Shown here: piece by piece, positions 1 through 64,000 of the stretch
Layout of the letters: each line of letters starts with the position of its first letter
How positions within the stretch are numbered: position 1 is the first letter of the stretch
Source of the DNA: Microcoleus sp. CAWBG506
GTDB taxonomy: Bacteria > Cyanobacteriota > Cyanobacteriia > Cyanobacteriales > Microcoleaceae
Direction: 5' to 3'
Length of the DNA: 64,000 nucleotides
Assembly: GCA_020883125.1 (NCBI GenBank)
Contig: JAHREW010000002.1
Coordinates: forward strand, 204,040-268,039
Position numbers and translations under genes: made by a program
Notes under the pieces: model-generated
Database searches by the model: none
What the model saw: the letters and a program-made list of their open reading frames with translations, nothing else
Told to the model about the DNA's origin: nothing

Positions 1-102
1 ACACTCTTCTCTCTGCGTCCTCTGCGCCCTCTGCGGTTAAAAACTCTTCTCTTCCCCCCCCCATGTGGCACAATCTGGATAAGATCAAAATCTCAAGCCA
101 CC
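1..102. repeat. Low-complexity dispersed repeat upstream of valS
   Basis: Bases 13-38 hold a CTCTGCG-type repeat (TGCGTCCTCTGCGCC and onward to CTGCGGTT). Similar strings occur between genes in many cyanobacteria; that statement is from memory. A run of C follows at 54-61. No promoter or gene is evident, and the window edge cuts the region. Confidence 0.4.
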
Positions 103-2856
103 ATGACCGCAAACCTACCACCCCAATACGACCCCAAAGCCACCGAAGCCAAGTGGCAAAAATACTGGGAAGATAACCAAACCTTCAAAGCCGATCCAGA
201 AAAAGGTGGTGAACCTTACTGCGTAGTCATCCCACCGCCCAACGTGACCGGCAGCCTCCACATGGGACACGCTTTTGAAGAGACACTGATTGATGTCCTC
301 GTGCGCTATCAACGGATGACTGGGCGCAATACCCTGTGGTTGCCGGGAACGGATCATGCTAGCATCGCAGTTCAAACTATTCTGGAAAAGCAACTTAAAG
401 TTGAAGGCAAAACTCGCTACGATTTAGGCCGAGAAAAATTCTTGGACAAAGCCTGGGAGTGGAAAGCTGAGTCTGGCAATACTATTACTAATCAATTGCG
501 CAGTTTGGGTGTGTCTGTCGATTGGTCGCGGGAACGCTTTACGATGGATGAAGGCTTATCTGCTGCGGTTTTAGAAGCTTTTGTTCGCCTCTACGATGAG
601 GGACTGATTTATCGTGGCAATTACTTGGTGAATTGGTGTCCGGCGAGTCAGTCTGCTGTGTCGGATTTGGAGGTTGATCAGCAGGAAGTTGACGGGCATT
701 TGTGGCATTTCCGCTATCCTTTGACGGATGGTTCTGGTTATCTGGAGGTGGCGACGACTCGGCCGGAAACGATGTTGGGCGATACGGGGGTGGCTGTGAA
801 TCCAGAGGACGATCGCTACAAACATCTTATCGGTAAAACTGTTACTTTGCCGATCGCCAATCGCGAAATTCCCATCATCGCCGATGAGTTTGTTGACCCA
901 ACTTTCGGAACTGGCTGCGTTAAAGTCACTCCCGCCCACGATCCGAATGACTTCGAGATGGGTAAACGTCACAATTTGGCGTTTATTAACATCATGAATA
1001 AGGACGGCAGTTTAAATGAAAATGCCGGAGAGTTTCAGGGACAAGATAGATTTGTGGCGCGCAAAAATGTCGTAAAACGGTTAGAAAATGACGGAGTTTT
1101 GGTTAAGATAGAAGATTACAAGCATACAGTACCTTTTAGCGATCGCGGTAAAGTCCCCGTTGAACCTTTACTATCTACTCAATGGTTTGTCAAAATCAAT
1201 CCTCTTTCTCAACGCGCTTTAACAGCCTTAGATGAAGAGAATTCACCAGTGTTTGTGCCGGAAAGATGGACAAAGGTTTATCGCGATTGGTTGGTGAAAT
1301 TGAAAGATTGGTGCATTTCCCGACAATTGTGGTGGGGACATCAAATTCCGGCTTGGTATGCTGTTAGCGAAACTCAGGGCGAAATCACTGACACGACTCC
1401 TTTTGTGGTGGCGAAAACTGAAGCTGAAGCTAGGGAAAAAGCTGTGGCTAAATTTGGTCCAGATGTCGATTTAGCAAGAGATCCAGATGTTTTGGATACT
1501 TGGTTTTCTTCTGGGTTATGGCCTTTTTCTACTTTGGGATGGCCGGATGAAACTAAGGATTTGGATTTCTATTATCCGACAACTACTTTGGTGACTGGTT
1601 TTGATATCATCTTTTTCTGGGTGGCTAGAATGACGATGATGGCCGGACATTTTACTGGAAAGATGCCTTTTGATACTGTTTACATTCACGGTTTGGTGTT
1701 GGATGAAAATGGTCAGAAAATGTCTAAGAGTAAAGGGAATGGTATCGATCCGCTATTGTTGATTGGTAAGTACGGGACTGATGCTTTGCGCTATACTTTG
1801 GTTAAGGAAGTGGTTGGGGCTGGTCAAAATATTCGCTTGGAGTACGATCGCAAAACTGATGAGTCTAAATCGGTGGAAGCTTCGCGGAATTTTACTAATA
1901 AGTTGTGGAATGCTGCGCGGTTTGTGATGATGAATCTGGAGGGACAGACTCCGCAGCAATTGGGGAATCCTTACCCCCCCCAGCCCCCCCTTGCTAAGGG
2001 GAGGAGAGAAGAGGGGTTGGAATTGTGCGATCGCTGGATTCTTTCTCGCTACTATCAAGTTGTACAGCAAAGTCGTAAAGATTTTGAAACTTACGCTTTT
2101 GGGGAAGCGGCGAAGGGACTTTATGAGTTTATTTGGGGCGATTTCTGTGACTGGTATATTGAGTTAGTCAAGTCTCGCTTACAACAGGATGCTGAACCGA
2201 ATTCTAAGAAGGCTGCACAGCAAACTTTTGCTTTTGTTTTGGAAGGTATTCTGAAACTTTTGCATCCTTTTATGCCTCACATTACTGAGGAGATTTGGCA
2301 CACTCTGACTCAAAAGGGTGAGGATGAATGTCTGGCTTTGCAAGCTTATCCTGAAGTGGAAGCATCTCTAATCGATTCTGAGTTAGAACAGCAGTTTGAG
2401 TTGTTATTCGGCACTATTCGGACTATTCGCAATTTGCGGGCTGATACTGATATCAAGCCGGGATTAAAAGTGACGGCAATTTTGCAAAGTGAAAGCGAAA
2501 AAGAACGGGAAATTCTCTCAGGTGGAGCCATTTATATTAAAGATTTGGCAAGGGTGGAAAATCTGACGATTACTGCTAGTTTGGATGCGGAATTAGGGCA
2601 GACAATTGCTGGGGTGGTCGGTACTGTGCAAGTATTGATTCCTCTGGCTGGGGTGGTCGATCTGGTTGCTCTGCGTGCTAAGTTGGATAAGAAGTTGGCT
2701 AAGATAGAAGGGGAAATTAAGCACACTGCGGCGCGTTTGACTAATCAGAAGTTTGTGGAAAAGGCAGATCCGCAAGTGGTTCAGGTGGCGCGGGATGGTT
2801 TGGCGGAAGCCCAAAAACAAGCGGAGATTTTGCGCGATCGGCTTAAGTTATTCTAA
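103..2856 (+). CDS. valS: Valine-tRNA ligase
   Basis: Class I aminoacyl-tRNA synthetase that charges tRNA-Val in the cytoplasm. The HIGH-type motif is seen as [11 protein letters not shown] near residue 50 and the KMSKS loop as [10 protein letters not shown] near residue 545. Between them lies the large CP1 editing domain with [10 protein letters not shown]. The C-terminal 70 residues form the coiled coil typical of ValRS. At 917 residues the length is normal for the family. The ATG at 103 puts the usual N-terminal [17 protein letters not shown] at the start. An odd proline/arginine-rich peptide of about 17 residues ([15 protein letters not shown]) sits just before the conserved CDRWILSR. It is encoded by a C-rich/G-rich palindromic repeat (about 1972-2016) and looks like an in-frame repeat insertion. 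Confidence 0.97.
1972..2016. repeat. C-rich/G-rich hairpin repeat inside valS
   Basis: A run of C, then CCCCTTGCTAAGGGG and a G/A-rich arm, forms an imperfect hairpin. The same core (CCCCCCTTGCTAAGGGGGG) is found at 43441-43467 inside another gene. Here the frame stays open. Confidence 0.75.
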
Positions 2857-2858
2857 TC

Positions 2859-2926
2859 GATATCTCCCATAATTATTGTGGAACAGGCTGTCTGGCTTGT
2901 TCTTCACAGGCTTTTTGGGAGATGTT
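2859..2926. repeat. 68-bp dispersed repeat, family R1, copy 1
   Basis: Starts GATATCTCCCATAATTATTG and ends CTTTTTGGGAGATGTT, so the ends are inverted (ATCTCCC/GGGAGAT). It aligns over its whole length with copies at 52455-52521 (inverted) and 56778-56843. It begins 2 bp after the valS stop codon and could fold as a hairpin in the transcript. Confidence 0.8.
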
Positions 2927-2939
2927 GACCCGAAGGGCC

Positions 2940-3000
2940 GGGGCGGGTTTTTGAGATATTTAGTTTTGGGCAGAGATTGTTGGTAAAACCCGCCCGTACC
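2940..3000. repeat. GGCGGGTTTT...AAAACCCGCCC inverted repeat
   Basis: GGGGCGGGTTTTTGAG at 2940 and GTAAAACCCGCCCGTACC near 2984 form an inverted repeat about 30 bp apart. It may act as a terminator hairpin after valS or be a decayed MITE. The next bases (3003-3053) are a degenerate heptamer stretch of the AATAACC type. Confidence 0.5.
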
Positions 3001-3055
3001 AGATGGTAAATCAAACAAGTAACCAATAACGAATAACCCATAACTAATAACCGTT

Positions 3056-3511
3056 ATGCTATATTTAGGTCAAGTAAAAAATCCGGATTTTTTAGGCGAA
3101 GCCTCTCTGGAATTGTTGGCTTGTCAAAATGCTGATGATAGTTGGGCGATTCTTTGTGAACAAAAGGTATTGACGTTACCTAAAATTTTTGCTGAGGTGT
3201 CCAATCATTTTGTAGGTAATATCTTGAATGAAGGTGTTTTAGTATTAGCAGATATTGGGGAAAATAGCGAAATTGTGAATCTGCGATCCGCTACTAATTG
3301 GGTAGTGGAATTAGTTGATAAGTATCTCAAAAATGGTATTACACTTGAATTTTTGCAGCTAGAAGCCGAGAAAGCAGAAGAATGGCGGCAATCTCTGACT
3401 TTGCAAAGTCAAGAATTATCTCGTCGTTTGATTGAAGTAGAAGCGCGTCGGGAACAAATTCAAAATTTAGAAGCAAAATTCCAGAAAACAGCAGTTGAAC
3501 CCGCCGAATAA
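3056..3511 (+). CDS. Conserved hypothetical protein with C-terminal coiled coil
   Basis: A 151-residue protein that I cannot assign to a named family. Residues 1-95 look like a compact mixed alpha/beta domain, without signal peptide or membrane segment. Residues 98-142 are a charged helix rich in E, Q and R (LEAEKAEEWRQSL then LIEVEARREQIQNLEAKF), likely a coiled coil. The reading frame has normal cyanobacterial codon use, lies between valS and crtB, and is followed by a hairpin that looks like a terminator shared with the convergent crtB. It stands alone on the plus strand, so the neighbours give no hint of function. The ATG follows a heptamer-type repeat with no clear Shine-Dalgarno sequence. 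Confidence 0.75.
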   Translation: MLYLGQVKNPDFLGEASLELLACQNADDSWAILCEQKVLTLPKIFAEVSNHFVGNILNEGVLVLADIGENSEIVNLRSATNWVVELVDKYLKNGITLEFLQLEAEKAEEWRQSLTLQSQELSRRLIEVEARREQIQNLEAKFQKTAVEPAE

Positions 3512-3533
3512 AATTCTGATACTGCACAAACAA

Positions 3534-3553
3534 AGTCCCAGCAGACTGGGACT
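3534..3553. terminator. Bidirectional hairpin between convergent genes
   Basis: A perfect 8-bp stem AGTCCCAG/CTGGGACT with loop CAGA. It sits between the stop of the 151-residue gene (3511) and the stop of crtB (3577), as expected of a shared terminator, but has no long T tract. Confidence 0.6.
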
Positions 3554-3576
3554 AAGATATCAGCAATATCATTGGG

Positions 3577-4506
3577 CTAAAGAATTTTGGATTTCAGCCA
3601 AGCGGCGGGGAGACACTGCAATTTCTGAAAATTGGTAACGTAGGCCCGCTTCTGGAACACATCGTACTGATTGCGTTCGATCGCATTTAAGATTCTGCTA
3701 TAGAGCATGGTAGCAGCCCACACAGTCCAGCGGATATCGGGACTGAGCACTTTGATTCCCGGTTCGGCGCTAGCATATAATTTGCGAGCTCGCTGAATTT
3801 GAAAGCGCATTAATTCCCGCCAGCGGTTGTCATTTACGCCGTTGAATAAGTCTTCTTCGGTGTAGTTGAACAGTGCTAAGTCTTCTAAGGGAATGTAAAT
3901 GCGGCCGCGGCGGGCGTCCTCTCCGACATCGCGCAGAATGTTAGTTAACTGTTTGGCAATACCAAGGGCGATGGCTTCTTCTTTGGGAATTTTATTACCC
4001 CAGTGCCAATTCCAGTTAGTAGCGGGACTCGATTCGTCCACACCCATCACAGACATCGACATCATCCCGACAGTACCGGCTACTCGATAACAATAAAGAT
4101 TGAGCTCTTCAAAAGTTTCATAGCGACTGCGGTACAAGTCCATTTGCTGGCCTGCAATCATTTCCCGAAACGGTTGAATGTCGATCGGAAAACGAGACAA
4201 AGTATCCACCAAAGCCACGTCGTAATCGTCGTGTGGGTGGCCCGCAAACAGGGATTCTAGGCGTTTTTCCCACAAATTTAGGGTTTCAGGGGTCGTGGCC
4301 TCAGAACCAGGCCCGTCTACGAGTTCGTCGGTGCGGCGGCACCAGACGTAAATCGCCCAGATAGCCCGACGCTTAGCTTCGGGCATGAGTTGAGTGCCTA
4401 AATAAAAATTTTTGGCATAACTCGCTGTGACTTGGCGGCACAGTTCGTAGGATTCATCCAAAGAAGCCAGAGTTCTCATGCACTGGAGTTTTGACAGTTG
4501 CAGCAT
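3577..4506 (-). CDS. crtB: Phytoene synthase
   Basis: Condenses two geranylgeranyl diphosphates to phytoene, the first step of carotenoid synthesis. The two Asp-rich Mg-diphosphate motifs of the squalene/phytoene synthase family are present: RRTDELVDG near residue 58 and NILRDVGEDARRGRIYIP near residue 188. At 309 residues the length fits cyanobacterial CrtB. The start MLQLSKLQCMRTLAS resembles the family N-terminus; MRTLAS nine codons later is an alternative. It lies 84 bp downstream of phytoene desaturase on the same strand, the usual cyanobacterial pds-crtB order, so the two are probably co-transcribed. Confidence 0.97.
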   Translation of the reverse strand: MLQLSKLQCMRTLASLDESYELCRQVTASYAKNFYLGTQLMPEAKRRAIWAIYVWCRRTDELVDGPGSEATTPETLNLWEKRLESLFAGHPHDDYDVALVDTLSRFPIDIQPFREMIAGQQMDLYRSRYETFEELNLYCYRVAGTVGMMSMSVMGVDESSPATNWNWHWGNKIPKEEAIALGIAKQLTNILRDVGEDARRGRIYIPLEDLALFNYTEEDLFNGVNDNRWRELMRFQIQRARKLYASAEPGIKVLSPDIRWTVWAATMLYSRILNAIERNQYDVFQKRAYVTNFQKLQCLPAAWLKSKIL

Positions 4507-4541
4507 CCGAGAATAAGAAATTTAAAGATTAGAACTGATTT

Positions 4542-4564
4542 TCTCCCGTCTAGAAAACGGGAGA
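4542..4564. terminator. Hairpin in the pds-crtB intergenic space
   Basis: TCTCCCGT/ACGGGAGA forms a perfect 8-bp stem with a 7-nt loop between the two carotenoid genes. The T-rich side is on the plus strand (TTCTTTT), so on the transcribed minus strand it is not a classical terminator. It could be a processing or attenuation hairpin that sets the pds to crtB ratio. Confidence 0.5.
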
Positions 4565-4590
4565 TTCTTTTACGTCTTTATGAAAAATTC

Positions 4591-5976
<1,386 letters not shown>

Positions 5977-6090
5977 TTACTTGGCCTCTGTGTTCGCTTC
6001 GGTTTAATTATACTTTACAACTCGTTACATTTTTTTGGGGAATTGAGCCTGTCCCGGTGACGTGGGGTCTACTTAAGACTGAATCAGAAG

Positions 6091-6127
6091 AATGACCTAG
6101 AATTTGCGCAGGGAATTCTAGGTCATT
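6091..6127. terminator. Strong hairpin downstream of rnz
   Basis: A perfect 14-bp stem, AATGACCTAGAATT/AATTCTAGGTCATT, with a 9-nt loop. It lies 19 bp past the rnz stop on the minus strand. There is no U tract, so it may protect the RNA end or terminate weakly. Confidence 0.6.
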
Positions 6128-6145
6128 GGTCAACTCAGTTCCCGT

Positions 6146-7084
6146 CTAGTTGGAAACTGGTCTGGGTACTTCGTAGGTCAAAAAGTCATAGGCCATTTTT
6201 GTATTCGGAAAAATAGCCTGGGCTTCCTTGAGCAAATCATCTAGGACGATGGGATTTCCCGGAGCGTAACGGGGGCTAAAATGGGTCATAATTAGCTGTT
6301 TCGCCCCAGCACTCAAAGCCACTTGAGCAGCCATTGTCGAAGTTGAATGGAGGCGATCGAAGGCCATTTGAGCATCTTGATGAGCAAAAGTAGCTTCATG
6401 CACTAACAAGTCCGCATCCTTGGCTAATTCCACAGCACCGTCACAATAAACTGTGTCCGTACAATACACAAACTTTCTACCGATTTGATCTGGTCCACAA
6501 AAATCAGTGCCTTTAAACTCCCGCCCATCCGATAACTTAACTGTTTTTCCTTGTTTTAATTCGCCGTAAATAGGCCCGGAAGGAATACCAACTGCCTTCG
6601 CTTTTTCGACATCAAAATGTCCGGGACGGTCTTTCTCGGTTATGCGATAGCCAAATGCAGTAACTCGATGCTTCAAAGGGCCGCAACTCACAATATATTC
6701 GTCATCTTCATAGATGACTCCTGGATGACTTTTGTGGACTTTCACTGGGTATGAAAAATGGGTTTGGGAATAGCGAACTCCAGCTTGCAAATATTCTTCA
6801 AGTCCCGGAGGCCCGTAAATATCGATGCGCTTGACATTGCCCGCTAAACCGCAGCTAGCCAGCAAACCCATTAAGCCGAAAATGTGGTCGCCGTGTAGGT
6901 GGGTGATGAAAATGCGGGTGAGTTGGCTGACTTTGAGCTCGCTGCGGAGGAATTGGTGCTGGGTTCCTTCGCCGCAGTCAAATAGCCAGAGTTCTGCTCG
7001 CTGGGGCAAGCGGAGGGCGATGCTGGAAACGTTGCGCGATCGCGTGGGTACGCCTGAGCTAGTTCCGAGAAATGTAATCTGCAA
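6146..7084 (-). CDS. rnz: Ribonuclease Z (tRNA 3' processing)
   Basis: Zinc endonuclease that removes the 3' trailer from pre-tRNA. The N-terminus [18 protein letters not shown] is the classical RNase Z opening. The metal motif [10 protein letters not shown] is near residue 63, and further ligands are seen in YCTDTVYCD and the late histidine of MTHFSPRY. At 312 residues it is the short (bacterial, homodimeric) form. It is divergent from the SpoIID/LytB gene across a 264-bp gap and is probably transcribed alone. Confidence 0.96.
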
Positions 7085-7348
7085 GAGTCAAATCACCTCA
7101 ATTTAAAGTTAAAAAATATGTTACATATATCCAGAGTGCGGCTAATCCGACCTTCAGGAACTGCAGATCGACAGGAATTGGGATAAATCCCTGTTCCTGG
7201 GAGGATCTACTCGCTCAAATCATTTTTGACGCGCGCAGAGAGTGCTAAACCTAATTCTAACGTTTTCTTTCTGCTATTCCCTTGCTTTTTCCCTTGGCGA
7301 ACCATCTCGAAATTTAAAATTTGTACATAACAGGAGGAAAATTATCAA
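7085..7348. promoter_or_regulatory. Divergent promoter region of rnz and the SpoIID gene
   Basis: Both flanking genes start here. A nested inverted repeat lies at 7172-7199 (CAGGAA...GGGAT...ATCCC...TTCCTG), either a hairpin in the 5' leader of the downstream gene or an operator. A good Shine-Dalgarno sequence AGGAGG at 7332-7337 sets the start at 7349. No conserved operator was recognised. Confidence 0.5.
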
Positions 7349-8524
7349 ATGCAGCCAGGAGTGTTCTTTGCTTCCTTTGTTTCGACATTAGGAAAACGCT
7401 ATTTTTGGATTTCGCTGTTGTTTTGGCTGGTAATGGTAGCCCCAGCACAGGCGGCGTTGATCTTGCGAGTGGCAATCCAAGACGGGGCAAGTCAGGTAAG
7501 AGTTGGCAGTTCCACTAAGGCTGCAATCCGGGATGGTAGTGGCCGTAATTTGGGTGAGTTGACGGCAAACAGTGCTTCGTCTGCTCAATTTCGATCGGGA
7601 AAAGTGACCATTGGCTCCTGGGCTGCCAATCAAATTTGGATCGAGCCGACGGGGAACGGTTATGTTTGGATTGGCGATCGATGGTATCGGGGACGCACCC
7701 TTGTGACTCCGCAAAAAAATGGCTTAACTGCCGTCAATTACGTTGATATCGAACAGTATCTCTACAGCGTTCTCGGCGCTGAAATGAGTGGCAATTGGCC
7801 TCAAGAGGCTTTGAAAGCCCAAGCCGTCGCCGCCCGTTCCTACGCTATCCACCAACGCCTCAAAAGCGAAACCGACCTTTACGATGTAGATGCGACTCAA
7901 TCTTCCCAGGTGTATAAAGGACTGCAAACAGAATCTTCGGGTACTTACTCTGCCGTGGATGCCACCACGGGTCAAGTTCTTACCTACAACAGTCAAATTA
8001 TTTTAGCGGTATTCCACTCTGCTTCTGGGGGACATACTGAGAATGTTGAGGATGTTTGGACAGAAGCGTTGCCTTATCTGCGGGCTGTTCCCGATTTTGA
8101 CCAAGGGGCACCGGTTTACCAGTGGAAAGAAAGTTTTACACAGGCTCAAATCAGCAGTCGGATTTCTGGCGTTGGTAATGTGATCTCCATGAAGCCTGAA
8201 CGCACAACAGCCTATGGTAGCGTGATTACGATGAAAGTAGTCGGAGATGGCGGTTCTAGGGTGATGACTGGTGCGGATCTGCGTCGGGTGCTGAATTTGA
8301 GGAGCACTCGCTTTACGGTGATTCCTCAGTATGGGGGGATTTTTAGTGGCAGAAATAGCGGTAAGCCTCCGACGGGGTTTCAAATTGCTGGTAAAGGTTT
8401 CGGTCATGCTGTGGGCATGAGTCAGTGGGGCGCGTACAATTTGGCAAGGCAGGGATATGGCTACCAGCAGATTTTGCTCCACTATTATCGGGGTGCTTCT
8501 TTGGCTAGAATTGCGGTGCAGTAA
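7349..8524 (+). CDS. SpoIID/LytB domain protein (cell-wall hydrolase or activator)
   Basis: Exported protein of the SpoIID/LytB family, whose characterised members are peptidoglycan lytic transglycosylases or amidase enhancers. Residues 1-30 form a signal peptide ending in PAQA. The SpoIID core begins near residue 130 (YLYSVLGAEMSGNWP, with the conserved Glu), then AQAVAARSYAIH, FHSASGGHTENVEDVW and, near the C-terminus, GKGFGHAVGMSQWGAYNLA. The start at 7349 is preceded by AGGAGG. It has no sporulation partner here, and in cyanobacteria such proteins are presumably involved in wall remodelling. The 3' neighbour begins 46 bp later. Confidence 0.92.
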   Translation: MQPGVFFASFVSTLGKRYFWISLLFWLVMVAPAQAALILRVAIQDGASQVRVGSSTKAAIRDGSGRNLGELTANSASSAQFRSGKVTIGSWAANQIWIEPTGNGYVWIGDRWYRGRTLVTPQKNGLTAVNYVDIEQYLYSVLGAEMSGNWPQEALKAQAVAARSYAIHQRLKSETDLYDVDATQSSQVYKGLQTESSGTYSAVDATTGQVLTYNSQIILAVFHSASGGHTENVEDVWTEALPYLRAVPDFDQGAPVYQWKESFTQAQISSRISGVGNVISMKPERTTAYGSVITMKVVGDGGSRVMTGADLRRVLNLRSTRFTVIPQYGGIFSGRNSGKPPTGFQIAGKGFGHAVGMSQWGAYNLARQGYGYQQILLHYYRGASLARIAVQ

Positions 8525-8570
8525 TTGGTAGGAATTTGTTATTGGTTGAATGACTAAATACAGGAATGCT

Positions 8571-8909
8571 ATGCAGAAGTGGGAGTATTTATTGGTGGAT
8601 GCTAATATGTATCCTTTTGGCAATAAATTGATTAGTTTATATGTCAATGGTGAAGAACAACGAGAGTGGAAACAAGGATTTTTACATTCATTTATCAATG
8701 AATTGGGGGATGAGGGCTGGGAACTTGTGGCTATCCGCCATGACTCGAAGTATGACCAGAATAGTTTGATTTTTAAACGCCCTAAAGTGGTTAAAAAATT
8801 GAGGAAGATGCCCGATTATTCGGCGGTTGAAACCGCGACTAAACAAACAAAGGAAATTCCGGCGGTTGAAACCGCGACTAAACAAACAAAGTCCACCTCC
8901 GTGGACTAA
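8571..8909 (+). CDS. Small DUF4177-like protein with repeat-derived tail
   Basis: Residues 1-70 (QKWEYLLVDANM..., then LNELGDEGWELVAIR in slightly altered form) have the pattern of the small DUF4177-type fold, of unknown function. I prefer ATG 8571 (MQKWEYL) over 8550 because AGGAA lies just upstream and family members begin at this point. The last 30 residues contain a 13-residue unit twice (AVETATKQTK), which is simply the translation of the intergenic 72-bp tandem repeat described next. The repeat has run into the gene and now supplies its C-terminus and stop codon. Confidence 0.7.
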   Translation: MQKWEYLLVDANMYPFGNKLISLYVNGEEQREWKQGFLHSFINELGDEGWELVAIRHDSKYDQNSLIFKRPKVVKKLRKMPDYSAVETATKQTKEIPAVETATKQTKSTSVD

Positions 8910-9002
8910 CTAACAAAAAATTTGGAAATTCCGGCGGTTGAAACCGCGACTACACAAACCAAGTCCACCTCCGTGGACTAACTAACAAAAAATTTGGATA
9001 GT
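8820..9002. repeat. Tandem repeat, about 72-bp unit with two palindromes
   Basis: Three units, the first shortened to 39 bp. Each begins CGGCGGTTGAAACCGCGACT and the full ones continue AAGTCCACCTCCGTGGACTAACTAAC. The unit holds two palindromes: GCGGTTGAAACCGC and GTCCACCTCCGTGGAC. Units start at 8820, 8859 and 8931. The first one and a half units are translated as the tail of the preceding gene. Confidence 0.85.
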
Positions 9003-9057
9003 TTGCGTAGTGTTGGTAAAAAATCTGGACTTCTCGTCGCCGAGGCTACCTGATTGA

Positions 9058-10362
9058 TTACAAATTTTCCGATCGCCCAATTCGCTTTTGCCACTCCGCA
9101 TCTATCTTAGCTGACTGTTCTAGTTCTTGCGTTGTTAATTCGGTTTCTGTGGTATAAGCTAAATCTTGTCCATTCAAAATGTTTTCTGCTGCAAATTCGC
9201 GGGTATAGGCAAGTTTTTTTTGTAAGTTAGCATCGGGTTGATTTAATAACATTGCTCGCTGCTGCCGCTCAAGATTGCGGGCTGCGATGCTGCTATTTTT
9301 CCACTGAACCCAGAAGTAGCGAATTAGGGGAATTGTCAGAAATCCGGCGCCGTAAATCAGCAGCATTGGATAGATAGTGGCGACTAAACCGACCAATCCA
9401 CCGCCGATCGCACTTTTAGCTAATAAACTCCCTAAAATTAATGCACCTACTACATTCACCGCTCCCAAGCCTGCTGCGAGTATGATTTGTCCAGAACTAG
9501 CGTGGCTGAAACGCCACAGCATTTCTCGCAAATAATCCGCCACTGGTTCAGCATTTCTCTCGGTGGCTGTGGTTTGCAATTGGGGGAAATGGTACACTAT
9601 TTCTCCTTCGGGACTGACTTCGGGACGACCGTCAAAACGACTTAGGGTTGGTAACATATATTCTTCGTATTCTAAGGCGTATCCCTTTGGGAGGTTGTCG
9701 AGATAGGGAGCGATTTGTTCGGCGACGATCGCACCTTGGTTGTTGCGAATTACGGCGGCAATACTGCTCCACTTGCGCTCTTCTAAATTGTAATTGGGAT
9801 TCCCGTCTCCAAATAGAAAGGAGAAAACTGCTTCCAGAAAATTCATTTCGGGTTTTTGGCTGGTTAAGCGCGATCGCCTTTGGTAGTAAGGTTCGTCTTG
9901 ATTCCAGTAAAATAGCCAGATTAAGTCGTTCCAGAAGTAAGGAAAGAAGAAAAAGCCACCACCTCTGTCGTCCCCTCCGCCTCCACCTCCGTTATCGTTG
10001 TCGCTAACGCTGGAGAGTAAAATGGCGATCGCCACAAATATTAATATTAGGGAAGCTACTAAAACAATGCCAAAAGATATCCGAATCAAGTAAAATAGGA
10101 TACGCCAAATTTTTTGCCACCATTCTTGCAACTGCAACCGTAAAAATTTGTTGCGTAAAATATCTTGAAAGTTTTTGGGAAATAGGTAAGCAATATCGCC
10201 GGATTCTGCTACTTGCAGGTGACCGCCTGCTTCGGAAGCGAGGGTTAACAGTTCTCGTTCGGCAAAATTGACATCTAGTCCAGCTTTTGCCGCCACGTCT
10301 CCAACCGTAACGCGGTAGCCAAGTTCTGTAACAGCTTGCATAACCTTGGGATTTGGGGCCAT
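9058..10362 (-). CDS. Conserved hypothetical membrane protein with N-terminal winged-helix-like domain
   Basis: A 434-residue protein I do not recognise by name. Residues 1-70 (VTVGDVAAKAGLDVNFAERELLTLA) resemble a helix-turn-helix/winged-helix module. A hydrophobic segment follows at about 92-118 (ILFYLIRISFGIVLVASLI), then a Gly/Asp-rich stretch (NDNGGGGGGDDRGGG) and an aromatic hydrophobic stretch. Two more membrane segments lie at about 290-355. The C-terminal 70 residues are charged and soluble. A cytosolic DNA- or protein-binding head on a membrane anchor is plausible, but no function can be assigned. The gene is monocistronic and divergent from ycf3 across about 500 bp. Confidence 0.75.
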   Translation of the reverse strand: MAPNPKVMQAVTELGYRVTVGDVAAKAGLDVNFAERELLTLASEAGGHLQVAESGDIAYLFPKNFQDILRNKFLRLQLQEWWQKIWRILFYLIRISFGIVLVASLILIFVAIAILLSSVSDNDNGGGGGGDDRGGGFFFFPYFWNDLIWLFYWNQDEPYYQRRSRLTSQKPEMNFLEAVFSFLFGDGNPNYNLEERKWSSIAAVIRNNQGAIVAEQIAPYLDNLPKGYALEYEEYMLPTLSRFDGRPEVSPEGEIVYHFPQLQTTATERNAEPVADYLREMLWRFSHASSGQIILAAGLGAVNVVGALILGSLLAKSAIGGGLVGLVATIYPMLLIYGAGFLTIPLIRYFWVQWKNSSIAARNLERQQRAMLLNQPDANLQKKLAYTREFAAENILNGQDLAYTTETELTTQELEQSAKIDAEWQKRIGRSENL

Positions 10363-10867
10363 GTCTTTCTCTTTGTGAAAATTACCCGGTTATTTTCAAT
10401 TATAGGTTGCCAGCCTTCAAGCTGGTTTATAGCTGGAGAATTCAGGCTGTTTGGAGGCTGACCTTGACTTTGGTGCAAAATATTGGTAGTCTTTGGGCGC
10501 ATGAGTTTTGAGTATTATCAAACATTAGTTGAACCTTGAAAACTTAACAAAAGTTTAAACAAGTCTAAAAAATAGGTTTTTTGCAATTTTTGCAAGAGTT
10601 ATTTAAAATAGATAGGACTTCCCTGTGTTGTCAGGTTTAAAGTTGTGTCTCAAAAGTGTTTTGAGACTCATCCGTGCTAATATAGCAATCCTTGCAGGAG
10701 TCGTAAAGTTTTTTACCCCACCCCAACCCGGACCTTATGAAGGTCCGGGAGTAAGAAATTCACAAATGATTTAGGATTGCTATATAAACCAAAATAGTGC
10801 CACAACTCTTAACAGGAAAACTTTACAGACTAATTTATAGGATTAGTCATCAACCAAAGAATCACAT
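10363..10867. promoter_or_regulatory. Intergenic region upstream of ycf3 with a MITE-like repeat
   Basis: This 505-bp gap between divergent genes holds an A/T-rich stretch (10520-10620) likely to contain promoters, the 104-bp repeat at 10681-10784, and a short leader. No coding frame with convincing composition is present; the minus-strand frame over 10275-10502 is an overlap artefact. Confidence 0.5.
10681..10784. mobile_element. 104-bp MITE-like element, family B, complete copy
   Basis: Ends are inverted: TATAGCAATCCTT at the left and AGGATTGCTATA at the right. The middle holds CCCGGACC/GGTCCGGG arms that form a hairpin. A second copy, lacking the right end, is at 55494-55582. It has no coding capacity. 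The TA-rich ends suggest a TA-target transposase acting in trans; this is inference. Confidence 0.75.
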
Positions 10868-11389
10868 ATGCCAAGAACTCAACGTAACGATAACTTTATT
10901 GACAAAAGTTTCACGGTAATGGCTGATATCATCCTCAAGATTATGCCAGCCAAGAAGCAGGCGAAGGAAGCTTTTGCTTATTACCGAGATGGTATGTCGG
11001 CTCAATCTGATGGCGAATACGCTGAAGCTCTGGACAATTATCAGGAAGCGCTGAAGCTGGAAGAAGATCCTTACGATCGCAGTTATGTTTTGTACAATAT
11101 GGGGCTGATCCATACCAGCAACGGCGAACACGACAAAGCTTTGGAGTATTACAGCAAAGCTCTAGAACTCAATCCCAGAATGCCACAAGCCCTAAATAAT
11201 ATTGCTGTGATTTATCACTATCAAGGGGAAAAAGAAAAGGAAGCTGGGAATCTGGAAGCGGCGGAAGGGCTATTTGATAAAGCTGCCGATTATTGGAAGG
11301 AGGCGATTCGCTTAGCACCGAACAATTACATTGAAGTGCAAAATTGGCTGAAAATCACAGGTCGCTCCCAGATTGATGTGTATTTCTAA
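10868..11389 (+). CDS. ycf3: Photosystem I assembly protein Ycf3
   Basis: Thylakoid-associated TPR chaperone needed to assemble the PSI PsaA/PsaB core. The N-terminus [20 protein letters not shown] is the highly conserved Ycf3 opening. Three TPR units follow: [20 protein letters not shown] near 38, [19 protein letters not shown] near 75, and [16 protein letters not shown] near 108. At 173 residues the length is standard. Upstream lies a long gap with a MITE-like element; downstream is gatC after a repeat-rich spacer, with no sign of an operon. Confidence 0.98.
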
Positions 11390-11394
11390 AGCGC

Positions 11395-11500
11395 GTGTTA
11401 TTGGTTGTGAGTTATTAGTTACGACCGCCAACAAATAACAAGTAACAAAGAACCAATAACAACTAACAACTAACCACCAACCACCAACCAATTCCCAATT
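11395..11500. repeat. Degenerate heptamer repeats (STRR)
   Basis: Strings such as AACAAATAACAAGTAAC, CCAATAACAACTAACAACTA and ACCACCAACCACCAACCAA form a degenerate run of 7-bp units of the kind known as short tandemly repeated repetitive sequences in filamentous cyanobacteria. It fills the ycf3-gatC gap and leaves no clear Shine-Dalgarno site for gatC. Confidence 0.7.
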
Positions 11501-11503
11501 TTT

Positions 11504-11785
11504 ATGATTGACAAAGAAGAAGTTCGGAAAGTAGCTAAGTTAGCGAGATTGGAATTAACTCCTGAAGAAGAGGAGCAGTTTACTGGTCAACTCAACGGTA
11601 TTTTGGATTATTTCGAGCAGTTGAGCGAACTGGATACAAGTAAGGTAAAGCCGACAACGCGGGCGATCGATGTTAGCAATGTGACGCGATCGGACGATTT
11701 GCAACCTTTTGCCGATCGCGAAAATATCTTGGCTGCATCTCCCGATCGCGATGGCGAGTTTTTCAAAGTACCTAAGATTATGTAG
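11504..11785 (+). CDS. gatC: Glutamyl-tRNA(Gln) amidotransferase subunit C
   Basis: Small subunit of GatCAB, which converts Glu-tRNA-Gln (and Asp-tRNA-Asn) to the amidated form. The 93 residues follow the family pattern: VRKVAKLARLELTPEEEEQF at the N-terminus, LDYFEQLSELDTSKVKPTT in the middle and the C-terminal FFKVPKIM. GatA and GatB are not in this window, as is normal for cyanobacteria, where the genes are scattered. It is transcribed alone, in front of a repeat cluster. Confidence 0.96.
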   Translation: MIDKEEVRKVAKLARLELTPEEEEQFTGQLNGILDYFEQLSELDTSKVKPTTRAIDVSNVTRSDDLQPFADRENILAASPDRDGEFFKVPKIM

Positions 11786-11867
11786 GGGAACTAAGAAGCA
11801 TATCCGGGTTAGTTATAAATTGCGATGGCTACCGCCAGAAATTGAGCGATTGGCTAATAGTTGATTA

Positions 11868-12090
11868 GACTAAAAAACCTGGTTTATCCATCTCACGAAA
11901 TCTGAAAAACCGGGTTTCTGCGATAATTTAGGTGTCATTACCAAGATTTAGGAATAAACCCGGTTTCTGACACCCATACTACATCCAAGAAACCGGGTTT
12001 ATGAACTTACGCACTGCGTCCAAAGAAACCGGGTTTTTATTGAATATGTAACGAAAACGACATATTGTCGTAAAAAACCAGGTTTCCGAT
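11868..12090. repeat. Cluster of six AAACCGGGTTT-type palindromic repeats
   Basis: Near-palindromes of the form AAACC(G/C)GGTTT occur about every 35-45 bp at roughly 11873, 11908, 11954, 11990, 12026 and 12076, in both orientations and with variants AAACCTGGTTT and AAACCAGGTTT. Spacers between them are unrelated. Together they fill the 381-bp gap between gatC and the toxin-antitoxin pair. No gene is visible here. Confidence 0.8.
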
Positions 12091-12166
12091 CTCTTATGCG
12101 TCCTGGACTATAGCTGTTTGTGTTATGATATATTGAAAAAGCAGATTTTTACTGAGAGGTAAATCG

Positions 12167-12412
12167 ATGTCAACATTAGCATTATCTTTAACCTATACAC
12201 AACTCCTAGAATTAGTCCAACAACTTCCTAGCGAAAAACAAGCAGAATTATGTGAATTTTTACTAAAAAACAAGTGGGGCTGGTTAAGTAACTTTACTAA
12301 AGATAGCGAAGCAAACGCACGAATGGCTTGCTGGAAGCGCGGAAAAGATTGGGACACGATGACGGAAGAAGAACGCGAAGAATTTATTAACGACGTCTTA
12401 CACGAAGCTTAA
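12167..12412 (+). CDS. Probable antitoxin of a PIN-type toxin-antitoxin pair
   Basis: An 81-residue acidic protein directly upstream of a PIN-domain gene with a 3-bp gap, the usual antitoxin-toxin order. The N-terminus (LTYTQLLELVQQLPSEKQAELCEFL) resembles the short helical region of small cyanobacterial antitoxins. The C-terminus (WDTMTEEEREEFINDVLHEA) is a charged helix that would clamp the toxin. GAGAGGT at 12154-12160 is a plausible ribosome site. There is no direct proof of DNA binding in the sequence. Confidence 0.7.
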   Translation: MSTLALSLTYTQLLELVQQLPSEKQAELCEFLLKNKWGWLSNFTKDSEANARMACWKRGKDWDTMTEEEREEFINDVLHEA

Positions 12413-12415
12413 GTC

Positions 12416-12823
12416 ATGCTATCTATAGTCGTATTCGATACGAATATTTTAATCTCTGCCACTTTATCACAGAGAAGTAGCCCCTATCGGTGTCTACAAC
12501 TTGCTAAGGATGGTTTAATACAATCCATGACTTGCAGAGAAATTCTTGATGAATTTCAAGAAAAACTGCTCTCAAAGTTTGACTATTCGCCCCAGGATGC
12601 TCAATCAACTACTGATCAGGTACTCGATTATTCTCAGCTAGTAAATATCACCAATAATCTTAAAGGTATGTGTGCCGATCCTGACGATGATATGGTGCTA
12701 GAATGTGGTGTAGTTGCCAATGTAAATTATATTGTGACAGGTGATAAACATTTGCTATCTTTGGGCGATTATCAAAATATTCTAATTCTCAAACCTACAG
12801 ACTTTCTGGTCAGAATACAATAG
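12416..12823 (+). CDS. PIN-domain toxin (putative ribonuclease)
   Basis: A 135-residue PIN-domain protein of the COG1569 kind, expected to be an Mg-dependent RNase held in check by the upstream antitoxin. Acidic residues of the active site are visible: VFDTNILISA near residue 7, the Glu in REILDEF near 42, DPDDDMVLECG near 90-98, and the Asp in IVTGDKHLL near 109. It follows the antitoxin gene by 3 bp, so translation is probably coupled. The pair sits between repeats, typical of mobile small toxin-antitoxin loci. Confidence 0.85.
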   Translation: MLSIVVFDTNILISATLSQRSSPYRCLQLAKDGLIQSMTCREILDEFQEKLLSKFDYSPQDAQSTTDQVLDYSQLVNITNNLKGMCADPDDDMVLECGVVANVNYIVTGDKHLLSLGDYQNILILKPTDFLVRIQ

Positions 12824-12848
12824 TTGCAAAACTAGAAGCAAACGACAA

Positions 12849-12992
12849 ATGTTCGATAAAATACAAGGAGACTTAGTAGCGTAGGAAACACTCCGTGAAA
12901 TCGACAAAATTAAACCCAGCGTAATGGAAAATATTCTAACTAACCCTAAAAACAGAAAAGCACTCGCTACGCAAGTGCTTTCTTATTTTTAG
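12849..12992 (+). pseudogene. Remnant small ORF interrupted by one in-frame amber codon
   Basis: An open frame of 47 codons reads MFDKIQGDLVA, a TAG at 12882-12884, then ETLREIDKIKPS and onward to NRKALATQVLSYF before a TAG at 12990. Both halves are in the same frame and look like protein. I do not recognise the family. It could be a decayed gene, or the second half alone may be read from ATG 12924. Confidence 0.4.
12957..12981. terminator. Hairpin terminator between convergent genes
   Basis: AAAGCACT/AGTGCTTT gives an 8-bp stem with a 9-nt loop. On the plus strand it is followed by TCTTATTTTT, and the minus-strand gene ends just beyond it. Suited to terminate transcripts from both sides. 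It overlaps the end of the remnant ORF. Confidence 0.6.
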
Positions 12993-12995
12993 GAT

Positions 12996-13505
12996 TTAGA
13001 GCTCACAAATCTGCTGTCCCCAAGTCAGGGGGGGTCTGGTGCGAGTGCGGGAATCAAAAAAATCCGCACTACAGGTAAATATCTTGACCTTGCGATTAGG
13101 GAATAGTCCAACATCTACATATTCACCTGAGCCAGCGCGCCCAAAAGTAACCATAGCCATGCCAGCGCAGCCATCGATTATTTTCTGCGTAATCCCAATC
13201 ATCAGATCAGGAGATTTCCACACATTCTGAACCCCACTACCTTCCATAGCAAATACATAGCGATAGCGGCGCTCAAGAATAGCTTCGACATCTGGATAGG
13301 GGACTGTTAGTGGAGCAAATCTACTATCAGTTGTCACTTTCACATTAGGAATAGCTTGTAAACGCACAACGCTTCTGCCGATGACCCTTTGACAGTGGCT
13401 CGACAGGGCTAGAGTCTCTTGGGCTGCTAGTGAATGAGTAGAACTTGCTATCAAACCACTCAACAAAATTGAGGCCGTGAGAATATACCGATAGGTCATG
13501 GTCAT
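12996..13505 (-). CDS. Secreted hypothetical protein
   Basis: About 169 residues if read from ATG 13505 (MTMTYRYILTASILLSG); an upstream ATG at 13562 adds 19 polar residues in front of the signal peptide and is less likely. The signal peptide ends near STHSLAA. The mature part has four cysteines (SSHCQRVIGRS, DGCAGMAM, FTCSADF, QQICEL) that could form two disulfides, typical of small periplasmic proteins. I recognise no family and no catalytic motif. It lies alone between the PIN pair and the glycan cluster. Confidence 0.65.
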   Translation of the reverse strand: MTMTYRYILTASILLSGLIASSTHSLAAQETLALSSHCQRVIGRSVVRLQAIPNVKVTTDSRFAPLTVPYPDVEAILERRYRYVFAMEGSGVQNVWKSPDLMIGITQKIIDGCAGMAMVTFGRAGSGEYVDVGLFPNRKVKIFTCSADFFDSRTRTRPPLTWGQQICEL

Positions 13506-13590
13506 AGATAGTCTGTGATCACGTTGATTGGTGATTGAGAAAGAGGCGATACTATATAGCATTTATGCAATGCAATCTCATTTCATTTAT

Positions 13591-14871
13591 CTAAATTCTC
13601 ACCGCAAAAGATGCGGCCAATTCCCGTTCTGGTTCCATACCAACCGTAGGCGGCATTGAACGATTTGCAACCTGCTCGATTAGTCGTAGATGCTGCGGCA
13701 ACATTTTAGCTAAACTATATCGTTCTAATGCTGTTTGACGAGCCCTGACGCGAACTTCTGCCATGCGGGTAGGATGGTCTAAAACTTCATCAATGCGATC
13801 GGCTACTTGTTTCGGTGAGAAGTAATCGACTAACAAACCGTTTTCTCCATCCCGAATCACTTCTCGGACTGGCCCGGTGTCGGAACCGATGACTAAACAT
13901 CCCGTTGATAGAGATTCAATCATTGACCAAGATAGCACAAAAGGTCTGGTTAAATAAACGTGTACATCCGATGCTTGAATGACTTTTAAATACAGTCCAT
14001 AGGGTAGTGGCCCGACAAAGTGAACTCGCGACAAATCTAGCGGGACTTTTTTGAGCATATAGTCTTTGTAAGACTCGCCATTAGGTAAAGAACGCCCGTA
14101 ACAAACTCTGTCGGAACCAACAACTACGACGTGACAATTGGGGCGACGTTCTTGTACATAGGCGACGGATTCAATAAACTCTGGAAATCCTCGGTAAGGT
14201 TCCATTCCTCGCGATACATAGGTGACAATTTCATCAACGCCGGACAAGTCTAAGTTAGGCAAAATTAGTTTAGCACCGGGGTCTGGTTTGAAGTAGTCTG
14301 TATCTACGCCGTCGTGAAGTGTGGAGAGTTTTTGTTGTAATTCTGGCGGAAATTGCGATCGCTGCCAATAAGTGGGCGACAAACCCCAATCGCAAGAGTA
14401 TAAATCCACTAAAATCGGCGCATTCTTAATTCTAATTCTCGCCATATCGTCCACTGTTAAAGGTTCCGCTGGGTCGAAATCTGCGTCGGAACCGATCGCG
14501 TGATAAAACCACTCGAAGTAGCATAAAAGTGGCGTATTTGGAAAAGCTTCTTTGACAAACAATGTCGGCCCCCAACCGGAATGACCGCAGATAATATCCG
14601 GTACAAAACCATCAGCTTTGAGTTGTTCAGCCATTCTAAATACCGCTTGTCCGTAGATGACGGCACTTTCTAAGGGGCGAACGTATTGGTGAGTCTGGGC
14701 GTTGGGTTCTCGGCTGGGTGTAAATGCTGCTTTGCGAACACCGGGAATGTTCCATTCTGGCCGCTCGTTTTTAGTTCCAAAAACTATATCGTTTTTGGGG
14801 TCTGCGCCTAACGCCGTGATAATATGGCGGTATTGGGCGGGGAAGTTTGGATGGAGAAATAATGCTTTCAT
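13591..14871 (-). CDS. GT4-family glycosyltransferase
   Basis: Retaining glycosyltransferase with the GT-B fold. The N-terminus MKALFLHPNFPAQYRHII starts the first Rossmann domain. The C-terminal donor-binding half holds RGMEPYRGFPEFIESV, VGSDRVCYGRSLP, and the acidic E-x7-E-type region around SWSMIESLSTGCLVIGSDTGPVRE. At 426 residues the length is normal. It is the last gene of the minus-strand glycan cluster, separated from the double methyltransferase by 138 bp of heptamer repeats, and may add a terminal or branch sugar. The sugar cannot be read from the sequence. Confidence 0.9.
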   Translation of the reverse strand: MKALFLHPNFPAQYRHIITALGADPKNDIVFGTKNERPEWNIPGVRKAAFTPSREPNAQTHQYVRPLESAVIYGQAVFRMAEQLKADGFVPDIICGHSGWGPTLFVKEAFPNTPLLCYFEWFYHAIGSDADFDPAEPLTVDDMARIRIKNAPILVDLYSCDWGLSPTYWQRSQFPPELQQKLSTLHDGVDTDYFKPDPGAKLILPNLDLSGVDEIVTYVSRGMEPYRGFPEFIESVAYVQERRPNCHVVVVGSDRVCYGRSLPNGESYKDYMLKKVPLDLSRVHFVGPLPYGLYLKVIQASDVHVYLTRPFVLSWSMIESLSTGCLVIGSDTGPVREVIRDGENGLLVDYFSPKQVADRIDEVLDHPTRMAEVRVRARQTALERYSLAKMLPQHLRLIEQVANRSMPPTVGMEPERELAASFAVRI

Positions 14872-14872
14872 T

Positions 14873-15020
14873 GACTGTTGACTGTTGACTGTTATCTGTT
14901 GACTGTTGACTGTTGACTGTTGACTGTTGTTATTAGTTATTTGTTAGCTGCTACCAATAACCAATAACCAATAACCAATAACCAATAACTAATAACTAAT
15001 GACTAATGACTAATGACTAA
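14873..15020. repeat. Heptamer tandem repeats (STRR) of three kinds
   Basis: About seven TTGACTG units (14873-14928), then CCAATAA units (14955-14985), then ACTAATG units (14990-15020). The last block enters the 3' end of the neighbouring minus-strand gene and supplies its TAG stop codon at 15010-15012 and the preceding residues. Confidence 0.9.
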
Positions 15021-16662
15021 TCATTGGTGCTTTGCAGATCCAGACGCAATCTCGTGGTACTGAAGATGTATTTTTCAGGATGATTTCATAGTTTAAATGG
15101 CTGAGGAATTTTTCCATAATTGTATCAGTCATCACTGAGAATGCAGTGCCGTCTCTGCGTCCTAGTAGGTTTTTATCCCACTCGTTGGTGAATTTTTCCC
15201 AGCCTAATTCGCTGAGAATATTCCCGTGGTGAAAGACGCAAATGCGATCGCCTCGCAGCAGTTTCGGAATGCGAGTTAGGTAGTTGAATATATCCACTGG
15301 TTCTACGTGCACCATGGTATCGTAACAAAAGCAGGCATCAGCCGATTCTGGGGCGATACCATCTAATGTTAAACCGTTCAGTTTTACATAGGAAACGCGA
15401 TCGTCTCCCAAGCGCGATCGGGTTGCTTCCAGCATTTGACTAGAAATGTCAGCACAAATTAGTCGATCGCAATGTTTTAGCAGCAACGAACTGGTTTTAC
15501 CGCCACCGATGCCAATTTCTAACACCCGATGTTCTTTTTTGATATAAGGCGCAATAAATTCCTGTTCTATCAAAAATTCATATTCTGATAGTGAATTAGC
15601 CGCACCAGCGCCCTTTCCGATCCATTCATCGCCCAAATAAGCAAGTTCAGGATTATTCTCTTTCCATTCTTGGGCGTAGCTATCCCACGCTCTTTCGTAC
15701 TCTATTTTAGGCGGTATTATTTCCATTGTTTTGGGTTTTTTATGTCTCAGAATACACAAACAAAAATCACTTGATAGTCCTCCCGGCATCTCCATTAAGA
15801 TTTTTTCAATCTCAAGCAATAACTTGACTATTGTTTCACTCTTGGGATCTCCGTCAGAAAGTTGATAGTGATCTAACAAAGGGTAAAGTTCATGAAGCAA
15901 CCCTCCCCCGGCCGGATTCAAAACTTCCACATCAAAGTAGAATTCTAAAAACGGCAGTATCAGCTTTGACCTGACTGCTTCAGAAGGGTCTTTCGCAAAT
16001 ACTCTCTCAATACTTGGACTGGCAAATATTTCAGTTGTTCCCGACCTCAGCGTGTAATGAAAACATTTGTAGATCCGATTAATCAAAGCCTCTTGATTCT
16101 GATTATATATATTGTAGCAATCTCCTATGTATTCATTGACAATAAAATATCCATCGGGTTTTAAACATTTCCGAACAATTGACAAACATCTTTCTATTTC
16201 TCTGACGTGATGCAGGGAACCAGAGCAAAAAACTAGATCGTATTTCTTACTATCATCAATGGTAAATATATTAAAGTCATCTTGATAAAAATTAATTTCT
16301 ACTCCAGCGGCGGCTGCATCTTTTCTAGCAATCTCTAAAGAACTTTCGGAAAAATCAAAGGCATCAATTTGAGTAGCCAATCCTAATTTAGCCATCAAAA
16401 TCTCGTGATTTCCGACACCGCAACCAATAGACAACAGGCGCTCGAACCGTTGTTTTTTGAAAAATTTATTCGCTAACCAGCTTAGCCAATAACCATTACC
16501 CTTACCACCTGAAAGTCGATGGTTGATAACAGCTTCAATAATCGGATTAGATAACCAGTAACCTTGCTTTCCAATGGCAGCATTAGGGTTAGTCTCCCAA
16601 TAATTTTTAGCTGTTAATTCCTCGGAGGTGTTATCTTCCATACGCTGCGAATTTGAATGCAT
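15010..16662 (-). CDS. Protein with two SAM-dependent methyltransferase domains
   Basis: A 550-residue protein made of two class I methyltransferase folds. The first has motif I LLSIGCGVGNHEILMAK near residue 80 and motif II-like DLVFCSGSLHHV near 145. The second has VLEIGIGGGKTSSLL near 380 and ADACFCYDTMVHVEP near 435. Each would bind S-adenosylmethionine. Placed between glycosyltransferase genes, it probably methylates the exported glycan, perhaps at two positions or as a chain-length cap; this is inference. The gene starts 27 bp after the giant fusion gene, consistent with one operon. Its last residues come from a heptamer repeat. Confidence 0.88.
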   Translation of the reverse strand: MHSNSQRMEDNTSEELTAKNYWETNPNAAIGKQGYWLSNPIIEAVINHRLSGGKGNGYWLSWLANKFFKKQRFERLLSIGCGVGNHEILMAKLGLATQIDAFDFSESSLEIARKDAAAAGVEINFYQDDFNIFTIDDSKKYDLVFCSGSLHHVREIERCLSIVRKCLKPDGYFIVNEYIGDCYNIYNQNQEALINRIYKCFHYTLRSGTTEIFASPSIERVFAKDPSEAVRSKLILPFLEFYFDVEVLNPAGGGLLHELYPLLDHYQLSDGDPKSETIVKLLLEIEKILMEMPGGLSSDFCLCILRHKKPKTMEIIPPKIEYERAWDSYAQEWKENNPELAYLGDEWIGKGAGAANSLSEYEFLIEQEFIAPYIKKEHRVLEIGIGGGKTSSLLLKHCDRLICADISSQMLEATRSRLGDDRVSYVKLNGLTLDGIAPESADACFCYDTMVHVEPVDIFNYLTRIPKLLRGDRICVFHHGNILSELGWEKFTNEWDKNLLGRRDGTAFSVMTDTIMEKFLSHLNYEIILKNTSSVPRDCVWICKAPMISH

Positions 16663-16689
16663 ACTTTTTCACCTTTTAATTTTCAACAC

Positions 16690-19600
16690 TTACTTTTTAG
16701 TAAAATAGGCTTCTCGAAAAATCTGACCGTAATCTTGAGTCATTTCTTCAAAAGTATTCAATGACTTTAACACATATTTAGCATTTTCTGCTAACCGCTG
16801 ACGCCAAGCTTGATCCTCCAACAAAGTATGCAATGATGCCGCTAGTTCTTCTGGGCGATCGGGGGTGTAAAATAAACCGTTAATTCCCGGTCTAACTTGT
16901 TCTTTAATCCCAAAAACAGGCGTTGTGATAATTGGTAAATCCCACGCCATCGCTTCTAGAATCACCCTCGGAAAACTTTCAATTCGAGAAGTACAAACAA
17001 AAATATCGGCGGCTTGGTAATATTTTCCAGTCTCCGAAGTTTCCGGGACAATAGTCACCCTTTGCCGTAATTTTTGTGGCAACTCACCCACCAATTCGGC
17101 TAATTTATTGCTGTAAATACTAGGGCGATCGCCCACAATAAAACACCTAATTTTGTCGTGCCATTCTTCCGCCACCAGCGCCAGCGCCTTGACTAAATCC
17201 TGTTGACCTTTTCTTTCACATACTGTTCCCAACAACAAAATTACCACATCTTCTGGCTCAACACCGAGACTCTTTCTCGCCAATTTAGGATTGTCCGAAT
17301 TATCCAATCGACTCAAGTCTAAACCATTGTGAATGACTGTAAAATTGTGGTGGCTATTCAGAGGTAAATATCTGTCTCGCGTTGCATCCGCCACAAAAAT
17401 CACCTTGTAAGGAAACGGAAAACACTCTAAAGCTCGTGCTGCAATCTCTGAACCGAACCTGTTAAAATAAGTTTGCCAATGTTCGCTTTCATGGACGTTC
17501 CAGACTGTCGGAATTCCGATTTGCTGCGCCGCATCAACTACAAAGAAATTTTCTAAAGTATTAGCATAAATCGCATCTACTTTGAGTTTCTTAATTTCTT
17601 GGCTAAAATTCTCGATCGCCTCATCATAAGCATCACGCTGGTAGATATGTTCCAGAGGATTATCATAAATAATTACCTCAATTCCCTGCTGTTCGTAAGT
17701 TTGACGCAGTGGCCCATCGGAAACACAAAAGACGATGGGCTTAATCACACCCAAAGCAGCCAACTTCACGGCGATTTCATATTGATGTAGCGGCGCACCC
17801 GTGAAATCCAAGGAATTACTACACATCAAAACTTTGACAGGATAAACGCAGTCGTTGGGCTTTCTTTGTACCCTGAGCGAAGTCGAAGGGTTTAATGACC
17901 CTTCGACTTCGCTCAGGGGCAGATTTTCCTGCATAAAAAACCGGACTGGTTGAATCCGAAAATACTCATCTTCCAAAGACAAGTGAGGACTGTAACAACT
18001 ATCTTTTTTACCCGCATACTTGCGTCTAAATGCCGCTACTTCTGTTGGATTGTCATTAAAACCCCTAGAAGCTCCCTCTTTGTGTAACAGTTCCGCATCG
18101 GGACAATATACGCAGCGATAGCCATTTTCTAACAATCGGTATCCGTAATCGGCATCATTGTAAGCTACAGCAAAATTAGCCTCATCAAAACCGCCCAATT
18201 CTAAGAACAATTGACGCGGAGTTAGCATACAAGCAGCAGTCACGGCCGAGTAATTTCGCGTCACCATCGCCTGAGAAAGATAGCCTCGATTATCGCTACT
18301 CATCAACTTAAAAGCGTGACCAGCTAAACCATGATGGAGTCCATGAATTATGCCCGCGTGCTGAACTCTATTATCGGGATATAACAGTCTCGCGCCGACA
18401 GCACCCACCTTCGCAATTTGTGCGTATCCCACCATCTGACTCAGCCAGCGCGGGTTGATTATCTCAGTATCATTGTTCAAAAACAAGATATATTCGCTGT
18501 CACATTGTTCGACAGCGCGGTTGTTAATTGCTGCATAACTAAATTTTCCTTGTTCATTTTTGATGGGCAAAACTTGGCATTTTAAGTTTTTGAAATATTC
18601 TAGGGCTTTGGGGTCGTCGCTTTCGTTATCGATGACTAAAATTTGATAATTTTTGTAAGTGGTAGCCTCCAGAGAATCTAGACAGGATTTAAGCAATTCT
18701 TGCTGATTTTTAGTGGGAATAATAAGTGTCACCGAGGGCCCGTTATCAGGGAATTTTTGAGCGAAAATTCCCAAATTTTCTTTGATAGCCCAGGTGTGCT
18801 GAGCAACTTCTCCTTGGATTTGTTGGCGGTTTAATGCGTCTTGAATTGCTTTTTGACCTGCTGAAAAACTGGCTGGTTTCGCGGCTCCAGATATGGCGGT
18901 AGAGCCTGGGGCGGTGCGCCAGTGATATAATACCAGTGGCAGATGGGCGACGTGGCGAGAAATTTCCGTTGCTCTCAAGGCAAAATCGTAATCTTGGGAG
19001 CCTTCAAAACCTAATCGCATACCCCCTACTTGTTCAACAATCTGCTTTCTGACGGCGCACAAATGACCTAGATACATATAGGAAAGTAGCAATTCTGGCG
19101 ACCATTCGGGTTTGAATTGGGGCGAAAATCTGCTCCCTTTGGTGTCAATTTTATCGTCGTCGGAGTAGAGAAAATCTGTGGTGGGATTGGTGGCAAAATA
19201 TAAGGCAACTTCTCCTAATGCGTCGAGAGTTAGTTCGTCGTCGTTGTCCAAAAATACAATAATTTCACCTGTGGCGATGGCTAGGGCGCTGTTGGTGGCT
19301 GCGCTGATGTTGCCGTTTTCTTGCCGAAAGGTAAGCTGAATTCGACTGTCTTTTGTTGCCCAGTTTTTTAAAGTTTTAATGACTGTTAAATCGGTGCTGC
19401 AATCGTCGGCAATACAAAGTTCCCATTTTTGATAAACTTGATTGCACACGCTGCCGATCGCACTTGACAAAAATTCTACTTCCGGGTTGTAAACTGGCAT
19501 TACCACCGAAATTTTCGGCAGTAGTGCCTGACAAGATTCTAAACGAGAAATCAAGTAACTGCGCGATCGCTCATTCCACTGATTCACCGACAGCCAAGCA

Positions 19601-22014
19601 TCATACCTATCAATGGGTTGCGGCACAACAAAACCCGCAGGTGGTAGCAATTCCCCTGGCGCAATAAACTGTTGTTGCTGGCTATAAATCTTGGCAAACT
19701 GACGCACCACCGACAGTATTTCCCAAGGCATCGGTATAATTCTACCAAGACGTTGTTTTCTTTCCTTCGCCCGTTGCCGAATTGCCTCTATAAACCTCGA
19801 CAATTCCTCAAATTTATCAGCACTTCTGCGCCAGATATCATAAGGTTGAACCTTCAATATTTGCGACGCTTGAAAAGATAAAATTTCCCCAGTTTCTAAC
19901 TCTGCGTCTAAAGAAACCAGCCATTCTCCCACCGGCACATTCACCAGGGCTTCAAACCCACTTTCGGAACTATTCACCCAATCAGGAAACACTTCACCGA
20001 CATCTTTTCGTCGCAAACCATAGGCGCATTCTACAGAAGTATCACCACAGACAAGGGTTAATTTAACAATTTTGCGATCGTGGTGACAACACCAACCGGC
20101 AAACAAAACCTGACCAGGCCGCTGTTCCCAAACTATGGGCGTATCAAAGGATGCTTGAATTGTGGACACAAAAAGCGGATAAACTGACAAAAGATGCCAT
20201 TTAGCCTTAGCATCTTGCACTTCCAACAGCACTTCGTGCCGTCCCGGTGGGGCGGATAATTCAATTCTAAAACCAGAATTTTTAGCGGCAATAATATTAG
20301 AGTGAGCTTCCGCTACATCACTTCTTTCTATGCCGCAAAGACCTGTAAAAATTGTGTTTTTAATTTTAGCTCGCACCGATTTAATGCTAAATTGACTGTG
20401 AAAAGCCCAGCCACTGATTACTAAATCTGAATCGTAAATATGCAAATTGTTTGCACCGTCTATAGAAAAAATAAATCTCGGAAAAAAATCGCGAACTTGG
20501 CGTTTTATTTCTAAAATATTTTCTCCGATTTTCCACCAAAGAGAAGATTTTATCTGGGCAAGTTCCCGGTGAAGTGGTTCAATTTCTTGGCGCGATTTTT
20601 CGAGGTTGATGACCGAACTTCTGAGGTTTTCCTGAATTTCTATGGTTTCGGTTTCCAGTCGGAGGAACTTTGCTGCTTTCTGCTTTAATTCTAATTCTTT
20701 TTCTTCTATTTCTGCCTGTTTTGCTCCCAATTCTGATTCTAAAGTTAGCACTTTTTCTAAGGCTATTTTAAAGTTAGATTCTTTGCCGGCTAATTGTACT
20801 TGAGTTTGCCCTAATTCTGTTTCCAATTCTAGGAGTTTGGCTAAAGCTTCTTGAAATTGCGATTCTTTGCCGGCTAATTGTACTTGAGTTTGCCCTAATT
20901 CTGTTTCCAATTCTAGGAGTTTGGCTAAAGCTTCTTGAAATTGCGATTCTTTGCCGGCTAATTGTACTTGAGTTTGTCCTAATTCTGTTTCCAATTTCAA
21001 TAGCTTTTTTAAAGCCTCTTCAAATTGGGATTGTTTGCCGACTAACTGTACTTGAGTTTGCCCTAATTCTGTTTCTAATCCCAAGACTTTTGTCTGAGCT
21101 TTTTGAAATTCTTCTTGCCATTTTTTGACTTCAGATATGCTGGTTTTTTGCTGTTTTTCCAGTAATCTAATTTTTAGCCAATCTTGCAGTTGTCCCACAG
21201 CAGGTGTAGGTAAACTGATGATTTTATCTGGGGATAAACTGGTCTTGCTGCTCAAATTTTGGGCGTGGGATTCTAAGATTTGATAAATTTCTACAGCTTG
21301 GGTAAAATAATGTTCGATCAGGCTATGTCTGTGGCTGTTTTCGAGGTCGTTGACTAATAGAGATTTGTCAAAATTGTCGGTGGGGATAGCACATAAATTA
21401 ACCTTAAATTTTTGATTGACTTGATTGATGAAAAGTTCGGGATGATTCCCGATCGGGTAAACGTTGGCTAGCAGACAGCGATCGGGAAAACGTTCGTAAA
21501 GTTCTAAAACTTGCTGATTGTAGTGAATCCACATTTTTACTGCCATTTCGGGATTGTTCAGCAAGCTGACATCGGTGCCACGACGGTACAGGGAATCGAC
21601 TACTTCCCAGGGCGATCGATAAACGCAGATAAAATTAGCTTCGGGTAGCAGAGTTAACCAAAAATCCCAAAAAAGCGCTGTACGGGGGTCTTTCCAGCCC
21701 CAGTGTTTGTCTGTTTGTTGATTTTCGGCAATTAATTTTTTGGCGATTTCTACAAATTCGGCTGCTACGGGAATCGTTTTTTCAAAGGTGCAGCCGAGTT
21801 CATCTATGCCGTGCGATCGCAAAACACTTTTGTGAAATTCCACAAAATCCACATTCTCAAAATGACCCTTAATATTTCCATCGGCTGGCCCGACTAACTT
21901 TTTACCAATATCAACTCCCACTTTCTGAAACAAAGAAGCTGTCAAAGAAGTACCCGAACGGTGCATTCCAGTTACAATAAAAACCGAAGATTTGCTGTCA
22001 TTATTTATATTCAC
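16690..22014 (-). CDS. Giant fusion: sulfotransferase, coiled coil, two GWA modules, two GT2 and one GT4 domain
   Basis: A 1774-residue multidomain protein. Residues 10-245 form a sulfotransferase-like domain with the PAPS 5'-loop TGMHRSGTSL and the 3' site CVYRSPWEVVDSLYRRG. Residues 275-490 are a coiled coil with four 28-residue repeats (ETELGQTQVQL), ended by SSLWWKIGENILEIKRQ. Two related modules follow (LVISGWAFH near 535; VLFAGWCCHH near 640). GT2 domain 1 (ISVVMPVYNPEVEF, DNDDE) spans about 830-1060. GT2 domain 2 (VTLIIPTKNQQELL, LNNDTE) spans about 1090-1340. A GT4 domain (LLLGTVCERKGQQDL) spans about 1385-1774. It may build a glycan repeat and sulfate it. A perfect palindrome adds an in-frame linker before the GT4 domain. 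Cytoplasmic, no membrane segment seen. Confidence 0.93.
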   Translation of the reverse strand: MNINNDSKSSVFIVTGMHRSGTSLTASLFQKVGVDIGKKLVGPADGNIKGHFENVDFVEFHKSVLRSHGIDELGCTFEKTIPVAAEFVEIAKKLIAENQQTDKHWGWKDPRTALFWDFWLTLLPEANFICVYRSPWEVVDSLYRRGTDVSLLNNPEMAVKMWIHYNQQVLELYERFPDRCLLANVYPIGNHPELFINQVNQKFKVNLCAIPTDNFDKSLLVNDLENSHRHSLIEHYFTQAVEIYQILESHAQNLSSKTSLSPDKIISLPTPAVGQLQDWLKIRLLEKQQKTSISEVKKWQEEFQKAQTKVLGLETELGQTQVQLVGKQSQFEEALKKLLKLETELGQTQVQLAGKESQFQEALAKLLELETELGQTQVQLAGKESQFQEALAKLLELETELGQTQVQLAGKESNFKIALEKVLTLESELGAKQAEIEEKELELKQKAAKFLRLETETIEIQENLRSSVINLEKSRQEIEPLHRELAQIKSSLWWKIGENILEIKRQVRDFFPRFIFSIDGANNLHIYDSDLVISGWAFHSQFSIKSVRAKIKNTIFTGLCGIERSDVAEAHSNIIAAKNSGFRIELSAPPGRHEVLLEVQDAKAKWHLLSVYPLFVSTIQASFDTPIVWEQRPGQVLFAGWCCHHDRKIVKLTLVCGDTSVECAYGLRRKDVGEVFPDWVNSSESGFEALVNVPVGEWLVSLDAELETGEILSFQASQILKVQPYDIWRRSADKFEELSRFIEAIRQRAKERKQRLGRIIPMPWEILSVVRQFAKIYSQQQQFIAPGELLPPAGFVVPQPIDRYDAWLSVNQWNERSRSYLISRLESCQALLPKISVVMPVYNPEVEFLSSAIGSVCNQVYQKWELCIADDCSTDLTVIKTLKNWATKDSRIQLTFRQENGNISAATNSALAIATGEIIVFLDNDDELTLDALGEVALYFATNPTTDFLYSDDDKIDTKGSRFSPQFKPEWSPELLLSYMYLGHLCAVRKQIVEQVGGMRLGFEGSQDYDFALRATEISRHVAHLPLVLYHWRTAPGSTAISGAAKPASFSAGQKAIQDALNRQQIQGEVAQHTWAIKENLGIFAQKFPDNGPSVTLIIPTKNQQELLKSCLDSLEATTYKNYQILVIDNESDDPKALEYFKNLKCQVLPIKNEQGKFSYAAINNRAVEQCDSEYILFLNNDTEIINPRWLSQMVGYAQIAKVGAVGARLLYPDNRVQHAGIIHGLHHGLAGHAFKLMSSDNRGYLSQAMVTRNYSAVTAACMLTPRQLFLELGGFDEANFAVAYNDADYGYRLLENGYRCVYCPDAELLHKEGASRGFNDNPTEVAAFRRKYAGKKDSCYSPHLSLEDEYFRIQPVRFFMQENLPLSEVEGSLNPSTSLRVQRKPNDCVYPVKVLMCSNSLDFTGAPLHQYEIAVKLAALGVIKPIVFCVSDGPLRQTYEQQGIEVIIYDNPLEHIYQRDAYDEAIENFSQEIKKLKVDAIYANTLENFFVVDAAQQIGIPTVWNVHESEHWQTYFNRFGSEIAARALECFPFPYKVIFVADATRDRYLPLNSHHNFTVIHNGLDLSRLDNSDNPKLARKSLGVEPEDVVILLLGTVCERKGQQDLVKALALVAEEWHDKIRCFIVGDRPSIYSNKLAELVGELPQKLRQRVTIVPETSETGKYYQAADIFVCTSRIESFPRVILEAMAWDLPIITTPVFGIKEQVRPGINGLFYTPDRPEELAASLHTLLEDQAWRQRLAENAKYVLKSLNTFEEMTQDYGQIFREAYFTKK
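17871..17918. repeat. Perfect 21-bp inverted repeat inside the giant gene
   Basis: CCCTGAGCGAAGTCGAAGGG plus T, a 6-nt loop TTAATG, then the exact reverse complement. On the coding strand it encodes the LSEVEGSLNPSTSLRV stretch between GT2 domain 2 and the GT4 domain. The same CTGAGCGAAGTCGAAGG palindrome is known to me as a common intergenic repeat in cyanobacteria. Confidence 0.9.
20740..21076. repeat. Four 84-bp tandem repeats encoding coiled coil
   Basis: The unit encodes 28 residues (four heptads), seen as ETELGQTQVQLAGKESQFQE and eight more. The middle copies are practically identical in DNA; for example TTCCAATTCTAGGAGTTTGG recurs at 20821 and 20905. The outer copies have diverged, which shows recent expansion from the centre. 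Confidence 0.9.
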
Positions 22015-22068
22015 GTTTTCTCTCCCTCGCCTTAATTCCCAAACCGATTAATTTTATTCTACCTTTGT

Positions 22069-23619
22069 TTACTCTCCGGCTAAGCCTAGGGCGCGCCTGA
22101 TTTGAAACCAAGCCGATCTGAGTCTCCAAAATTTGCTGCTTTCCATTGCTAGAATCCGATTATGCGATCGCTCAAATTCTGCTTTGACATAATTTAGCGA
22201 TTTTTCTGTTGCTTCTAACTGCCCTTTCACAGATACTAAATGAACTTGTGTCAGCTCAAAATTCCTTTGAACCTCAACCAATTTAGCTTCAGTTTCTTGC
22301 AGCTTAGCTTCAGTTTCTTGCAGCTTAGCTTTAGTTTCTTGTCCTAGGGCTTTAGTAGAATTTAATTCATTTTTAGTTTCCTCTAATTCTATCTTAGCAG
22401 CAGCCAACTGACTTTCAACCAAGTTAATTTTGTAATTAGTAGAACTCAACAAAGACTGCGATAACTTCTGGCTGACCAGGGATTTAACTGTGCAATTTTC
22501 AATAATCAATTTCCCGCCACAGTTATTAATCAATTTCACCGTTAATACATCCTGGGTAAAAATACTATTTATCCCTAAATAACAGTTCCATCCAGACTGC
22601 CAGATTGCATCTTTCTGAAAATGTGGCTCCAGATCCGGGCGGTCGTAAAAAGGCTCTGTTTTCTGGACAAGCTTACCGTTTACCAGCACTTGAACCTCAT
22701 CAATTATCCCATCCTGATTGACATCTACAGCCCACCCTTCCAAATATAAACTACCCTTTTTGGTAAAAGTAGCAACATCAACATATCCCTCCGGATGATG
22801 ATTGAATTGCCAGTTATAAAAATCTTTAACTCGGTGATTTGTCACAATATACAAATCCTGAAATCTACATAGACCTTTTTCTATGCGATGCACAAATGCT
22901 TGGCCACCGCTGACGCGATGCACAATTTCTCGGACAAACTTTTCAGTTACATAAGTTGTGCCGTATTCTTGCTTATTCAAGGATTGAATTTCGCTGTTGG
23001 GGCTGAACAAAAGACCTGTGGCTGGCATTTCTGTACCAGGTGCTCGCAAACACTCATCGTGAACGCTAAATATCAAAATGCCATTAGGATTCAACAAATT
23101 ATACAAATTTTGCAACCAGCCACCAAAGGTTCTTTCTGGCATATGGCTGAAAAAAGAATTAGCGACAATGCAGTCAAACTTTTGGTCAATGAGATAATTT
23201 TCTGGATTTCCCGTAGAGACAATACCGTTAACACCGAAGTATTCTGTTTGAAACTTGACAGCCTGGGTAGAGATGTCAGATACCCAAACTCGTTCCGGTG
23301 GCATTTCCTGAATCAAAAAGCGGGTAAAGCGACCGTAACCGCAGGCGAAGTCGAGAAAAGATGGCACATTTTCAAAATCGCCAAAATGCCAATCTACAAC
23401 TTGTTTAACTGTATCCAAAATCCGACGACCGAGGGAATAATAGCGCACCAAAGCCCGATCGCTGTCATTTTTTACATTCCTCAGAGCAAACAAATACATT
23501 TCATCGTCTTCGCAAATATTCTGTTTAAAATGTTCGGGAAACTTAGCTTGCTCTCCAATTAATGCTTTAATAACAGAATTTTCTACCATATCTAGATTAA
23601 TGTTGCTCATTATTTCCAC
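22069..23619 (-). CDS. Methyltransferase with GWA module and coiled-coil tail
   Basis: A 516-residue protein. Residues 70-200 form a class I methyltransferase (FLDFACGYGRFTRFLIQE, then FDCIVANSFFSHMPERT). Residues about 285-365 hold a module like those of the giant neighbour (GSLYLEGWAVDVNQDGI, then a YDRPDL segment and QSGWNCYLG). Residues 395-490 are a coiled coil with LQETEAKLQETEAKL, ending in SSKFWRLRSAWFQIRRALGL. Starting 5 bp after the Wzt-type ATPase and 54 bp before the giant gene, it is surely in the same operon. It probably modifies the exported glycan. The ATG at 23619 could also be the Met three codons on (MSNINLD). Confidence 0.88.
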   Translation of the reverse strand: MEIMSNINLDMVENSVIKALIGEQAKFPEHFKQNICEDDEMYLFALRNVKNDSDRALVRYYSLGRRILDTVKQVVDWHFGDFENVPSFLDFACGYGRFTRFLIQEMPPERVWVSDISTQAVKFQTEYFGVNGIVSTGNPENYLIDQKFDCIVANSFFSHMPERTFGGWLQNLYNLLNPNGILIFSVHDECLRAPGTEMPATGLLFSPNSEIQSLNKQEYGTTYVTEKFVREIVHRVSGGQAFVHRIEKGLCRFQDLYIVTNHRVKDFYNWQFNHHPEGYVDVATFTKKGSLYLEGWAVDVNQDGIIDEVQVLVNGKLVQKTEPFYDRPDLEPHFQKDAIWQSGWNCYLGINSIFTQDVLTVKLINNCGGKLIIENCTVKSLVSQKLSQSLLSSTNYKINLVESQLAAAKIELEETKNELNSTKALGQETKAKLQETEAKLQETEAKLVEVQRNFELTQVHLVSVKGQLEATEKSLNYVKAEFERSHNRILAMESSKFWRLRSAWFQIRRALGLAGE

Positions 23620-23624
23620 AAAAT

Positions 23625-25040
23625 TTATCTGATGACCTCGCTTGACGCTTCTGTTACCATTGAATCAGAATTGACAACAGTTAAACACGGTTCAATCAGC
23701 AAGTCAACAATACCGTTCCCACAGGATTCAGTACAAGACTGAACTCTAAACATGGCCACATCTACACAGCGATCGAGATAAGTCAAATCTTCATCTACCG
23801 TTCCTACCACCCCCGCATTCAAAAAATAAACCCCAGGATTTAGCAAACATTTAAATTTAAATTTGACTACAATTGTCGTTCCTGCTTCCACATACTTAAT
23901 TGACTTGCTAGAAGCCTTCAAAGAAGCACCAGCCAACTCAAAGCCACTAATGGTTTTAATTAACATTCCAAACCTTACTTTGGAAGTAGACTTCGAGAAA
24001 GTGACAGAGTAAGTGTAAATATAATCTTGACGACCAATCAAGTGATTTACCACATTTCCCTTCAGGGTAGTGATGCAGGGATTAATAATGGAGGCTCCCC
24101 TAGACGGATACCTCACCGTATTCGAGGGTATCATGCCTGGATCGTAATACTCTTCGTAATATTCCTTGAATTCAGGGATGGATGGCTCTTGTTTAATTTC
24201 TCCAGTTGTGCTTTCTGTGGTGACATCCTGAAGGTCTTCTTCCGCTTCCTGCTTAGTCAGCTTATTCAATACTCGAATATCTTCCTTTAACCCCAAGACT
24301 TTATCTGGATCGGCATAAATCAATTTTTGATACTTAGATATGACCACCTTGGGCGTGTGAGCTAGCAGTAATTCCCCGCTATCCATTAAAATTGCCGAAG
24401 TACAAAGTTGCACCACAGAAGTAGCTGCGTGAGAAACAAATAAAATCGTTCCCCCACCTTCCTGAATTGACTGTAAGCGAGCAAAACACTTACGCTGAAA
24501 AGCTTCGTCACCGACAGAAAGTGCTTCATCAACCACCAAAATATTGGGCTCTACGCTAGTGGCGACAGCGAAAGCCAGCCGGACAAACATACCGCTAGAA
24601 TAGGTCTTGACTGGCTGTTCGATGAAATCTCCAATATCAGCAAAAGCTGCTATTTCATCAAATTTTTCTTGGGTTTCTTTTTGATTGAATCCCAGGATTT
24701 GAGCGTTGAAAAATACATTTTGCCGTCCGGTAAATTCTGGGTTAAAACCGCTTCCGAGTTCCAATAAAGCTGAGACTCGTCCTTTAACTTCGACGGTTCC
24801 TGCGGTAGGTGTTAGTGTTCCCACAATTATTTGCAGGAGGGTGCTTTTTCCCGAACCGTTGCGACCGACAATTCCTAGAGTTTGTCCCTGAGAAATTTCC
24901 AGATTGATGTCTTGTAGTGCCCAAAATTCGTCAGCAAGTTTTTTGCTGGGATAAATTATTTCCTTTAAGCGGTCTCCAGGGCGATCGTACCGTTTAAAAC
25001 ATTTGGAAACATTTTTGAGTGAAATTACAGTTTCTGTCAT
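23625..25040 (-). CDS. ABC transporter ATPase of polysaccharide export, Wzt type
   Basis: Energises export of a lipid-linked glycan through the neighbouring permease. Residues 1-240 are the nucleotide-binding domain: Walker A GIVGRNGSGKSTLL, signature YSSGMFVRLAFA, Walker B NILVVDEALSVGDE. Residues about 300-460 form a C-terminal domain of the Wzt beta-sandwich kind, which in characterised O-antigen exporters binds the finished chain end. At 471 residues it is the long form, so the system probably recognises a terminal cap such as a methyl group; methyltransferases are encoded next to it. It begins 80 bp after the permease gene. Confidence 0.95.
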   Translation of the reverse strand: MTETVISLKNVSKCFKRYDRPGDRLKEIIYPSKKLADEFWALQDINLEISQGQTLGIVGRNGSGKSTLLQIIVGTLTPTAGTVEVKGRVSALLELGSGFNPEFTGRQNVFFNAQILGFNQKETQEKFDEIAAFADIGDFIEQPVKTYSSGMFVRLAFAVATSVEPNILVVDEALSVGDEAFQRKCFARLQSIQEGGGTILFVSHAATSVVQLCTSAILMDSGELLLAHTPKVVISKYQKLIYADPDKVLGLKEDIRVLNKLTKQEAEEDLQDVTTESTTGEIKQEPSIPEFKEYYEEYYDPGMIPSNTVRYPSRGASIINPCITTLKGNVVNHLIGRQDYIYTYSVTFSKSTSKVRFGMLIKTISGFELAGASLKASSKSIKYVEAGTTIVVKFKFKCLLNPGVYFLNAGVVGTVDEDLTYLDRCVDVAMFRVQSCTESCGNGIVDLLIEPCLTVVNSDSMVTEASSEVIR

Positions 25041-25085
25041 TGGATTTTAGATGTTAGATTTTAGATTTTAGATTGACTTTAGATC
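25041..25085. repeat. Heptamer repeats GATTTTA between permease and ATPase genes
   Basis: Several GATTTTA/GATGTTA units in a row (GATTTTAGATGTTAGATTTT and onward) fill half of the 80-bp gap inside the operon. Confidence 0.7.
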
Positions 25086-25120
25086 TAAAATAAATTTACA
25101 GTACCCTATCTAAAACCAAT

Positions 25121-25963
25121 TTACAGCACGTCAGCAAAAGCCGGACGCAAACGTCGGTAAACAATTAAACCTCCACAAAATATAGCAGCAGAAATTAGTG
25201 TGGCAACACCCCATTCACCCCAGTGTTTCACTTCTCCAAGCAGTATGAGATCGCGATAAACTTCTGAGATTGTTGCCATTGGATTCAGCCAAAATATCCA
25301 CACTCGCCACTGTTCGGGAATCACCGATGCTGGATAGACGATCGGCGTCAAATAGAACCAAAAGTTGAGAATAACACCTAAAGTCTGAGGAATATCTCGC
25401 AAAAATACTGTCAAGCCTGCGGTTAAATATCCCAAGCCGGCGGTGATCAGCAACTGAGGCATCCAAACCAGGGGCAGCAAGCACAGTGTAGCGTTGAGCT
25501 TTTGCGATGATACTGCTACTATGACGATTAAAGCTGCTAGACCGAGAGAGCTTTCAATAAATGCTGTCAAAATCGGTACTAGCGGCAGTAAACCGAGGGG
25601 AAATACCACTTTTTTCACTAAATTTGGCTGCCCTACTACGGATACTGCCGACTTAATCAAACCACTGGTAAAGGCACTCCAAGGCAGTAAACCTGCAAAC
25701 AGCCAGACTCCAAAGGTAATGTCGCTGTTTTCTGGGAAGCCTGCAAGGTTGAGTTTTACCTTGAGGACGATGGAAAACACGTAAGTATAAATCAGCAATT
25801 GTGATAGCTGATTCAGCAAAGGCCACAAATTGCCCAGAATTGAGCCTTTGTATTGAGATTCTAAATCGCGGCGCACTAATGTTGCCAGCAAATTGAGCTT
25901 CGCCCGTCGCCCGTGGCTAACCGTTCGGGCTTTGTGGGCAAATCCTTTGACAGATCTCAGCAA
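25121..25963 (-). CDS. ABC-2 type polysaccharide export permease, Wzm type
   Basis: A 280-residue integral membrane subunit that forms the channel for glycan export together with the Wzt-type ATPase downstream. Residues 1-35 are basic and cytoplasmic. The family motif region is seen in DLESQYKGSILGNLWPLLNQ, followed by about six membrane segments with TVFLRDIPQTLGVILNFWFY and the conserved LTPIVYPASVIPEQWR. First gene of the minus-strand cluster; the promoter should lie in 25964-26135, where no clear element is seen. Confidence 0.95.
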   Translation of the reverse strand: MLRSVKGFAHKARTVSHGRRAKLNLLATLVRRDLESQYKGSILGNLWPLLNQLSQLLIYTYVFSIVLKVKLNLAGFPENSDITFGVWLFAGLLPWSAFTSGLIKSAVSVVGQPNLVKKVVFPLGLLPLVPILTAFIESSLGLAALIVIVAVSSQKLNATLCLLPLVWMPQLLITAGLGYLTAGLTVFLRDIPQTLGVILNFWFYLTPIVYPASVIPEQWRVWIFWLNPMATISEVYRDLILLGEVKHWGEWGVATLISAAIFCGGLIVYRRLRPAFADVL

Positions 25964-26135
25964 TTTTTTTGCCCTCGTTCGCTACCTTCACACCTAAATC
26001 AACTCAAGCTGCTTGATGGCAGCTTTTGTTAAACCGCAATTATTCCACAGCCTCGCTACTTTGATCAAGGGTTTGTGGGCTAGCTGCACCCAGAGGGATT
26101 GTTTTTGAAGCCAGAAGGCACTTATGGGCTGTTGA

Positions 26136-26699
26136 TTAGCCCATCGCCTCGCTGAGTGCCGAAGCGATCGCTGCTTTTTGCTCCCCATCATAGCCCCAGC
26201 GATCGAAAAACTGTTCATATTCCCCTTGTCCAGTCCGCAAATTTTCTAGCATTTGCTCCGCTAGAGTTTGACAAGCAGGTATTTGCAGAGTTTGAATTAG
26301 ATGGCGCGATCGCCCTTGTACTCTCTCGGAACCCGCGGCCATTTCCGGCTTGTGGTGGCGCGAGTGATAGACAACCATGGCCGCCGACATTGCCAGATTT
26401 TTGACCAGCAGTTCTGCTACGATCTCAGGAGCCTCGCGCAGTGCGTCCAGCACTCCAGGAGACGGTTCATCTGCAAGGTGTCGATCGTCCGTCAGATAGG
26501 TGACAAAAAACCCTCTAGCGCCGTTGTGTGTGTTCACCAGAGAAGCCACTGCTTGCTGAATCTGGGCCTGTGAAAGTCGTGAAGCGTAGCTATCCCGTAG
26601 GGAATCGGCTTCAATTTCCGACAATAAAGATTGAGTCAGCGCGATCGCCCCCTCAAAAGTTATATTTTCCGATGCTAATAAATCCGACGGTATACTCAT
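26136..26699 (-). CDS. Conserved hypothetical protein
   Basis: About 187 residues read from ATG 26699 (MSIPSDLLASENITFEG); a further upstream ATG adds only hydrophobic residues of unlikely origin. Mostly helical, without signal peptide, membrane segment or cysteine-pair motif. The middle holds NTHNGARGFFVTYLTDDRHLADEP and VKNLAMSAAMVVYHSRHH. I do not recognise the family. It is divergent from ruvB with 71 bp between the starts, so the two share a promoter region. Confidence 0.7.
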   Translation of the reverse strand: MSIPSDLLASENITFEGAIALTQSLLSEIEADSLRDSYASRLSQAQIQQAVASLVNTHNGARGFFVTYLTDDRHLADEPSPGVLDALREAPEIVAELLVKNLAMSAAMVVYHSRHHKPEMAAGSERVQGRSRHLIQTLQIPACQTLAEQMLENLRTGQGEYEQFFDRWGYDGEQKAAIASALSEAMG

Positions 26700-26770
26700 A
26701 GCCAACTCAATAATTCTCAAGACTATTTTAATAATTGTAAACAATTTCCCCAGTTCGCTCGCAGATTAAT

Positions 26771-27886
26771 ATGGCAATTATCTCCTCTAAACAACAGCCT
26801 CCCGATCCAAATCTACCCGAACACATTGCCGCAGCCACCCCCAAAAAAACAAAAAATAAAGCTGTAAAACCCCAGACAGAATCGCTGGTAGAACCCCAAG
26901 AACTAGCCGACGAAACCAACAGCAAACAAGACGACAAAATCCGACCTCAGCGATTAGCTGAATACATCGGCCAGAAAGACTTGAGAGAAGTTTTGGCGAT
27001 CGCAATTCAAGCAGCCAAATCCCGAAATGAACCAATGGATCACCTGTTACTGTATGGGCCGCCAGGGTTAGGTAAAACCACAATGTCGCTAATTTTAGCA
27101 GCAGAAATGGAAGTTGAATGCAAAATCACCACAGCCCCAGCCCTAGAAAAACCCCGCGATATTGTCGGATTGTTAGTCAACCTCAAAGCAGGAGACGTGC
27201 TGTTTATCGACGAAATTCACCGACTCTCAAAAGTAACAGAAGAAATCCTCTATCCAGCGATGGAAGATTGCCGCTTAGATATTACGATTGGTCAAGGCAA
27301 AAGTGCAAAAATTCGCAGTATTCCCCTCAAACCGTTTACCTTAGTAGGAGCAACCACAAAAGTTGGGTCACTGACAGCTCCCTTGCGCGATCGCTTCGGA
27401 CTGATCCAAAGATTACGCTACTACGAAATAGACGAACTCAGTTTAATTGTCCAAAGAACCGCCCAAGTTCTCGACACTCCCATGACAGCAGAAGGCGCCA
27501 CAGAAATTGCCCGACGAGCTCGTGGCACACCCCGCATTGCTAACCGATTGTTGCGGCGAGTTAGAGACTATAGTGAAGTCAAACAATTAAAGCCGATCAC
27601 CGCCGAAGTGGCATCGGTTGCCCTAGAATTATTCAATGTCGATCCGCTAGGTTTGGATTGGACCGATCGATGTCTTTTGACAGCAATGATTGAAAACTTT
27701 AATGGTGGTCCAGTGGGTTTAGAAACCCTGGCAGCTTCCACAGGAGAGGATACTCAAACTATTGAGGATGTGTACGAACCTTATTTGATGCAAATTGGAT
27801 TTTTGCAACGAACAAGTAGGGGAAGAATTGCCACTGCTGCTGCGTATAAACACTTGGGTTTACTCGAAGTGGGGAATAGGGAATAG
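26771..27886 (+). CDS. ruvB: Holliday junction branch migration helicase RuvB
   Basis: AAA+ motor that drives branch migration with RuvA. Walker A is [12 protein letters not shown] near residue 95, Walker [11 protein letters not shown] near 145, sensor 1 [20 protein letters not shown], and the C-terminal winged helix follows [18 protein letters not shown]. The first 55 residues ([15 protein letters not shown]) are a basic, disordered extension, common in cyanobacterial RuvB. The last residues (EVGNRE) and the stop codon come from the GGGAATA repeat that follows. At 371 residues it is slightly long. Confidence 0.97.
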
Positions 27887-28080
27887 GGAATGGGGAATCG
27901 GGAATGCACTGGTTCCCAGGCTCTGCCTAGGGACGAGGGATAACAAACAACCAATAACCAATAACCAATAACCAATAACCAATAACCAATAACCAATAAC
28001 CAATAACAAACAACAAACAACCAATAACCAATAACCAATAACAAACAACCAATAACCAATAACAAATAACCAATAACAAA
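27870..28080. repeat. STRR block between ruvB and recN
   Basis: First GGGAATA-type units (27870-27905), a unique stretch, then about sixteen units of the heptamer AATAACC (27950-28075), with AACAAAC variants. The block runs to within 12 bp of the recN start and supplies the ruvB stop. No genes in it; long minus-strand frames here (for example LLVIGYW repeats) are repeat artefacts. Confidence 0.95.
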
Positions 28081-28086
28081 TTCCCC

Positions 28087-29841
28087 ATGTTACTATCCCT
28101 GAGAATCGAAAACTTTGCCTTGATTGACTGTCTAGACCTAGAATTTGGCCCTAGTTTGAACGTATTTACAGGGGAAACAGGGGCTGGGAAATCGATTATC
28201 CTAGATGCGATCGATGCAGTCTTGGGTGGAAAAGTCGATCGCCGGGTGATTCGCACAGGAGCAGCGCGGGCCATATTAGAAGCTACTTTTGAATTGGACA
28301 AAGCTGCGGCATTGTGGCTGGGCGAGCAAGAAATTGAACCCATTGATGGCAATTTAGCGGTTTGCAGCCGGGAAATTATGGCCTCTAGCGGTACTCTGCG
28401 GACGAGATCGCGTTTGAACGGAATTTTGGTCAACCGCCCCTTGATGGAGCAACTGCGCGATCGACTCGTGGAAATTACTGCTCAAGGCCAAACCGTCCAA
28501 CTAGGACTAGAAACTCTCCAGCGAGAATGGCTAGATCTCTATGGTGGTAAAACTATTTTGCAAGCGCGATCGAATGTCACCGCAGCATGGCTTGTCGCCA
28601 GCGAAGCCAAAACCGCCCTCAACCGCAGACGTCAGTCAGAACAGCAGCGCCTGCAAAGACTTGATTTGTTAGAATACCAAGTCCGAGAGCTTGGCCAAGC
28701 CCATATCGAAGACGCGGCTGAATTGGAAAACCTCGAACAAGAATCAATCAGGCTCAATCACGTTGTGGAGTTGCAGCAACAAAGTTACCAAGTTCATCAA
28801 GCTCTGTATCAAAATGACACTGATGCCGCCTCTGCTGCTGACTTGTTGAGCAAAGCTGAGGCAACTTTAAGCGACATGGCAGTCTACGATGTTCAGTTGC
28901 AACCAATTCTAGAAATGGTCAGCGATGCTCTAGCTCAAGCTACAGAAGCTAGCCGCCAAATTAGCAGCTACGGCGAACAATTAGAAGCAGATCCGCAAAG
29001 ACTTGAAGAAGTAGAAGAGCGAATTCAGGAACTTAAACAAATCTGTCGCAAATATGGCCCGCTTAAAGAAGCGATCGCCTATTATCAAACCATCCAAAAC
29101 GAACTAAATGAACTTTTAGCAGGCGGCGAGTCTATGGAATCCCTAGAACTGGCATATCAAGCCTCTATGGAGCAATTAAAGGATGCTTGCAGCCACCTCA
29201 GCGCCCTGCGACGGGAAACGGCTCTGAAACTCGAAGCTGCTTTAGTGGCAGAACTCAAGCCCTTAGCCATGGAAAAAGTACAATTTCAAGTGGAAATCGC
29301 AGCAGTCACCCCAACAGTAAATGGTGCCGATCGCATCGCCTTTTGTTTCAGTCCCAATCCAGGGGAACCTCTGCAACCCCTAGGTGCGATCGCCTCTGGG
29401 GGAGAAATGAGTCGCTTTTTGCTCGCCATCAAAGCTTGTTTTTCGCAAATCGAAGGTGCTAGCACTCTGGTATTTGATGAAATTGATGCCGGGGTGTCTG
29501 GGAGAGTGGCTGGGGCGATCGCCAAAAAACTCCATCAACTTTCGGAAAAACACCAAGTCCTTTGTGTGACGCACCAACCTTTGATTGCTGCGATGGCTGA
29601 CTGTCACTTTCGTGTCAACAAACAGACGATCGCCTCTGAAACAGGCACAAAGGAAGATCCAGGCAACCCTCAATCATCGGAACGTACAGTGGTGCGTGTT
29701 GTGGCCCTCAACAGCCAGCAGCGACGGGAAGAACTGGCTCAACTGGCTAGTGGGCGATCGGAAACAGAAGCCATCGCTTTTGCTGAATCTCTCCTAGCTC
29801 AGGCCGCTTCTTTGCGCCAGATTCATTCTCAAAAAAACTGA
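28087..29841 (+). CDS. recN: DNA repair protein RecN
   Basis: SMC-like ATPase of double-strand break repair. Walker A GETGAGKSIILDAIDAV lies at residue 30. The central 200-350 region is coiled coil with the family's LDLLEYQVREL hinge-side motif. The ABC signature GGEMSRFLLAI and Walker B LVFDEIDAGVSGRVA follow near 440-470, then CVTHQPLIAAMAD. At 584 residues the length is usual. The start ATG directly follows a heptamer repeat with only ATTCCCC in front, so no Shine-Dalgarno sequence is visible. Confidence 0.97.
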   Translation: MLLSLRIENFALIDCLDLEFGPSLNVFTGETGAGKSIILDAIDAVLGGKVDRRVIRTGAARAILEATFELDKAAALWLGEQEIEPIDGNLAVCSREIMASSGTLRTRSRLNGILVNRPLMEQLRDRLVEITAQGQTVQLGLETLQREWLDLYGGKTILQARSNVTAAWLVASEAKTALNRRRQSEQQRLQRLDLLEYQVRELGQAHIEDAAELENLEQESIRLNHVVELQQQSYQVHQALYQNDTDAASAADLLSKAEATLSDMAVYDVQLQPILEMVSDALAQATEASRQISSYGEQLEADPQRLEEVEERIQELKQICRKYGPLKEAIAYYQTIQNELNELLAGGESMESLELAYQASMEQLKDACSHLSALRRETALKLEAALVAELKPLAMEKVQFQVEIAAVTPTVNGADRIAFCFSPNPGEPLQPLGAIASGGEMSRFLLAIKACFSQIEGASTLVFDEIDAGVSGRVAGAIAKKLHQLSEKHQVLCVTHQPLIAAMADCHFRVNKQTIASETGTKEDPGNPQSSERTVVRVVALNSQQRREELAQLASGRSETEAIAFAESLLAQAASLRQIHSQKN

Positions 29842-30204
29842 AGCTGACCAGAATTATTGTTAAGATTTAACAACTAAACAGGCTATTTATGTCACAGTTA
29901 GCTGTGACACTAGATGGCAACCAGACATTAGTATCACAGTTGTACCAGTCTCAGCAACTGTTTTAGTCGCCAAGTTGACAGAAATTCTATCTAGAAACCA
30001 CAATTGTAGAGATGAGCACACATAATTACTTAGTAGTGGTGTCAGAATGGCGACTAGGCAAACTTTAGTCCGCATCCATCGACCCCCTGACAGGCATTCC
30101 TCTATTTACAACAGATTGCAGTCTGTCCAGGCGATCGGACTCTCTAAGTCACCGAATCTAGTTACACTTAGTAAACCTAATGTCAAAATCCAATACTATA
30201 CCAT
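29842..30204. promoter_or_regulatory. Intergenic region downstream of recN
   Basis: Contains GTCACAG/CTGTGAC (29890-29907), an inverted repeat 7 bp long with a 4-bp spacer, and ACAGA/TCTGT near 30110. No T tract follows, so these may be operator-like or weak hairpins. I see no gene in this stretch. Confidence 0.35.
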
Positions 30205-30426
30205 TTAAAAAAGATTCGCGACCTCTGACAACCGTGGACTGATGGCCACAGCGCTCTCAATCTCCCACGGTTGTGTCCCAAACGGCTCTTCCTTGCCATC
30301 GGTAGGAAGTTCTGTAAACTGGGAAATAGTTTGACAAATACTTTTACTCAACTCTTGTGCAACGATCCGGGCGATCGACTTGCCAGATCTGGTACCTGAG
30401 AGACCAAACCTTAAACTTAAGCTTCT
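30205..30426 (-). pseudogene. Coding-like fragment lacking a start, antisense to the cyclase leader
   Basis: An open frame between TAG (30427-30429) and TAA (30205-30207), 73 codons, reads like protein: RSGKSIARIVAQELSK, then QFTELPTDGKEEPFGT and a C-terminus AISPRLSEVANLF. There is no ATG or GTG at a sensible place, only an internal TTG. Probably the 3' end of a lost gene, or a small gene with an unusual start. Family not recognised. Confidence 0.4.
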
Positions 30427-30436
30427 CTAAAGGTCT

Positions 30437-33400
30437 ATGAATTATTCTGCATCTTCCAATCTGTCATCCCTAGGTAATGTGACTATAGATGTCACTCCTA
30501 TCACTGAAAATCATCAGGAACAGCCCTCTCACTATCCCTCTAGCAGTGGTCAAATCGTCACAACCCAAGGAAACTTCTCCAGTTTCCTCGCACCCCTAAA
30601 CAAGGATAGTTTTAAAGGAGTTGCCAAGGACGTAGAGAACAAACTGAAGGTTGTCAATCAAACCTTGGGAATGCTCGACAACCTCCTAGACAGCCAAGGG
30701 TTTGACGCTATCCTTAACGAAATGTTGCAGTCGATTACCCAGAAAACCGGGGAATTGCTCAATGCCGATCGCAGCACTATATTTTTATTAGACGACGAAA
30801 AAAATGAACTCTGGGCAAGGGTTGCCAAAGATGAACATGGCAACAACCTAGAACTCAGATTTCCCTCCAATGTGGGCATTGCCGGAGAAGTCGCCACCGG
30901 CAGAAAAGGGGTGAATATTCCCTATGATTTTTACAACGACCCGCGATCGACTAACGCCAAAAAAACTGACGAAAAAACAGGATATCGCACCTATACAATG
31001 CTGACGATGCCTCTGATTAATGAAGACACACAAGAGTTAGTTGCAGTCGTTCAACTGATTAATAAACTAAAGGCAGATCATCATAATTACGACCATTTAG
31101 ACGTACAGATAGACAGGCAAGGATTTACCCAAGAAGACGAACAAATATTTAGAGAATTTGCCCCGTCCATTCGCCTAATTTTAGAATCTTCTAAATCTTT
31201 CTACGCAGCAACTCAAAGGCAGCGGGCAGCGACAGCGCTGATGAACGCCGTCAACGCTCTTTCTCAAAGCAGTCTAGACTTAGAAGATACTCTCAAACGG
31301 GTGATGGATCAGGCTCAAGAACTGATGCAAGCCGATCGCAGCACCCTGTGGCTAATTGACGAAGAACGAGATCAACTATGGACAAAAATCCCGATCGCAG
31401 GTCAACTTCAAGAACTTCGCATACCCAGAACCGCCGGTTTTGCAGGTATTGTCGCCCAATCCAGTGAACCGCTACTAATTTCCTTTGACGTATATAACGA
31501 CTCCCGCGCCGAAACTTCCAAAGAAACAGACAAAAAAACTGGCTACCGCACTTGCAGTATGCTCTGTATGCCAGTATTTAATGCCGACCACAAATTGATT
31601 GGAGTCACCCAGTTAATTAACAAAAAAAAACAAGGAGAATACCCCCCATACAATCCAGAAAACTGGCCTGAAGCCCCGGAACAATGGCGAGCTAGTTTCA
31701 ATCGCAACGACATGGAATTTATGAAAGCGTTTAATATCCAAGCAGGAGTAGCCCTGCAAAACGCCAAACTATTTGCTGAAGTCAAACAGCAAGAACAAAG
31801 ACAAAAAGATATGCTGCACGCACTGACAAACGGTGTCATATCTACAGACCAAAAAGGCCATATAGTCGCTACGAATCCCAGTGCCAAAAAATTGCTTGGC
31901 GTTAGCGATGCCCGCTTGGCAGAAGGTCAATCTTTGCGCGATCTAATTAACTTGGAAAAAGGTGATTTTGCCAAGTGGTTCGATGTGGCATTGCACCCTA
32001 CAGACGACAAAGACCGCCAGCAGTATTACCCTGACCAAGTATTGATTGCCTCCGAAGGAGAACAGCAGAGCATAAATTTGTCGATCAATTCCATGACAGA
32101 TGCTACTGACCCCAAAAAAGTTAACGGAGCATTAGTTGTGATGGAAGATATCAGCAGCGCTAAGCAAGTCAAAAACTTGATGTACCGCTACATGACCCCA
32201 GAAGTAGCCGAAGCGCTGCTGGCTTCAGGAGATACAGGATTGGGAGGTAAACGCAAGCACGTTTCGGTGCTGTTCTCCGATATTCGCAGCTACACCACAC
32301 TTACGGAAAAATTGCAAGCCGAAGAAGTGGTAGTGATGCTCAACAAATATTTTGAAGTGATGGTAGATTCCGTATTCAACTACGGAGGTACTCTCGACAA
32401 ATACATCGGCGACGCTCTGATGGCAGTTTTTGGCTCTCCAGCACCCCTAGAAGATCATGCCTGGTGCGCCATGCAAGCCGCAGTAGAAATGCGGGCAAAA
32501 TTGAAGGAATTTAATCAAGAGCGAATTGATAATCGCGAGTTACCGATCAGTATCGGTATGGGCATCCATTCCGACGAAGTTGTCAGTGGCAACATCGGCT
32601 CCAGCAGACGGATGGAACTAACTTCCATTGGAGATGGGGTGAATCTCGCCTCTCGCTTAGAAGGGGCCAGCAAGCAGTACGGCACTGACTTAATCATTAG
32701 TGACAACACCTACCAAGAATACCGCGATCGACTGGAAGTGCGGGAACTAGATTTCATTACTGTTAAAGGCAAAAGCGAACCCGTCATCGTTTACGAACTT
32801 GTCGCTATCAAGCCCACTTACTCCTCCGTTGGCATGGCGCTGACTGAAACAGAGAAAAAAATTGTAGAACACTACAACAAAGGACGTGAATATTACAAGC
32901 AACCTGTTACTCAAACACTAGATAAGGGTGAGGTGGAAAAAATCTTAAAAGATGTGGCGAAAATGCCCGAAACAGAACTAAAAAATCTCTCCTACACGGT
33001 CGATGAACAGTTAGAACGTGAACTCAAAAAATTGTTATATCAACTAAAAAAAGAGTCAGAGTACGATGTAACAAATCAGTCACAAGCCCATAAAATATTC
33101 GAGTCAGAAATTCAAGTGCTGAAATGGGAAGGTATCAAAAACCTGTCGGAAGATGAAGCCACACTCTTGATAAAATCTAAGATCGGAGAGTTATCACCAG
33201 ACGAAATTAAGGAATTGCAAGAGGGCGATGTCAAAAAGATTTTGGAAGCAGATATCAAAGACCCATCAAATGGCAAAATCAAGCGTTTGAAATCCTCACA
33301 TATCAGACAGTTATTGCAGGCAAAAATTAAAAGCCGGGCCGAAGAAACAGTAGCAGAAACGTTAGATGAGGAATTTGTGGAAAATCTGACCCTTGATGGG

Positions 33401-33610
33401 GTGAAAAAGGTACTGAGCGAAATTAAGACAATGTTAGAACCGAAAGCTAAGAAATCTTTTAGACAGGCACTGGGCGAATTTAAGGAGGTTTTGCTCATCG
33501 ATCCCAAAAACAAGGCGGCTAAATTGCACGTCGATCGCTGTATGCTATTTCAGCACAAATTCTCAGATGTACTCAACTGGGATGGGGTGTGGAACCTTAC
33601 AGAAAAATAG
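30437..33610 (+). CDS. cya: Class III adenylate cyclase with tandem GAF and PAS domains, CyaB type
   Basis: A 1057-residue soluble cAMP synthase. GAF-A (about 80-245) and GAF-B (about 265-435) each carry the NKFDE-like segment of cyclic-nucleotide-binding GAF domains (FYNDPRSTNAKKTDEKTGY; VYNDSRAETSKETDKKTGY). A PAS domain spans about 450-575. The cyclase domain spans about 595-790, with metal Asp in LFSDIRSYT near 612 and KYIGDALMAVFG near 656; the Lys there and the Thr of MELTSIGDG (near 727) fit an ATP-specific enzyme. The layout matches Anabaena CyaB1. The C-terminal TPR-like motif is split: KGREYYKQ near 820 and SFRQALGEFKEVLLIDP near 1005 are separated by about 180 charged residues. Confidence 0.94.
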   Translation: MNYSASSNLSSLGNVTIDVTPITENHQEQPSHYPSSSGQIVTTQGNFSSFLAPLNKDSFKGVAKDVENKLKVVNQTLGMLDNLLDSQGFDAILNEMLQSITQKTGELLNADRSTIFLLDDEKNELWARVAKDEHGNNLELRFPSNVGIAGEVATGRKGVNIPYDFYNDPRSTNAKKTDEKTGYRTYTMLTMPLINEDTQELVAVVQLINKLKADHHNYDHLDVQIDRQGFTQEDEQIFREFAPSIRLILESSKSFYAATQRQRAATALMNAVNALSQSSLDLEDTLKRVMDQAQELMQADRSTLWLIDEERDQLWTKIPIAGQLQELRIPRTAGFAGIVAQSSEPLLISFDVYNDSRAETSKETDKKTGYRTCSMLCMPVFNADHKLIGVTQLINKKKQGEYPPYNPENWPEAPEQWRASFNRNDMEFMKAFNIQAGVALQNAKLFAEVKQQEQRQKDMLHALTNGVISTDQKGHIVATNPSAKKLLGVSDARLAEGQSLRDLINLEKGDFAKWFDVALHPTDDKDRQQYYPDQVLIASEGEQQSINLSINSMTDATDPKKVNGALVVMEDISSAKQVKNLMYRYMTPEVAEALLASGDTGLGGKRKHVSVLFSDIRSYTTLTEKLQAEEVVVMLNKYFEVMVDSVFNYGGTLDKYIGDALMAVFGSPAPLEDHAWCAMQAAVEMRAKLKEFNQERIDNRELPISIGMGIHSDEVVSGNIGSSRRMELTSIGDGVNLASRLEGASKQYGTDLIISDNTYQEYRDRLEVRELDFITVKGKSEPVIVYELVAIKPTYSSVGMALTETEKKIVEHYNKGREYYKQPVTQTLDKGEVEKILKDVAKMPETELKNLSYTVDEQLERELKKLLYQLKKESEYDVTNQSQAHKIFESEIQVLKWEGIKNLSEDEATLLIKSKIGELSPDEIKELQEGDVKKILEADIKDPSNGKIKRLKSSHIRQLLQAKIKSRAEETVAETLDEEFVENLTLDGVKKVLSEIKTMLEPKAKKSFRQALGEFKEVLLIDPKNKAAKLHVDRCMLFQHKFSDVLNWDGVWNLTEK

Positions 33611-33700
33611 GACTCCCCCGCCCTAAGTCCTGGGGTAAATCCTGAACCAGCCCCCCTCTGGCTGGCAGCCACGGCGAACCCGGAACCTCAATATCCGAGG

Positions 33701-33840
33701 GAGCATCCTGATGTTGCATAGGCGAAGCATGACCGCAGACAATTTATTAGCTCGCGCCAGAGATTTACAGGGGTCATGCTACAGCCCATACGAATATATT
33801 TGCCAAACACAGATGCACCCATATCCGATTGGGGTTTCAA
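33701..33840. repeat. About 135-bp dispersed repeat, family R3, copy 1
   Basis: Aligns in reverse orientation with 48228-48359 almost from end to end; shared strings include AATTTATTAG, GGCGAAGCATGACCGC and AGATGCACCCAT. The internal arms GGCGAAGCATGACC and GGTCATGCT form a hairpin, decayed on one side. The rest of the 358-bp gap (33611-33968) holds nothing recognisable. Confidence 0.75.
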
Positions 33841-33968
33841 ACCGCAAATTAACTTATTGACAAAACTACCCATAGCTGAATGTTTGGGGAGTTTTTATCC
33901 TGCAAAGCTTTTTCTAACATCACTGAGACGGTGATTTTAAATCTGCTCGCTCCAGGTATGATTGTTGT

Positions 33969-34583
33969 ATGAAAGGTGCTGAAAACCACAGCTACTTAAT
34001 GTTCTGGTCTTATTATGGAAAACTACTAGCGTCAGTTATGAATAATTGGAATTCGCAGTCGGGAGATATTGAGTGGGTAGATCAGGTTTACCAACTATTG
34101 CTAGAGATTGCTCGGAACTCCTTGTCCGATATCCCCAAAATGCCGCCAAACATTAGCCAAAAGGCTCTACCTCTGATACAGAAGGTACAAAGCATTCAGC
34201 AAAGACGAGATGGACAAGTTTTCAAATCCGGTTCCTTTTCGGTAAACGATCGCGAATGGGTCGATCAAGTCTGTCAACTACTGGTGGAACTGACAGGCGC
34301 ATCTTTGTCGGAACGACCGAAAATGCCGGAAAACCTGGCAAGTAGAGCTTTGACCCTGGCAGACAAGGCGCAAAATATCAAAGAAATCATCGAAGAAAAT
34401 GCTTCCCTTCCCCCAGCAGATGAGGAGGAACCCTTACCGTCTCCAGAGGCGTTGCTGAATCTGTTGCACCACAGTTTAAAAAATCAGCGTGCCAAAAGCT
34501 ACAAGCCCGATGCTCCCCAATGGCAGCAAGTCTTGAGCCTGCTCGATGTAGTCCAGTCAATGTACAAGGAAATTCAACGTTAG
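33969..34583 (+). CDS. Hypothetical protein with an internal duplication
   Basis: About 204 residues; ATG 34038 (MNNWNSQSGD) is an alternative start. It contains two copies of a 44-residue helical unit: IEWVDQVYQLLLEIARNSLS at about 36 and REWVDQVCQLLVELTGASLS at about 96, each followed by a PKMP segment and a further helix. The C-terminal 50 residues resemble part of a third helical unit (PEALLNLLHHSLKN). No family recognised. It follows the adenylate cyclase by about 360 bp and precedes ppa on the same strand, without clear operon signs. Confidence 0.65.
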   Translation: MKGAENHSYLMFWSYYGKLLASVMNNWNSQSGDIEWVDQVYQLLLEIARNSLSDIPKMPPNISQKALPLIQKVQSIQQRRDGQVFKSGSFSVNDREWVDQVCQLLVELTGASLSERPKMPENLASRALTLADKAQNIKEIIEENASLPPADEEEPLPSPEALLNLLHHSLKNQRAKSYKPDAPQWQQVLSLLDVVQSMYKEIQR

Positions 34584-34789
34584 ATTGAATCTTTAATCAG
34601 GGTGTGCCTGATTTTGTGTCGATCGCGCGGACTCACGAGATCGCGCCAAAAAATCAATCAGATGCGATGGCACTCCCCCGCTTTGTATCAATCTTATGCA
34701 GCCGTTGGGCCCGATCGCTCCTAAAATGCTATGAAAGGGGTTTGACAAATAGCAAAACCCGGATCATCTGTTAACTTGGAGATATTCTT

Positions 34790-35302
34790 GTGGACTTATC
34801 GCTAATTCCGGCACAGCCGAAACCAGGACTGCTCAATGTCCTGATCGAAATTACCGCCGGTAGCAAAAACAAGTACGAATTTGATAAAGACTTACAAGCC
34901 TTTGCTCTAGATCGGGTGCTCTCTTCCTCAGTCCAATATCCATGCGACTATGGCTTCATACCCAATACCTTAGCTGACGATGGCGACCCCCTCGACGGCA
35001 TGGTGATGATGGACGAGCCCACATTTCCGGGGTGCGTGATTGCAGCCCGTCCCATCGGAATGCTAGAAATGATCGATGGAGGCGATCGAGACGAAAAACT
35101 ATTGTGCGTTCCCGACAAAGACCCACGCTACGCTCACTATAAGTCACTCAAAGACGTAGCACCTCATCGCTTGGATGAAATAGCCGAATTTTTTAGAACC
35201 TACAAAAATTTGGAGAAAAAAGTGACAGAAATTCTAGGGTGGCAAGATGTGGATCTAGTAATGCCATTAGTGGAAAAGTGCATCGCAGCCGATCGCAAAT
35301 AA
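34790..35302 (+). CDS. ppa: Inorganic pyrophosphatase, family I
   Basis: Soluble Mg-dependent enzyme that hydrolyses PPi to phosphate and pulls biosynthesis forward. The signature [12 protein letters not shown] lies near residue 63-75, with further metal and substrate residues in [19 protein letters not shown] and the DKDPRY stretch. At 170 residues it is the usual bacterial hexameric form. It starts with GTG at 34790, preceded by CTTGGAGATA, which contains GGAG at a good distance. Confidence 0.97.
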
Positions 35303-35345
35303 ACCACTAGCCCGCATTCTTGGACTACAACCAGAATCACATACT

Positions 35346-35374
35346 CCCACACCAAATATGATTTATGGTGTGGG
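35346..35374 (+). terminator. Hairpin downstream of ppa
   Basis: CCCACACCA/TGGTGTGGG, a perfect 9-bp stem with an 11-nt loop, 44 bp after the ppa stop. No clear T tract follows. Confidence 0.6.
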
Positions 35375-35589
35375 CAGACTAGATTCCAATTTAAAGATAT
35401 ATTTGATTTCATTTGAGGTACTCCGACTGTTTCCCTGTCAAAGGTTTTGAATGTTTCCCTGTCAAACATTACGATCGCGATCGGGTTCCAGGTCCCACCT
35501 CAGTGCCTGAAGGCTCAATGTTTTTTTAAATTCTCGAACTAAAAAATAAAATCTCCACTCCTAAGTTCCTGCGCGTAAAACTAAAAAAG

Positions 35590-36498
35590 ATGCCTGATTC
35601 TCAAAAGTCCGCAGCCATTCCACAGCCTTCTGATGGCAAAGCCACTAGCTCAAGCAGCCCTTTGACCGAGTTTGTCGTTCAGTTTTGGGGAGTCCGGGGC
35701 AGCATAGCAACTCCCGGTAGCAAAACAATTCGCTATGGAGGTAACACCTCTTGCGTAGAAATGCGGTTGGGCAAACAACGCCTGATCTTTGACGGTGGCA
35801 CAGGTCTGCGAGTCCTTGGTCTCAACTTGCTGCGACAGATGCCAGTGGAAGCCCATATGTTTTTCAGCCACACGCACTGGGATCACATTCAAGGGTTCCC
35901 TTTTTTTACCCCCGCCTTCATTCCAGGGAACTGCTTTCACATTTACGGTGCGATCGCCCCCAACGGCACTACAATTAAACAGCGTCTGGCAGACCAAATG
36001 CACCACCCCAACTTCCCAGTCCCGATCCAGGTGATGCAGTCAGACCTCAAATTTAATGACTTGACTCCGGGGGATATCATCGAACTCGACGATGTAAAAA
36101 TCGAAACCGCCCTGCTCAATCATCCCAATACCGCGATCGGATATCGTGTGACCTGGGAGGGACACAGTGCCGTCTACTGCACCGATACAGAACACTTTGC
36201 CGATCGGTTAGACGACAACATAGTACACCTAGCTCGCGACGCAGATGTGTTAATTTACGATGCGAATTACACCAACGAAGAATATCATGACTTCAAATCG
36301 CCCAAAGTCGGCTGGGGACACTCGACTTGGCAAGCCGGAGTAGAAGTAGCCAAAGCAGCGGGAGTCAAAAAAGTGGTAATGTTTCACCACGATCCAGGTC
36401 ATGACGACAACTTTCTCGATCGAGTAGAAGCAGAAGTCCAAGCAGTGTTCGCCAATAGCTGCTTAGCACGGGAAGGGATGAGCATACCAGTGATTTAA
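35590..36498 (+). CDS. Metallo-beta-lactamase fold hydrolase
   Basis: A 302-residue protein with a PhnP/RNase Z-like MBL fold. The zinc motif HTHWDHIQGF lies near residue 97, with FWGVRGSIATPG at the start of the domain and later ligands in YCTDTEH and MFHHDPGH. Residues 1-30 are Ser/Pro-rich and disordered. Homologues in cyanobacteria are common but the substrate is not known to me; phosphodiester hydrolysis is a guess. It precedes the cytochrome gene by 72 bp on the same strand and could be co-transcribed. Confidence 0.85.
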   Translation: MPDSQKSAAIPQPSDGKATSSSSPLTEFVVQFWGVRGSIATPGSKTIRYGGNTSCVEMRLGKQRLIFDGGTGLRVLGLNLLRQMPVEAHMFFSHTHWDHIQGFPFFTPAFIPGNCFHIYGAIAPNGTTIKQRLADQMHHPNFPVPIQVMQSDLKFNDLTPGDIIELDDVKIETALLNHPNTAIGYRVTWEGHSAVYCTDTEHFADRLDDNIVHLARDADVLIYDANYTNEEYHDFKSPKVGWGHSTWQAGVEVAKAAGVKKVVMFHHDPGHDDNFLDRVEAEVQAVFANSCLAREGMSIPVI

Positions 36499-36570
36499 CA
36501 AAAAATCAACGCAGGCTCCAAAAAACCCGATCGTTGTGGCAAAAACTAGAAGACCAAAGGCAGAAGCAAA

Positions 36571-37137
36571 ATGAAGCACCAAACACCCCGCCGACGTCCT
36601 AGGCGAACCTTGCGGGGAATTTACTCAACTTTGCTAGTGTTGATAGTGGTCTGCTGTACCTGCGGGGGATGGGTAGCCGCCCAGACAGCCGATACTCGCA
36701 CCCCCGCACCACTAGCTCAAGTATCTGGAATCGAAAATATCGGCACTGTCGATCGCCTTCCTGATCGCTACCAACTCGGACAACAACTATACCTCGAAAA
36801 CTGCGCCACTTGTCACATTGGTTTGCCGCCACAAGTATTACCTACAGAAACCTGGCGCAGATTGCTGCAAGATCCCCAACACTACGGACAAACCCTCAAG
36901 CTGCTCGTAGATCCACCGCGCCTGCTAGTGTGGAACTATCTGCAAACTTTTTCTCGTCCCCAACAGAAAGAAGAAGAACTGGCTTATCGAGTCGCGAGTT
37001 CTCGATATTTCAAAGCTCTACATCCCAAAGTTAAAATGTCACAACCAGCAAATATAAGCAGTTGCGTTACTTGTCATCCCGGTGTATCTCAGTACAATTT
37101 CCGTAAGCTTAGCGCCGAGTGGGAAAACTCCCCGTAG
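36571..37137 (+). CDS. Diheme c-type cytochrome
   Basis: Exported electron carrier of 188 residues. Residues 1-40 form a basic, hydrophobic signal sequence (RRTLRGIYSTLLVLIVVCC). Two heme attachment motifs are visible: CATCHIG near residue 75 and CVTCHPG near 168, with LHPKVKMSQP possibly supplying a ligand. Heme binding occurs after export, so the protein works in the thylakoid lumen or periplasm. It is convergent with the thioredoxin-like gene, with only 30 bp between the stops. The redox partner is unknown. Confidence 0.9.
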   Translation: MKHQTPRRRPRRTLRGIYSTLLVLIVVCCTCGGWVAAQTADTRTPAPLAQVSGIENIGTVDRLPDRYQLGQQLYLENCATCHIGLPPQVLPTETWRRLLQDPQHYGQTLKLLVDPPRLLVWNYLQTFSRPQQKEEELAYRVASSRYFKALHPKVKMSQPANISSCVTCHPGVSQYNFRKLSAEWENSP

Positions 37138-37167
37138 GGAACATTGGAGTTAGATCAAATCCTCTAA

Positions 37168-37779
37168 CTACTTCGATAATTCGGTATTTAGTTCGTTCAC
37201 AACCCGGCGTTTTAACGAGATTGATTTGTCTCTAGGTAGCAAATTAAAAACTTTTCTAAAGGCATCATCTACCTCTTCAAAAGGCACTTGTCCCTTGGCA
37301 TTAAACACAATTTTCCCCGATTGGTCTAGAATCACTGTTTGAGGGACAAATCCTTCGTAATAATGGCTCGGATTGGTTAGTTCTGGTGCTGATTTTGCAG
37401 GAAGAGAGTCGATGGATACAGGTATAAAATCGGCTTCCCGACCGTAAAATTCCTGGAGGTTCGATACAACAATAGCGTATTGCTTGCTGTCGCTACTATC
37501 ATCAGTATAAAAAACCAGTAATACTGGTTTTTTGCGTTTGAAAGAATCTTTGAGAGTGACTTTCGGAGGGACTAGGGAACCGTTGCCGCCATAGAGGGCA
37601 AAAATTGTACCGTCGAAGCGATCGTCTGTGAGAGTTGCGTAGGCTGGTGCTGTGCCCATGAACAGGATGAAGCTAAGGGCGATCGCCACAGTTAAAAGAC
37701 TAGCAGACAAGATTCGTCGCCGCCAGCCTTTGCCAGAAGCAATAGTAGCAATTAAATTTTTGTAGCTGGAAAATATCAT
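37168..37779 (-). CDS. Thioredoxin-fold protein without CxxC, possible PSI accumulation factor
   Basis: About 203 residues from ATG 37779 (MIFSSYKNLIATIASG); the upstream ATG at 37854 adds an unlikely polar leader. A membrane anchor or signal lies at about 25-45 (ILSASLLTVAIALSFIL). The thioredoxin-like core follows: KPVLLVFYTDDSSDSKQYA, where the usual CxxC is replaced by SSDS, then PQTVILDQSGKIVFNAKGQVP. The order and sequence recall a thylakoid protein annotated in cyanobacteria as a PSI accumulation factor; I am not certain of this. It would face the lumen and cannot act as a dithiol oxidoreductase. Confidence 0.78.
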   Translation of the reverse strand: MIFSSYKNLIATIASGKGWRRRILSASLLTVAIALSFILFMGTAPAYATLTDDRFDGTIFALYGGNGSLVPPKVTLKDSFKRKKPVLLVFYTDDSSDSKQYAIVVSNLQEFYGREADFIPVSIDSLPAKSAPELTNPSHYYEGFVPQTVILDQSGKIVFNAKGQVPFEEVDDAFRKVFNLLPRDKSISLKRRVVNELNTELSK

Positions 37780-37968
37780 AGTTTGTTGGCAGTTGCTGTA
37801 AAGTGGCGAAAAAGTGTGCAAAACACAGTTAATTTTATCAATAAATGTCGGCAAATGCTGGTCCGTAGGTTAAATTGGTTTTTGACTACCTATTTTAAGA
37901 TGTTTTTAGTTGCGATCGGCACTAAGATTCAGCTCAGATAGGAACTGAAAACTAGGAATTGACAACAA

Positions 37969-38880
37969 ATGATTGCTTTGCTTGACGTAATTCTCGCTCA
38001 AACCCCGGCTGCTAATGTGGCTGGACCAGATCAAATTAGTGTGTTTGAGGCGATTGTTTTAGGAATTGTCCAAGGATTAACTGAATTTTTGCCCATCAGC
38101 AGCAGTGCTCATTTGAAGGTAGTTGCAGTGGCTCTTTGGGGCCGCGATCCAGGTGTTGCTTATGTTGGTGTCATTCAATTGGGCAGCATTGTGGCAGTGC
38201 TATTGTATTTTTGGAAAGACTTAACAACTATAACTACTGGTGCATTTAAAGCTATTAGACGCTCTGACTATGATTCCCAAGAGTTTCGGATGGCGCAGGG
38301 AATTGGTTTGGGAACAATACCGATTATCTTTTTTGGACTGCTAATCAAGATATTGGTTAAAGATTTTGACAAATCGCCACTGCGGAGTTTGGGGGCGATC
38401 GCCATTGCTTCCATCGTCATGTCCTCACTATTAGCAATAGCCGAAAAAACAGGCAAGCGTCAACGGGATTACGAAAAATTAGAAGTCAAAGATGGTATCA
38501 TCATGGGATTAGCTCAAGCAATGGCAATAATTCCCGGTGTTTCGCGATCGGGTTCTACCCTGACAGCAGGATTATTCATAGGATTAGAAAGAGCGGCGGC
38601 GGCAAGGTTTTCTTTCTTGTTAGGAATTCCGGCAATTACTCTGGCTGGTTTAGTTGAGTTGAAAAGTGCTCTGGGTGAAGGGGTAGGTGAAGGTGCTGTT
38701 GTCGCTTTGATAGTTGGAACAATTTCAGCCTTTATATTTTCCTATATTTCTATCGCCTGGTTGATGAAATTTCTGCAAACTCAGAATACCTGGATTTTTG
38801 TCTGGTATCGACTGGCCTTTGGTGTAGCGATTTTGACTGCCCTTGCTGGCGGTGCATTGAAAGAACCATCATTATTATAA
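37969..38880 (+). CDS. uppP: Undecaprenyl-diphosphatase
   Basis: Membrane enzyme that recycles undecaprenyl diphosphate to the monophosphate carrier used for peptidoglycan and glycan synthesis; BacA family. The two active-site repeats are seen as GLTEFLPISSSAHL near residue 37 and PGVSRSGSTLTAGL near 192. About eight membrane segments; 303 residues, with a slightly long N-terminus. A hairpin terminator follows. The divergent region 37855-37968 serves it and the thioredoxin-like gene. Confidence 0.96.
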   Translation: MIALLDVILAQTPAANVAGPDQISVFEAIVLGIVQGLTEFLPISSSAHLKVVAVALWGRDPGVAYVGVIQLGSIVAVLLYFWKDLTTITTGAFKAIRRSDYDSQEFRMAQGIGLGTIPIIFFGLLIKILVKDFDKSPLRSLGAIAIASIVMSSLLAIAEKTGKRQRDYEKLEVKDGIIMGLAQAMAIIPGVSRSGSTLTAGLFIGLERAAAARFSFLLGIPAITLAGLVELKSALGEGVGEGAVVALIVGTISAFIFSYISIAWLMKFLQTQNTWIFVWYRLAFGVAILTALAGGALKEPSLL

Positions 38881-38919
38881 AACCTACTTTCCTGCCTGTT
38901 CCACAATATAATAGTAGGC

Positions 38920-38957
38920 TAAATAGCCTGTTTAATCATGTGGTAACAGGCTATTTA
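38920..38957 (+). terminator. Hairpin downstream of uppP
   Basis: TAAATAGCCTGTT/AACAGGCTATTTA forms a perfect 13-bp stem with a 12-nt loop, 40 bp after the uppP stop. Likely terminator or RNA 3'-end stabiliser. Confidence 0.7.
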
Positions 38958-39029
38958 GTCACTCCAAACTTGGTAGAATAAGCATCTATAACGCCTGATA
39001 ATTAGATAATTTGTATGGGTGTCAATATA

Positions 39030-39719
39030 ATGGCCGAACATAGCGATCGCCAAAATGCGAAATTAGCTCTAATTCTGGTAGTTCCTGCTGCTAGCATTGG
39101 TGTAGCAATGTCCTTATTTATTGCTCCCGGAATAGTCGGGACCATAGTTTCAGTATTGGGCGGACTTTGGCTACTGTTTTTACCCATCGTCTGGTCTGTT
39201 TGGCGCGATCGGTACCAACTGCATTTATCCCCACCCAAATATCAAGAATTGTTAGTTGGCCTGGTTTTGGGGCTATTAATGTTCGGGATAATTATGGGTA
39301 CTTACTGGCTTTTCGGTCAACAGTGGATCAATGCGGCTGATGCCAAAACCAAGGTGCAACAAATGGGGTCTATCAATCCTATATTGTTTTTAATAGTCCA
39401 ATGCTATTTTGTACTAATCAACTCATTGATTGAAGAATTTATTTGGCGCTGGTTTGTCTACAAAAAGTGTGAGATTCTCATACCTGGAACCGGAGCCATA
39501 TTTCTGAGTGCTATGTTTTTTACTCTTCATCATATCATTGTTTTAGCAGCTTATACGCAGTGGCAAGGAGTGATGTTAGGCTCCTTAGCAGTATTCCTAG
39601 CTGGGGTAATTTGGTCTTGGTGTTATCTCACCTATCGTTCGCTTTTTGCCAGTTATATCAGTCACGCGATCGCAGATTTAGCCCTGTCAATTATTGCTTG
39701 GAAAACAATTTTTGGCTAA
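39030..39719 (+). CDS. CPBP-family intramembrane metalloprotease
   Basis: Membrane protein of the CPBP/Rce1 (Abi) family with about seven hydrophobic segments. The three catalytic motifs are visible: EEFIWRWF (EExxxR) near residue 136, FTLHHIIVL (FxxxH) near 170, and YISHAIADL (HxxxD-like) near 213. Substrates are unknown; family members cleave peptides within membranes. I take ATG 39030 (MAEHSDRQ) as start because hydrophobic helix 1 follows; an ATG at 39015 adds five residues. Not obviously linked to neighbours. Confidence 0.85.
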   Translation: MAEHSDRQNAKLALILVVPAASIGVAMSLFIAPGIVGTIVSVLGGLWLLFLPIVWSVWRDRYQLHLSPPKYQELLVGLVLGLLMFGIIMGTYWLFGQQWINAADAKTKVQQMGSINPILFLIVQCYFVLINSLIEEFIWRWFVYKKCEILIPGTGAIFLSAMFFTLHHIIVLAAYTQWQGVMLGSLAVFLAGVIWSWCYLTYRSLFASYISHAIADLALSIIAWKTIFG

Positions 39720-39849
39720 TGTGCCGTGGCATTCTCGTCGGGTGCGCCCATCCGCTTGAGAGGAGGGCGATCGCGCCGTGAGGACTTCTACAAGCTATGA
39801 TAGATCCGACAGCAAGCTATCACCATTCGGCTTTCGCCGACCCTAAGCG

Positions 39850-42408
39850 ATGTCTACCGAAACATTAATTAACTGGCTAGAATCCAACACCGAATTAGGC
39901 ATATTATCCCGCGAGATTTTACAGGCGATCGCTAGCGAAATACAACTAGCAACCTTTGGGCCTGGATTTCGAGTGGTGATCGAAGACACCCCTGTCACAA
40001 ATCTTTATATCCTAGAACGAGGACAAGCCGATCGATACCGCCGCAAACAACCGGGCTTAATGTGGGGTAGTAGTTTATTACCAGGGGCGATCGTCAATTT
40101 ATCTGCCCTCCAACGTTCACAACCAGCAGATAGTCGAATTGTCGCTAGGACAGAATGTCAATTTTTGGTAATTAATGCCGATCGCTGGCGCAGTTTGCTC
40201 GCAACATATCCACGCATCACCGAAGCCTATACCCAACGTTTAGCGACGAAACTAGAACAGCTAGAAACAGAAATCGCCTACGATAGAGAGCGTCAAAATG
40301 CCCTCCGCAGCTATCTAGTACCCAGGGCGAAACGGGGAATAGTTGGGAATAGCCGTTACGCAGTGAAATTGCGCCAACAAATTCGCACAGCATCTAACGA
40401 CGCTCGATCCGTATTAATCTCTGGCGAACCGGGGTTAGAAAAAGATAATTTAGCCGCTTTAATTCATTTCGGTTCTCATCGCCGCAGCGAGCCAGTGATT
40501 CAGCTAAAAAGTGCCTTGCTTCAAACAAATGGAGCAGAATTATTCGGGCGTTTGGGCGGTAAACCTGGACTCTTGGAATGGTTGGGTGAAGGGACGTTAA
40601 TTTTAAATGATGTGCAAGAATTACCAGAGCAATTATGCCCTCAAATTCAGCAATTATTAACTGATGGAACCTATACACTAACAGTCAAAGAAGGACAAAT
40701 ACCACCCCCACCACGTTCTAGTAATGCTCGCATCATTTTAATTTCAGAAACCTTTCAACCACAGCTCGACAAGCTGACACACCATAAGATTAAAGTACCC
40801 TCGTTGCGGGTCAGGAAAACAGATTTAGAGGCACAGGTTAACTATTATCTCAACCTCCTTTGCCGCCAAAAAAAATTAGAAAAGCCCCAAGTCACGCCGG
40901 AAGCTATTCGCCGCTTGCAAGCCTACGACTTTCCAGGGAACTTGCGGGAATTAGAAGGAATGGTCGATCGCGCCTTAGTTCAAGCACAGGGAAATCAGGT
41001 ATTAACAGAAGAAGTGTTTTGGGCCCAGGCCACTAAGAAACAAAAATTTCGACTGAATTTATTAAATATCTATCCTAAATTTCGGCAGTTTTTACGGAGC
41101 GATTGGTATCCAGATCGCGTAAATTATTGGTTTACCAGTTGGATATTTGCATTGGTGGTAATCATCCTGTTTGTCGCCCCCCAAGATAGACAACATAATT
41201 TTGCCCTCAATATTTTTTGGGCGTGGTGGTGGCCCTTAATTTTATTATTATTTCCCCTGATTGGGCGATTGTGGTGCGCTTTTTGCCCGTTTATGATTTA
41301 TGGGGAAATCGTCCAAAAACTATCGCTGAAAATTTTCCCTCGAACTCTGCATAAATGGCCGCGCCAACAAGCTGAAAAATGGGGTGGTTGGTTTCTCTTC
41401 GGACTATTTACCCTCATATTTCTGTGGGAAGAGTTGTGGGATTTAGAAAACACCGCCTATTTATCCAGTTGTTTGTTATTACTCATCACCGCCGGGGCTG
41501 TAATTTTTTCCCTCATTTTCGAGCGACGATTGTGGTGTCGTTATTTATGCCCCATCGGGGGAATGAATGGCTTATTTGCTAAACTCTCAATTATCGAACT
41601 CCGCGCCCAACAAGGAACCTGTGCCGCTGAATGTACTACCTACCATTGTTATAAAGGCGGCCCCGGCTTGGGAGAAGGATTAACCACTAATGGATGTCCG
41701 ATTTATTCCCATCCCGCCCAATTAACTGATAATAAAGATTGCGTCTTGTGCATGACTTGCTTAAAAGCCTGCCCCCATCGATCGGTAGAATTAAATCTGC
41801 GCCCCCCTGGAATCGAATTATGGACTACCCATGTTCCCCACAGTTATGAAGTCGCCCTGTTATTTCTCTTATTAGGCGGCATCTATCTCCATCGCTTACC
41901 TGAAATCAATGATTTATTAGGACTAGGCATCAATTTAGACCAATTTATCCCTCATTTAGGAATTTCGCTCGCGGTGTTAATTATTCCGCCCCTGATTCCC
42001 CTAGCCGCCTACGCAGTCATGCAGGCAATTTATCAATTGGGAAAAGCACAAACCATGCCATTTACCACCTATAAACCTCTCTCCTTTGTCTCCCTCGCTT
42101 ACGGTTATTTACCCCTAGTCTGGGGCGGGAGTTTGGCTCACTATTGGCGATTGGGTTTGCAGGAAGGCGGGCGAGTGATTCCCGTAACTTTTGCCACTTT
42201 CGGACAAATTAGAGAAGATTTACCAAGTTTTGTCGGCGATCCGGCTGTGATTAGTTTCTTGCAAGGCTTAACTTTAATTGTAGGATTGTTAGTAACGATA
42301 TTTGTGACTCAAAAAATTGCCAAGCGCTCCCTTAAATCTTTGATTCCACAGCATTTAGCGAGTTGGTGTCTGATGGTAAGTTTGTGGTATGCGATCGTGG
42401 GTAACTAA
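39850..42408 (+). CDS. Fusion of cNMP-binding, degenerate sigma-54 AAA+ and 4Fe-4S polyferredoxin membrane domains
   Basis: An 852-residue fusion. Residues about 10-130 form a CRP-like beta-roll (RVVIEDTPVTNLYILERGQAD). Residues about 155-375 resemble a sigma-54 activator AAA+ domain, but Walker A reads GEPGLEKD instead of GExGTGKE, Walker B reads LILNDVQEL, and the GAFTGA loop is missing between ELFGRLGGK and GLLEWLGEG; PGNLRELEGMVDRAL is kept. A NapH/NosR-like part starts near 425 with membrane segments, WCAFCPF near 474, WCRYLCPIGG near 563, CAAECTTYHC near 592 and the ferredoxin motif CVLCMTCLKACP near 631, then more membrane segments. It probably moves electrons at the membrane under control of a bound ligand. 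Cyanobacteria lack sigma-54. Confidence 0.9.
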   Translation: MSTETLINWLESNTELGILSREILQAIASEIQLATFGPGFRVVIEDTPVTNLYILERGQADRYRRKQPGLMWGSSLLPGAIVNLSALQRSQPADSRIVARTECQFLVINADRWRSLLATYPRITEAYTQRLATKLEQLETEIAYDRERQNALRSYLVPRAKRGIVGNSRYAVKLRQQIRTASNDARSVLISGEPGLEKDNLAALIHFGSHRRSEPVIQLKSALLQTNGAELFGRLGGKPGLLEWLGEGTLILNDVQELPEQLCPQIQQLLTDGTYTLTVKEGQIPPPPRSSNARIILISETFQPQLDKLTHHKIKVPSLRVRKTDLEAQVNYYLNLLCRQKKLEKPQVTPEAIRRLQAYDFPGNLRELEGMVDRALVQAQGNQVLTEEVFWAQATKKQKFRLNLLNIYPKFRQFLRSDWYPDRVNYWFTSWIFALVVIILFVAPQDRQHNFALNIFWAWWWPLILLLFPLIGRLWCAFCPFMIYGEIVQKLSLKIFPRTLHKWPRQQAEKWGGWFLFGLFTLIFLWEELWDLENTAYLSSCLLLLITAGAVIFSLIFERRLWCRYLCPIGGMNGLFAKLSIIELRAQQGTCAAECTTYHCYKGGPGLGEGLTTNGCPIYSHPAQLTDNKDCVLCMTCLKACPHRSVELNLRPPGIELWTTHVPHSYEVALLFLLLGGIYLHRLPEINDLLGLGINLDQFIPHLGISLAVLIIPPLIPLAAYAVMQAIYQLGKAQTMPFTTYKPLSFVSLAYGYLPLVWGGSLAHYWRLGLQEGGRVIPVTFATFGQIREDLPSFVGDPAVISFLQGLTLIVGLLVTIFVTQKIAKRSLKSLIPQHLASWCLMVSLWYAIVGN

Positions 42409-42592
42409 AATAATTTATAGCAGACGATTAAAGCTGCCGTATTTTCAGTCGATCGCGCTTCACAAAGGGCTATTTTTTTCCAGCATGGCGCGATTGACAA
42501 AAGAGTTAAATTGTGATAGGTTTGAGAATAAAAACAAAAATAATATTTTAAAAATAACTTATCAAACTTGAAAAGGCCGCCAGTGCGAAATT

Positions 42593-44119
42593 ATGAGCGA
42601 ATTATCAACAAAGCCAGCCAAAATCACCAAAGTCATCCCCGACAGCATCGCCGCCGAAATCGGATTTGATGCCGGTGACTCAATCCTGGCCATCAACGGT
42701 CAAAAACCCCGCGATTTAATCGACTATCAATTCCTATGCGCCGATGAATTTCTCGAACTAGAAGTATTAGACACCAAAGGCAAAATCCACAAATTAGAAA
42801 TCGAAAAAGATTACGACGAAGATTTAGGTTTAGAATTTGAAACAGCCCTTTTTGACGGGCTGATTCAGTGCAATAATCGCTGTCCTTTCTGCTTCATTGA
42901 CCAACAGCCACCAGGAAAGCGCGAAACTCTTTATCTCAAGGATGATGACTATCGACTAAGTTTTCTCTACGGTAGCTATCTCACTCTGACAAATCTTACT
43001 CAAAAAGAGTGGGACAGAATCGAACAAATGCGACTTTCTCCTCTCTATGTTTCCGTACACGCTACGGAACCGGAAGTGCGAATTAGGTTGCTAAAAAATC
43101 TCAGGGCTGGGAAAATTTTAGAACAAATCAAATGGTTTCAAGAACGTCGCCTACAAATTCACGCTCAAGTTGTTGTTTGTCCCGGCATTAATGACGGCGA
43201 ACATTTAGAACGGACTTTGTTAGATTTGGCAAAGTTTCATAGGGGAAATATCCCCACGGTTGCATCGGTGGCTGTGGTGCCGGTGGGTTTAACTCGCTTT
43301 CGTCCAGCGGAAGATGAACTAATCGCTGTCACACCAGAAAAAGCGCGAGAAGTAATCGCGCAAGTTCAGAAAATTCAAGCTGTTTTAAGTCAAGGTAAAA
43401 AAGGCACAACGGCGAAAAAGCTGAAGGCAAAATTCACCCCCCCCAACCCCCCCTTGCTAAGGGGGGGAGAAGATTTAAATTCTTCCTTAGCAACGGCGGG
43501 AGAAGATTTAAATTCTTCCTTAGCAACGGCGAAAAAGCAGAATTCTAAATCGCGCTGTATTTGGCTGGCTGATGAATGGTTTTTAATTGCAGGTTTGGAT
43601 TTGCCGATCGCCTCTGACTATGCAGATTATCCCCAAATTGGTAATGGTGTGGGTTCCATCCGCCAATTTATCCAACAGTTTGAAACTGCTTTCGCTAAAC
43701 TGCAACCGCTGCAAGTTAAGTCGGCGCGAAAATTAATTTGGGTAGTCGGAAATGCTGTGGAAAAAGCTTTTGAGCCGATCGCCCAACGACTCAATCAAAT
43801 TCCCGGCTTAGAAGTTAAGATGGTAGCATTGTGCAGCGACTATTGGGGGCAAAAAATTACTGTCACAGGTTTGCTGACAGGCCAAGACTTGCTCGCAGCT
43901 TTGCAGGGAAAAGACCTGGGAGACGGCATCTTACTGCCTAGTGTGATGCTAAAACAAGGGGAACCGCGTTTTTTGGATGACATGACCGTCTTAGAGCTTG
44001 CTAGCATCCTGAAAACGGAGATTTTCCCCGTTACAGGAGTTGAGGAACTAATCTCAGTGGCGATCGGTCTGGTGAATGCTGAGGTGCGATCGCGCTCTTT
44101 GAGTGAAGGATTAAACTAA
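42593..44119 (+). CDS. Cyanobacterial PDZ/radical SAM (DUF512) protein
   Basis: A 508-residue protein of the family I know as TIGR03279, conserved in cyanobacteria, function unknown. Residues 1-75 form a PDZ-like domain (VIPDSIAAEIGFDAGDSILAING in two parts). The 4Fe-4S motif CNNRCPFC lies near residue 93, followed by a TIM-barrel-like region with VVVCPGIND. The C-terminal DUF512 part holds SDYWGQKITVTGLLTG and DLGDGILLPSVML. Residues about 279-318 are an unusual linker made of a hairpin-repeat peptide (FTPPNPPLLRGG) and two copies of GEDLNSSLATA. The ATG lies downstream of a weak AAAGGCC site. Confidence 0.88.
   Translation: MSELSTKPAKITKVIPDSIAAEIGFDAGDSILAINGQKPRDLIDYQFLCADEFLELEVLDTKGKIHKLEIEKDYDEDLGLEFETALFDGLIQCNNRCPFCFIDQQPPGKRETLYLKDDDYRLSFLYGSYLTLTNLTQKEWDRIEQMRLSPLYVSVHATEPEVRIRLLKNLRAGKILEQIKWFQERRLQIHAQVVVCPGINDGEHLERTLLDLAKFHRGNIPTVASVAVVPVGLTRFRPAEDELIAVTPEKAREVIAQVQKIQAVLSQGKKGTTAKKLKAKFTPPNPPLLRGGEDLNSSLATAGEDLNSSLATAKKQNSKSRCIWLADEWFLIAGLDLPIASDYADYPQIGNGVGSIRQFIQQFETAFAKLQPLQVKSARKLIWVVGNAVEKAFEPIAQRLNQIPGLEVKMVALCSDYWGQKITVTGLLTGQDLLAALQGKDLGDGILLPSVMLKQGEPRFLDDMTVLELASILKTEIFPVTGVEELISVAIGLVNAEVRSRSLSEGLN
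43430..43545. repeat. In-frame hairpin repeat plus 33-bp duplication
   Basis: A C-rich/G-rich hairpin core CCCCCTTGCTAAGGGGGGG (43450-43467) is followed by two identical 33-bp units starting GGGAGAAGATTTAAATTCTT at 43465 and 43498. Both are read in frame by the radical SAM gene. Confidence 0.9.
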
Positions 44120-44129
44120 AAAGTCACCT

Positions 44130-45470
44130 TAATGTTGCAAGGAGGCTCCCGCTATAACGAAGTTTAGCGGCGAGAGGAATTGCAACCAGTATAAACGTGC
44201 GACAGCACAACGGCAATAATTAAGCTATACTCATAGTAGTGAGTTTTTTGGTGAGATGGAACAAGTCCTGACTTTAGTTGTAAAGCTTCAAGCTAGTATC
44301 GAACAGCAACAATTGTTGTCCGAGACAGCTTATGCTTTTGCGTCAGCTTGTAACTGGATTAATCAAAATGTTAATCATAACCTAACTAACAGAAACTCAA
44401 TCCAAGCTGTCTGTTACAAAGATGTGAAAGAACAGTTTGGACTAACAGCTAACCATGTTGTTAGAGCTTGTGCCAGAGTAGGAGCCAATCGTCTAACGGC
44501 AAAACAGAAAGGGAAAAAGGTCAAGAGCTTTAAGCCCACTAGCTTTGATTGTGATGCTAGGACTTTTCGTTTCGTTGAGTCAAATTGGACGGTGAGCATT
44601 TCTACAACTCTCAAGCGGTTAACAGTTTCTTTGAGAGCTAGTAACTACCATAAGGGCAAGCTAACAGGTCATAATCCTACTTTGGCTCAAGTTTGTTTGC
44701 ACAAAGATGGTTGCGGGTACGTCCATATTCAGATCAAATCGGAAACTGCGAAACCTCAAAAAACAACTAACGTAATTGGTGTCGATTTCGGAAGGCGTGA
44801 TCTAGCTGTAACTAGCACAGGTAAATCGTGGTCAGGTAAGGAGATTCAAAAAACTAGAGATAAGTATAGCCGTGTTCGGGCTTCTTTGCAAAAAAAAGCA
44901 TCTCAAGGCACAAGGTCATCTAGACGTAGAGCTAGACAGATTTTGAAACGGTTAGGAGGTCGTGAAAGAAGATACCAAGCATGGCTAAATCATAACATCT
45001 CAAAAGCCATTATTAATGATGCAAAACAGACTCAATCCTTTGTTTCAATCGAAGATTTAACAGGGATTCGCGAACGGACTAACTCTAAACCCAGAAACAA
45101 GACTGAAAGAAGAAGGTCTAATTCTTGGGCTTTTTATCAGTTAAGAACGTTTCTCGAATACAAAGGAATAAAGGAAGGGATTGAGGTAGTTGCCGTCAAT
45201 CCAGCCTATACGAGCCAAAGTTGCCATTGTTGTTTGCATATCGGTGTCAGAACCGAGAAGAAGTTTAAGTGCAGCAATAAAGTCTGTGGTTGGATTGGTG
45301 ATGCAGACGAAAATGGCTCGAAGATGATTGCATTATTGGGGGCGAGTGTAAGCCGTCCTAGAGGTTCTGAGTTGTTGTCTTGTGCAATCGCTCAAGGGCT
45401 ACCAAAAGCCCCCACTATAGCGTTAGCTTAGTGGCGGGTAGTTTACAACAGAGAGTTAATCTAACCAGGG
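44130..45470 (+). mobile_element. IS200/IS605-type element carrying only tnpB
   Basis: Approximate limits. The left flank has a hairpin near 44150-44175 (CCGCTA...TAGCGG) and the right flank a similar one near 45413-45438 (CCACTATAGCG...TTAGCTTAGTGG) overlapping the tnpB stop codon. Neither end has inverted terminal repeats, as is normal for this family. No tnpA is present, so it can move only with TnpA from elsewhere. The 3' end of tnpB and the right hairpin are the expected place for the guide (omega) RNA. Confidence 0.65.
44256..45431 (+). CDS. tnpB: TnpB, RNA-guided endonuclease of an IS605-type element
   Basis: A 391-residue transposon protein related to Cas12. The RuvC-like catalytic residues are visible: Asp in VIGVDFGRRDLAV near 177, Glu in VSIEDLTGI near 265, and Asp in IGDADENGSK near 348. 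The four-Cys zinc ribbon is present (SCHCC, then KCSNKVCG). In the last motif the usual DxNAA is DENGS, a small deviation. The length agrees with active TnpB, and the frame is intact. TnpB proteins cut DNA at the empty donor site with a transposon-end RNA; here the RNA would come from the 3' end of the gene. A TATACT-type -10 box lies at 44226. Confidence 0.9.
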   Translation: MEQVLTLVVKLQASIEQQQLLSETAYAFASACNWINQNVNHNLTNRNSIQAVCYKDVKEQFGLTANHVVRACARVGANRLTAKQKGKKVKSFKPTSFDCDARTFRFVESNWTVSISTTLKRLTVSLRASNYHKGKLTGHNPTLAQVCLHKDGCGYVHIQIKSETAKPQKTTNVIGVDFGRRDLAVTSTGKSWSGKEIQKTRDKYSRVRASLQKKASQGTRSSRRRARQILKRLGGRERRYQAWLNHNISKAIINDAKQTQSFVSIEDLTGIRERTNSKPRNKTERRRSNSWAFYQLRTFLEYKGIKEGIEVVAVNPAYTSQSCHCCLHIGVRTEKKFKCSNKVCGWIGDADENGSKMIALLGASVSRPRGSELLSCAIAQGLPKAPTIALA

Positions 45471-45552
45471 ACTCCTGAGTTTAGACTAGAAATTAGAGAA
45501 CTTCAATGTTGCTTGAAAATTGTCTCTGGAATTGCAGAATAATTTAAAATTT
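45432..45552. ncRNA. Candidate omega RNA 3' portion and spacer downstream of tnpB
   Basis: By analogy with known TnpB loci, the guide RNA overlaps the tnpB 3' end and runs past the right element end. GTGGCGGGTAGTTTAC at 45431-45446 would be the RNA's terminal part and the following bases the guide. No promoter was identified; this is inference from family knowledge. Confidence 0.35.
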
Positions 45553-47412
45553 ATGCGTGTTTTTCGTCAAATCGTGGTAGTAGGAGTAGGTGCTGCAATT
45601 ACTTTCGGCAATGTGGGACACAGTGCTGCTGCACAGTCTGCGGTTAAGTCCCCGGAGAATTCGGCCCAAAGTAATCAGCTTCCTATGGGACAGAATGTTA
45701 AATTAGAATCGCAAACAACGCCAGAACAACCATCAGAGTCGATCGCCCTTTCCCCCTCAATTCAGTCTCAGGACAACTGGGCCACAGGTAATCCCCAGCC
45801 ACTTGGCTCTAATTCCCAAAATCTTCACCAATCTCCACCAGTAGTTGCAAACGTCGAAAGTGCCACACCAGCACCAACTGCGATCGCCCAGGGCGCACCT
45901 TCCCCCCAAAACCCGAACATCATTCCAGTGCCAAGTTCCCTGACACCACCACCAAGCAATACTCCGGGCGAAAATTTCCCCCCTCCAACTCCCAAAGGCA
46001 TACTACAAACCCAGCCTCCCAGAACCCTAGAACCCAACCCCAATCCGCTGTTGTTTCCAACTCAACCTCTTGATGTCAGGATTGAAGAAACTCAGTCCAT
46101 TAGCTTGCAACAAGCCGTTGACCTCGCCCGTCGCAACAGCCAAACTCTGCAAATTTCTCAACTGCAATTACAACAAACTCAAGCAGCCCTGCGGGAACAA
46201 CAAGCAGCTTTATATCCAGACCTCAATTTTCAAATGAACGCGACCCGCTCTTTAAGCGCCGGTGGAGAAATCCAAGTGCGGAGTCAGCAGCGAATCAACA
46301 ACTTTCAAGCAAACCAAACCGGACGGCCGGCCGCCCAAGCCACCCCAAATTTCGCCAGTAACAGTCTCAACAGCACTTTGCAGTTAAGCTACGACGTTGA
46401 TTTGTTCGGCCGCCGAAGTGCTAACATCCGCGCGGCCCAGGAACAGTTGCGCTTGCGAGAACTGGAAGTGGAACGCCAAGCCGAACAACTTCGCTTTGAT
46501 GTGACTGATGCTTACTACAACCTGCAAGATGCAGACGGACAAGTGGCGATTCGCCAAGCATCGGTGAGAAATGCTCAACAAAGTTTGCGGGATGCCGAAG
46601 CCCTGGAACGGGCAGGAGTAGGAACTCGCTTTGCCGTGTTGCAGGCCCAGGCCAATTTGGCTAACGAACAGCAGCAGCTAGCCAATGCCCGCCGCGACCA
46701 GCGCATCCGCCAGCGTCAGTTGTCTGAGCTGTTAAATATCAGTCAGTCCTCGAACTTGACGGCGGCGGACCCGGTGGAGCAAGCGGGTTCTTGGAGGCTG
46801 TCTTTAGAAGAAAGTATCGTGCAGGCTTTTAAAAATCGCGCTGAGTTGGAACAGCAGTTGGTACAGAGGGATCTGAGCAAGCAGCAGCGTCGATCGATTT
46901 TGGCCGGGCGTTTGCCTCAACTGAATGTTTCGGGTAGTTACAACGTGCAGGGGCAAAACTCTGAGAACCCTAACCCTTTTGCCGCTCACGGCTGGGCGGA
47001 CGGTTATGCCATCCAGGCAAGTCTGACTTGGAGTATCTTTGACGGGGGCGCAGCCAAGGCAAGGGTGAAACAGCGGGATGCTGATATTGCCATCGCCGAA
47101 AGTAGATTCGATCAAACTCGCAACCAGGTGCGCCGGGAAGTGGAACAGGCTTATTTTGGCTTGGAGTCTAGTTTTGAGAATATCGAAACTTCTGAGGCTG
47201 GGGTTTTGCAGTCGAGGGAAGCCCTGCGTTTGGCCAGACTGCGCTTTCAAGCTGGTGTCGGTACTCAGACGGATGTGATTCAGGCGGAAACGGATTTGAC
47301 TAGGGCTGAAAGAAACCGACTTTTGGCAATTATTGGCTACAACCGCTCGCTTTCGTCTCTCCAGCGGGCGGTGAGCAATCTTCCCGGTAACAATCTCTCT
47401 AGAACTCCTTAG
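45553..47412 (+). CDS. TolC-family outer membrane efflux protein
   Basis: About 619 residues from ATG 45553 (MRVFRQIVVVGVGAAITF); a TTG 33 bp upstream is less likely. Signal peptide at 1-28. Then about 155 residues rich in Pro, Ser, Asn and Gln (VPSSLTPPPSNTPGENFPPP), a spacer probably crossing the periplasm or peptidoglycan. Two outer-membrane-efflux repeats follow: first ISLQQAVDLARRNSQTLQIS, second LEESIVQAFKNRAELEQQL. The C-terminal repeat ends in AERNRLLAIIGYNRSLSSLQ. It would form the outer-membrane duct of efflux pumps or type I secretion. No pump gene is next to it. Confidence 0.93.
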   Translation: MRVFRQIVVVGVGAAITFGNVGHSAAAQSAVKSPENSAQSNQLPMGQNVKLESQTTPEQPSESIALSPSIQSQDNWATGNPQPLGSNSQNLHQSPPVVANVESATPAPTAIAQGAPSPQNPNIIPVPSSLTPPPSNTPGENFPPPTPKGILQTQPPRTLEPNPNPLLFPTQPLDVRIEETQSISLQQAVDLARRNSQTLQISQLQLQQTQAALREQQAALYPDLNFQMNATRSLSAGGEIQVRSQQRINNFQANQTGRPAAQATPNFASNSLNSTLQLSYDVDLFGRRSANIRAAQEQLRLRELEVERQAEQLRFDVTDAYYNLQDADGQVAIRQASVRNAQQSLRDAEALERAGVGTRFAVLQAQANLANEQQQLANARRDQRIRQRQLSELLNISQSSNLTAADPVEQAGSWRLSLEESIVQAFKNRAELEQQLVQRDLSKQQRRSILAGRLPQLNVSGSYNVQGQNSENPNPFAAHGWADGYAIQASLTWSIFDGGAAKARVKQRDADIAIAESRFDQTRNQVRREVEQAYFGLESSFENIETSEAGVLQSREALRLARLRFQAGVGTQTDVIQAETDLTRAERNRLLAIIGYNRSLSSLQRAVSNLPGNNLSRTP

Positions 47413-47528
47413 AGCTGGGGGCATTTTCCTGGGACGATCGGAAAAATAGGCGATCGGGTATTAAATGTCCGATACAATAGTTAATATTTTGTAATAAAGA
47501 ACCAAGTCACTGCGTTAAGGAATCGGTA

Positions 47529-47825
47529 ATGGGCAATATCAAGTTCGTGAAGGAAAATCAGGAAGTCATCGCAGCAGACGGAGCCAATTTAAGGTTCAAA
47601 GCTCTAGAAAACCGCATCGATTTGTACACTTTTTCGGGAAAGATGATGAATTGCGGAGGCTACGGTCAATGTGGCACTTGCATCGTGGAAATTGTCGAAG
47701 GAAGTGAAAATCTTTCCCCCCGCACTGACTTTGAGAACCGCAAGCTCAAGAAAAAGCCCGATAACTATCGGTTGGCTTGTCAAGCTTTGGTCAATGGCCC
47801 AGTGAGTGTCAAGACCAAGCCATAA
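47529..47825 (+). CDS. [2Fe-2S] ferredoxin-like protein
   Basis: A 98-residue electron carrier. The four cluster cysteines are C42, C48, C51 and C84 ([11 protein letters not shown] and YRLACQA), a C-x5-C-x2-C-x32-C spacing, which differs from the C-x4-C-x2-C of photosynthetic PetF. It is a separate class of ferredoxin conserved in cyanobacteria. The basic stretch [10 protein letters not shown] before the last cysteine is notable. It stands just upstream of psbM on the same strand with about 200 bp between. The redox partner is unknown. Confidence 0.9.
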
Positions 47826-47839
47826 CTGCCACTGGGCCT

Positions 47840-47876
47840 TAGGCCTTGGGCATTGGGCATTGGGCATTGGGCAACC
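47840..47876. repeat. Heptamer repeat TTGGGCA
   Basis: Four to five units of TTGGGCA after CTTAGGCC, then C-rich sequence; another STRR block, here between the ferredoxin gene and psbM. Confidence 0.8.
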
Positions 47877-48028
47877 CCCCTCGCCCCAGGGCTGTTTCAT
47901 TCTCCGAAAAACAGGGAGAGTGAAGGGGTAGTGCCACCCCTTCACTCTCCCCTTCTCTGCCTTCTACCTTTGAGTGATATCCTAGTTGTGTGTATTTTCA
48001 TACTTTTTAGATAGAGGCTGGCGTCTTC

Positions 48029-48142
48029 ATGGAAGTTAACGATCTAGGGTTTGTGGCAACCATTCTGTTTGTACTGGTTCCCAGTGTTTTTCTAATCATT
48101 CTGTACATTCAAACAGCTAGCCGTCAAGGCAGAAAAGACTAG
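48029..48142 (+). CDS. psbM: Photosystem II reaction center protein M
   Basis: A 37-residue single-pass thylakoid protein at the PSII dimer interface, too short for a usual ORF list. The translation begins [20 protein letters not shown], has one hydrophobic helix (about 7-30) and ends in TASRQGRKD, which matches PsbM. The stop is TAG at 48140. An AGAGGC-type site lies 14 bp before the ATG. A terminator-like hairpin follows at 48179. Confidence 0.96.
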
Positions 48143-48178
48143 CAATTTCTGCTATTTTTGTCTGGTTTTGTGCATGGC

Positions 48179-48217
48179 AAAAAAAGCGTCAACAGCTATT
48201 TGCTTTGGCGCTTTTTT
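48179..48217 (+). terminator. Rho-independent terminator of psbM
   Basis: AAAAAAGCGTCAA pairs with TTGGCGCTTTTTT (one G-T pair), and the run of T on the plus strand follows, 37 bp past the psbM stop. Confidence 0.75.
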
Positions 48218-48227
48218 AATTTTTCAT

Positions 48228-48359
48228 ACCGATTTTAGATGGGTGCATCTGTGTTTTGCCAATATATTCGTAGGGGCGAAGCATGACCGCTGTAAATCTC
48301 AGGTTATCGCTAATAAATTGTCTGCGGTCATGCTTCGCCCTTATAAAATCGGGATGCTC
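48228..48359. repeat. About 132-bp dispersed repeat, family R3, copy 2
   Basis: Contains a perfect 17-bp inverted repeat GGGCGAAGCATGACCGC (48274-48290) and its complement (48324-48340). It aligns in inverted orientation with 33701-33840. This copy is better preserved. Confidence 0.8.
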
Positions 48360-48383
48360 GGTTTTAGATTGGGAATTTTGAAT

Positions 48384-49235
48384 TTAGCCTGTTGTCCGGG
48401 CTAGCAATACGGGACAATTGGCATAGACTCGCACGTAGTCGGAAAGAGAGTTTCCTAGGAGTCGATCGAGATCGACAAAGGACTTGGCAACACTAGGACG
48501 GCGATCCGGTGAACCAATTACTAATAAGTCAGCATTCAGTTCATCTGTAAACCTACAAATTGCTTCCCCAGGCTTGCCTGTGGCACTAACGCAGCGGTAG
48601 CTAACTCCCATTTGTTTCGCCAGTGCTACTGCGGGCGCTAATACGGGGTCTTTTTCAGCACTTGCGGTCACATCTTCCGTCGCTTTTCCAGTCAAATCTT
48701 TAGTGACGTGGACTAAAATTAGTTGTCCGCCATTAATATCCTTGACTAAAGATAGGGCGAGTTCCAAAGATTGTTTGGCGGATTCCGATTTGTCGATCGC
48801 CACCATCACACGCTTAATTTTTTTGACGTAAATATCGTCTTTTACTAATAGCATCGGTCGGGATGTTAGCTGGAAAACATACTGACTGACCGAATTTTCC
48901 AGAATTGATTGCAGTCTGCCAAACCCCCGCGAACCCATGATTACCAAGTCAGATTGTTCTTCTTCGGCAACTTGGCAAACAATCGTCTTCGGGTCTCCTT
49001 GTTTGAGGCGGGGATTGACTTTGCTCGGATCTATTTTTAAAGATTGAATCGCTTGTGCTAAGATCTTGCCTCCTTCTTCCAACTTGTCTGCCATTCCGTC
49101 CGATGTTACTTGAGGTGGCACGACGTGCAAGACAGTGACAGAGGTTTGTTGCAAGGAAGGGATGTCCATCAACATATTAAACATCTCTTCGCAGAGACCG
49201 CGACCAGCCACGGCTACTAAAATTTTTTCTATCAT
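48384..49235 (-). CDS. Tandem universal stress protein (two UspA domains)
   Basis: About 283 residues from ATG 49235 (MIEKILVAVAGRG), preceded by GAAAGAAACC; an ATG at 49295 gives an unlikely polar leader. Two Usp folds: residues 1-140 and 150-280. ATP-binding motifs GxxGxxG-x9-G(S/T) are seen as MGSRGFGRLQSILENSVS and, weaker, GSPDRRPS...LGNSLSDYV. Tandem Usp proteins are soluble and stress-responsive, but no target can be inferred. It is convergent with psbM and divergent from the thioesterase. Confidence 0.92.
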   Translation of the reverse strand: MIEKILVAVAGRGLCEEMFNMLMDIPSLQQTSVTVLHVVPPQVTSDGMADKLEEGGKILAQAIQSLKIDPSKVNPRLKQGDPKTIVCQVAEEEQSDLVIMGSRGFGRLQSILENSVSQYVFQLTSRPMLLVKDDIYVKKIKRVMVAIDKSESAKQSLELALSLVKDINGGQLILVHVTKDLTGKATEDVTASAEKDPVLAPAVALAKQMGVSYRCVSATGKPGEAICRFTDELNADLLVIGSPDRRPSVAKSFVDLDRLLGNSLSDYVRVYANCPVLLARTTG

Positions 49236-49485
49236 GGTTTCTTTCGTGTGGAAAAAAGTTGAATTTTTGTGTGTGAGGTTGAACTCGTCGCCCAAAGGCA
49301 GAACTCGTTAGCTACAGATCCAGTCAAAACATCAGATATCAACATTTTGACTTTCTGCCTTCAGCATAGGTCACTTCTGCCTTCGGGTAGTCGGAGTTGA
49401 GGAATCTAGTTTGCTAAAGTCAAGCATAAGCTTGAAGTTTGCTTTATGATTTGTAGAAATGTAGCGTTTTGGAACGATTTGTAAA

Positions 49486-49980
49486 GTGTTAGAGAACGAT
49501 CGAACTCAACCTAAACTCCCACCGGTGGGCGCTATTCAAAGCCTGTCTTCGATGGAATCTGGAGGCTGGTTTGAATATTTGGTGCGAGTATACCCTCACC
49601 ATACCGACTACAGCGGTGCCGTTTGGCATGGTACTTATGTTACCTGGATGGAGGAAGCCCGCGTGGAAAGTTTGCGATCGATCGGCATTGAGTATGCTGA
49701 TTGGGTGGCCCAGGGCTGGGAATTGCCGGTGGTGGAACTTTCCTTGCGCTACCACCGCGCCCCACAGATGGGACAAGCTGTAGCCATCAAAACGCGGATG
49801 TCTGCTAGTGAAGGTGTCCGGCTGCTTTGGGACTACGAAATTCGATCGGCTGACGGCGAGGAGTTGTATGCGACAGCCCAGGTAACTTTGGTGGCGGTAG
49901 ATGGCGAGAAGGGTAAAATTATTCGCCAATTACCACCACTGCTGAAGGATGCTTTTGCAAGACTTTCTATTAAACCTTGA
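49486..49980 (+). CDS. Hotdog-fold thioesterase, probable 1,4-dihydroxy-2-naphthoyl-CoA hydrolase
   Basis: A 164-residue 4HBT protein that closely resembles Synechocystis Slr0204, the DHNA-CoA thioesterase of phylloquinone synthesis (established for Slr0204). The core WFEYLVRVYPHHTDYSGAVW contains the catalytic Asp (HHTDY), and GTYVTWMEEARVESLRSIG follows. It starts with GTG at 49486; ATG 49552 (MESGGWFEY) matches where homologues start and may be the true one. The product feeds PSI with its quinone. The DMT transporter gene follows by 57 bp on the same strand. Confidence 0.87.
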   Translation: MLENDRTQPKLPPVGAIQSLSSMESGGWFEYLVRVYPHHTDYSGAVWHGTYVTWMEEARVESLRSIGIEYADWVAQGWELPVVELSLRYHRAPQMGQAVAIKTRMSASEGVRLLWDYEIRSADGEELYATAQVTLVAVDGEKGKIIRQLPPLLKDAFARLSIKP

Positions 49981-50037
49981 GCCGATACTGCTGTGATGGC
50001 AGAAGGAGTAAGGAAGAAGGAAACAGGAAGAAGGAAA

Positions 50038-51126
50038 ATGTCAAAACAACTGGAAATGCCAGAAACAAATATTGATCTACAACGGGAAAAATTAGAGGTA
50101 AATGGTTTAAATCCTGCCTTAAAACCTCAACCTAAAACCAGTCTTGTTTTGGCAAACCAGGATGATGATGTTAACAACGATACACCAAGGGATACTCAAG
50201 GGAAGCTTGGGGCGATAGTTTCGCTGTCGGCGGCGCTGTTAGCTGTCTCTTTTGCAGCCATTTTTATTCGGTTAAGCGAAGGGGAAATCAGTGCTAATGC
50301 TACAGTTTTTAACCGTTTGTGGATCGCAACTGTGGTGTTTGCAGTATGGAATGGTGTCGGTGCGGCCCGCCGTCAAATCTCTGAGACAGAACCTCAAGTG
50401 CGATCGAACTACACTCTGCGCGATTTGATGCTATTAATCGCGGTAGGTATAGTTTCTTCCGCTTCCTTGGGTTTTTGGGCTTGGTCCCTGACGAGGACTA
50501 ATGTCGCTAATTCTACTGTACTGAGAAACTTAACTCCTTTGTTTACAACTTTGGGAGGTTGGCTGCTATTGGGCCGCCGTTTTGACCGCAGGTTTTTAGT
50601 CGGAATGGCGGTAGCTTTGGCGGGGGCGATCGCCATCGGGTTGGATGATTTACAAACTGCCGGAGAGAATCTGGCGGGCGATTTGGCTGCTCTTTTATCG
50701 GCAATGTTCTATGCAGGAAATCTGCTGATAGCAGAACATTTACGGACCAAGTTCCCGGCGACAACTATATTAATGTGGCGCTGTTTTATTGGCAGTCTCT
50801 TGATTTTGCCACTGGTGTTGCTGGCGGGCGATCGCATTTTCCCTTATTCTTGGCAAGGATGGCTAGCCGTAATTGCTCTAGCCGTGATTTGCCAAGCTTT
50901 CGGTCAAGGACTTCTCATTCACAGTCTCGGCCGTCTATCATCAGGTTTTGTGGCTCTTTTCCTGCTGTTAGAACCTGTGATTACTGCTATCTTAGCTTGG
51001 ATACTCTTTACCGAAAATTTGAGTTTGTTTAACTGGCTGGCTTTTTCTGTAGTTTTGGCTGGGATCTACATAGCCAAATCTAGCAATTCTGCCGACAAAA
51101 ATAGCACAGAAAAAAAATACAATTAG
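50038..51126 (+). CDS. EamA/DMT-family exporter
   Basis: Membrane transporter with ten predicted helices in two EamA repeats. Read from ATG 50038 (MSKQLEMPETN) it has about 362 residues; ATG 49996 and GTG 49993 upstream are also in frame, but the purine-rich stretch AGGAAGAAGG ahead of 50038 acts as ribosome site and would otherwise encode only Lys/Arg. The first 70 residues are soluble and polar. The first repeat starts at AIVSLSAALLAVSFAAIFIRL and the second at LAGDLAALLSAMFYAGNLL. Substrate not predictable, perhaps amino acids or metabolites. Confidence 0.88.
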   Translation: MSKQLEMPETNIDLQREKLEVNGLNPALKPQPKTSLVLANQDDDVNNDTPRDTQGKLGAIVSLSAALLAVSFAAIFIRLSEGEISANATVFNRLWIATVVFAVWNGVGAARRQISETEPQVRSNYTLRDLMLLIAVGIVSSASLGFWAWSLTRTNVANSTVLRNLTPLFTTLGGWLLLGRRFDRRFLVGMAVALAGAIAIGLDDLQTAGENLAGDLAALLSAMFYAGNLLIAEHLRTKFPATTILMWRCFIGSLLILPLVLLAGDRIFPYSWQGWLAVIALAVICQAFGQGLLIHSLGRLSSGFVALFLLLEPVITAILAWILFTENLSLFNWLAFSVVLAGIYIAKSSNSADKNSTEKKYN

Positions 51127-51146
51127 ACCGATAGGAAGTATGAATT

Positions 51147-52331
51147 ATGGTTGCAACATCATCTATTGGTATGAATCCCAGACTTTACGACTTTAGTCTG
51201 CTACCTAAATATTTGGAATTATTTTTTACTAAATTGCGGATTGCGGTGGTATTCGGCGGCGACTGCAACAAACCAGGCTCTGTGATTTACAAAACTCACA
51301 ATCCCCGCGCTTGGAAAAGTTATGAAGTGGTAGCCACAGAAATTGCCAATTCCTTAAAAGAAATAGGATTCAAGCAGGTTTTTATGATGCCTGACGATCT
51401 GAATTTGCCCCAAAAACTCAAGGCAGAAAATATCCATTTAGTCTGGATGAATACCGGAGGCGTTCAGGGATACAATCCGGTTTGTCACACTCCCGCTTTG
51501 TTAGAAATGTTGGGAATGCCTTATATTGGTCATAACCCTTTAAATAGTTCTATTTTAGATAATAAGCACGCCTTTAAACGGGAACTGCAATCCGTCGGAA
51601 TCAAAACGGCTCCCTTTATCATTTGGCATCCTTCTCAAGGAATCTTTAAACCAAAATTGCAAGACCGTTTTGCCCTTGCTTTTGGCGATTATGCAGGACC
51701 TTTTATCGTCAAGCCAGTATCCGGTAGAGCTTCGTTGCACGTTCATTTTGTCGAAACAATTGATGGTCTGTCTCAAGCTATTTCTGCTGTTCATCAGGCA
51801 ACTCACAATACTGCTTTGATTGAAAAATATTTGCCGGAACGAGAGTTTTGTGTGGCAGTTTGTGGCTACGTTACTCATGCTCAAGGCAGTTTTTCTAAAT
51901 TGCAAAAACCCTTTGCTTTTTCCACGATCGAACGGGTTTTGGAATCCGATGAATTAATCTTTACTTCTATGGATAAAAAAACGATTACTGCCGATCGCGG
52001 AAAGTTGATTGGTCCAGAAGAACCGCAATTAAAGCAGGAGCTAATTGAGTTAGCCCAAAAAATTTATTGGGAGTTTAGTCTCAATAGTTTGGTGCGGATT
52101 GATGTCAGGTGCGATGAGAATGGGGAACTTTATGTTTTGGAGGCTAATCCGAAACCAGATCTGAAACGCCCTGCGGAAAATGTGACCAGTTTAGTGGCTC
52201 TTGGTTTGGCGGAATATAATATGACTTATAATGATTTGATTTTGAGTTTGATCGCCGATCGCCTAGATTATTTACTCATGAAAGATATTGGCATTATTTC
52301 TCATATTGTGGATTTGCTTCATTTCTCCTAG
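51147..52331 (+). CDS. ATP-grasp ligase related to D-alanine-D-alanine ligase
   Basis: A 394-residue ATP-grasp enzyme. The Ddl-type N-terminus appears at residue 31 (LRIAVVFGGDCNKPGSVI) and the central grasp region as NKHAFKRELQSVGIKTAPF, then FIVKPVSGRASLHV. Metal-binding residues are in LVRIDVRCDENGELYVLEANPKPD. The first 30 residues are extra compared with Ddl. It lacks the exact EKSxGSSxGVxxV layout of true Ddl, so the substrate may be another amino acid or peptide. It follows the DMT gene by 20 bp on the same strand: a biosynthesis-plus-export pair is possible. Confidence 0.85.
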   Translation: MVATSSIGMNPRLYDFSLLPKYLELFFTKLRIAVVFGGDCNKPGSVIYKTHNPRAWKSYEVVATEIANSLKEIGFKQVFMMPDDLNLPQKLKAENIHLVWMNTGGVQGYNPVCHTPALLEMLGMPYIGHNPLNSSILDNKHAFKRELQSVGIKTAPFIIWHPSQGIFKPKLQDRFALAFGDYAGPFIVKPVSGRASLHVHFVETIDGLSQAISAVHQATHNTALIEKYLPEREFCVAVCGYVTHAQGSFSKLQKPFAFSTIERVLESDELIFTSMDKKTITADRGKLIGPEEPQLKQELIELAQKIYWEFSLNSLVRIDVRCDENGELYVLEANPKPDLKRPAENVTSLVALGLAEYNMTYNDLILSLIADRLDYLLMKDIGIISHIVDLLHFS

Positions 52332-52349
52332 CTCTCTAAAGGCTGATGG

Positions 52350-52378
52350 CTTCAACCTCTGCGATCGCTGTGGAGGTT
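52350..52378 (+). terminator. Hairpin after the ATP-grasp gene, with HIP1 loop
   Basis: CAACCTC/GAGGTTG arms enclose a loop that contains GCGATCGC, 18 bp after the stop. No T tract. Confidence 0.5.
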
Positions 52379-52454
52379 GTAAATAAATATAAATAGTATC
52401 TGGAAAATTAAATACGGGAATAACTTGTGATATAATTGACCCCATTACCGATTA

Positions 52455-52521
52455 GATATCTCCTAAAAAGCCAGTCTAGAACAGGCCTAGAGCCTGTTTC
52501 ACAAGAATTATGGGAGATGTC
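52455..52521. repeat. 67-bp dispersed repeat, family R1, copy 2 (inverted)
   Basis: GATATCTCCTAAAAAGCCAG at one end and ATTATGGGAGATGTC at the other. Reverse complement of copies at 2859 and 56778 along its full length. It sits 70 bp before the coiled-coil/beta-helix gene. Confidence 0.8.
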
Positions 52522-52591
52522 TAGTTACAAAGGTATATTTTGTGTCAGGACAAATTAAGAAGTTTTAAATTTTATCAATTAAATAAAGCAA

Positions 52592-55492
52592 ATGGAAGCA
52601 TTACTCTTATTAATAGGATTTGGGGGCGGGTTGTTAGTATGTTGGGTAATTTTGAATGAGCGAAATAAGCGCAACTTGATGCGGATAGACAAATCCCAGC
52701 AGGCTATGTCGCAGTTAGCCTCGGAGTTGGGGGTAAAAAATGCCGAAATCAGGGAAAAAATTCAGGAAGAAAATCAGATAAAATTTCAAATTTATGACTT
52801 GGAAAATTCCTTAAACCAAAGGAATCAACAACAAGACTTGTTAAATACGCAAGTCTCGGAATTGGAAGAAATGTTGGCACTAATGACTGAAGATAGATCC
52901 CTGGTTGATGCTATGGTTTTAGACTTGCAATTTCAATTAGAAAGTGCTAGAGAAAATCAGTTATCGCTGTCGGAATTTGCCGAAGTTAAACATCAATTAG
53001 ACATAGCCGAACAAGAGCGATCGCAACTGAAGTTACAAGTAGAGCAAACTCAAGCAGACTTGGAACCATTGTACCAAGAAATTGGATTGTTTCAGGCGAA
53101 AATAGCGGAAATAGAAGGTGAATTAGCAGCGGCTAATCAAGAAAAGTTGCAGCTACAGTACCAAGTGGCGGAAAGCAAAATCAAGTGCGATCGCGCTATG
53201 AAAGAAAAAGAAGACATTTTATTTGAGAAATCTAATTTGCAAGCTCAGCTTGATATTCTAGAACAAGAAAAATCGCTGTTCGTAAATCAGTTATCAGAAG
53301 TAGAAAATCAGCTAGAAAATGCTCAGATTGAAAGAGAATTTTTAAATATTGAATTACAAAAGGCTAGCCAAAAGCAAACCGAAATTCAACCGCAATTATT
53401 AAATCTGGAAAAACAGTTGGAATCTCTGATTGAGGAACGGGAAGCTTTAAGTTATCAAGTTTTAGAATTAGAGCCTAAATTGGCAAATGTAACTCAAGAA
53501 AAAGCGCAACTAAACGATCGACTATCTGAATCGCAAATTAAGTTAGAATCAGATTATCAAGAACGCTCCCAAATGAAACGGGAACTATCGGAAGCTAAAT
53601 CTAATCTAGAAGCAGCGAATCAGGAGAGAAGTGAATTAAAAGCTCTAATCGTGGCTGGGGAAAATCAGTCAAGGATGATTTTGCAAGAGCGAGAACAGTT
53701 GGTACTACAATTAGCTGCTGTGGAGGATAAAATTAATCAAAATGAGCAAGATATATCGCAGTTTCAATCTCAGTGTTCGCAACTACAATCTGATTTACAA
53801 AAATCTCAACAAGAGCGATCGCAATATTACAGCCAAATTGCAGAAATGCAAAGTCAATTAGAAAGTGCGACACAACAGCAAGCTAACCTGACAGCTCAAG
53901 TATCCGAATTAGAGCATCAGTTAGCCACAGTCTCTGCAAGTCGCTCCCAATTACAGTCGGATTGGGAAACAGCACATCAAGAGCGATCGCAATATTACAG
54001 CCAAATTGCCGAAATGCAAAGTCAATTAGAAAGTGCGACACAACAGCAAGCTAGCCTGACAGCTCAAGTATCCGAATTAGAGCAGAGTCGCTCCCAATTA
54101 CAAGCTGATTGGGAAACAGCACATCAAGAGCGATCGCAATATTACAGCCAAATTCAGGAAATGCAAAGTCAATTAGAAAGTGCGACACAACAGCAAGCTA
54201 ACCTGACAGCTCAAGTATCCGAATTAGAGCAGAGTCGCTCCCAATTACAGTCGGATTGGGAAACAGCAAATCAAGAGCGATCGCAATATTACAGCCAAAT
54301 TGCCGAAATGCAAAGTCAATTAGAAAGTGCGACACAACAGCAAGCTAACCTGACAGCTCAAGTATCCGAATTAGAGCAGAGTCGCTCCCAATTACAAGCT
54401 GATTGGGAAACAGCAAATCAAGAGCGATCGCAATATTACAGCCAAATTGCCGAAATGCAAAGTCAATTAGAAAGTGCGACACAACAGCAAGCTAACCTGA
54501 CAGCTCAAGTATCCGAATTAGAGCAGAGTCGCTCCCAATTACAGTCGGATTGGGAAACAGCACATCAAGAGCGATCGCAATATTACAGCCAAATTGCCGA
54601 AATGCAAAGTCAATTAGAAAGTGCGACACAACAGCAAGCTAACCTGACAGCTCAAGTATCCGAATTAGAGCATCAGTTAGCAAATTTCGATCGCGAAAAA
54701 TTGCAACTAAGTACACAACTATCAGAAATCCAAGCACAATCCCTCACCGGCGATGGACAAATTCAAACACCCGCTGCTGAATCTGAGGAAATTGCACCAT
54801 CAACTTCCGATGCTCAAATCTCCAATAGCCTAGAAATGGTTGTTTGTCAACAAGGCAAAGGCAATTATACTACAATTAGCGAAGCACTACAAAATGCAGC
54901 ACCAAATACTCGAATTTATGTGAATCCAGGCTTATATTTAGAAAGTCTTATTCTCGATAAATCTGTGGAAATTATCGGTAAAATAGAAGCGGGAAATGTT
55001 GTAGTTGAAAGTACCAATTCTAACTGCATAAAAATGCAAACAGTATCGGCCTTAGTGCGAGGTTTAACCCTAAATGGTACGGGAAAGTATTATGCGGTTG
55101 ATATTCGTGAAGGAGAGTTAGTCATCGAAGATAGCGATATTACTTCTGCCGACTATTCTGTGGTGGGAATTTGCGGGCATAGTGCTGCTTCTGTAATGCG
55201 TCGCTGTCAAATTCATGACGGGATATGGAACGGAATTTTCATCTCTGATGCGGCCCAATTAACGGTGGAAGATAGTCATATTTTTGGCAACGGTACTGTA
55301 GGAATTGGTGTCGGATTGGGAGGGAAATTGATTGTACGTCGGTGTCGAATTACTGGTAATGGCTCTGATGCGATCGCACTTTATAGAGATGCTATTGCGA
55401 AGGTAGAAGATTGCGATTTGACAGGCAATTCTGGCGGTGCTTGGCGACTGGTAGATAATGGATATGTGGAAGGAAAAAATAATCAAGAATAA
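52592..55492 (+). CDS. Membrane-anchored coiled-coil protein with C-terminal beta-helix
   Basis: A 966-residue protein. Residues 1-22 are an N-terminal membrane anchor (LLLIGFGGGLLVCWVIL). Residues about 30-725 are nearly continuous coiled coil rich in Q, E and S. Six tandem repeats at about 405-700 start QERSQYYSQIAEMQSQLESA; five of the spacings are 49 residues (seven heptads) and the first is 56 (eight). Residues about 745-960 are a right-handed beta-helix with regular NosD/pectate-lyase-like rungs (RCQIHDGIWNGIFISD, RCRITGNGSDAIALY). No catalytic residues stand out. A long rod holding a beta-helix head is the likely shape; the function is unknown. Confidence 0.88.
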   Translation: MEALLLLIGFGGGLLVCWVILNERNKRNLMRIDKSQQAMSQLASELGVKNAEIREKIQEENQIKFQIYDLENSLNQRNQQQDLLNTQVSELEEMLALMTEDRSLVDAMVLDLQFQLESARENQLSLSEFAEVKHQLDIAEQERSQLKLQVEQTQADLEPLYQEIGLFQAKIAEIEGELAAANQEKLQLQYQVAESKIKCDRAMKEKEDILFEKSNLQAQLDILEQEKSLFVNQLSEVENQLENAQIEREFLNIELQKASQKQTEIQPQLLNLEKQLESLIEEREALSYQVLELEPKLANVTQEKAQLNDRLSESQIKLESDYQERSQMKRELSEAKSNLEAANQERSELKALIVAGENQSRMILQEREQLVLQLAAVEDKINQNEQDISQFQSQCSQLQSDLQKSQQERSQYYSQIAEMQSQLESATQQQANLTAQVSELEHQLATVSASRSQLQSDWETAHQERSQYYSQIAEMQSQLESATQQQASLTAQVSELEQSRSQLQADWETAHQERSQYYSQIQEMQSQLESATQQQANLTAQVSELEQSRSQLQSDWETANQERSQYYSQIAEMQSQLESATQQQANLTAQVSELEQSRSQLQADWETANQERSQYYSQIAEMQSQLESATQQQANLTAQVSELEQSRSQLQSDWETAHQERSQYYSQIAEMQSQLESATQQQANLTAQVSELEHQLANFDREKLQLSTQLSEIQAQSLTGDGQIQTPAAESEEIAPSTSDAQISNSLEMVVCQQGKGNYTTISEALQNAAPNTRIYVNPGLYLESLILDKSVEIIGKIEAGNVVVESTNSNCIKMQTVSALVRGLTLNGTGKYYAVDIREGELVIEDSDITSADYSVVGICGHSAASVMRRCQIHDGIWNGIFISDAAQLTVEDSHIFGNGTVGIGVGLGGKLIVRRCRITGNGSDAIALYRDAIAKVEDCDLTGNSGGAWRLVDNGYVEGKNNQE
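53810..54690. repeat. 147-bp (first unit 168-bp) tandem repeats in the coiled-coil gene
   Basis: GAGCGATCGCAATATTACAG occurs at 53813, 53981, 54128, 54275, 54422 and 54569: one 168-bp spacing, then four exact 147-bp spacings. The copies are near-identical in DNA, including synonymous positions, so they are young or homogenised by recombination. Each carries one HIP1 site. Confidence 0.97.
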
Positions 55493-55493
55493 A

Positions 55494-55582
55494 TATAGCA
55501 ATCCTTGGAGGAGTCGTAAATTTTTTACCCCACCCCAGCCATCCCCTTACTCAGGGGAGGGAGTAATAAATTCAGAAATGAT
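55494..55582. mobile_element. MITE-like family B, right-end-truncated copy
   Basis: TATAGCAATCCTTGGAGGAG starts 1 bp after the stop codon of the coiled-coil gene and matches the 104-bp element at 10681 up to AAATGAT, where the dprA 3' end begins. The right inverted end is missing. Confidence 0.7.
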
Positions 55583-55588
55583 GCGATG

Positions 55589-56740
55589 TCAGCACCGCTG
55601 ATATCGCATTCCCGGTAATTGCGAAACTAATCCTAATAATTCTAATTGCAAGAGTGCACTAGAAATTTTGCCGGTATCTAATCCTGCGGTTTCGACAATG
55701 CAATCAAAAGAAATCGGGCCAGATTCGATCGCACTTAACACCAAAGCTAATTCCCTATCCAATGGTGGCTCTTGCTTTTGTGGAGACGGATTGGCTGGAA
55801 ATAGGGACAATTGTTGCGCACAATCCAATTTGGGGATAGCTCCCAGCATTTCTAACAATCGTTCTTCGCTCAAAAGTCGATCGCTATTGGGCAGAATTGG
55901 ATGAGCACCTTTACTCAATAATTCCAAACATCCAAAGGAAAGTTCATCATCTAATCTTGCGGTCAAAACATAGACATCCCGGCAAAAATCATTAGCTTGA
56001 TAAGCGGTAATTAAAGCACCAGATTGGCGCGGAGCTTCTATGACTATGGTAGCGCGACTTAAACCAGCAATTATCCTATTTCTCCGGGGAAAATTAGTTT
56101 TATTTGGTTGAGTACCAGCGGGATATTCACTAATTGCTAATCCCTGCTGCAAAATGCGATCGTACAACTTATCATTTTGTCTAGGATAAACGATATCGAC
56201 TCCCGTGCCTAATATGGCAAAAGTCCGCCCTCCCGCACCCAAACAGCTTGTATGAGCTTCTGTATCGATTCCAGTCGCCAATCCCGACACCACAGTAAAA
56301 CCGCTTTTAGCCAAAGCAACGCTAAATTTACGAGTCCACCGTCTACCATATTCCGAAGGAGAGCGAGTACCCACAATTGCTACTGTGGGCGTAATTCCTT
56401 GATTTTCTTTGGTATCAACTGTACCCCGATAATATAAGACTGCTGGCGGATTGGGAATTTCTAATAATAAACGAGGATAATCTGCATCGGCTGGTGTCCA
56501 AAAAAGGGGATTTGTGATGAGATGTTGTTCAATAAATTGTTCGGGATTAATCTTTTTTCGTTCTGCTACTACTTTTTCAAGAGTCTGTTTACCAAAGCCT
56601 TCAATTTGGCATAAATCTAGGGATTTGGCCGTCCAAGCTGTGGCTAAACTCTGAAAATGTTCCTGCAATCTTTGTAATAAAATCGGCCCGATACCGTTAA
56701 TTTGAGACCAAGCCAGCCAGTAAGTGCGTTCTTCTGTCAT
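55589..56740 (-). CDS. dprA: DNA-processing protein DprA
   Basis: Single-stranded DNA-binding protein that loads RecA onto incoming DNA during natural transformation. The Rossmann core is clear: VAIVGTRSPSEYGRRW, VVSGLATGIDTEAH, AILGTGVDIVYPRQN, and NRIIAGLSRATIVIEA. The C-terminal 60 residues form the DprA winged helix (PISFDCIVETAGLDTGKIS). The N-terminal 65 residues hold a helix-hairpin-helix (GIGPILLQRLQEHF). At 383 residues it is full length. It suggests transformation competence is retained. Confidence 0.96.
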   Translation of the reverse strand: MTEERTYWLAWSQINGIGPILLQRLQEHFQSLATAWTAKSLDLCQIEGFGKQTLEKVVAERKKINPEQFIEQHLITNPLFWTPADADYPRLLLEIPNPPAVLYYRGTVDTKENQGITPTVAIVGTRSPSEYGRRWTRKFSVALAKSGFTVVSGLATGIDTEAHTSCLGAGGRTFAILGTGVDIVYPRQNDKLYDRILQQGLAISEYPAGTQPNKTNFPRRNRIIAGLSRATIVIEAPRQSGALITAYQANDFCRDVYVLTARLDDELSFGCLELLSKGAHPILPNSDRLLSEERLLEMLGAIPKLDCAQQLSLFPANPSPQKQEPPLDRELALVLSAIESGPISFDCIVETAGLDTGKISSALLQLELLGLVSQLPGMRYQRC

Positions 56741-56777
56741 GAATTGCCCTCAATTACTGTTGATTGAATTAGTTATG

Positions 56778-56843
56778 GACATCCCCCAAATTATTCTGGG
56801 CTTGGCATCCTGCTGTTCCAAGACTGGCTTTTTAGGAGATGTC
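56778..56843. repeat. 66-bp dispersed repeat, family R1, copy 3
   Basis: GACATCCCCCAAATTATTCT ... GGCTTTTTAGGAGATGTC; same order as the copy at 2859. Lies 38 bp upstream of the dprA start. Confidence 0.75.
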
Positions 56844-56883
56844 TATTTTATCATTTTTTAACAATGAGTTTATTGATATTTTT

Positions 56884-56915
56884 GATACCCGACTTCCCAG
56901 AATTTGTTGGGTATC
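56884..56915. repeat. GATACCCGAC hairpin repeat
   Basis: GATACCCGAC and GTTGGGTATC form a 10-bp stem with mismatches and a 12-nt loop. The rest of the gap up to 57141 holds HIP1 sites and no credible gene. Confidence 0.5.
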
Positions 56916-57141
56916 TGACTATAGGGTGATGGAACCGGGGCGATCGCCACCATCTATCCTTTCGGGAAATTGACAGAGTGGGAATTGTGGGCACTTTTCC
57001 TGATAAATCACAGGCTGGGCGTATGTTGGAGATAGTAAGCCAAACTCTCCGGCCATCGCGATTTTGACTGCTGACAGTAGCATCGCGATCGCCCGATGAG
57101 CGATCGGCAAGCACTAACTCTTCTTAAGTAATTTCACGCTT

Positions 57142-59151
57142 ATGCGAGTATCAAATATAGCTTTTTTCACTCTGGCTGCCCTCGCATCCCAGAATTTAAC
57201 TGCTAATGCTAGCAAAACTCCCGCTCCACCTCCCGCTGCTCCTCAAACACCACAAAGCAGCAACTTTGTGGATGCCATAAATCATACCGTAGCCCGTGGG
57301 GCTCATTCTATTAGCGCCCCAGAGACGATCGCCCACGAACAATTTTCTCCACGCATTGCTGTCAAATCCCAGACAGGTTTGCTCGTGGCGACAGCGCCAC
57401 CCCAGTCATCTACCCCAGCCAAAACCAAGGAAAAAACTACATCTTCATCCGGTGATGAATTGACAAAATCTTTACAAGAAACTTGGCTAGCTAAATTGAT
57501 AGAATCCGGTACTCAAACCATCCCCCAAGCTCGCGATGCTTTCGATTTTCTCTCTCCCCGCGCTGGTGGCAATATCGACTCTGAATATAGTTTTAATCAT
57601 ACTGTAACTTTGCTCAATGTTTTGCTGATTCTGGGGACCATATTTCCCCCAGTTACCCTTGCTTTTTTTTGGATGATGCGACGGCTGGTAATCAGACAGT
57701 TGGTGGCTGATGCCAATAAAAGATTACAGGGAATTGGTGTATTAGAATCAGAATTAATCAATTCTAGTCAGTTAAATCAAAAATTGAGAGATGAATTAGA
57801 AGCACAAATGAGTGCCGCCAAACAATCCCTTGATTTTTTAAGTAAAGAAACTGAAGTTTCTAAATCTTCCGTAGAGCAAATAGAAACTCTAAAATCTCAA
57901 TTTCTGATGCACCTGCAAGTTTTGCTGACGGAAGTTTACGAAAAAAAATCTCAAATAGTTCAAGAAATTTCTCAACTCCCAGCCGTGGTAGCCCAGGAAG
58001 TTGTCAAAGTCCCACCAACACCACCCTCAAACAACTCCCCAGAGTCACAAGTAGCCTCGGTTTCTACTAATGACAATAATTTGATTGCTGATGATTATAT
58101 CAAGCAAGGGGAAGGGCTTTATTTTCAAGGCAATTATGATGAAGCAGTAGTCTGCTTTGAAAAAGCTATTTTAACGGATAATAATTTAGATATGGCTTGG
58201 TATTGGCGCGGAAATGTGTTAATAAAATTGCAAAAATACGAAGAGGCGATCGCCTGTTATGACCAAGCCATATCTATTAAATCAAATAACTACCAAGCCT
58301 GGTATCATAAAGCTAATTTGCTGGGAAAATTGCAAAAGTACGAAGAGGCGATCGTCTGTTACCAGCAAGCAAGTGCGATCGAACCCACAAATTATGCTCC
58401 CTGGCACAATATCGCAGCTTTATTGGGGAAATTGCACCACTACCAAGAGGCGATCGCCAGTTACGATCGCGCCCTCGCCATCAAAGCAACCGACAGCGAA
58501 ATTTGGCACAACCGAGCCGTGATGTTGGGCAAAATACAGCAGTACCAAGCAGCAGTCGATTCCTACGATCGAGCGATTGCCATCTATCCCAATAGATACG
58601 AAACCTGGTACAATCGAGGTAATGTGTTGTGGAAATTGCTGCGCTACAAAGATGCGATTAATTCCTACGATCGAGCCATCAGCATCGCCCCAGACAAATA
58701 TGAAGTTTGGTACAATCGAGGTGCTGTCTTCGGAAACATACACCGCTATCTGGATGCGATCGCATCCTATGACAAAGCCATTGCGATTAAATCAAACGAC
58801 TTTGAAATTTGGCACAACCGAGGTACAGCTTTCGAGAAACTGTTGGATTACGCACCCGCCATCGCATCTTACGAAAAAGCGATCGAAATTAACCCTCAGT
58901 GTTATGAAGCTTGGTTTGGTAAAGGCGAAGCCTTAGCAAAATTGTACCGAAACCAAGAAGCGATCGCAGCCTATGAACAAGCGGTTGCGATTAAGCCAGA
59001 TTCCTACGACGCTTGGCATCACTTGGGGACAGTGTTGTCGCAATTAAAGCGCTATGAAGAAGCAATGACAGCCTACGATCGAGCCATTGCTATCGAGCCC
59101 GAAAACGAGGAAGCAAGGCGCGATCGCCGCACTCTCATCTCAGAACTATAG
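57142..59151 (+). CDS. Membrane-anchored TPR protein
   Basis: A 669-residue protein. Residues 1-25 form a signal-like segment (MRVSNIAFFTLAALASQNL). A membrane helix lies at about 157-182 (LLNVLLILGTIFPPVTLAFFWMM). Residues 185-275 are a helical, coiled-coil region. Ten TPR units of 34 residues fill about 318-665 (YDEAVVCFEKAILTDNNL; YEEAIACYDQAISIKSNN; RYEEAMTAYDRAIAIEPE). The TPR part would act as a protein-binding scaffold in the cytoplasm or periplasm, depending on topology. Repeated units share DNA strings with HIP1 sites. Partners unknown. Confidence 0.9.
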   Translation: MRVSNIAFFTLAALASQNLTANASKTPAPPPAAPQTPQSSNFVDAINHTVARGAHSISAPETIAHEQFSPRIAVKSQTGLLVATAPPQSSTPAKTKEKTTSSSGDELTKSLQETWLAKLIESGTQTIPQARDAFDFLSPRAGGNIDSEYSFNHTVTLLNVLLILGTIFPPVTLAFFWMMRRLVIRQLVADANKRLQGIGVLESELINSSQLNQKLRDELEAQMSAAKQSLDFLSKETEVSKSSVEQIETLKSQFLMHLQVLLTEVYEKKSQIVQEISQLPAVVAQEVVKVPPTPPSNNSPESQVASVSTNDNNLIADDYIKQGEGLYFQGNYDEAVVCFEKAILTDNNLDMAWYWRGNVLIKLQKYEEAIACYDQAISIKSNNYQAWYHKANLLGKLQKYEEAIVCYQQASAIEPTNYAPWHNIAALLGKLHHYQEAIASYDRALAIKATDSEIWHNRAVMLGKIQQYQAAVDSYDRAIAIYPNRYETWYNRGNVLWKLLRYKDAINSYDRAISIAPDKYEVWYNRGAVFGNIHRYLDAIASYDKAIAIKSNDFEIWHNRGTAFEKLLDYAPAIASYEKAIEINPQCYEAWFGKGEALAKLYRNQEAIAAYEQAVAIKPDSYDAWHHLGTVLSQLKRYEEAMTAYDRAIAIEPENEEARRDRRTLISEL

Positions 59152-59183
59152 CAGATGTTGAAGGCACAAAGAATAATACCAAT

Positions 59184-59216
59184 AGAACCCCGACTTTGTA
59201 AAGAAGTCGGGGTTCT
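59184..59216 (+). terminator. Terminator-like hairpin after the TPR gene
   Basis: A perfect 13-bp stem AGAACCCCGACTT/AAGTCGGGGTTCT with a 7-nt loop, 32 bp past the stop. The same palindrome type is common in cyanobacterial intergenic regions. Confidence 0.7.
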
Positions 59217-59238
59217 GCGTTTGATGTTTTGCTAGTTA

Positions 59239-59366
59239 TATAGCAACTGCCAAGGCGATTAGGGCAGATTTTGTAGGGGCGGGTTCACCGATATCTTTCA
59301 TCGGTATAGACAAATTCTCTAAACCCGCCCCCACCCCACGACTTAACCACCCTGGCGGTTGCTATA
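59239..59366. mobile_element. 128-bp MITE-like element, family A, copy 1
   Basis: Ends TATAGCAACTGCCAAGG and CCCTGGCGGTTGCTATA are inverted repeats (two mismatches in 17). Inner arms GGGGCGGGTT and AACCCGCCCC also pair, and GATATCTTTCATCGGTATAG lies between. It is nearly identical, in inverted orientation, to 62332-62459. No coding capacity. TA-flanked ends suggest an IS630/mariner-like transposase acting in trans. Confidence 0.9.
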
Positions 59367-59389
59367 CCAATTTTTTATGAGACTCAATA

Positions 59390-59500
59390 GAATCCGATCC
59401 CCCCCTGGTGGGAGGGGGGGGACAAGATTCCGAGCTTTCGTCCCCCTTCACCAATTACCAATTACCAATTACCAATTACCAATTCTCGATCTTACCTCAT
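59390..59500. repeat. C-rich/G-rich hairpin and ACCAATT heptamer repeats
   Basis: CCCCCCCTGGTGGGAGGGGGGG (about 59400-59422) forms a hairpin. It is followed by five ACCAATT units (59450-59485). Confidence 0.8.
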
Positions 59501-59906
59501 ATTTATGATAAATGCAGGATCTATTTTTTCAACAATCGTCCTGAAAATATCTCATTGTTTAGAAGCATAGAGGTGGACTATATAGACAATTATTTATTCC
59601 CAAATATAGGTGGAATAACTATTGAGATTACTACCTAAGATTCCCAACAAATGGGAACTTTATCCGAGCAGCTTTCTTCTGAGATATTAACAGGGTAGGA
59701 AAACAGATTTACCAGACGATCTACTAGCAAGCAAAGATTGCCTATAGCAATTATTTTGCCTAACGGATAAGTATAGTCAATCCTGACATAAATACCGGAT
59801 TGTTGCACAAATCATACGTCTATAAAAATAGTGCAAAAAATCCCTAAAAAAATTCTACAGGTGCTTCTACTAAAGGCAAAAAAAACTAATCTGTGGAATT
59901 AAAAAA
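59500..59906. promoter_or_regulatory. Leader region of the RTX/Calx-beta gene
   Basis: About 400 bp, A/T-rich from 59740. An open frame at 59504-59638 without start codon reads YDKCRIYFFNNRPEN and may be a remnant. The promoter should lie in 59750-59880. No operator was recognised. Confidence 0.35.
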
Positions 59907-62159
59907 ATGGCAAACATAACAGGAACTCTAGGCGCAGATCTCATACCTGGAACTTTACCAGACGGTCGCGTAATTAGCCTAGGCAGCTTGCTAGGCGACG
60001 ATACAATCAGTGGACTTGACGGTAATGATGCGATGGGTGCAGGCTCAGGAAACGACCTCGTATTCGGGGGTCCCGGCAATGATATTCTTAACGGCAACGA
60101 AGGCGACGACCAAGTATACGGTGGCAAAGACGACGACCAAGTATACGGTGGCAAAGGCAACGACTTAGTAAGAGGCGACATCGGCCGCGACAGCGTGTTT
60201 GGTAATGACGGCAACGACTCGATGTTCGGCGGTAAAGACAACGACTCGATGTTCGGTGGTAAAGGCAACGACTTGATTCTGGGCGACCTCGGCGACGACG
60301 TACTCTACGGCGACCTTGGTTCTGATACCATGAGCGGTGGTGGTGGAAATGACCTGTTTGCGATCGGGCGAGTAGGCGACGGCAAACCCACAGCCACTAC
60401 TGGCGGCCCCAGCGTCTCCGATGCCGACGTCATTACTGACTTTCAACTCTCCGGGAACGATGTCATCCAGTTATTTGGCGGACTGCAATTCAGCGATTTG
60501 CAATTCATCGACGGCACCGGCTCCAACGGCATCAGCATCGGCAACACCCTCGTTCGCGATACCGGCACCGGCGAGTATTTAGTCAACCTCCAAGGTTTGA
60601 CTGCTGCACAACTGAGCGCAAATCCGGGTTGGTTTCAATCATCCGGGTTGCCCACACCCACACCCACGCCCACACCAACCCCAACCCCGGCACCCACACC
60701 GACACCAGGAACAACACCTACAAGTGTCTTCAGCTTCAGCACAAATAATTACTCTACCCCTGAAGGCAGTCCCGCCACAGTCACAGTGATTCGCACCGGC
60801 AATACATCTGCCCCCGGAAGCATCAGCTTTGGTACCGTTGATGGTTCCGCCCTATCTACCGGCTCGGCTACTGATTATACTGCCACCACAGGAACGCTCA
60901 ATTTTGCGGCCGGGCAAACTAGCGCCACTTTCACTGTCCCCACTTTGACCGATGCTATTAGCGAAGGCTCAGAAACAGTCAATGTATTTCTCAACAACGG
61001 TAATGTAGGTACTCTGAATCCAGCCACGGTGACGATTTTTGATGGTGGAAGTGCCCCAGCTCCGACTCCGACTCCGATTACAACTCCAACGCCTGCAAGC
61101 GTCTTTCAATTCAGCCAAGGCAGTTACACGGTGAATGAAGGCGGTGCCGCTACTATTACAGTCACTCGCACTGGTGGTACTGGTGCAGCAACCATTAACT
61201 ACGCCACCACCGACGGTTCAGCTAGTTCTAGCGGCACTAGCCCTGACTACACCGTTGGGGCGGGTTCCCTCAACTTTGCGGCTGGGCAAAATAGCGCCAG
61301 TTTCACTGTCACTGCTTTGACTGATGCGATTACTGAAGGCCCGGAAACTGTCAACTTAGTTCTCAGTGGCGGTACTGTCGGCAGCAATCCGTCTATCTTG
61401 ACGATTAATGATGTGGCGCCAACTCCGACTCCAACTCCGACTCCAACCAGTCCCACTCCCACTCCGACAACGGCAACTACTGGGCCTAGTATCTTCTTCT
61501 TTAGTGCCGCTACTTACAGTGGTAACGAAGGTAGCACTGTGAACGTGACAATCAATCGCTCTGGGGATTTGACAAAGGCAGGAACCATTCTATTTAGCAC
61601 TGCTGACGGTTCGGCCACAGCTTCTGCCCCTGATTATGTCTCTGTCAGCAATGTGTCAGTTAACTTTGCTCCTGGTCAAGCTAGCGCTACAGTAGGTGTT
61701 CCCATCATCAATGATACGGTGCCGGAATTGACTGAGACTGTGAACTTATTCCTCAGCGGTGGCTCTGTAGCTAGTCCGTCAGCAGCAGTCTTATCCATTC
61801 TCGACAGCAGTGGTGGGATCAGCAATGGATTCTTCTACGGTTCTGCTCCCGCCCCTGTGGCTGACAATAGTAGCGGAACGTTTACCATCAACCGGACGAG
61901 CGGTGTCGGTACGGGTTCCATCGACTTTTTGATAGCTGCACCTGGTGGTGGCCAACCCAACAATCTTACCGACTACTTTATCACCGGCTCTGGCGTACTC
62001 CCCAACGCTAGCGGCGGTACCGTGAATTTTGCTAACGGACAAACTAGCGTCAGCTTGACAATTAACAACATTGCTGCTAAGACTGCTGGTACTGTCAACT
62101 TAGCTTTCGGCGCTGGCTCCATCGGTACTCCAGCCTCAACCTCAATTACTCTACTCTAA
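59907..62159 (+). CDS. Large RTX/Calx-beta calcium-binding exoprotein
   Basis: A 750-residue secreted-type protein without Sec signal. Residues about 30-150 contain RTX calcium-binding nonapeptides (GGPGNDILNG, GGKGNDLVRGD). A (TP)n linker at about 249-272 (TPTPTPTPTPAPTPTPG) is followed by three Calx-beta domains (about 275-380, 398-505, 525-635) with the DYT...FAAGQ..A.F.V pattern, joined by more TP linkers, and a fourth diverged one at about 640-750. The RTX block is at the N-terminus, not the usual C-terminus. A cell-surface or sheath protein exported by type I secretion is likely. The gene lies between two inverted MITE copies. Confidence 0.92.
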   Translation: MANITGTLGADLIPGTLPDGRVISLGSLLGDDTISGLDGNDAMGAGSGNDLVFGGPGNDILNGNEGDDQVYGGKDDDQVYGGKGNDLVRGDIGRDSVFGNDGNDSMFGGKDNDSMFGGKGNDLILGDLGDDVLYGDLGSDTMSGGGGNDLFAIGRVGDGKPTATTGGPSVSDADVITDFQLSGNDVIQLFGGLQFSDLQFIDGTGSNGISIGNTLVRDTGTGEYLVNLQGLTAAQLSANPGWFQSSGLPTPTPTPTPTPTPAPTPTPGTTPTSVFSFSTNNYSTPEGSPATVTVIRTGNTSAPGSISFGTVDGSALSTGSATDYTATTGTLNFAAGQTSATFTVPTLTDAISEGSETVNVFLNNGNVGTLNPATVTIFDGGSAPAPTPTPITTPTPASVFQFSQGSYTVNEGGAATITVTRTGGTGAATINYATTDGSASSSGTSPDYTVGAGSLNFAAGQNSASFTVTALTDAITEGPETVNLVLSGGTVGSNPSILTINDVAPTPTPTPTPTSPTPTPTTATTGPSIFFFSAATYSGNEGSTVNVTINRSGDLTKAGTILFSTADGSATASAPDYVSVSNVSVNFAPGQASATVGVPIINDTVPELTETVNLFLSGGSVASPSAAVLSILDSSGGISNGFFYGSAPAPVADNSSGTFTINRTSGVGTGSIDFLIAAPGGGQPNNLTDYFITGSGVLPNASGGTVNFANGQTSVSLTINNIAAKTAGTVNLAFGAGSIGTPASTSITLL

Positions 62160-62269
62160 GGTGATTTCCCTGGTGGATAATCCCCGTCTTGCGATCGCTA
62201 AAAGCTATATTTTTAGCACTTGAAATTCTCTTGTTTTAGCGTAGGTGATTTACACCCTTTCAGAATATG

Positions 62270-62293
62270 CCACCCTCTTTAGGGTGGTTTTTT
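62270..62293 (+). terminator. Rho-independent terminator of the RTX/Calx-beta gene
   Basis: CCACCCT/AGGGTGG stem with loop CTTT, directly followed by TTTTTT. The textbook form of an intrinsic terminator. Confidence 0.92.
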
Positions 62294-62331
62294 GTTGTGT
62301 TGAAATAATACTATTTATCAAAATCAAGTGA

Positions 62332-62459
62332 TATAGCAACCGCCAGGGTGGTTAAGTCGTGGGGTGGGGGCGGGTTTATAGAATTTGTCTATACCGATGA
62401 AAGATATCGGTGAACCCGCCCCTACAAAATCTGCCCTAATCGCCTTGGCAGTTGCTATA
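62332..62459. mobile_element. 128-bp MITE-like element, family A, copy 2 (inverted)
   Basis: Same length as the copy at 59239-59366. I find one clear mismatch (TCTCT versus TCTAT) when it is reverse-complemented. Ends TATAGCAACCGCCAGGG and CCTTGGCAGTTGCTATA. Confidence 0.92.
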
Positions 62460-62493
62460 AGCTGAGATTCACTGCTCAAAAAGGAGAATAGTT

Positions 62494-62830
62494 ATGTCTG
62501 TTCAGATTCAAAGACGGCTATTTACTGTGCAAGAATACCACATGATGAGTGAGGCTGGTGTTTTTGCTCATAACGAACGAGTGGAACTAATAGAAGGAGA
62601 AATCATCCAAATGGCCGCAATTGGTAAGCGTCATGCCGCCCGTGTCGATCGCCTCGCACGACTATTTAGCCAGATTTCAGAGTCTTAATTCCTCAAATCA
62701 GCGCAAGTTCGAGGATCGAGAAAGCCTGCGCGCCCAACAATAAAGTCGGCGTGCCCAGGAAGAAAAACAACGGGCGGATCGACTTGCAGAAAGGTTGCGT
62801 CAAATGGGGATTCATCCGGATGAGCTATGA
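62494..62830 (+). pseudogene. Broken Uma2-family endonuclease gene
   Basis: The N-terminal 64 residues (RRLFTVQEYHMMSEAGVF, then NERVELIEGEIIQM) match Uma2-type (DUF820) proteins and end at a TAA/TAG region near 62686. A second piece in another frame, about 62750-62830, encodes the typical Uma2 C-terminus (QRADRLAERLRQMGIHPDEL). The catalytic middle, about 100 residues, is missing, so an internal deletion has killed the gene. AAGGAG at 62480 served as its ribosome site. Confidence 0.88.
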
Positions 62831-62993
62831 TTGTTTGTGAGATTTTTCAATAAAGTACGATCGCACTTTTTTTTACAGCACGAATATCATAAATCCCGAT
62901 CGCAGTTCCCATGTCCCCATCGCCTCAAGCATCCTCCTTATTAAGATTTCCTTAATTGCTTTGAACTCATACAGACATCAGTGGTATCATTAA

Positions 62994-63077
62994 TAGCTTA
63001 GCTAGGGGTGCCCGAAAATCCGGGCTGAGAAACACCCTTAGAACCTGAGTCTGGGTAATACCAGCGGAGGGAAGCTG
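62994..63077 (+). promoter_or_regulatory. TPP riboswitch (THI element) upstream of thiC
   Basis: The conserved thiamine pyrophosphate aptamer is clear: GGGGTGCCCGAAAATCCGGG, CTGAGAAACACCCTTAG, ACCTGAGTCTGGGTAATACC and AGCGGAGGGAAGCTG. P1 is formed by AGCTT near 62996 and AAGCT near 63072. No terminator hairpin lies between it and thiC, so control is likely translational: the 3' part GGAGGG is itself Shine-Dalgarno-like. High TPP should lower ThiC synthesis. Confidence 0.97.
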
Positions 63078-63080
63078 TTT

Positions 63081-63119
63081 ATGAAGGAAATCAAATATGC
63101 GTACCGAATGGATCGCTAA
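63081..63119 (+). CDS. Short upstream ORF overlapping the thiC start
   Basis: ATG at 63081 opens a 12-codon frame ([12 protein letters not shown]) that ends in TAA at 63117-63119, in another frame and past the thiC ATG at 63097. GGAGGG of the riboswitch lies 9 nt in front. It may be translated and couple the riboswitch to thiC, or be chance. Confidence 0.3.
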
Positions 63120-64000
63120 GCGTAACGGGCAGAGCAATGTGAGTCAAATGCACTACGCCCGCCAAGGTGTGATTACTGAAGAAATGCACTACGTCGCTAA
63201 GCGAGAAAATCTCCCGGCCGAACTGATCCGCGCCGAAGTAGCCCGCGGACGGATGATTATTCCAGCTAATATCAATCACCCGAATTTGGAACCAATGGCG
63301 ATCGGCATCGCCTCCAAGTGCAAAGTCAATGCTAATATCGGTGCATCTCCCAACTCTTCTAATATGGCAGAAGAAGTTGACAAGCTGAAATTAGCAGTCA
63401 AATACGGTGCTGATACCGTCATGGACTTGTCCACCGGTGGTGGTAATCTGGATGAAATTCGTACTACCATTATCAAAGCTTCACCAGTGCCGATCGGCAC
63501 AGTACCAATTTACCAAGCTCTAGAAAGCGTTCATGGTAAGATGGAAAGTCTCACCGCCAATGACTTTCTTCACATCATTGACAAACACGCTCAACAAGGT
63601 GTTGATTACCAAACTATCCACGCCGGAATTCTGATTGAGCATTTGCCATTAGTGAAAAATCGGATTACTGGCATTGTTTCCCGCGGTGGAGGCATTTTGG
63701 CCCGGTGGATGCTACATCACCACAAACAAAATCCCCTCTACACTCACTTTAACGACATCATTGAAATCTTCAAAAAATACGATGTTTCGTTTAGTTTGGG
63801 AGATTCTTTGCGCCCCGGTTGCACCCACGATGCTTCTGATGATGCTCAATTAGCTGAACTCAAAACATTGGGACAATTAACTCGCAAAGCTTGGGAACAT
63901 GACGTGCAGGTAATGGTAGAAGGCCCAGGCCACGTTCCCATGGATCAAATTGAGTTTAATGTCAAGAAACAAATGGAGGAATGTTCCGAAGCACCCTTCT
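63097..64000 (+). CDS. thiC: Phosphomethylpyrimidine synthase ThiC (5' part; cut by window end)
   Basis: Radical SAM enzyme that turns aminoimidazole ribotide into the HMP-P pyrimidine of thiamine. The start [20 protein letters not shown] agrees with cyanobacterial ThiC, and AAGGAA lies 7 nt upstream. Seen in this part are [56 protein letters not shown] and [20 protein letters not shown]. About 301 of roughly 460 residues lie inside the window; the C-terminal CxxCxxxxC cluster motif lies beyond it. Controlled by the TPP riboswitch upstream. Confidence 0.97.

Follow-up and report, generated by a model that had tools for sequence, protein, structure and literature searches.

A cyanobacterial protein that joins a cNMP-binding fold and a sigma-54-activator-type AAA+ domain to a NapH/NosR-like membrane iron-sulfur module: known parts in a new combination

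NapH, NosR and RdhC share four transmembrane helices and two CX3CP motifs, and NapH has been proposed to oxidize quinol, according to the accessible part of PMC5928378. Among the activators of the sigma-54 type (bEBPs), TyrR, DhaR and HupR, together with VpsR as judged from its sequence, lack the GAFTGA loop and are, or seem to be, sigma-70 dependent, while the NtrC of R. capsulatus requires ATP binding, not hydrolysis (accessible parts of PMC3162934 and PMC10274813). TyrR, VpsR, DhaR, HupR and R. capsulatus NtrC provide a precedent for an activator AAA+ domain that works without sigma-54; they are transcription regulators, and the same parts of these two sources describe no fusion of them to a membrane Fe-S module. 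In the literature searched, mostly outside subscription journals, no description of a cNMP/AAA+/Fe-S membrane fusion was found. Synechocystis slr0593, a "cAMP binding membrane protein", may be a studied homologue and is not used as evidence here. The accessible part of PMC3516471 lists its expression and nothing further.

Here we describe such a fusion, which is a new combination, or variant, of known parts. It is encoded in the window, i.e., the whole stretch of 64,000 nucleotides of Microcoleus sp. CAWBG506 DNA that was analyzed. A complete ORF of 852 amino acids runs from 39850 to 42408 on the forward strand, as do all of the features below; the ORF call, a domain search and orthologues of comparable length, each read in a single frame, confirmed that the ORF is genuine and its coordinates right. 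A cNMP-binding-fold domain (aa 36-120; 39955..40209) is followed by an AAA+ core of the sigma-54-activator type (aa 164-276; 40339..40677) and an AAA+ lid (aa 320-389; 40807..41016), all with scores above the Pfam cut-offs (PF00027, 35.3 bits versus 27.5; PF00158, Sigma54_activat, 40.1 versus 20.2; PF25601, AAA_lid_14, 52.3 versus 27). Next come four predicted membrane helices (aa 419-556; 41104..41517), recognized from AlphaFold helices, hydropathy and charge count, and the Fer4_5 family (PF12801) was matched with 34.5 bits against a cut-off of 22. The AlphaFold model of the whole protein had a pLDDT of 81.2 and a pTM of 0.53.

A NapH/NosR-like 4Fe-4S membrane module fused to the other domains, as proposed from the sequence-only reading, was upheld. 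Like NapH/MauN (TIGR02163) and NosR, the window protein has a predicted four-helix membrane module in which CP motifs with paired cysteines are combined with two [4Fe-4S] motifs, although the match to TIGR02163 was partial (aa 465-648, 49.3 bits versus a cut-off of 213.05). Whereas NapH and NosR carry two CX3CP motifs, the first pair here is a CX2CP motif (C476, C479; 41275..41289), with one CX3CP motif (C563, C567; 41536..41553). The two [4Fe-4S] motifs (C591, C595, C600, C616 and C631, C634, C637, C641; 41620..41775), the second of which gave a weak Fer4 match in Pfam, supply eight candidate ligands for two predicted clusters. All 12 cysteines were conserved without exception in two alignments (A1 and A2, with 47 and 48 members) spanning two phyla, and among 118 family rows they were found in every row with a residue at the position, save one row at C616. 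Unlike NapH and NosR, the protein has AAA and cNMP heads and further predicted C-terminal helices past the NapH-like part (aa 665-849; 41842..42396). The FMN-binding domain of NosR and RdhC was not found in a Pfam scan up to E 1. The membrane module also exists without AAA elsewhere, with a YHS head (L150) or alone (L118 and a Deinococcus plasmid, H3).

The model placed four helices, a ferredoxin-like stretch and then about five more helices in that order, with the ferredoxin region (587-634) at a pLDDT below 50. Foldseek found no match of the membrane fold in the PDB at E 0.001, the C-terminal helices included, and a search of solved structures for the module yielded just ferredoxin-like sequences at weak scores, the best with E 0.022. 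Lysines and arginines numbered 7, 4 and 10 in the loops predicted to lie inside near the head and clusters, 0-1 in the outer loops, and 1 and 2 in two short inner loops. Because these counts favor that orientation, the head and clusters are predicted to be on the cytosolic side. The Fe-S core is the slowest-evolving part of the protein, with a mean identity in 33 orthologues of 78.7%, compared with 57.6% for the AAA domain, 52.2% for the C-terminal helices and 33.0% for the cNMP domain. The dN/dS ratios (NG86) were 0.02-0.06 for the Fe-S core, ~0.05-0.12 for AAA, 0.14-0.21 for cNMP and 0.09-0.27 for the C-terminal helices, from pairs of the window sequence with 10 Microcoleus and Chamaesiphon-type sequences, the distant pairs being near or at saturation.

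The AAA+ domain had been read as a sigma-54-type fold that was kept but decayed, with altered Walker motifs and no GAFTGA loop. The fold was borne out by structure prediction: in Foldseek, the AAA part of the model resembled the AAA domains of PspF and NtrC1 (target TM-scores ~0.78-0.83). Its closest PDB sequences were VpsR and NtrX, and NCBIfam models of NtrX and further activators matched below their thresholds (best 100.4 bits versus a cut-off of 600). Walker A (GEPGLEKD) and Walker B (ILNDV) do have the altered sequences reported, but the Walker A lysine was kept in all 112 family rows with the region, and the P-loop (GEPGLEKDN, aa 192-200; 40423..40449) proved to be its best-conserved segment, which with the low dN/dS contradicts decay. 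The region is present in 85 of the 90 partly redundant main-clade rows, and reads GEPGLEKD (67 rows), GEPGLGKD (6) or a close variant (12), always with K. When 100 main and Cyanobium-type rows were thinned to <85% identity, leaving 60 (51 main, 9 Cyanobium-type), 192-200 was the top 9-mer among residues 161-390, with a mean major-residue frequency of 0.96 versus 0.67 for the domain, followed by 314-322 (0.95). K198 and D199 were present in 60/60 thinned sequences, and position 197 was mostly E (48 sequences), the others having G (8), D (2), Q (1) or N (1).

At the Walker B position (aa 250-255, LILNDV, with NN in most relatives; 40597..40614), the thinned set had N at 253 in 51 sequences and at 254 in 52. 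Glu at 254, carried by both outgroup activators, was found in 0/112 family rows with the region and in none of the 60. Asp 253 was kept in 8/10 Cyanobium-type rows, so that the clades may not all bind Mg-nucleotide alike. Paralogue 2 of cyanobacteria has a canonical-like Walker A, e.g., QPGSGKT, and Asn in place of the Walker B Glu in 13/13 rows with the region, nine of which keep Asp 253; at the Glu position, Asn or His occurs in the four anammox rows and (by eye) Asp in L148. Every member read has thus lost the catalytic Glu, and additional changes set the cyanobacterial main clade apart. From these alignments, the AAA head seems unable to hydrolyze ATP normally.

The absence of GAFTGA was also confirmed: at the site of the missing loop (aa 232-241, FGR..GKPGL; 40543..40572), 0/108 cyanobacterial rows with the region contained a GAFTGA-like string, which was present in 2/2 true activators from anammox genomes and, as a weak match, in one planctomycete member (L124). 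The stretch 300-319, where activators carry arginine fingers, comprised 19-22 residues in nearly all cyanobacterial rows versus 31 in those two true activators, i.e., it is ~10 residues short; in anammox members it had 28-31. The AAA+ core and lid are shared with bEBPs (NtrX, VpsR, PspF, NtrC1) in sequence and fold, whereas GAFTGA, the catalytic Walker B Glu, the full arginine-finger stretch and the HTH of bEBPs are lacking. As had been proposed, the domain is thus missing the features required to engage sigma-54. An HTH is also absent from a few accepted bEBP members. Planctomycete relatives (Scalindua, Brocadiaceae and the genome G452) have the same order, cNMP-(GAF)-AAA without the catalytic Glu-Fe-S membrane module; two of them (L107/L108) have a GAF insert and 25-26% identity to the window protein. 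Their Walker A is nearer to canonical than that of the window protein, and their loop lengths are nearer to those of true activators.

A constant redox core, an AAA domain kept with a new P-loop and an optional cNMP domain lead us to favor an electron carrier under AAA control. We give about an even chance to a membrane Fe-S electron carrier with a cytosolic, non-hydrolyzing AAA+ head that governs assembly or the docking of partners. Of these functions, electron transfer has the best support and is inferred from homology; that the AAA head controls electron flow is hypothetical. As has been proposed for NapH-type modules, the carrier would link the quinone pool to a low-potential partner in the cytosol, e.g., ferredoxin, by exchanging electrons between the two. 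The AAA+ head, with no GAFTGA loop, catalytic Walker B Glu or DNA-binding domain but with a new conserved P-loop, has on this reading left its transcription role; it would be a non-hydrolyzing binding or assembly domain that either senses nucleotide or is locked by the carboxylate in its P-loop, and by setting the oligomer state or partner docking it could govern electron flow. In a more specific version, which we consider possible but less likely than not, a sigma-54-activator ATPase became the non-hydrolyzing control head of a quinone-ferredoxin-type carrier, and the Glu of GEPGLEKDN fills the phosphate site, giving a nucleotide-bound-like state, or makes the head bind another ligand. The membrane module stands in the place of the DNA-binding output domain, so that in this version an activator's input-motor-output plan would end in electron flow and not in transcription. 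Ferredoxin-quinone routes in cyanobacteria are still debated, and if the head does control electron flow, this would be a new way of regulating the quinone pool.

We regard it as unlikely, yet the best of the alternatives, that the protein is a membrane-tethered redox sensor with Fe-S input and AAA output, regulating sigma-70 transcription or another signaling partner. A conserved P-loop would suit a signaling head, VpsR and NtrX are the closest PDB sequences, and the GAFTGA-less activators described above, including an NtrC that needs only to bind ATP, are precedents for such a head working without sigma-54. In addition, RdhC, a relative of NosR, was originally called a regulator (accessible part of PMC5928378). 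However, the membrane module occupies the place of the C-terminal DNA-binding domain of activators, and the Pfam scan of the protein up to E 1 found no HTH family, nor any CRP-type HTH after the cNMP domain. Because there is no DNA-binding domain, a transcription factor is the less favored reading.

The match to Fer4_5 would also fit a CcoG-type reductase of a metal (e.g., copper) or an assembly factor. One planctomycete relative of the membrane module carries a YHS domain, and YHS domains are linked to metal. The YHS-bearing relative is distant, and we consider this explanation quite improbable.

The sequence-only reading had gone further, proposing a ligand-gated electron-transfer device; the electron transfer is supported by homology, and the CRP-like gate was not supported. 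We took the phosphate-binding-cassette Glu and Arg of CRP/cNMP receptors as the motif for a crude test of the cNMP-fold head. In this test, no canonical cassette residues were recognized in the heads of the window's clade or of other cyanobacteria; both residues occurred in 1/98 rows with the region (Scalindua L124), and a Glu/Asp-type cassette start was found in three rows (L123, L124 and, as Asp, paralogue L129). Among planctomycete heads, Glu was kept in L123, L124 and (by eye) L148, not in L107/L108. Moreover, some relatives (L114, L144, L145, L146 and the Cyanobium type) are headless, yet retain AAA and the membrane module. A head hidden by a frameshift was ruled out, since tblastn detected no cNMP domain in any frame in the DNA around these four and nine Cyanobium-type loci (0/13), whereas both controls (L034, L037) gave a cNMP match. 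The head is missing in ~4 lineages, three of them beside relatives with a head; this number rests on a quick tree with long planctomycete branches, in which deep splits are unsure.

By these comparisons the cNMP-fold head is an optional accessory. With ligand residues unrecognized and the head missing in ~4 lineages, cAMP gating is probably not what the protein mainly does in cyanobacteria, and because the head is not required, a cAMP-gated device is less favored. We consider a cAMP/cGMP-gated electron carrier very improbable, even though the cNMP domain exceeds its Pfam cut-off, a GAF-cyclase ORF lies in the window and a CHASE2-cyclase gene lies ~300 bp before L123, in which, as in L124 and L148, the Glu is kept; no cyclase match was obtained among the 73 main-clade loci, whose flanks are in many cases short. 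Cyclic-nucleotide gating may operate in some planctomycetes. Least probable of all is that the AAA head is a degrading, functionless relic serving as a mere spacer: the catalytic Glu, GAFTGA and part of the arginine-finger stretch are lost, but the P-loop is conserved, the AAA dN/dS is low, and the headless relatives retain the domain.

The fusion protein is widespread in cyanobacteria and apparently unstudied. The protein of Microcoleus sp. EPA2 is 96% identical to the window protein, and 40/59 near relatives (window genome included) matched at E ≤0.001, some of these matches being weak or to a paralogue. The 70 loci found by a contig scan, which detects close relatives only, comprised 68 from cyanobacteria and 2 from planctomycetes of the anammox type; searches with the full protein or profile covered cyanobacteria and planctomycetes. 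In the phylum sample, 171/386 genomes matched, with split or short matches in G289, G316 and G372; outside the class the matches were weak (best 3.0e-19) and mostly to the membrane part only. Long profile matches occurred in 3/199 sampled genomes of Planctomycetota (G424, G452 and G515, the last, L149, being excluded from alignments because the longest ORF chosen there was in another frame). Apart from G489, which has the module but no AAA, the other hits listed were ordinary activators. The possibility of an assembly artefact joining two genes, raised with the original proposal, was ruled out by a single open frame across dozens of genera: the fusion recurs across cyanobacteria and, rarely, in planctomycetes.

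Within Microcoleus the gene is optional: at a single site, some genomes have it and others do not. In each of six genomes without it (L178-L183), uppP and a TIGR03279 gene flank the site, with ORFs of at least 80-100 aa between the flanks, these being several different genes in L182 and L181; in a seventh (L184), the contig includes only the TIGR03279 side. A link to nitrogen fixation was rejected; a phylogenetic profile against nitrogen genes had been proposed as a check. With presence of the main gene sorted by hand from the near-relative search, nifD was found in 12/34 genomes with the gene versus 4/25 without (Fisher p 0.14), and outside the genus in 10/20 versus 4/10 (p 0.71). For paralogue 2 the figures were 3/4 against 13/55 (p 0.057), numbers too small to use.

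Nothing in the window's genome, whose assembly is 95.7% complete, matched the sigma-54 family PF04552, which had matches at E 0.001 in 11/386 genomes of the phylum sample, a control having been positive in 4/14 named genomes. Two of the 11 exceeded the cut-off, G164 strongly (a 202-aa DBD-like protein) and G257 barely. Sigma-54 and its activators were absent from 29/29 cyanobacteria in the accessible part of PMC3162934. Cyanobacteria are, by that survey, without sigma-54, yet many keep a conserved relative of its activators, joined to a redox membrane protein.

In the window's clade, no neighbor is conserved past its genus, and queries with Rieske, cytochrome b, Tll0287 and cyclase found 0/73 main-clade loci, many with short flanks, so that any context is borrowed from relatives of ~25-41% identity. 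The window itself has the GAF-cyclase ORF ~6 kb upstream of the gene. For Rieske, Tll0287 and cyclase these borrowed contexts come from few loci. Rieske matches were obtained at 3/15 cyanobacterial paralogue loci and at Scalindua L189, where a Tll0287-like heme protein gene follows the fusion relative on the same strand, and genes for a multiheme cytochrome, an unassigned membrane protein, cytochrome b, an FAD/Fe-S protein and Rieske lie divergently on the opposite strand. The CHASE2-cyclase gene is on the same strand as the Brocadiaceae relative L123 (in L188), whose start is ~300 bp downstream.

Near paralogue 2, cysK was found in 7/13 loci versus 1/73 main-clade loci; six copies are directly downstream on the same strand within 540 bp, and the seventh locus (L112) has interrupted copies. 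psbA was near 2/13 paralogue 2 loci, yet also near 2/73 main-clade loci. Two plasmid copies of the paralogue (Pseudanabaena galeata, Aulosira laxa) adjoin cysK and have, no more than 8 kb away, a Rieske gene (petC), psbA and genes of the rhodanese type, and a Tll0287-like gene is also on the Pseudanabaena plasmid. The comparison also exposed a misannotation, one paralogue having been deposited as a "nitrogen assimilation regulatory protein". Finally, Hdr-like genes adjoin the paralogue in L110, and the same set was seen by eye in L132.

About 6 kb upstream of the main gene (39850-42408, forward strand), the window carries a forward-strand ORF of 1057 amino acids (30437-33610) that combines a GAF domain with a class III nucleotide cyclase. 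It shares 40.6% identity over 249 amino acids with the cyclase adjoining the Brocadiaceae relative, a planctomycete fusion gene, and was not found at the other main-clade (cyanobacterial orthologue) loci searched. On the downstream side lies a TIGR03279 radical SAM gene (42593-44119, forward strand) with a repetitive insert at about residues 277-313, containing PPNPPLLRGG and two copies of EDLNSSLATA. Several TIGR03279 orthologues fail to align across this insert, and short stretches resembling it match other places in the genomes; it is perhaps a small mobile repeat within the gene. Immediately 3' is a forward-strand TnpB-like ORF (44256-45431; Cas12f1-like_TNB, OrfB_IS605), of which tblastn revealed no further copy within the window.

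Paralogue 2, the second cyanobacterial member, adjoins an Hdr-like set (HdrB, HdrA-like, HdrC, HdrB) at loci L110 and L132, which represent two genomes of one genus, the gene families being checked in L110 alone. On plasmids of Pseudanabaena galeata and Aulosira laxa (L185 and L186), it is clustered with cysK, Rieske petC, psbA and rhodanese-type genes, joined on one of the two by DsrE and Tll0287-like genes. This cluster looks like a mobile cassette for photosynthesis/sulfur acclimation.

Short isolated matches to pieces of the N-terminal domain, standing apart from the full-length gene, were seen in four genomes (G007:C32, G012:C1, G015:C358 and G028:C438), and are perhaps relics of additional gene copies. 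One cyanobacterial genome of family f25 encodes a 202-amino-acid protein (L119; G164:C1:411956-412339) with a strong match to the sigma-54 DNA-binding domain (62.1 bits). This protein may be a fragment of sigma-54, either domesticated or of foreign origin; the remaining f25 genomes of the sample gave no such match above the cut-off.

In the planctomycete sample, a relative of the Fe-S membrane module is joined to a YHS domain (L150, 1021-2931, forward strand). Next to this gene lie another Fe-S membrane protein and, judging by eye, a haemoglobin-like ORF.
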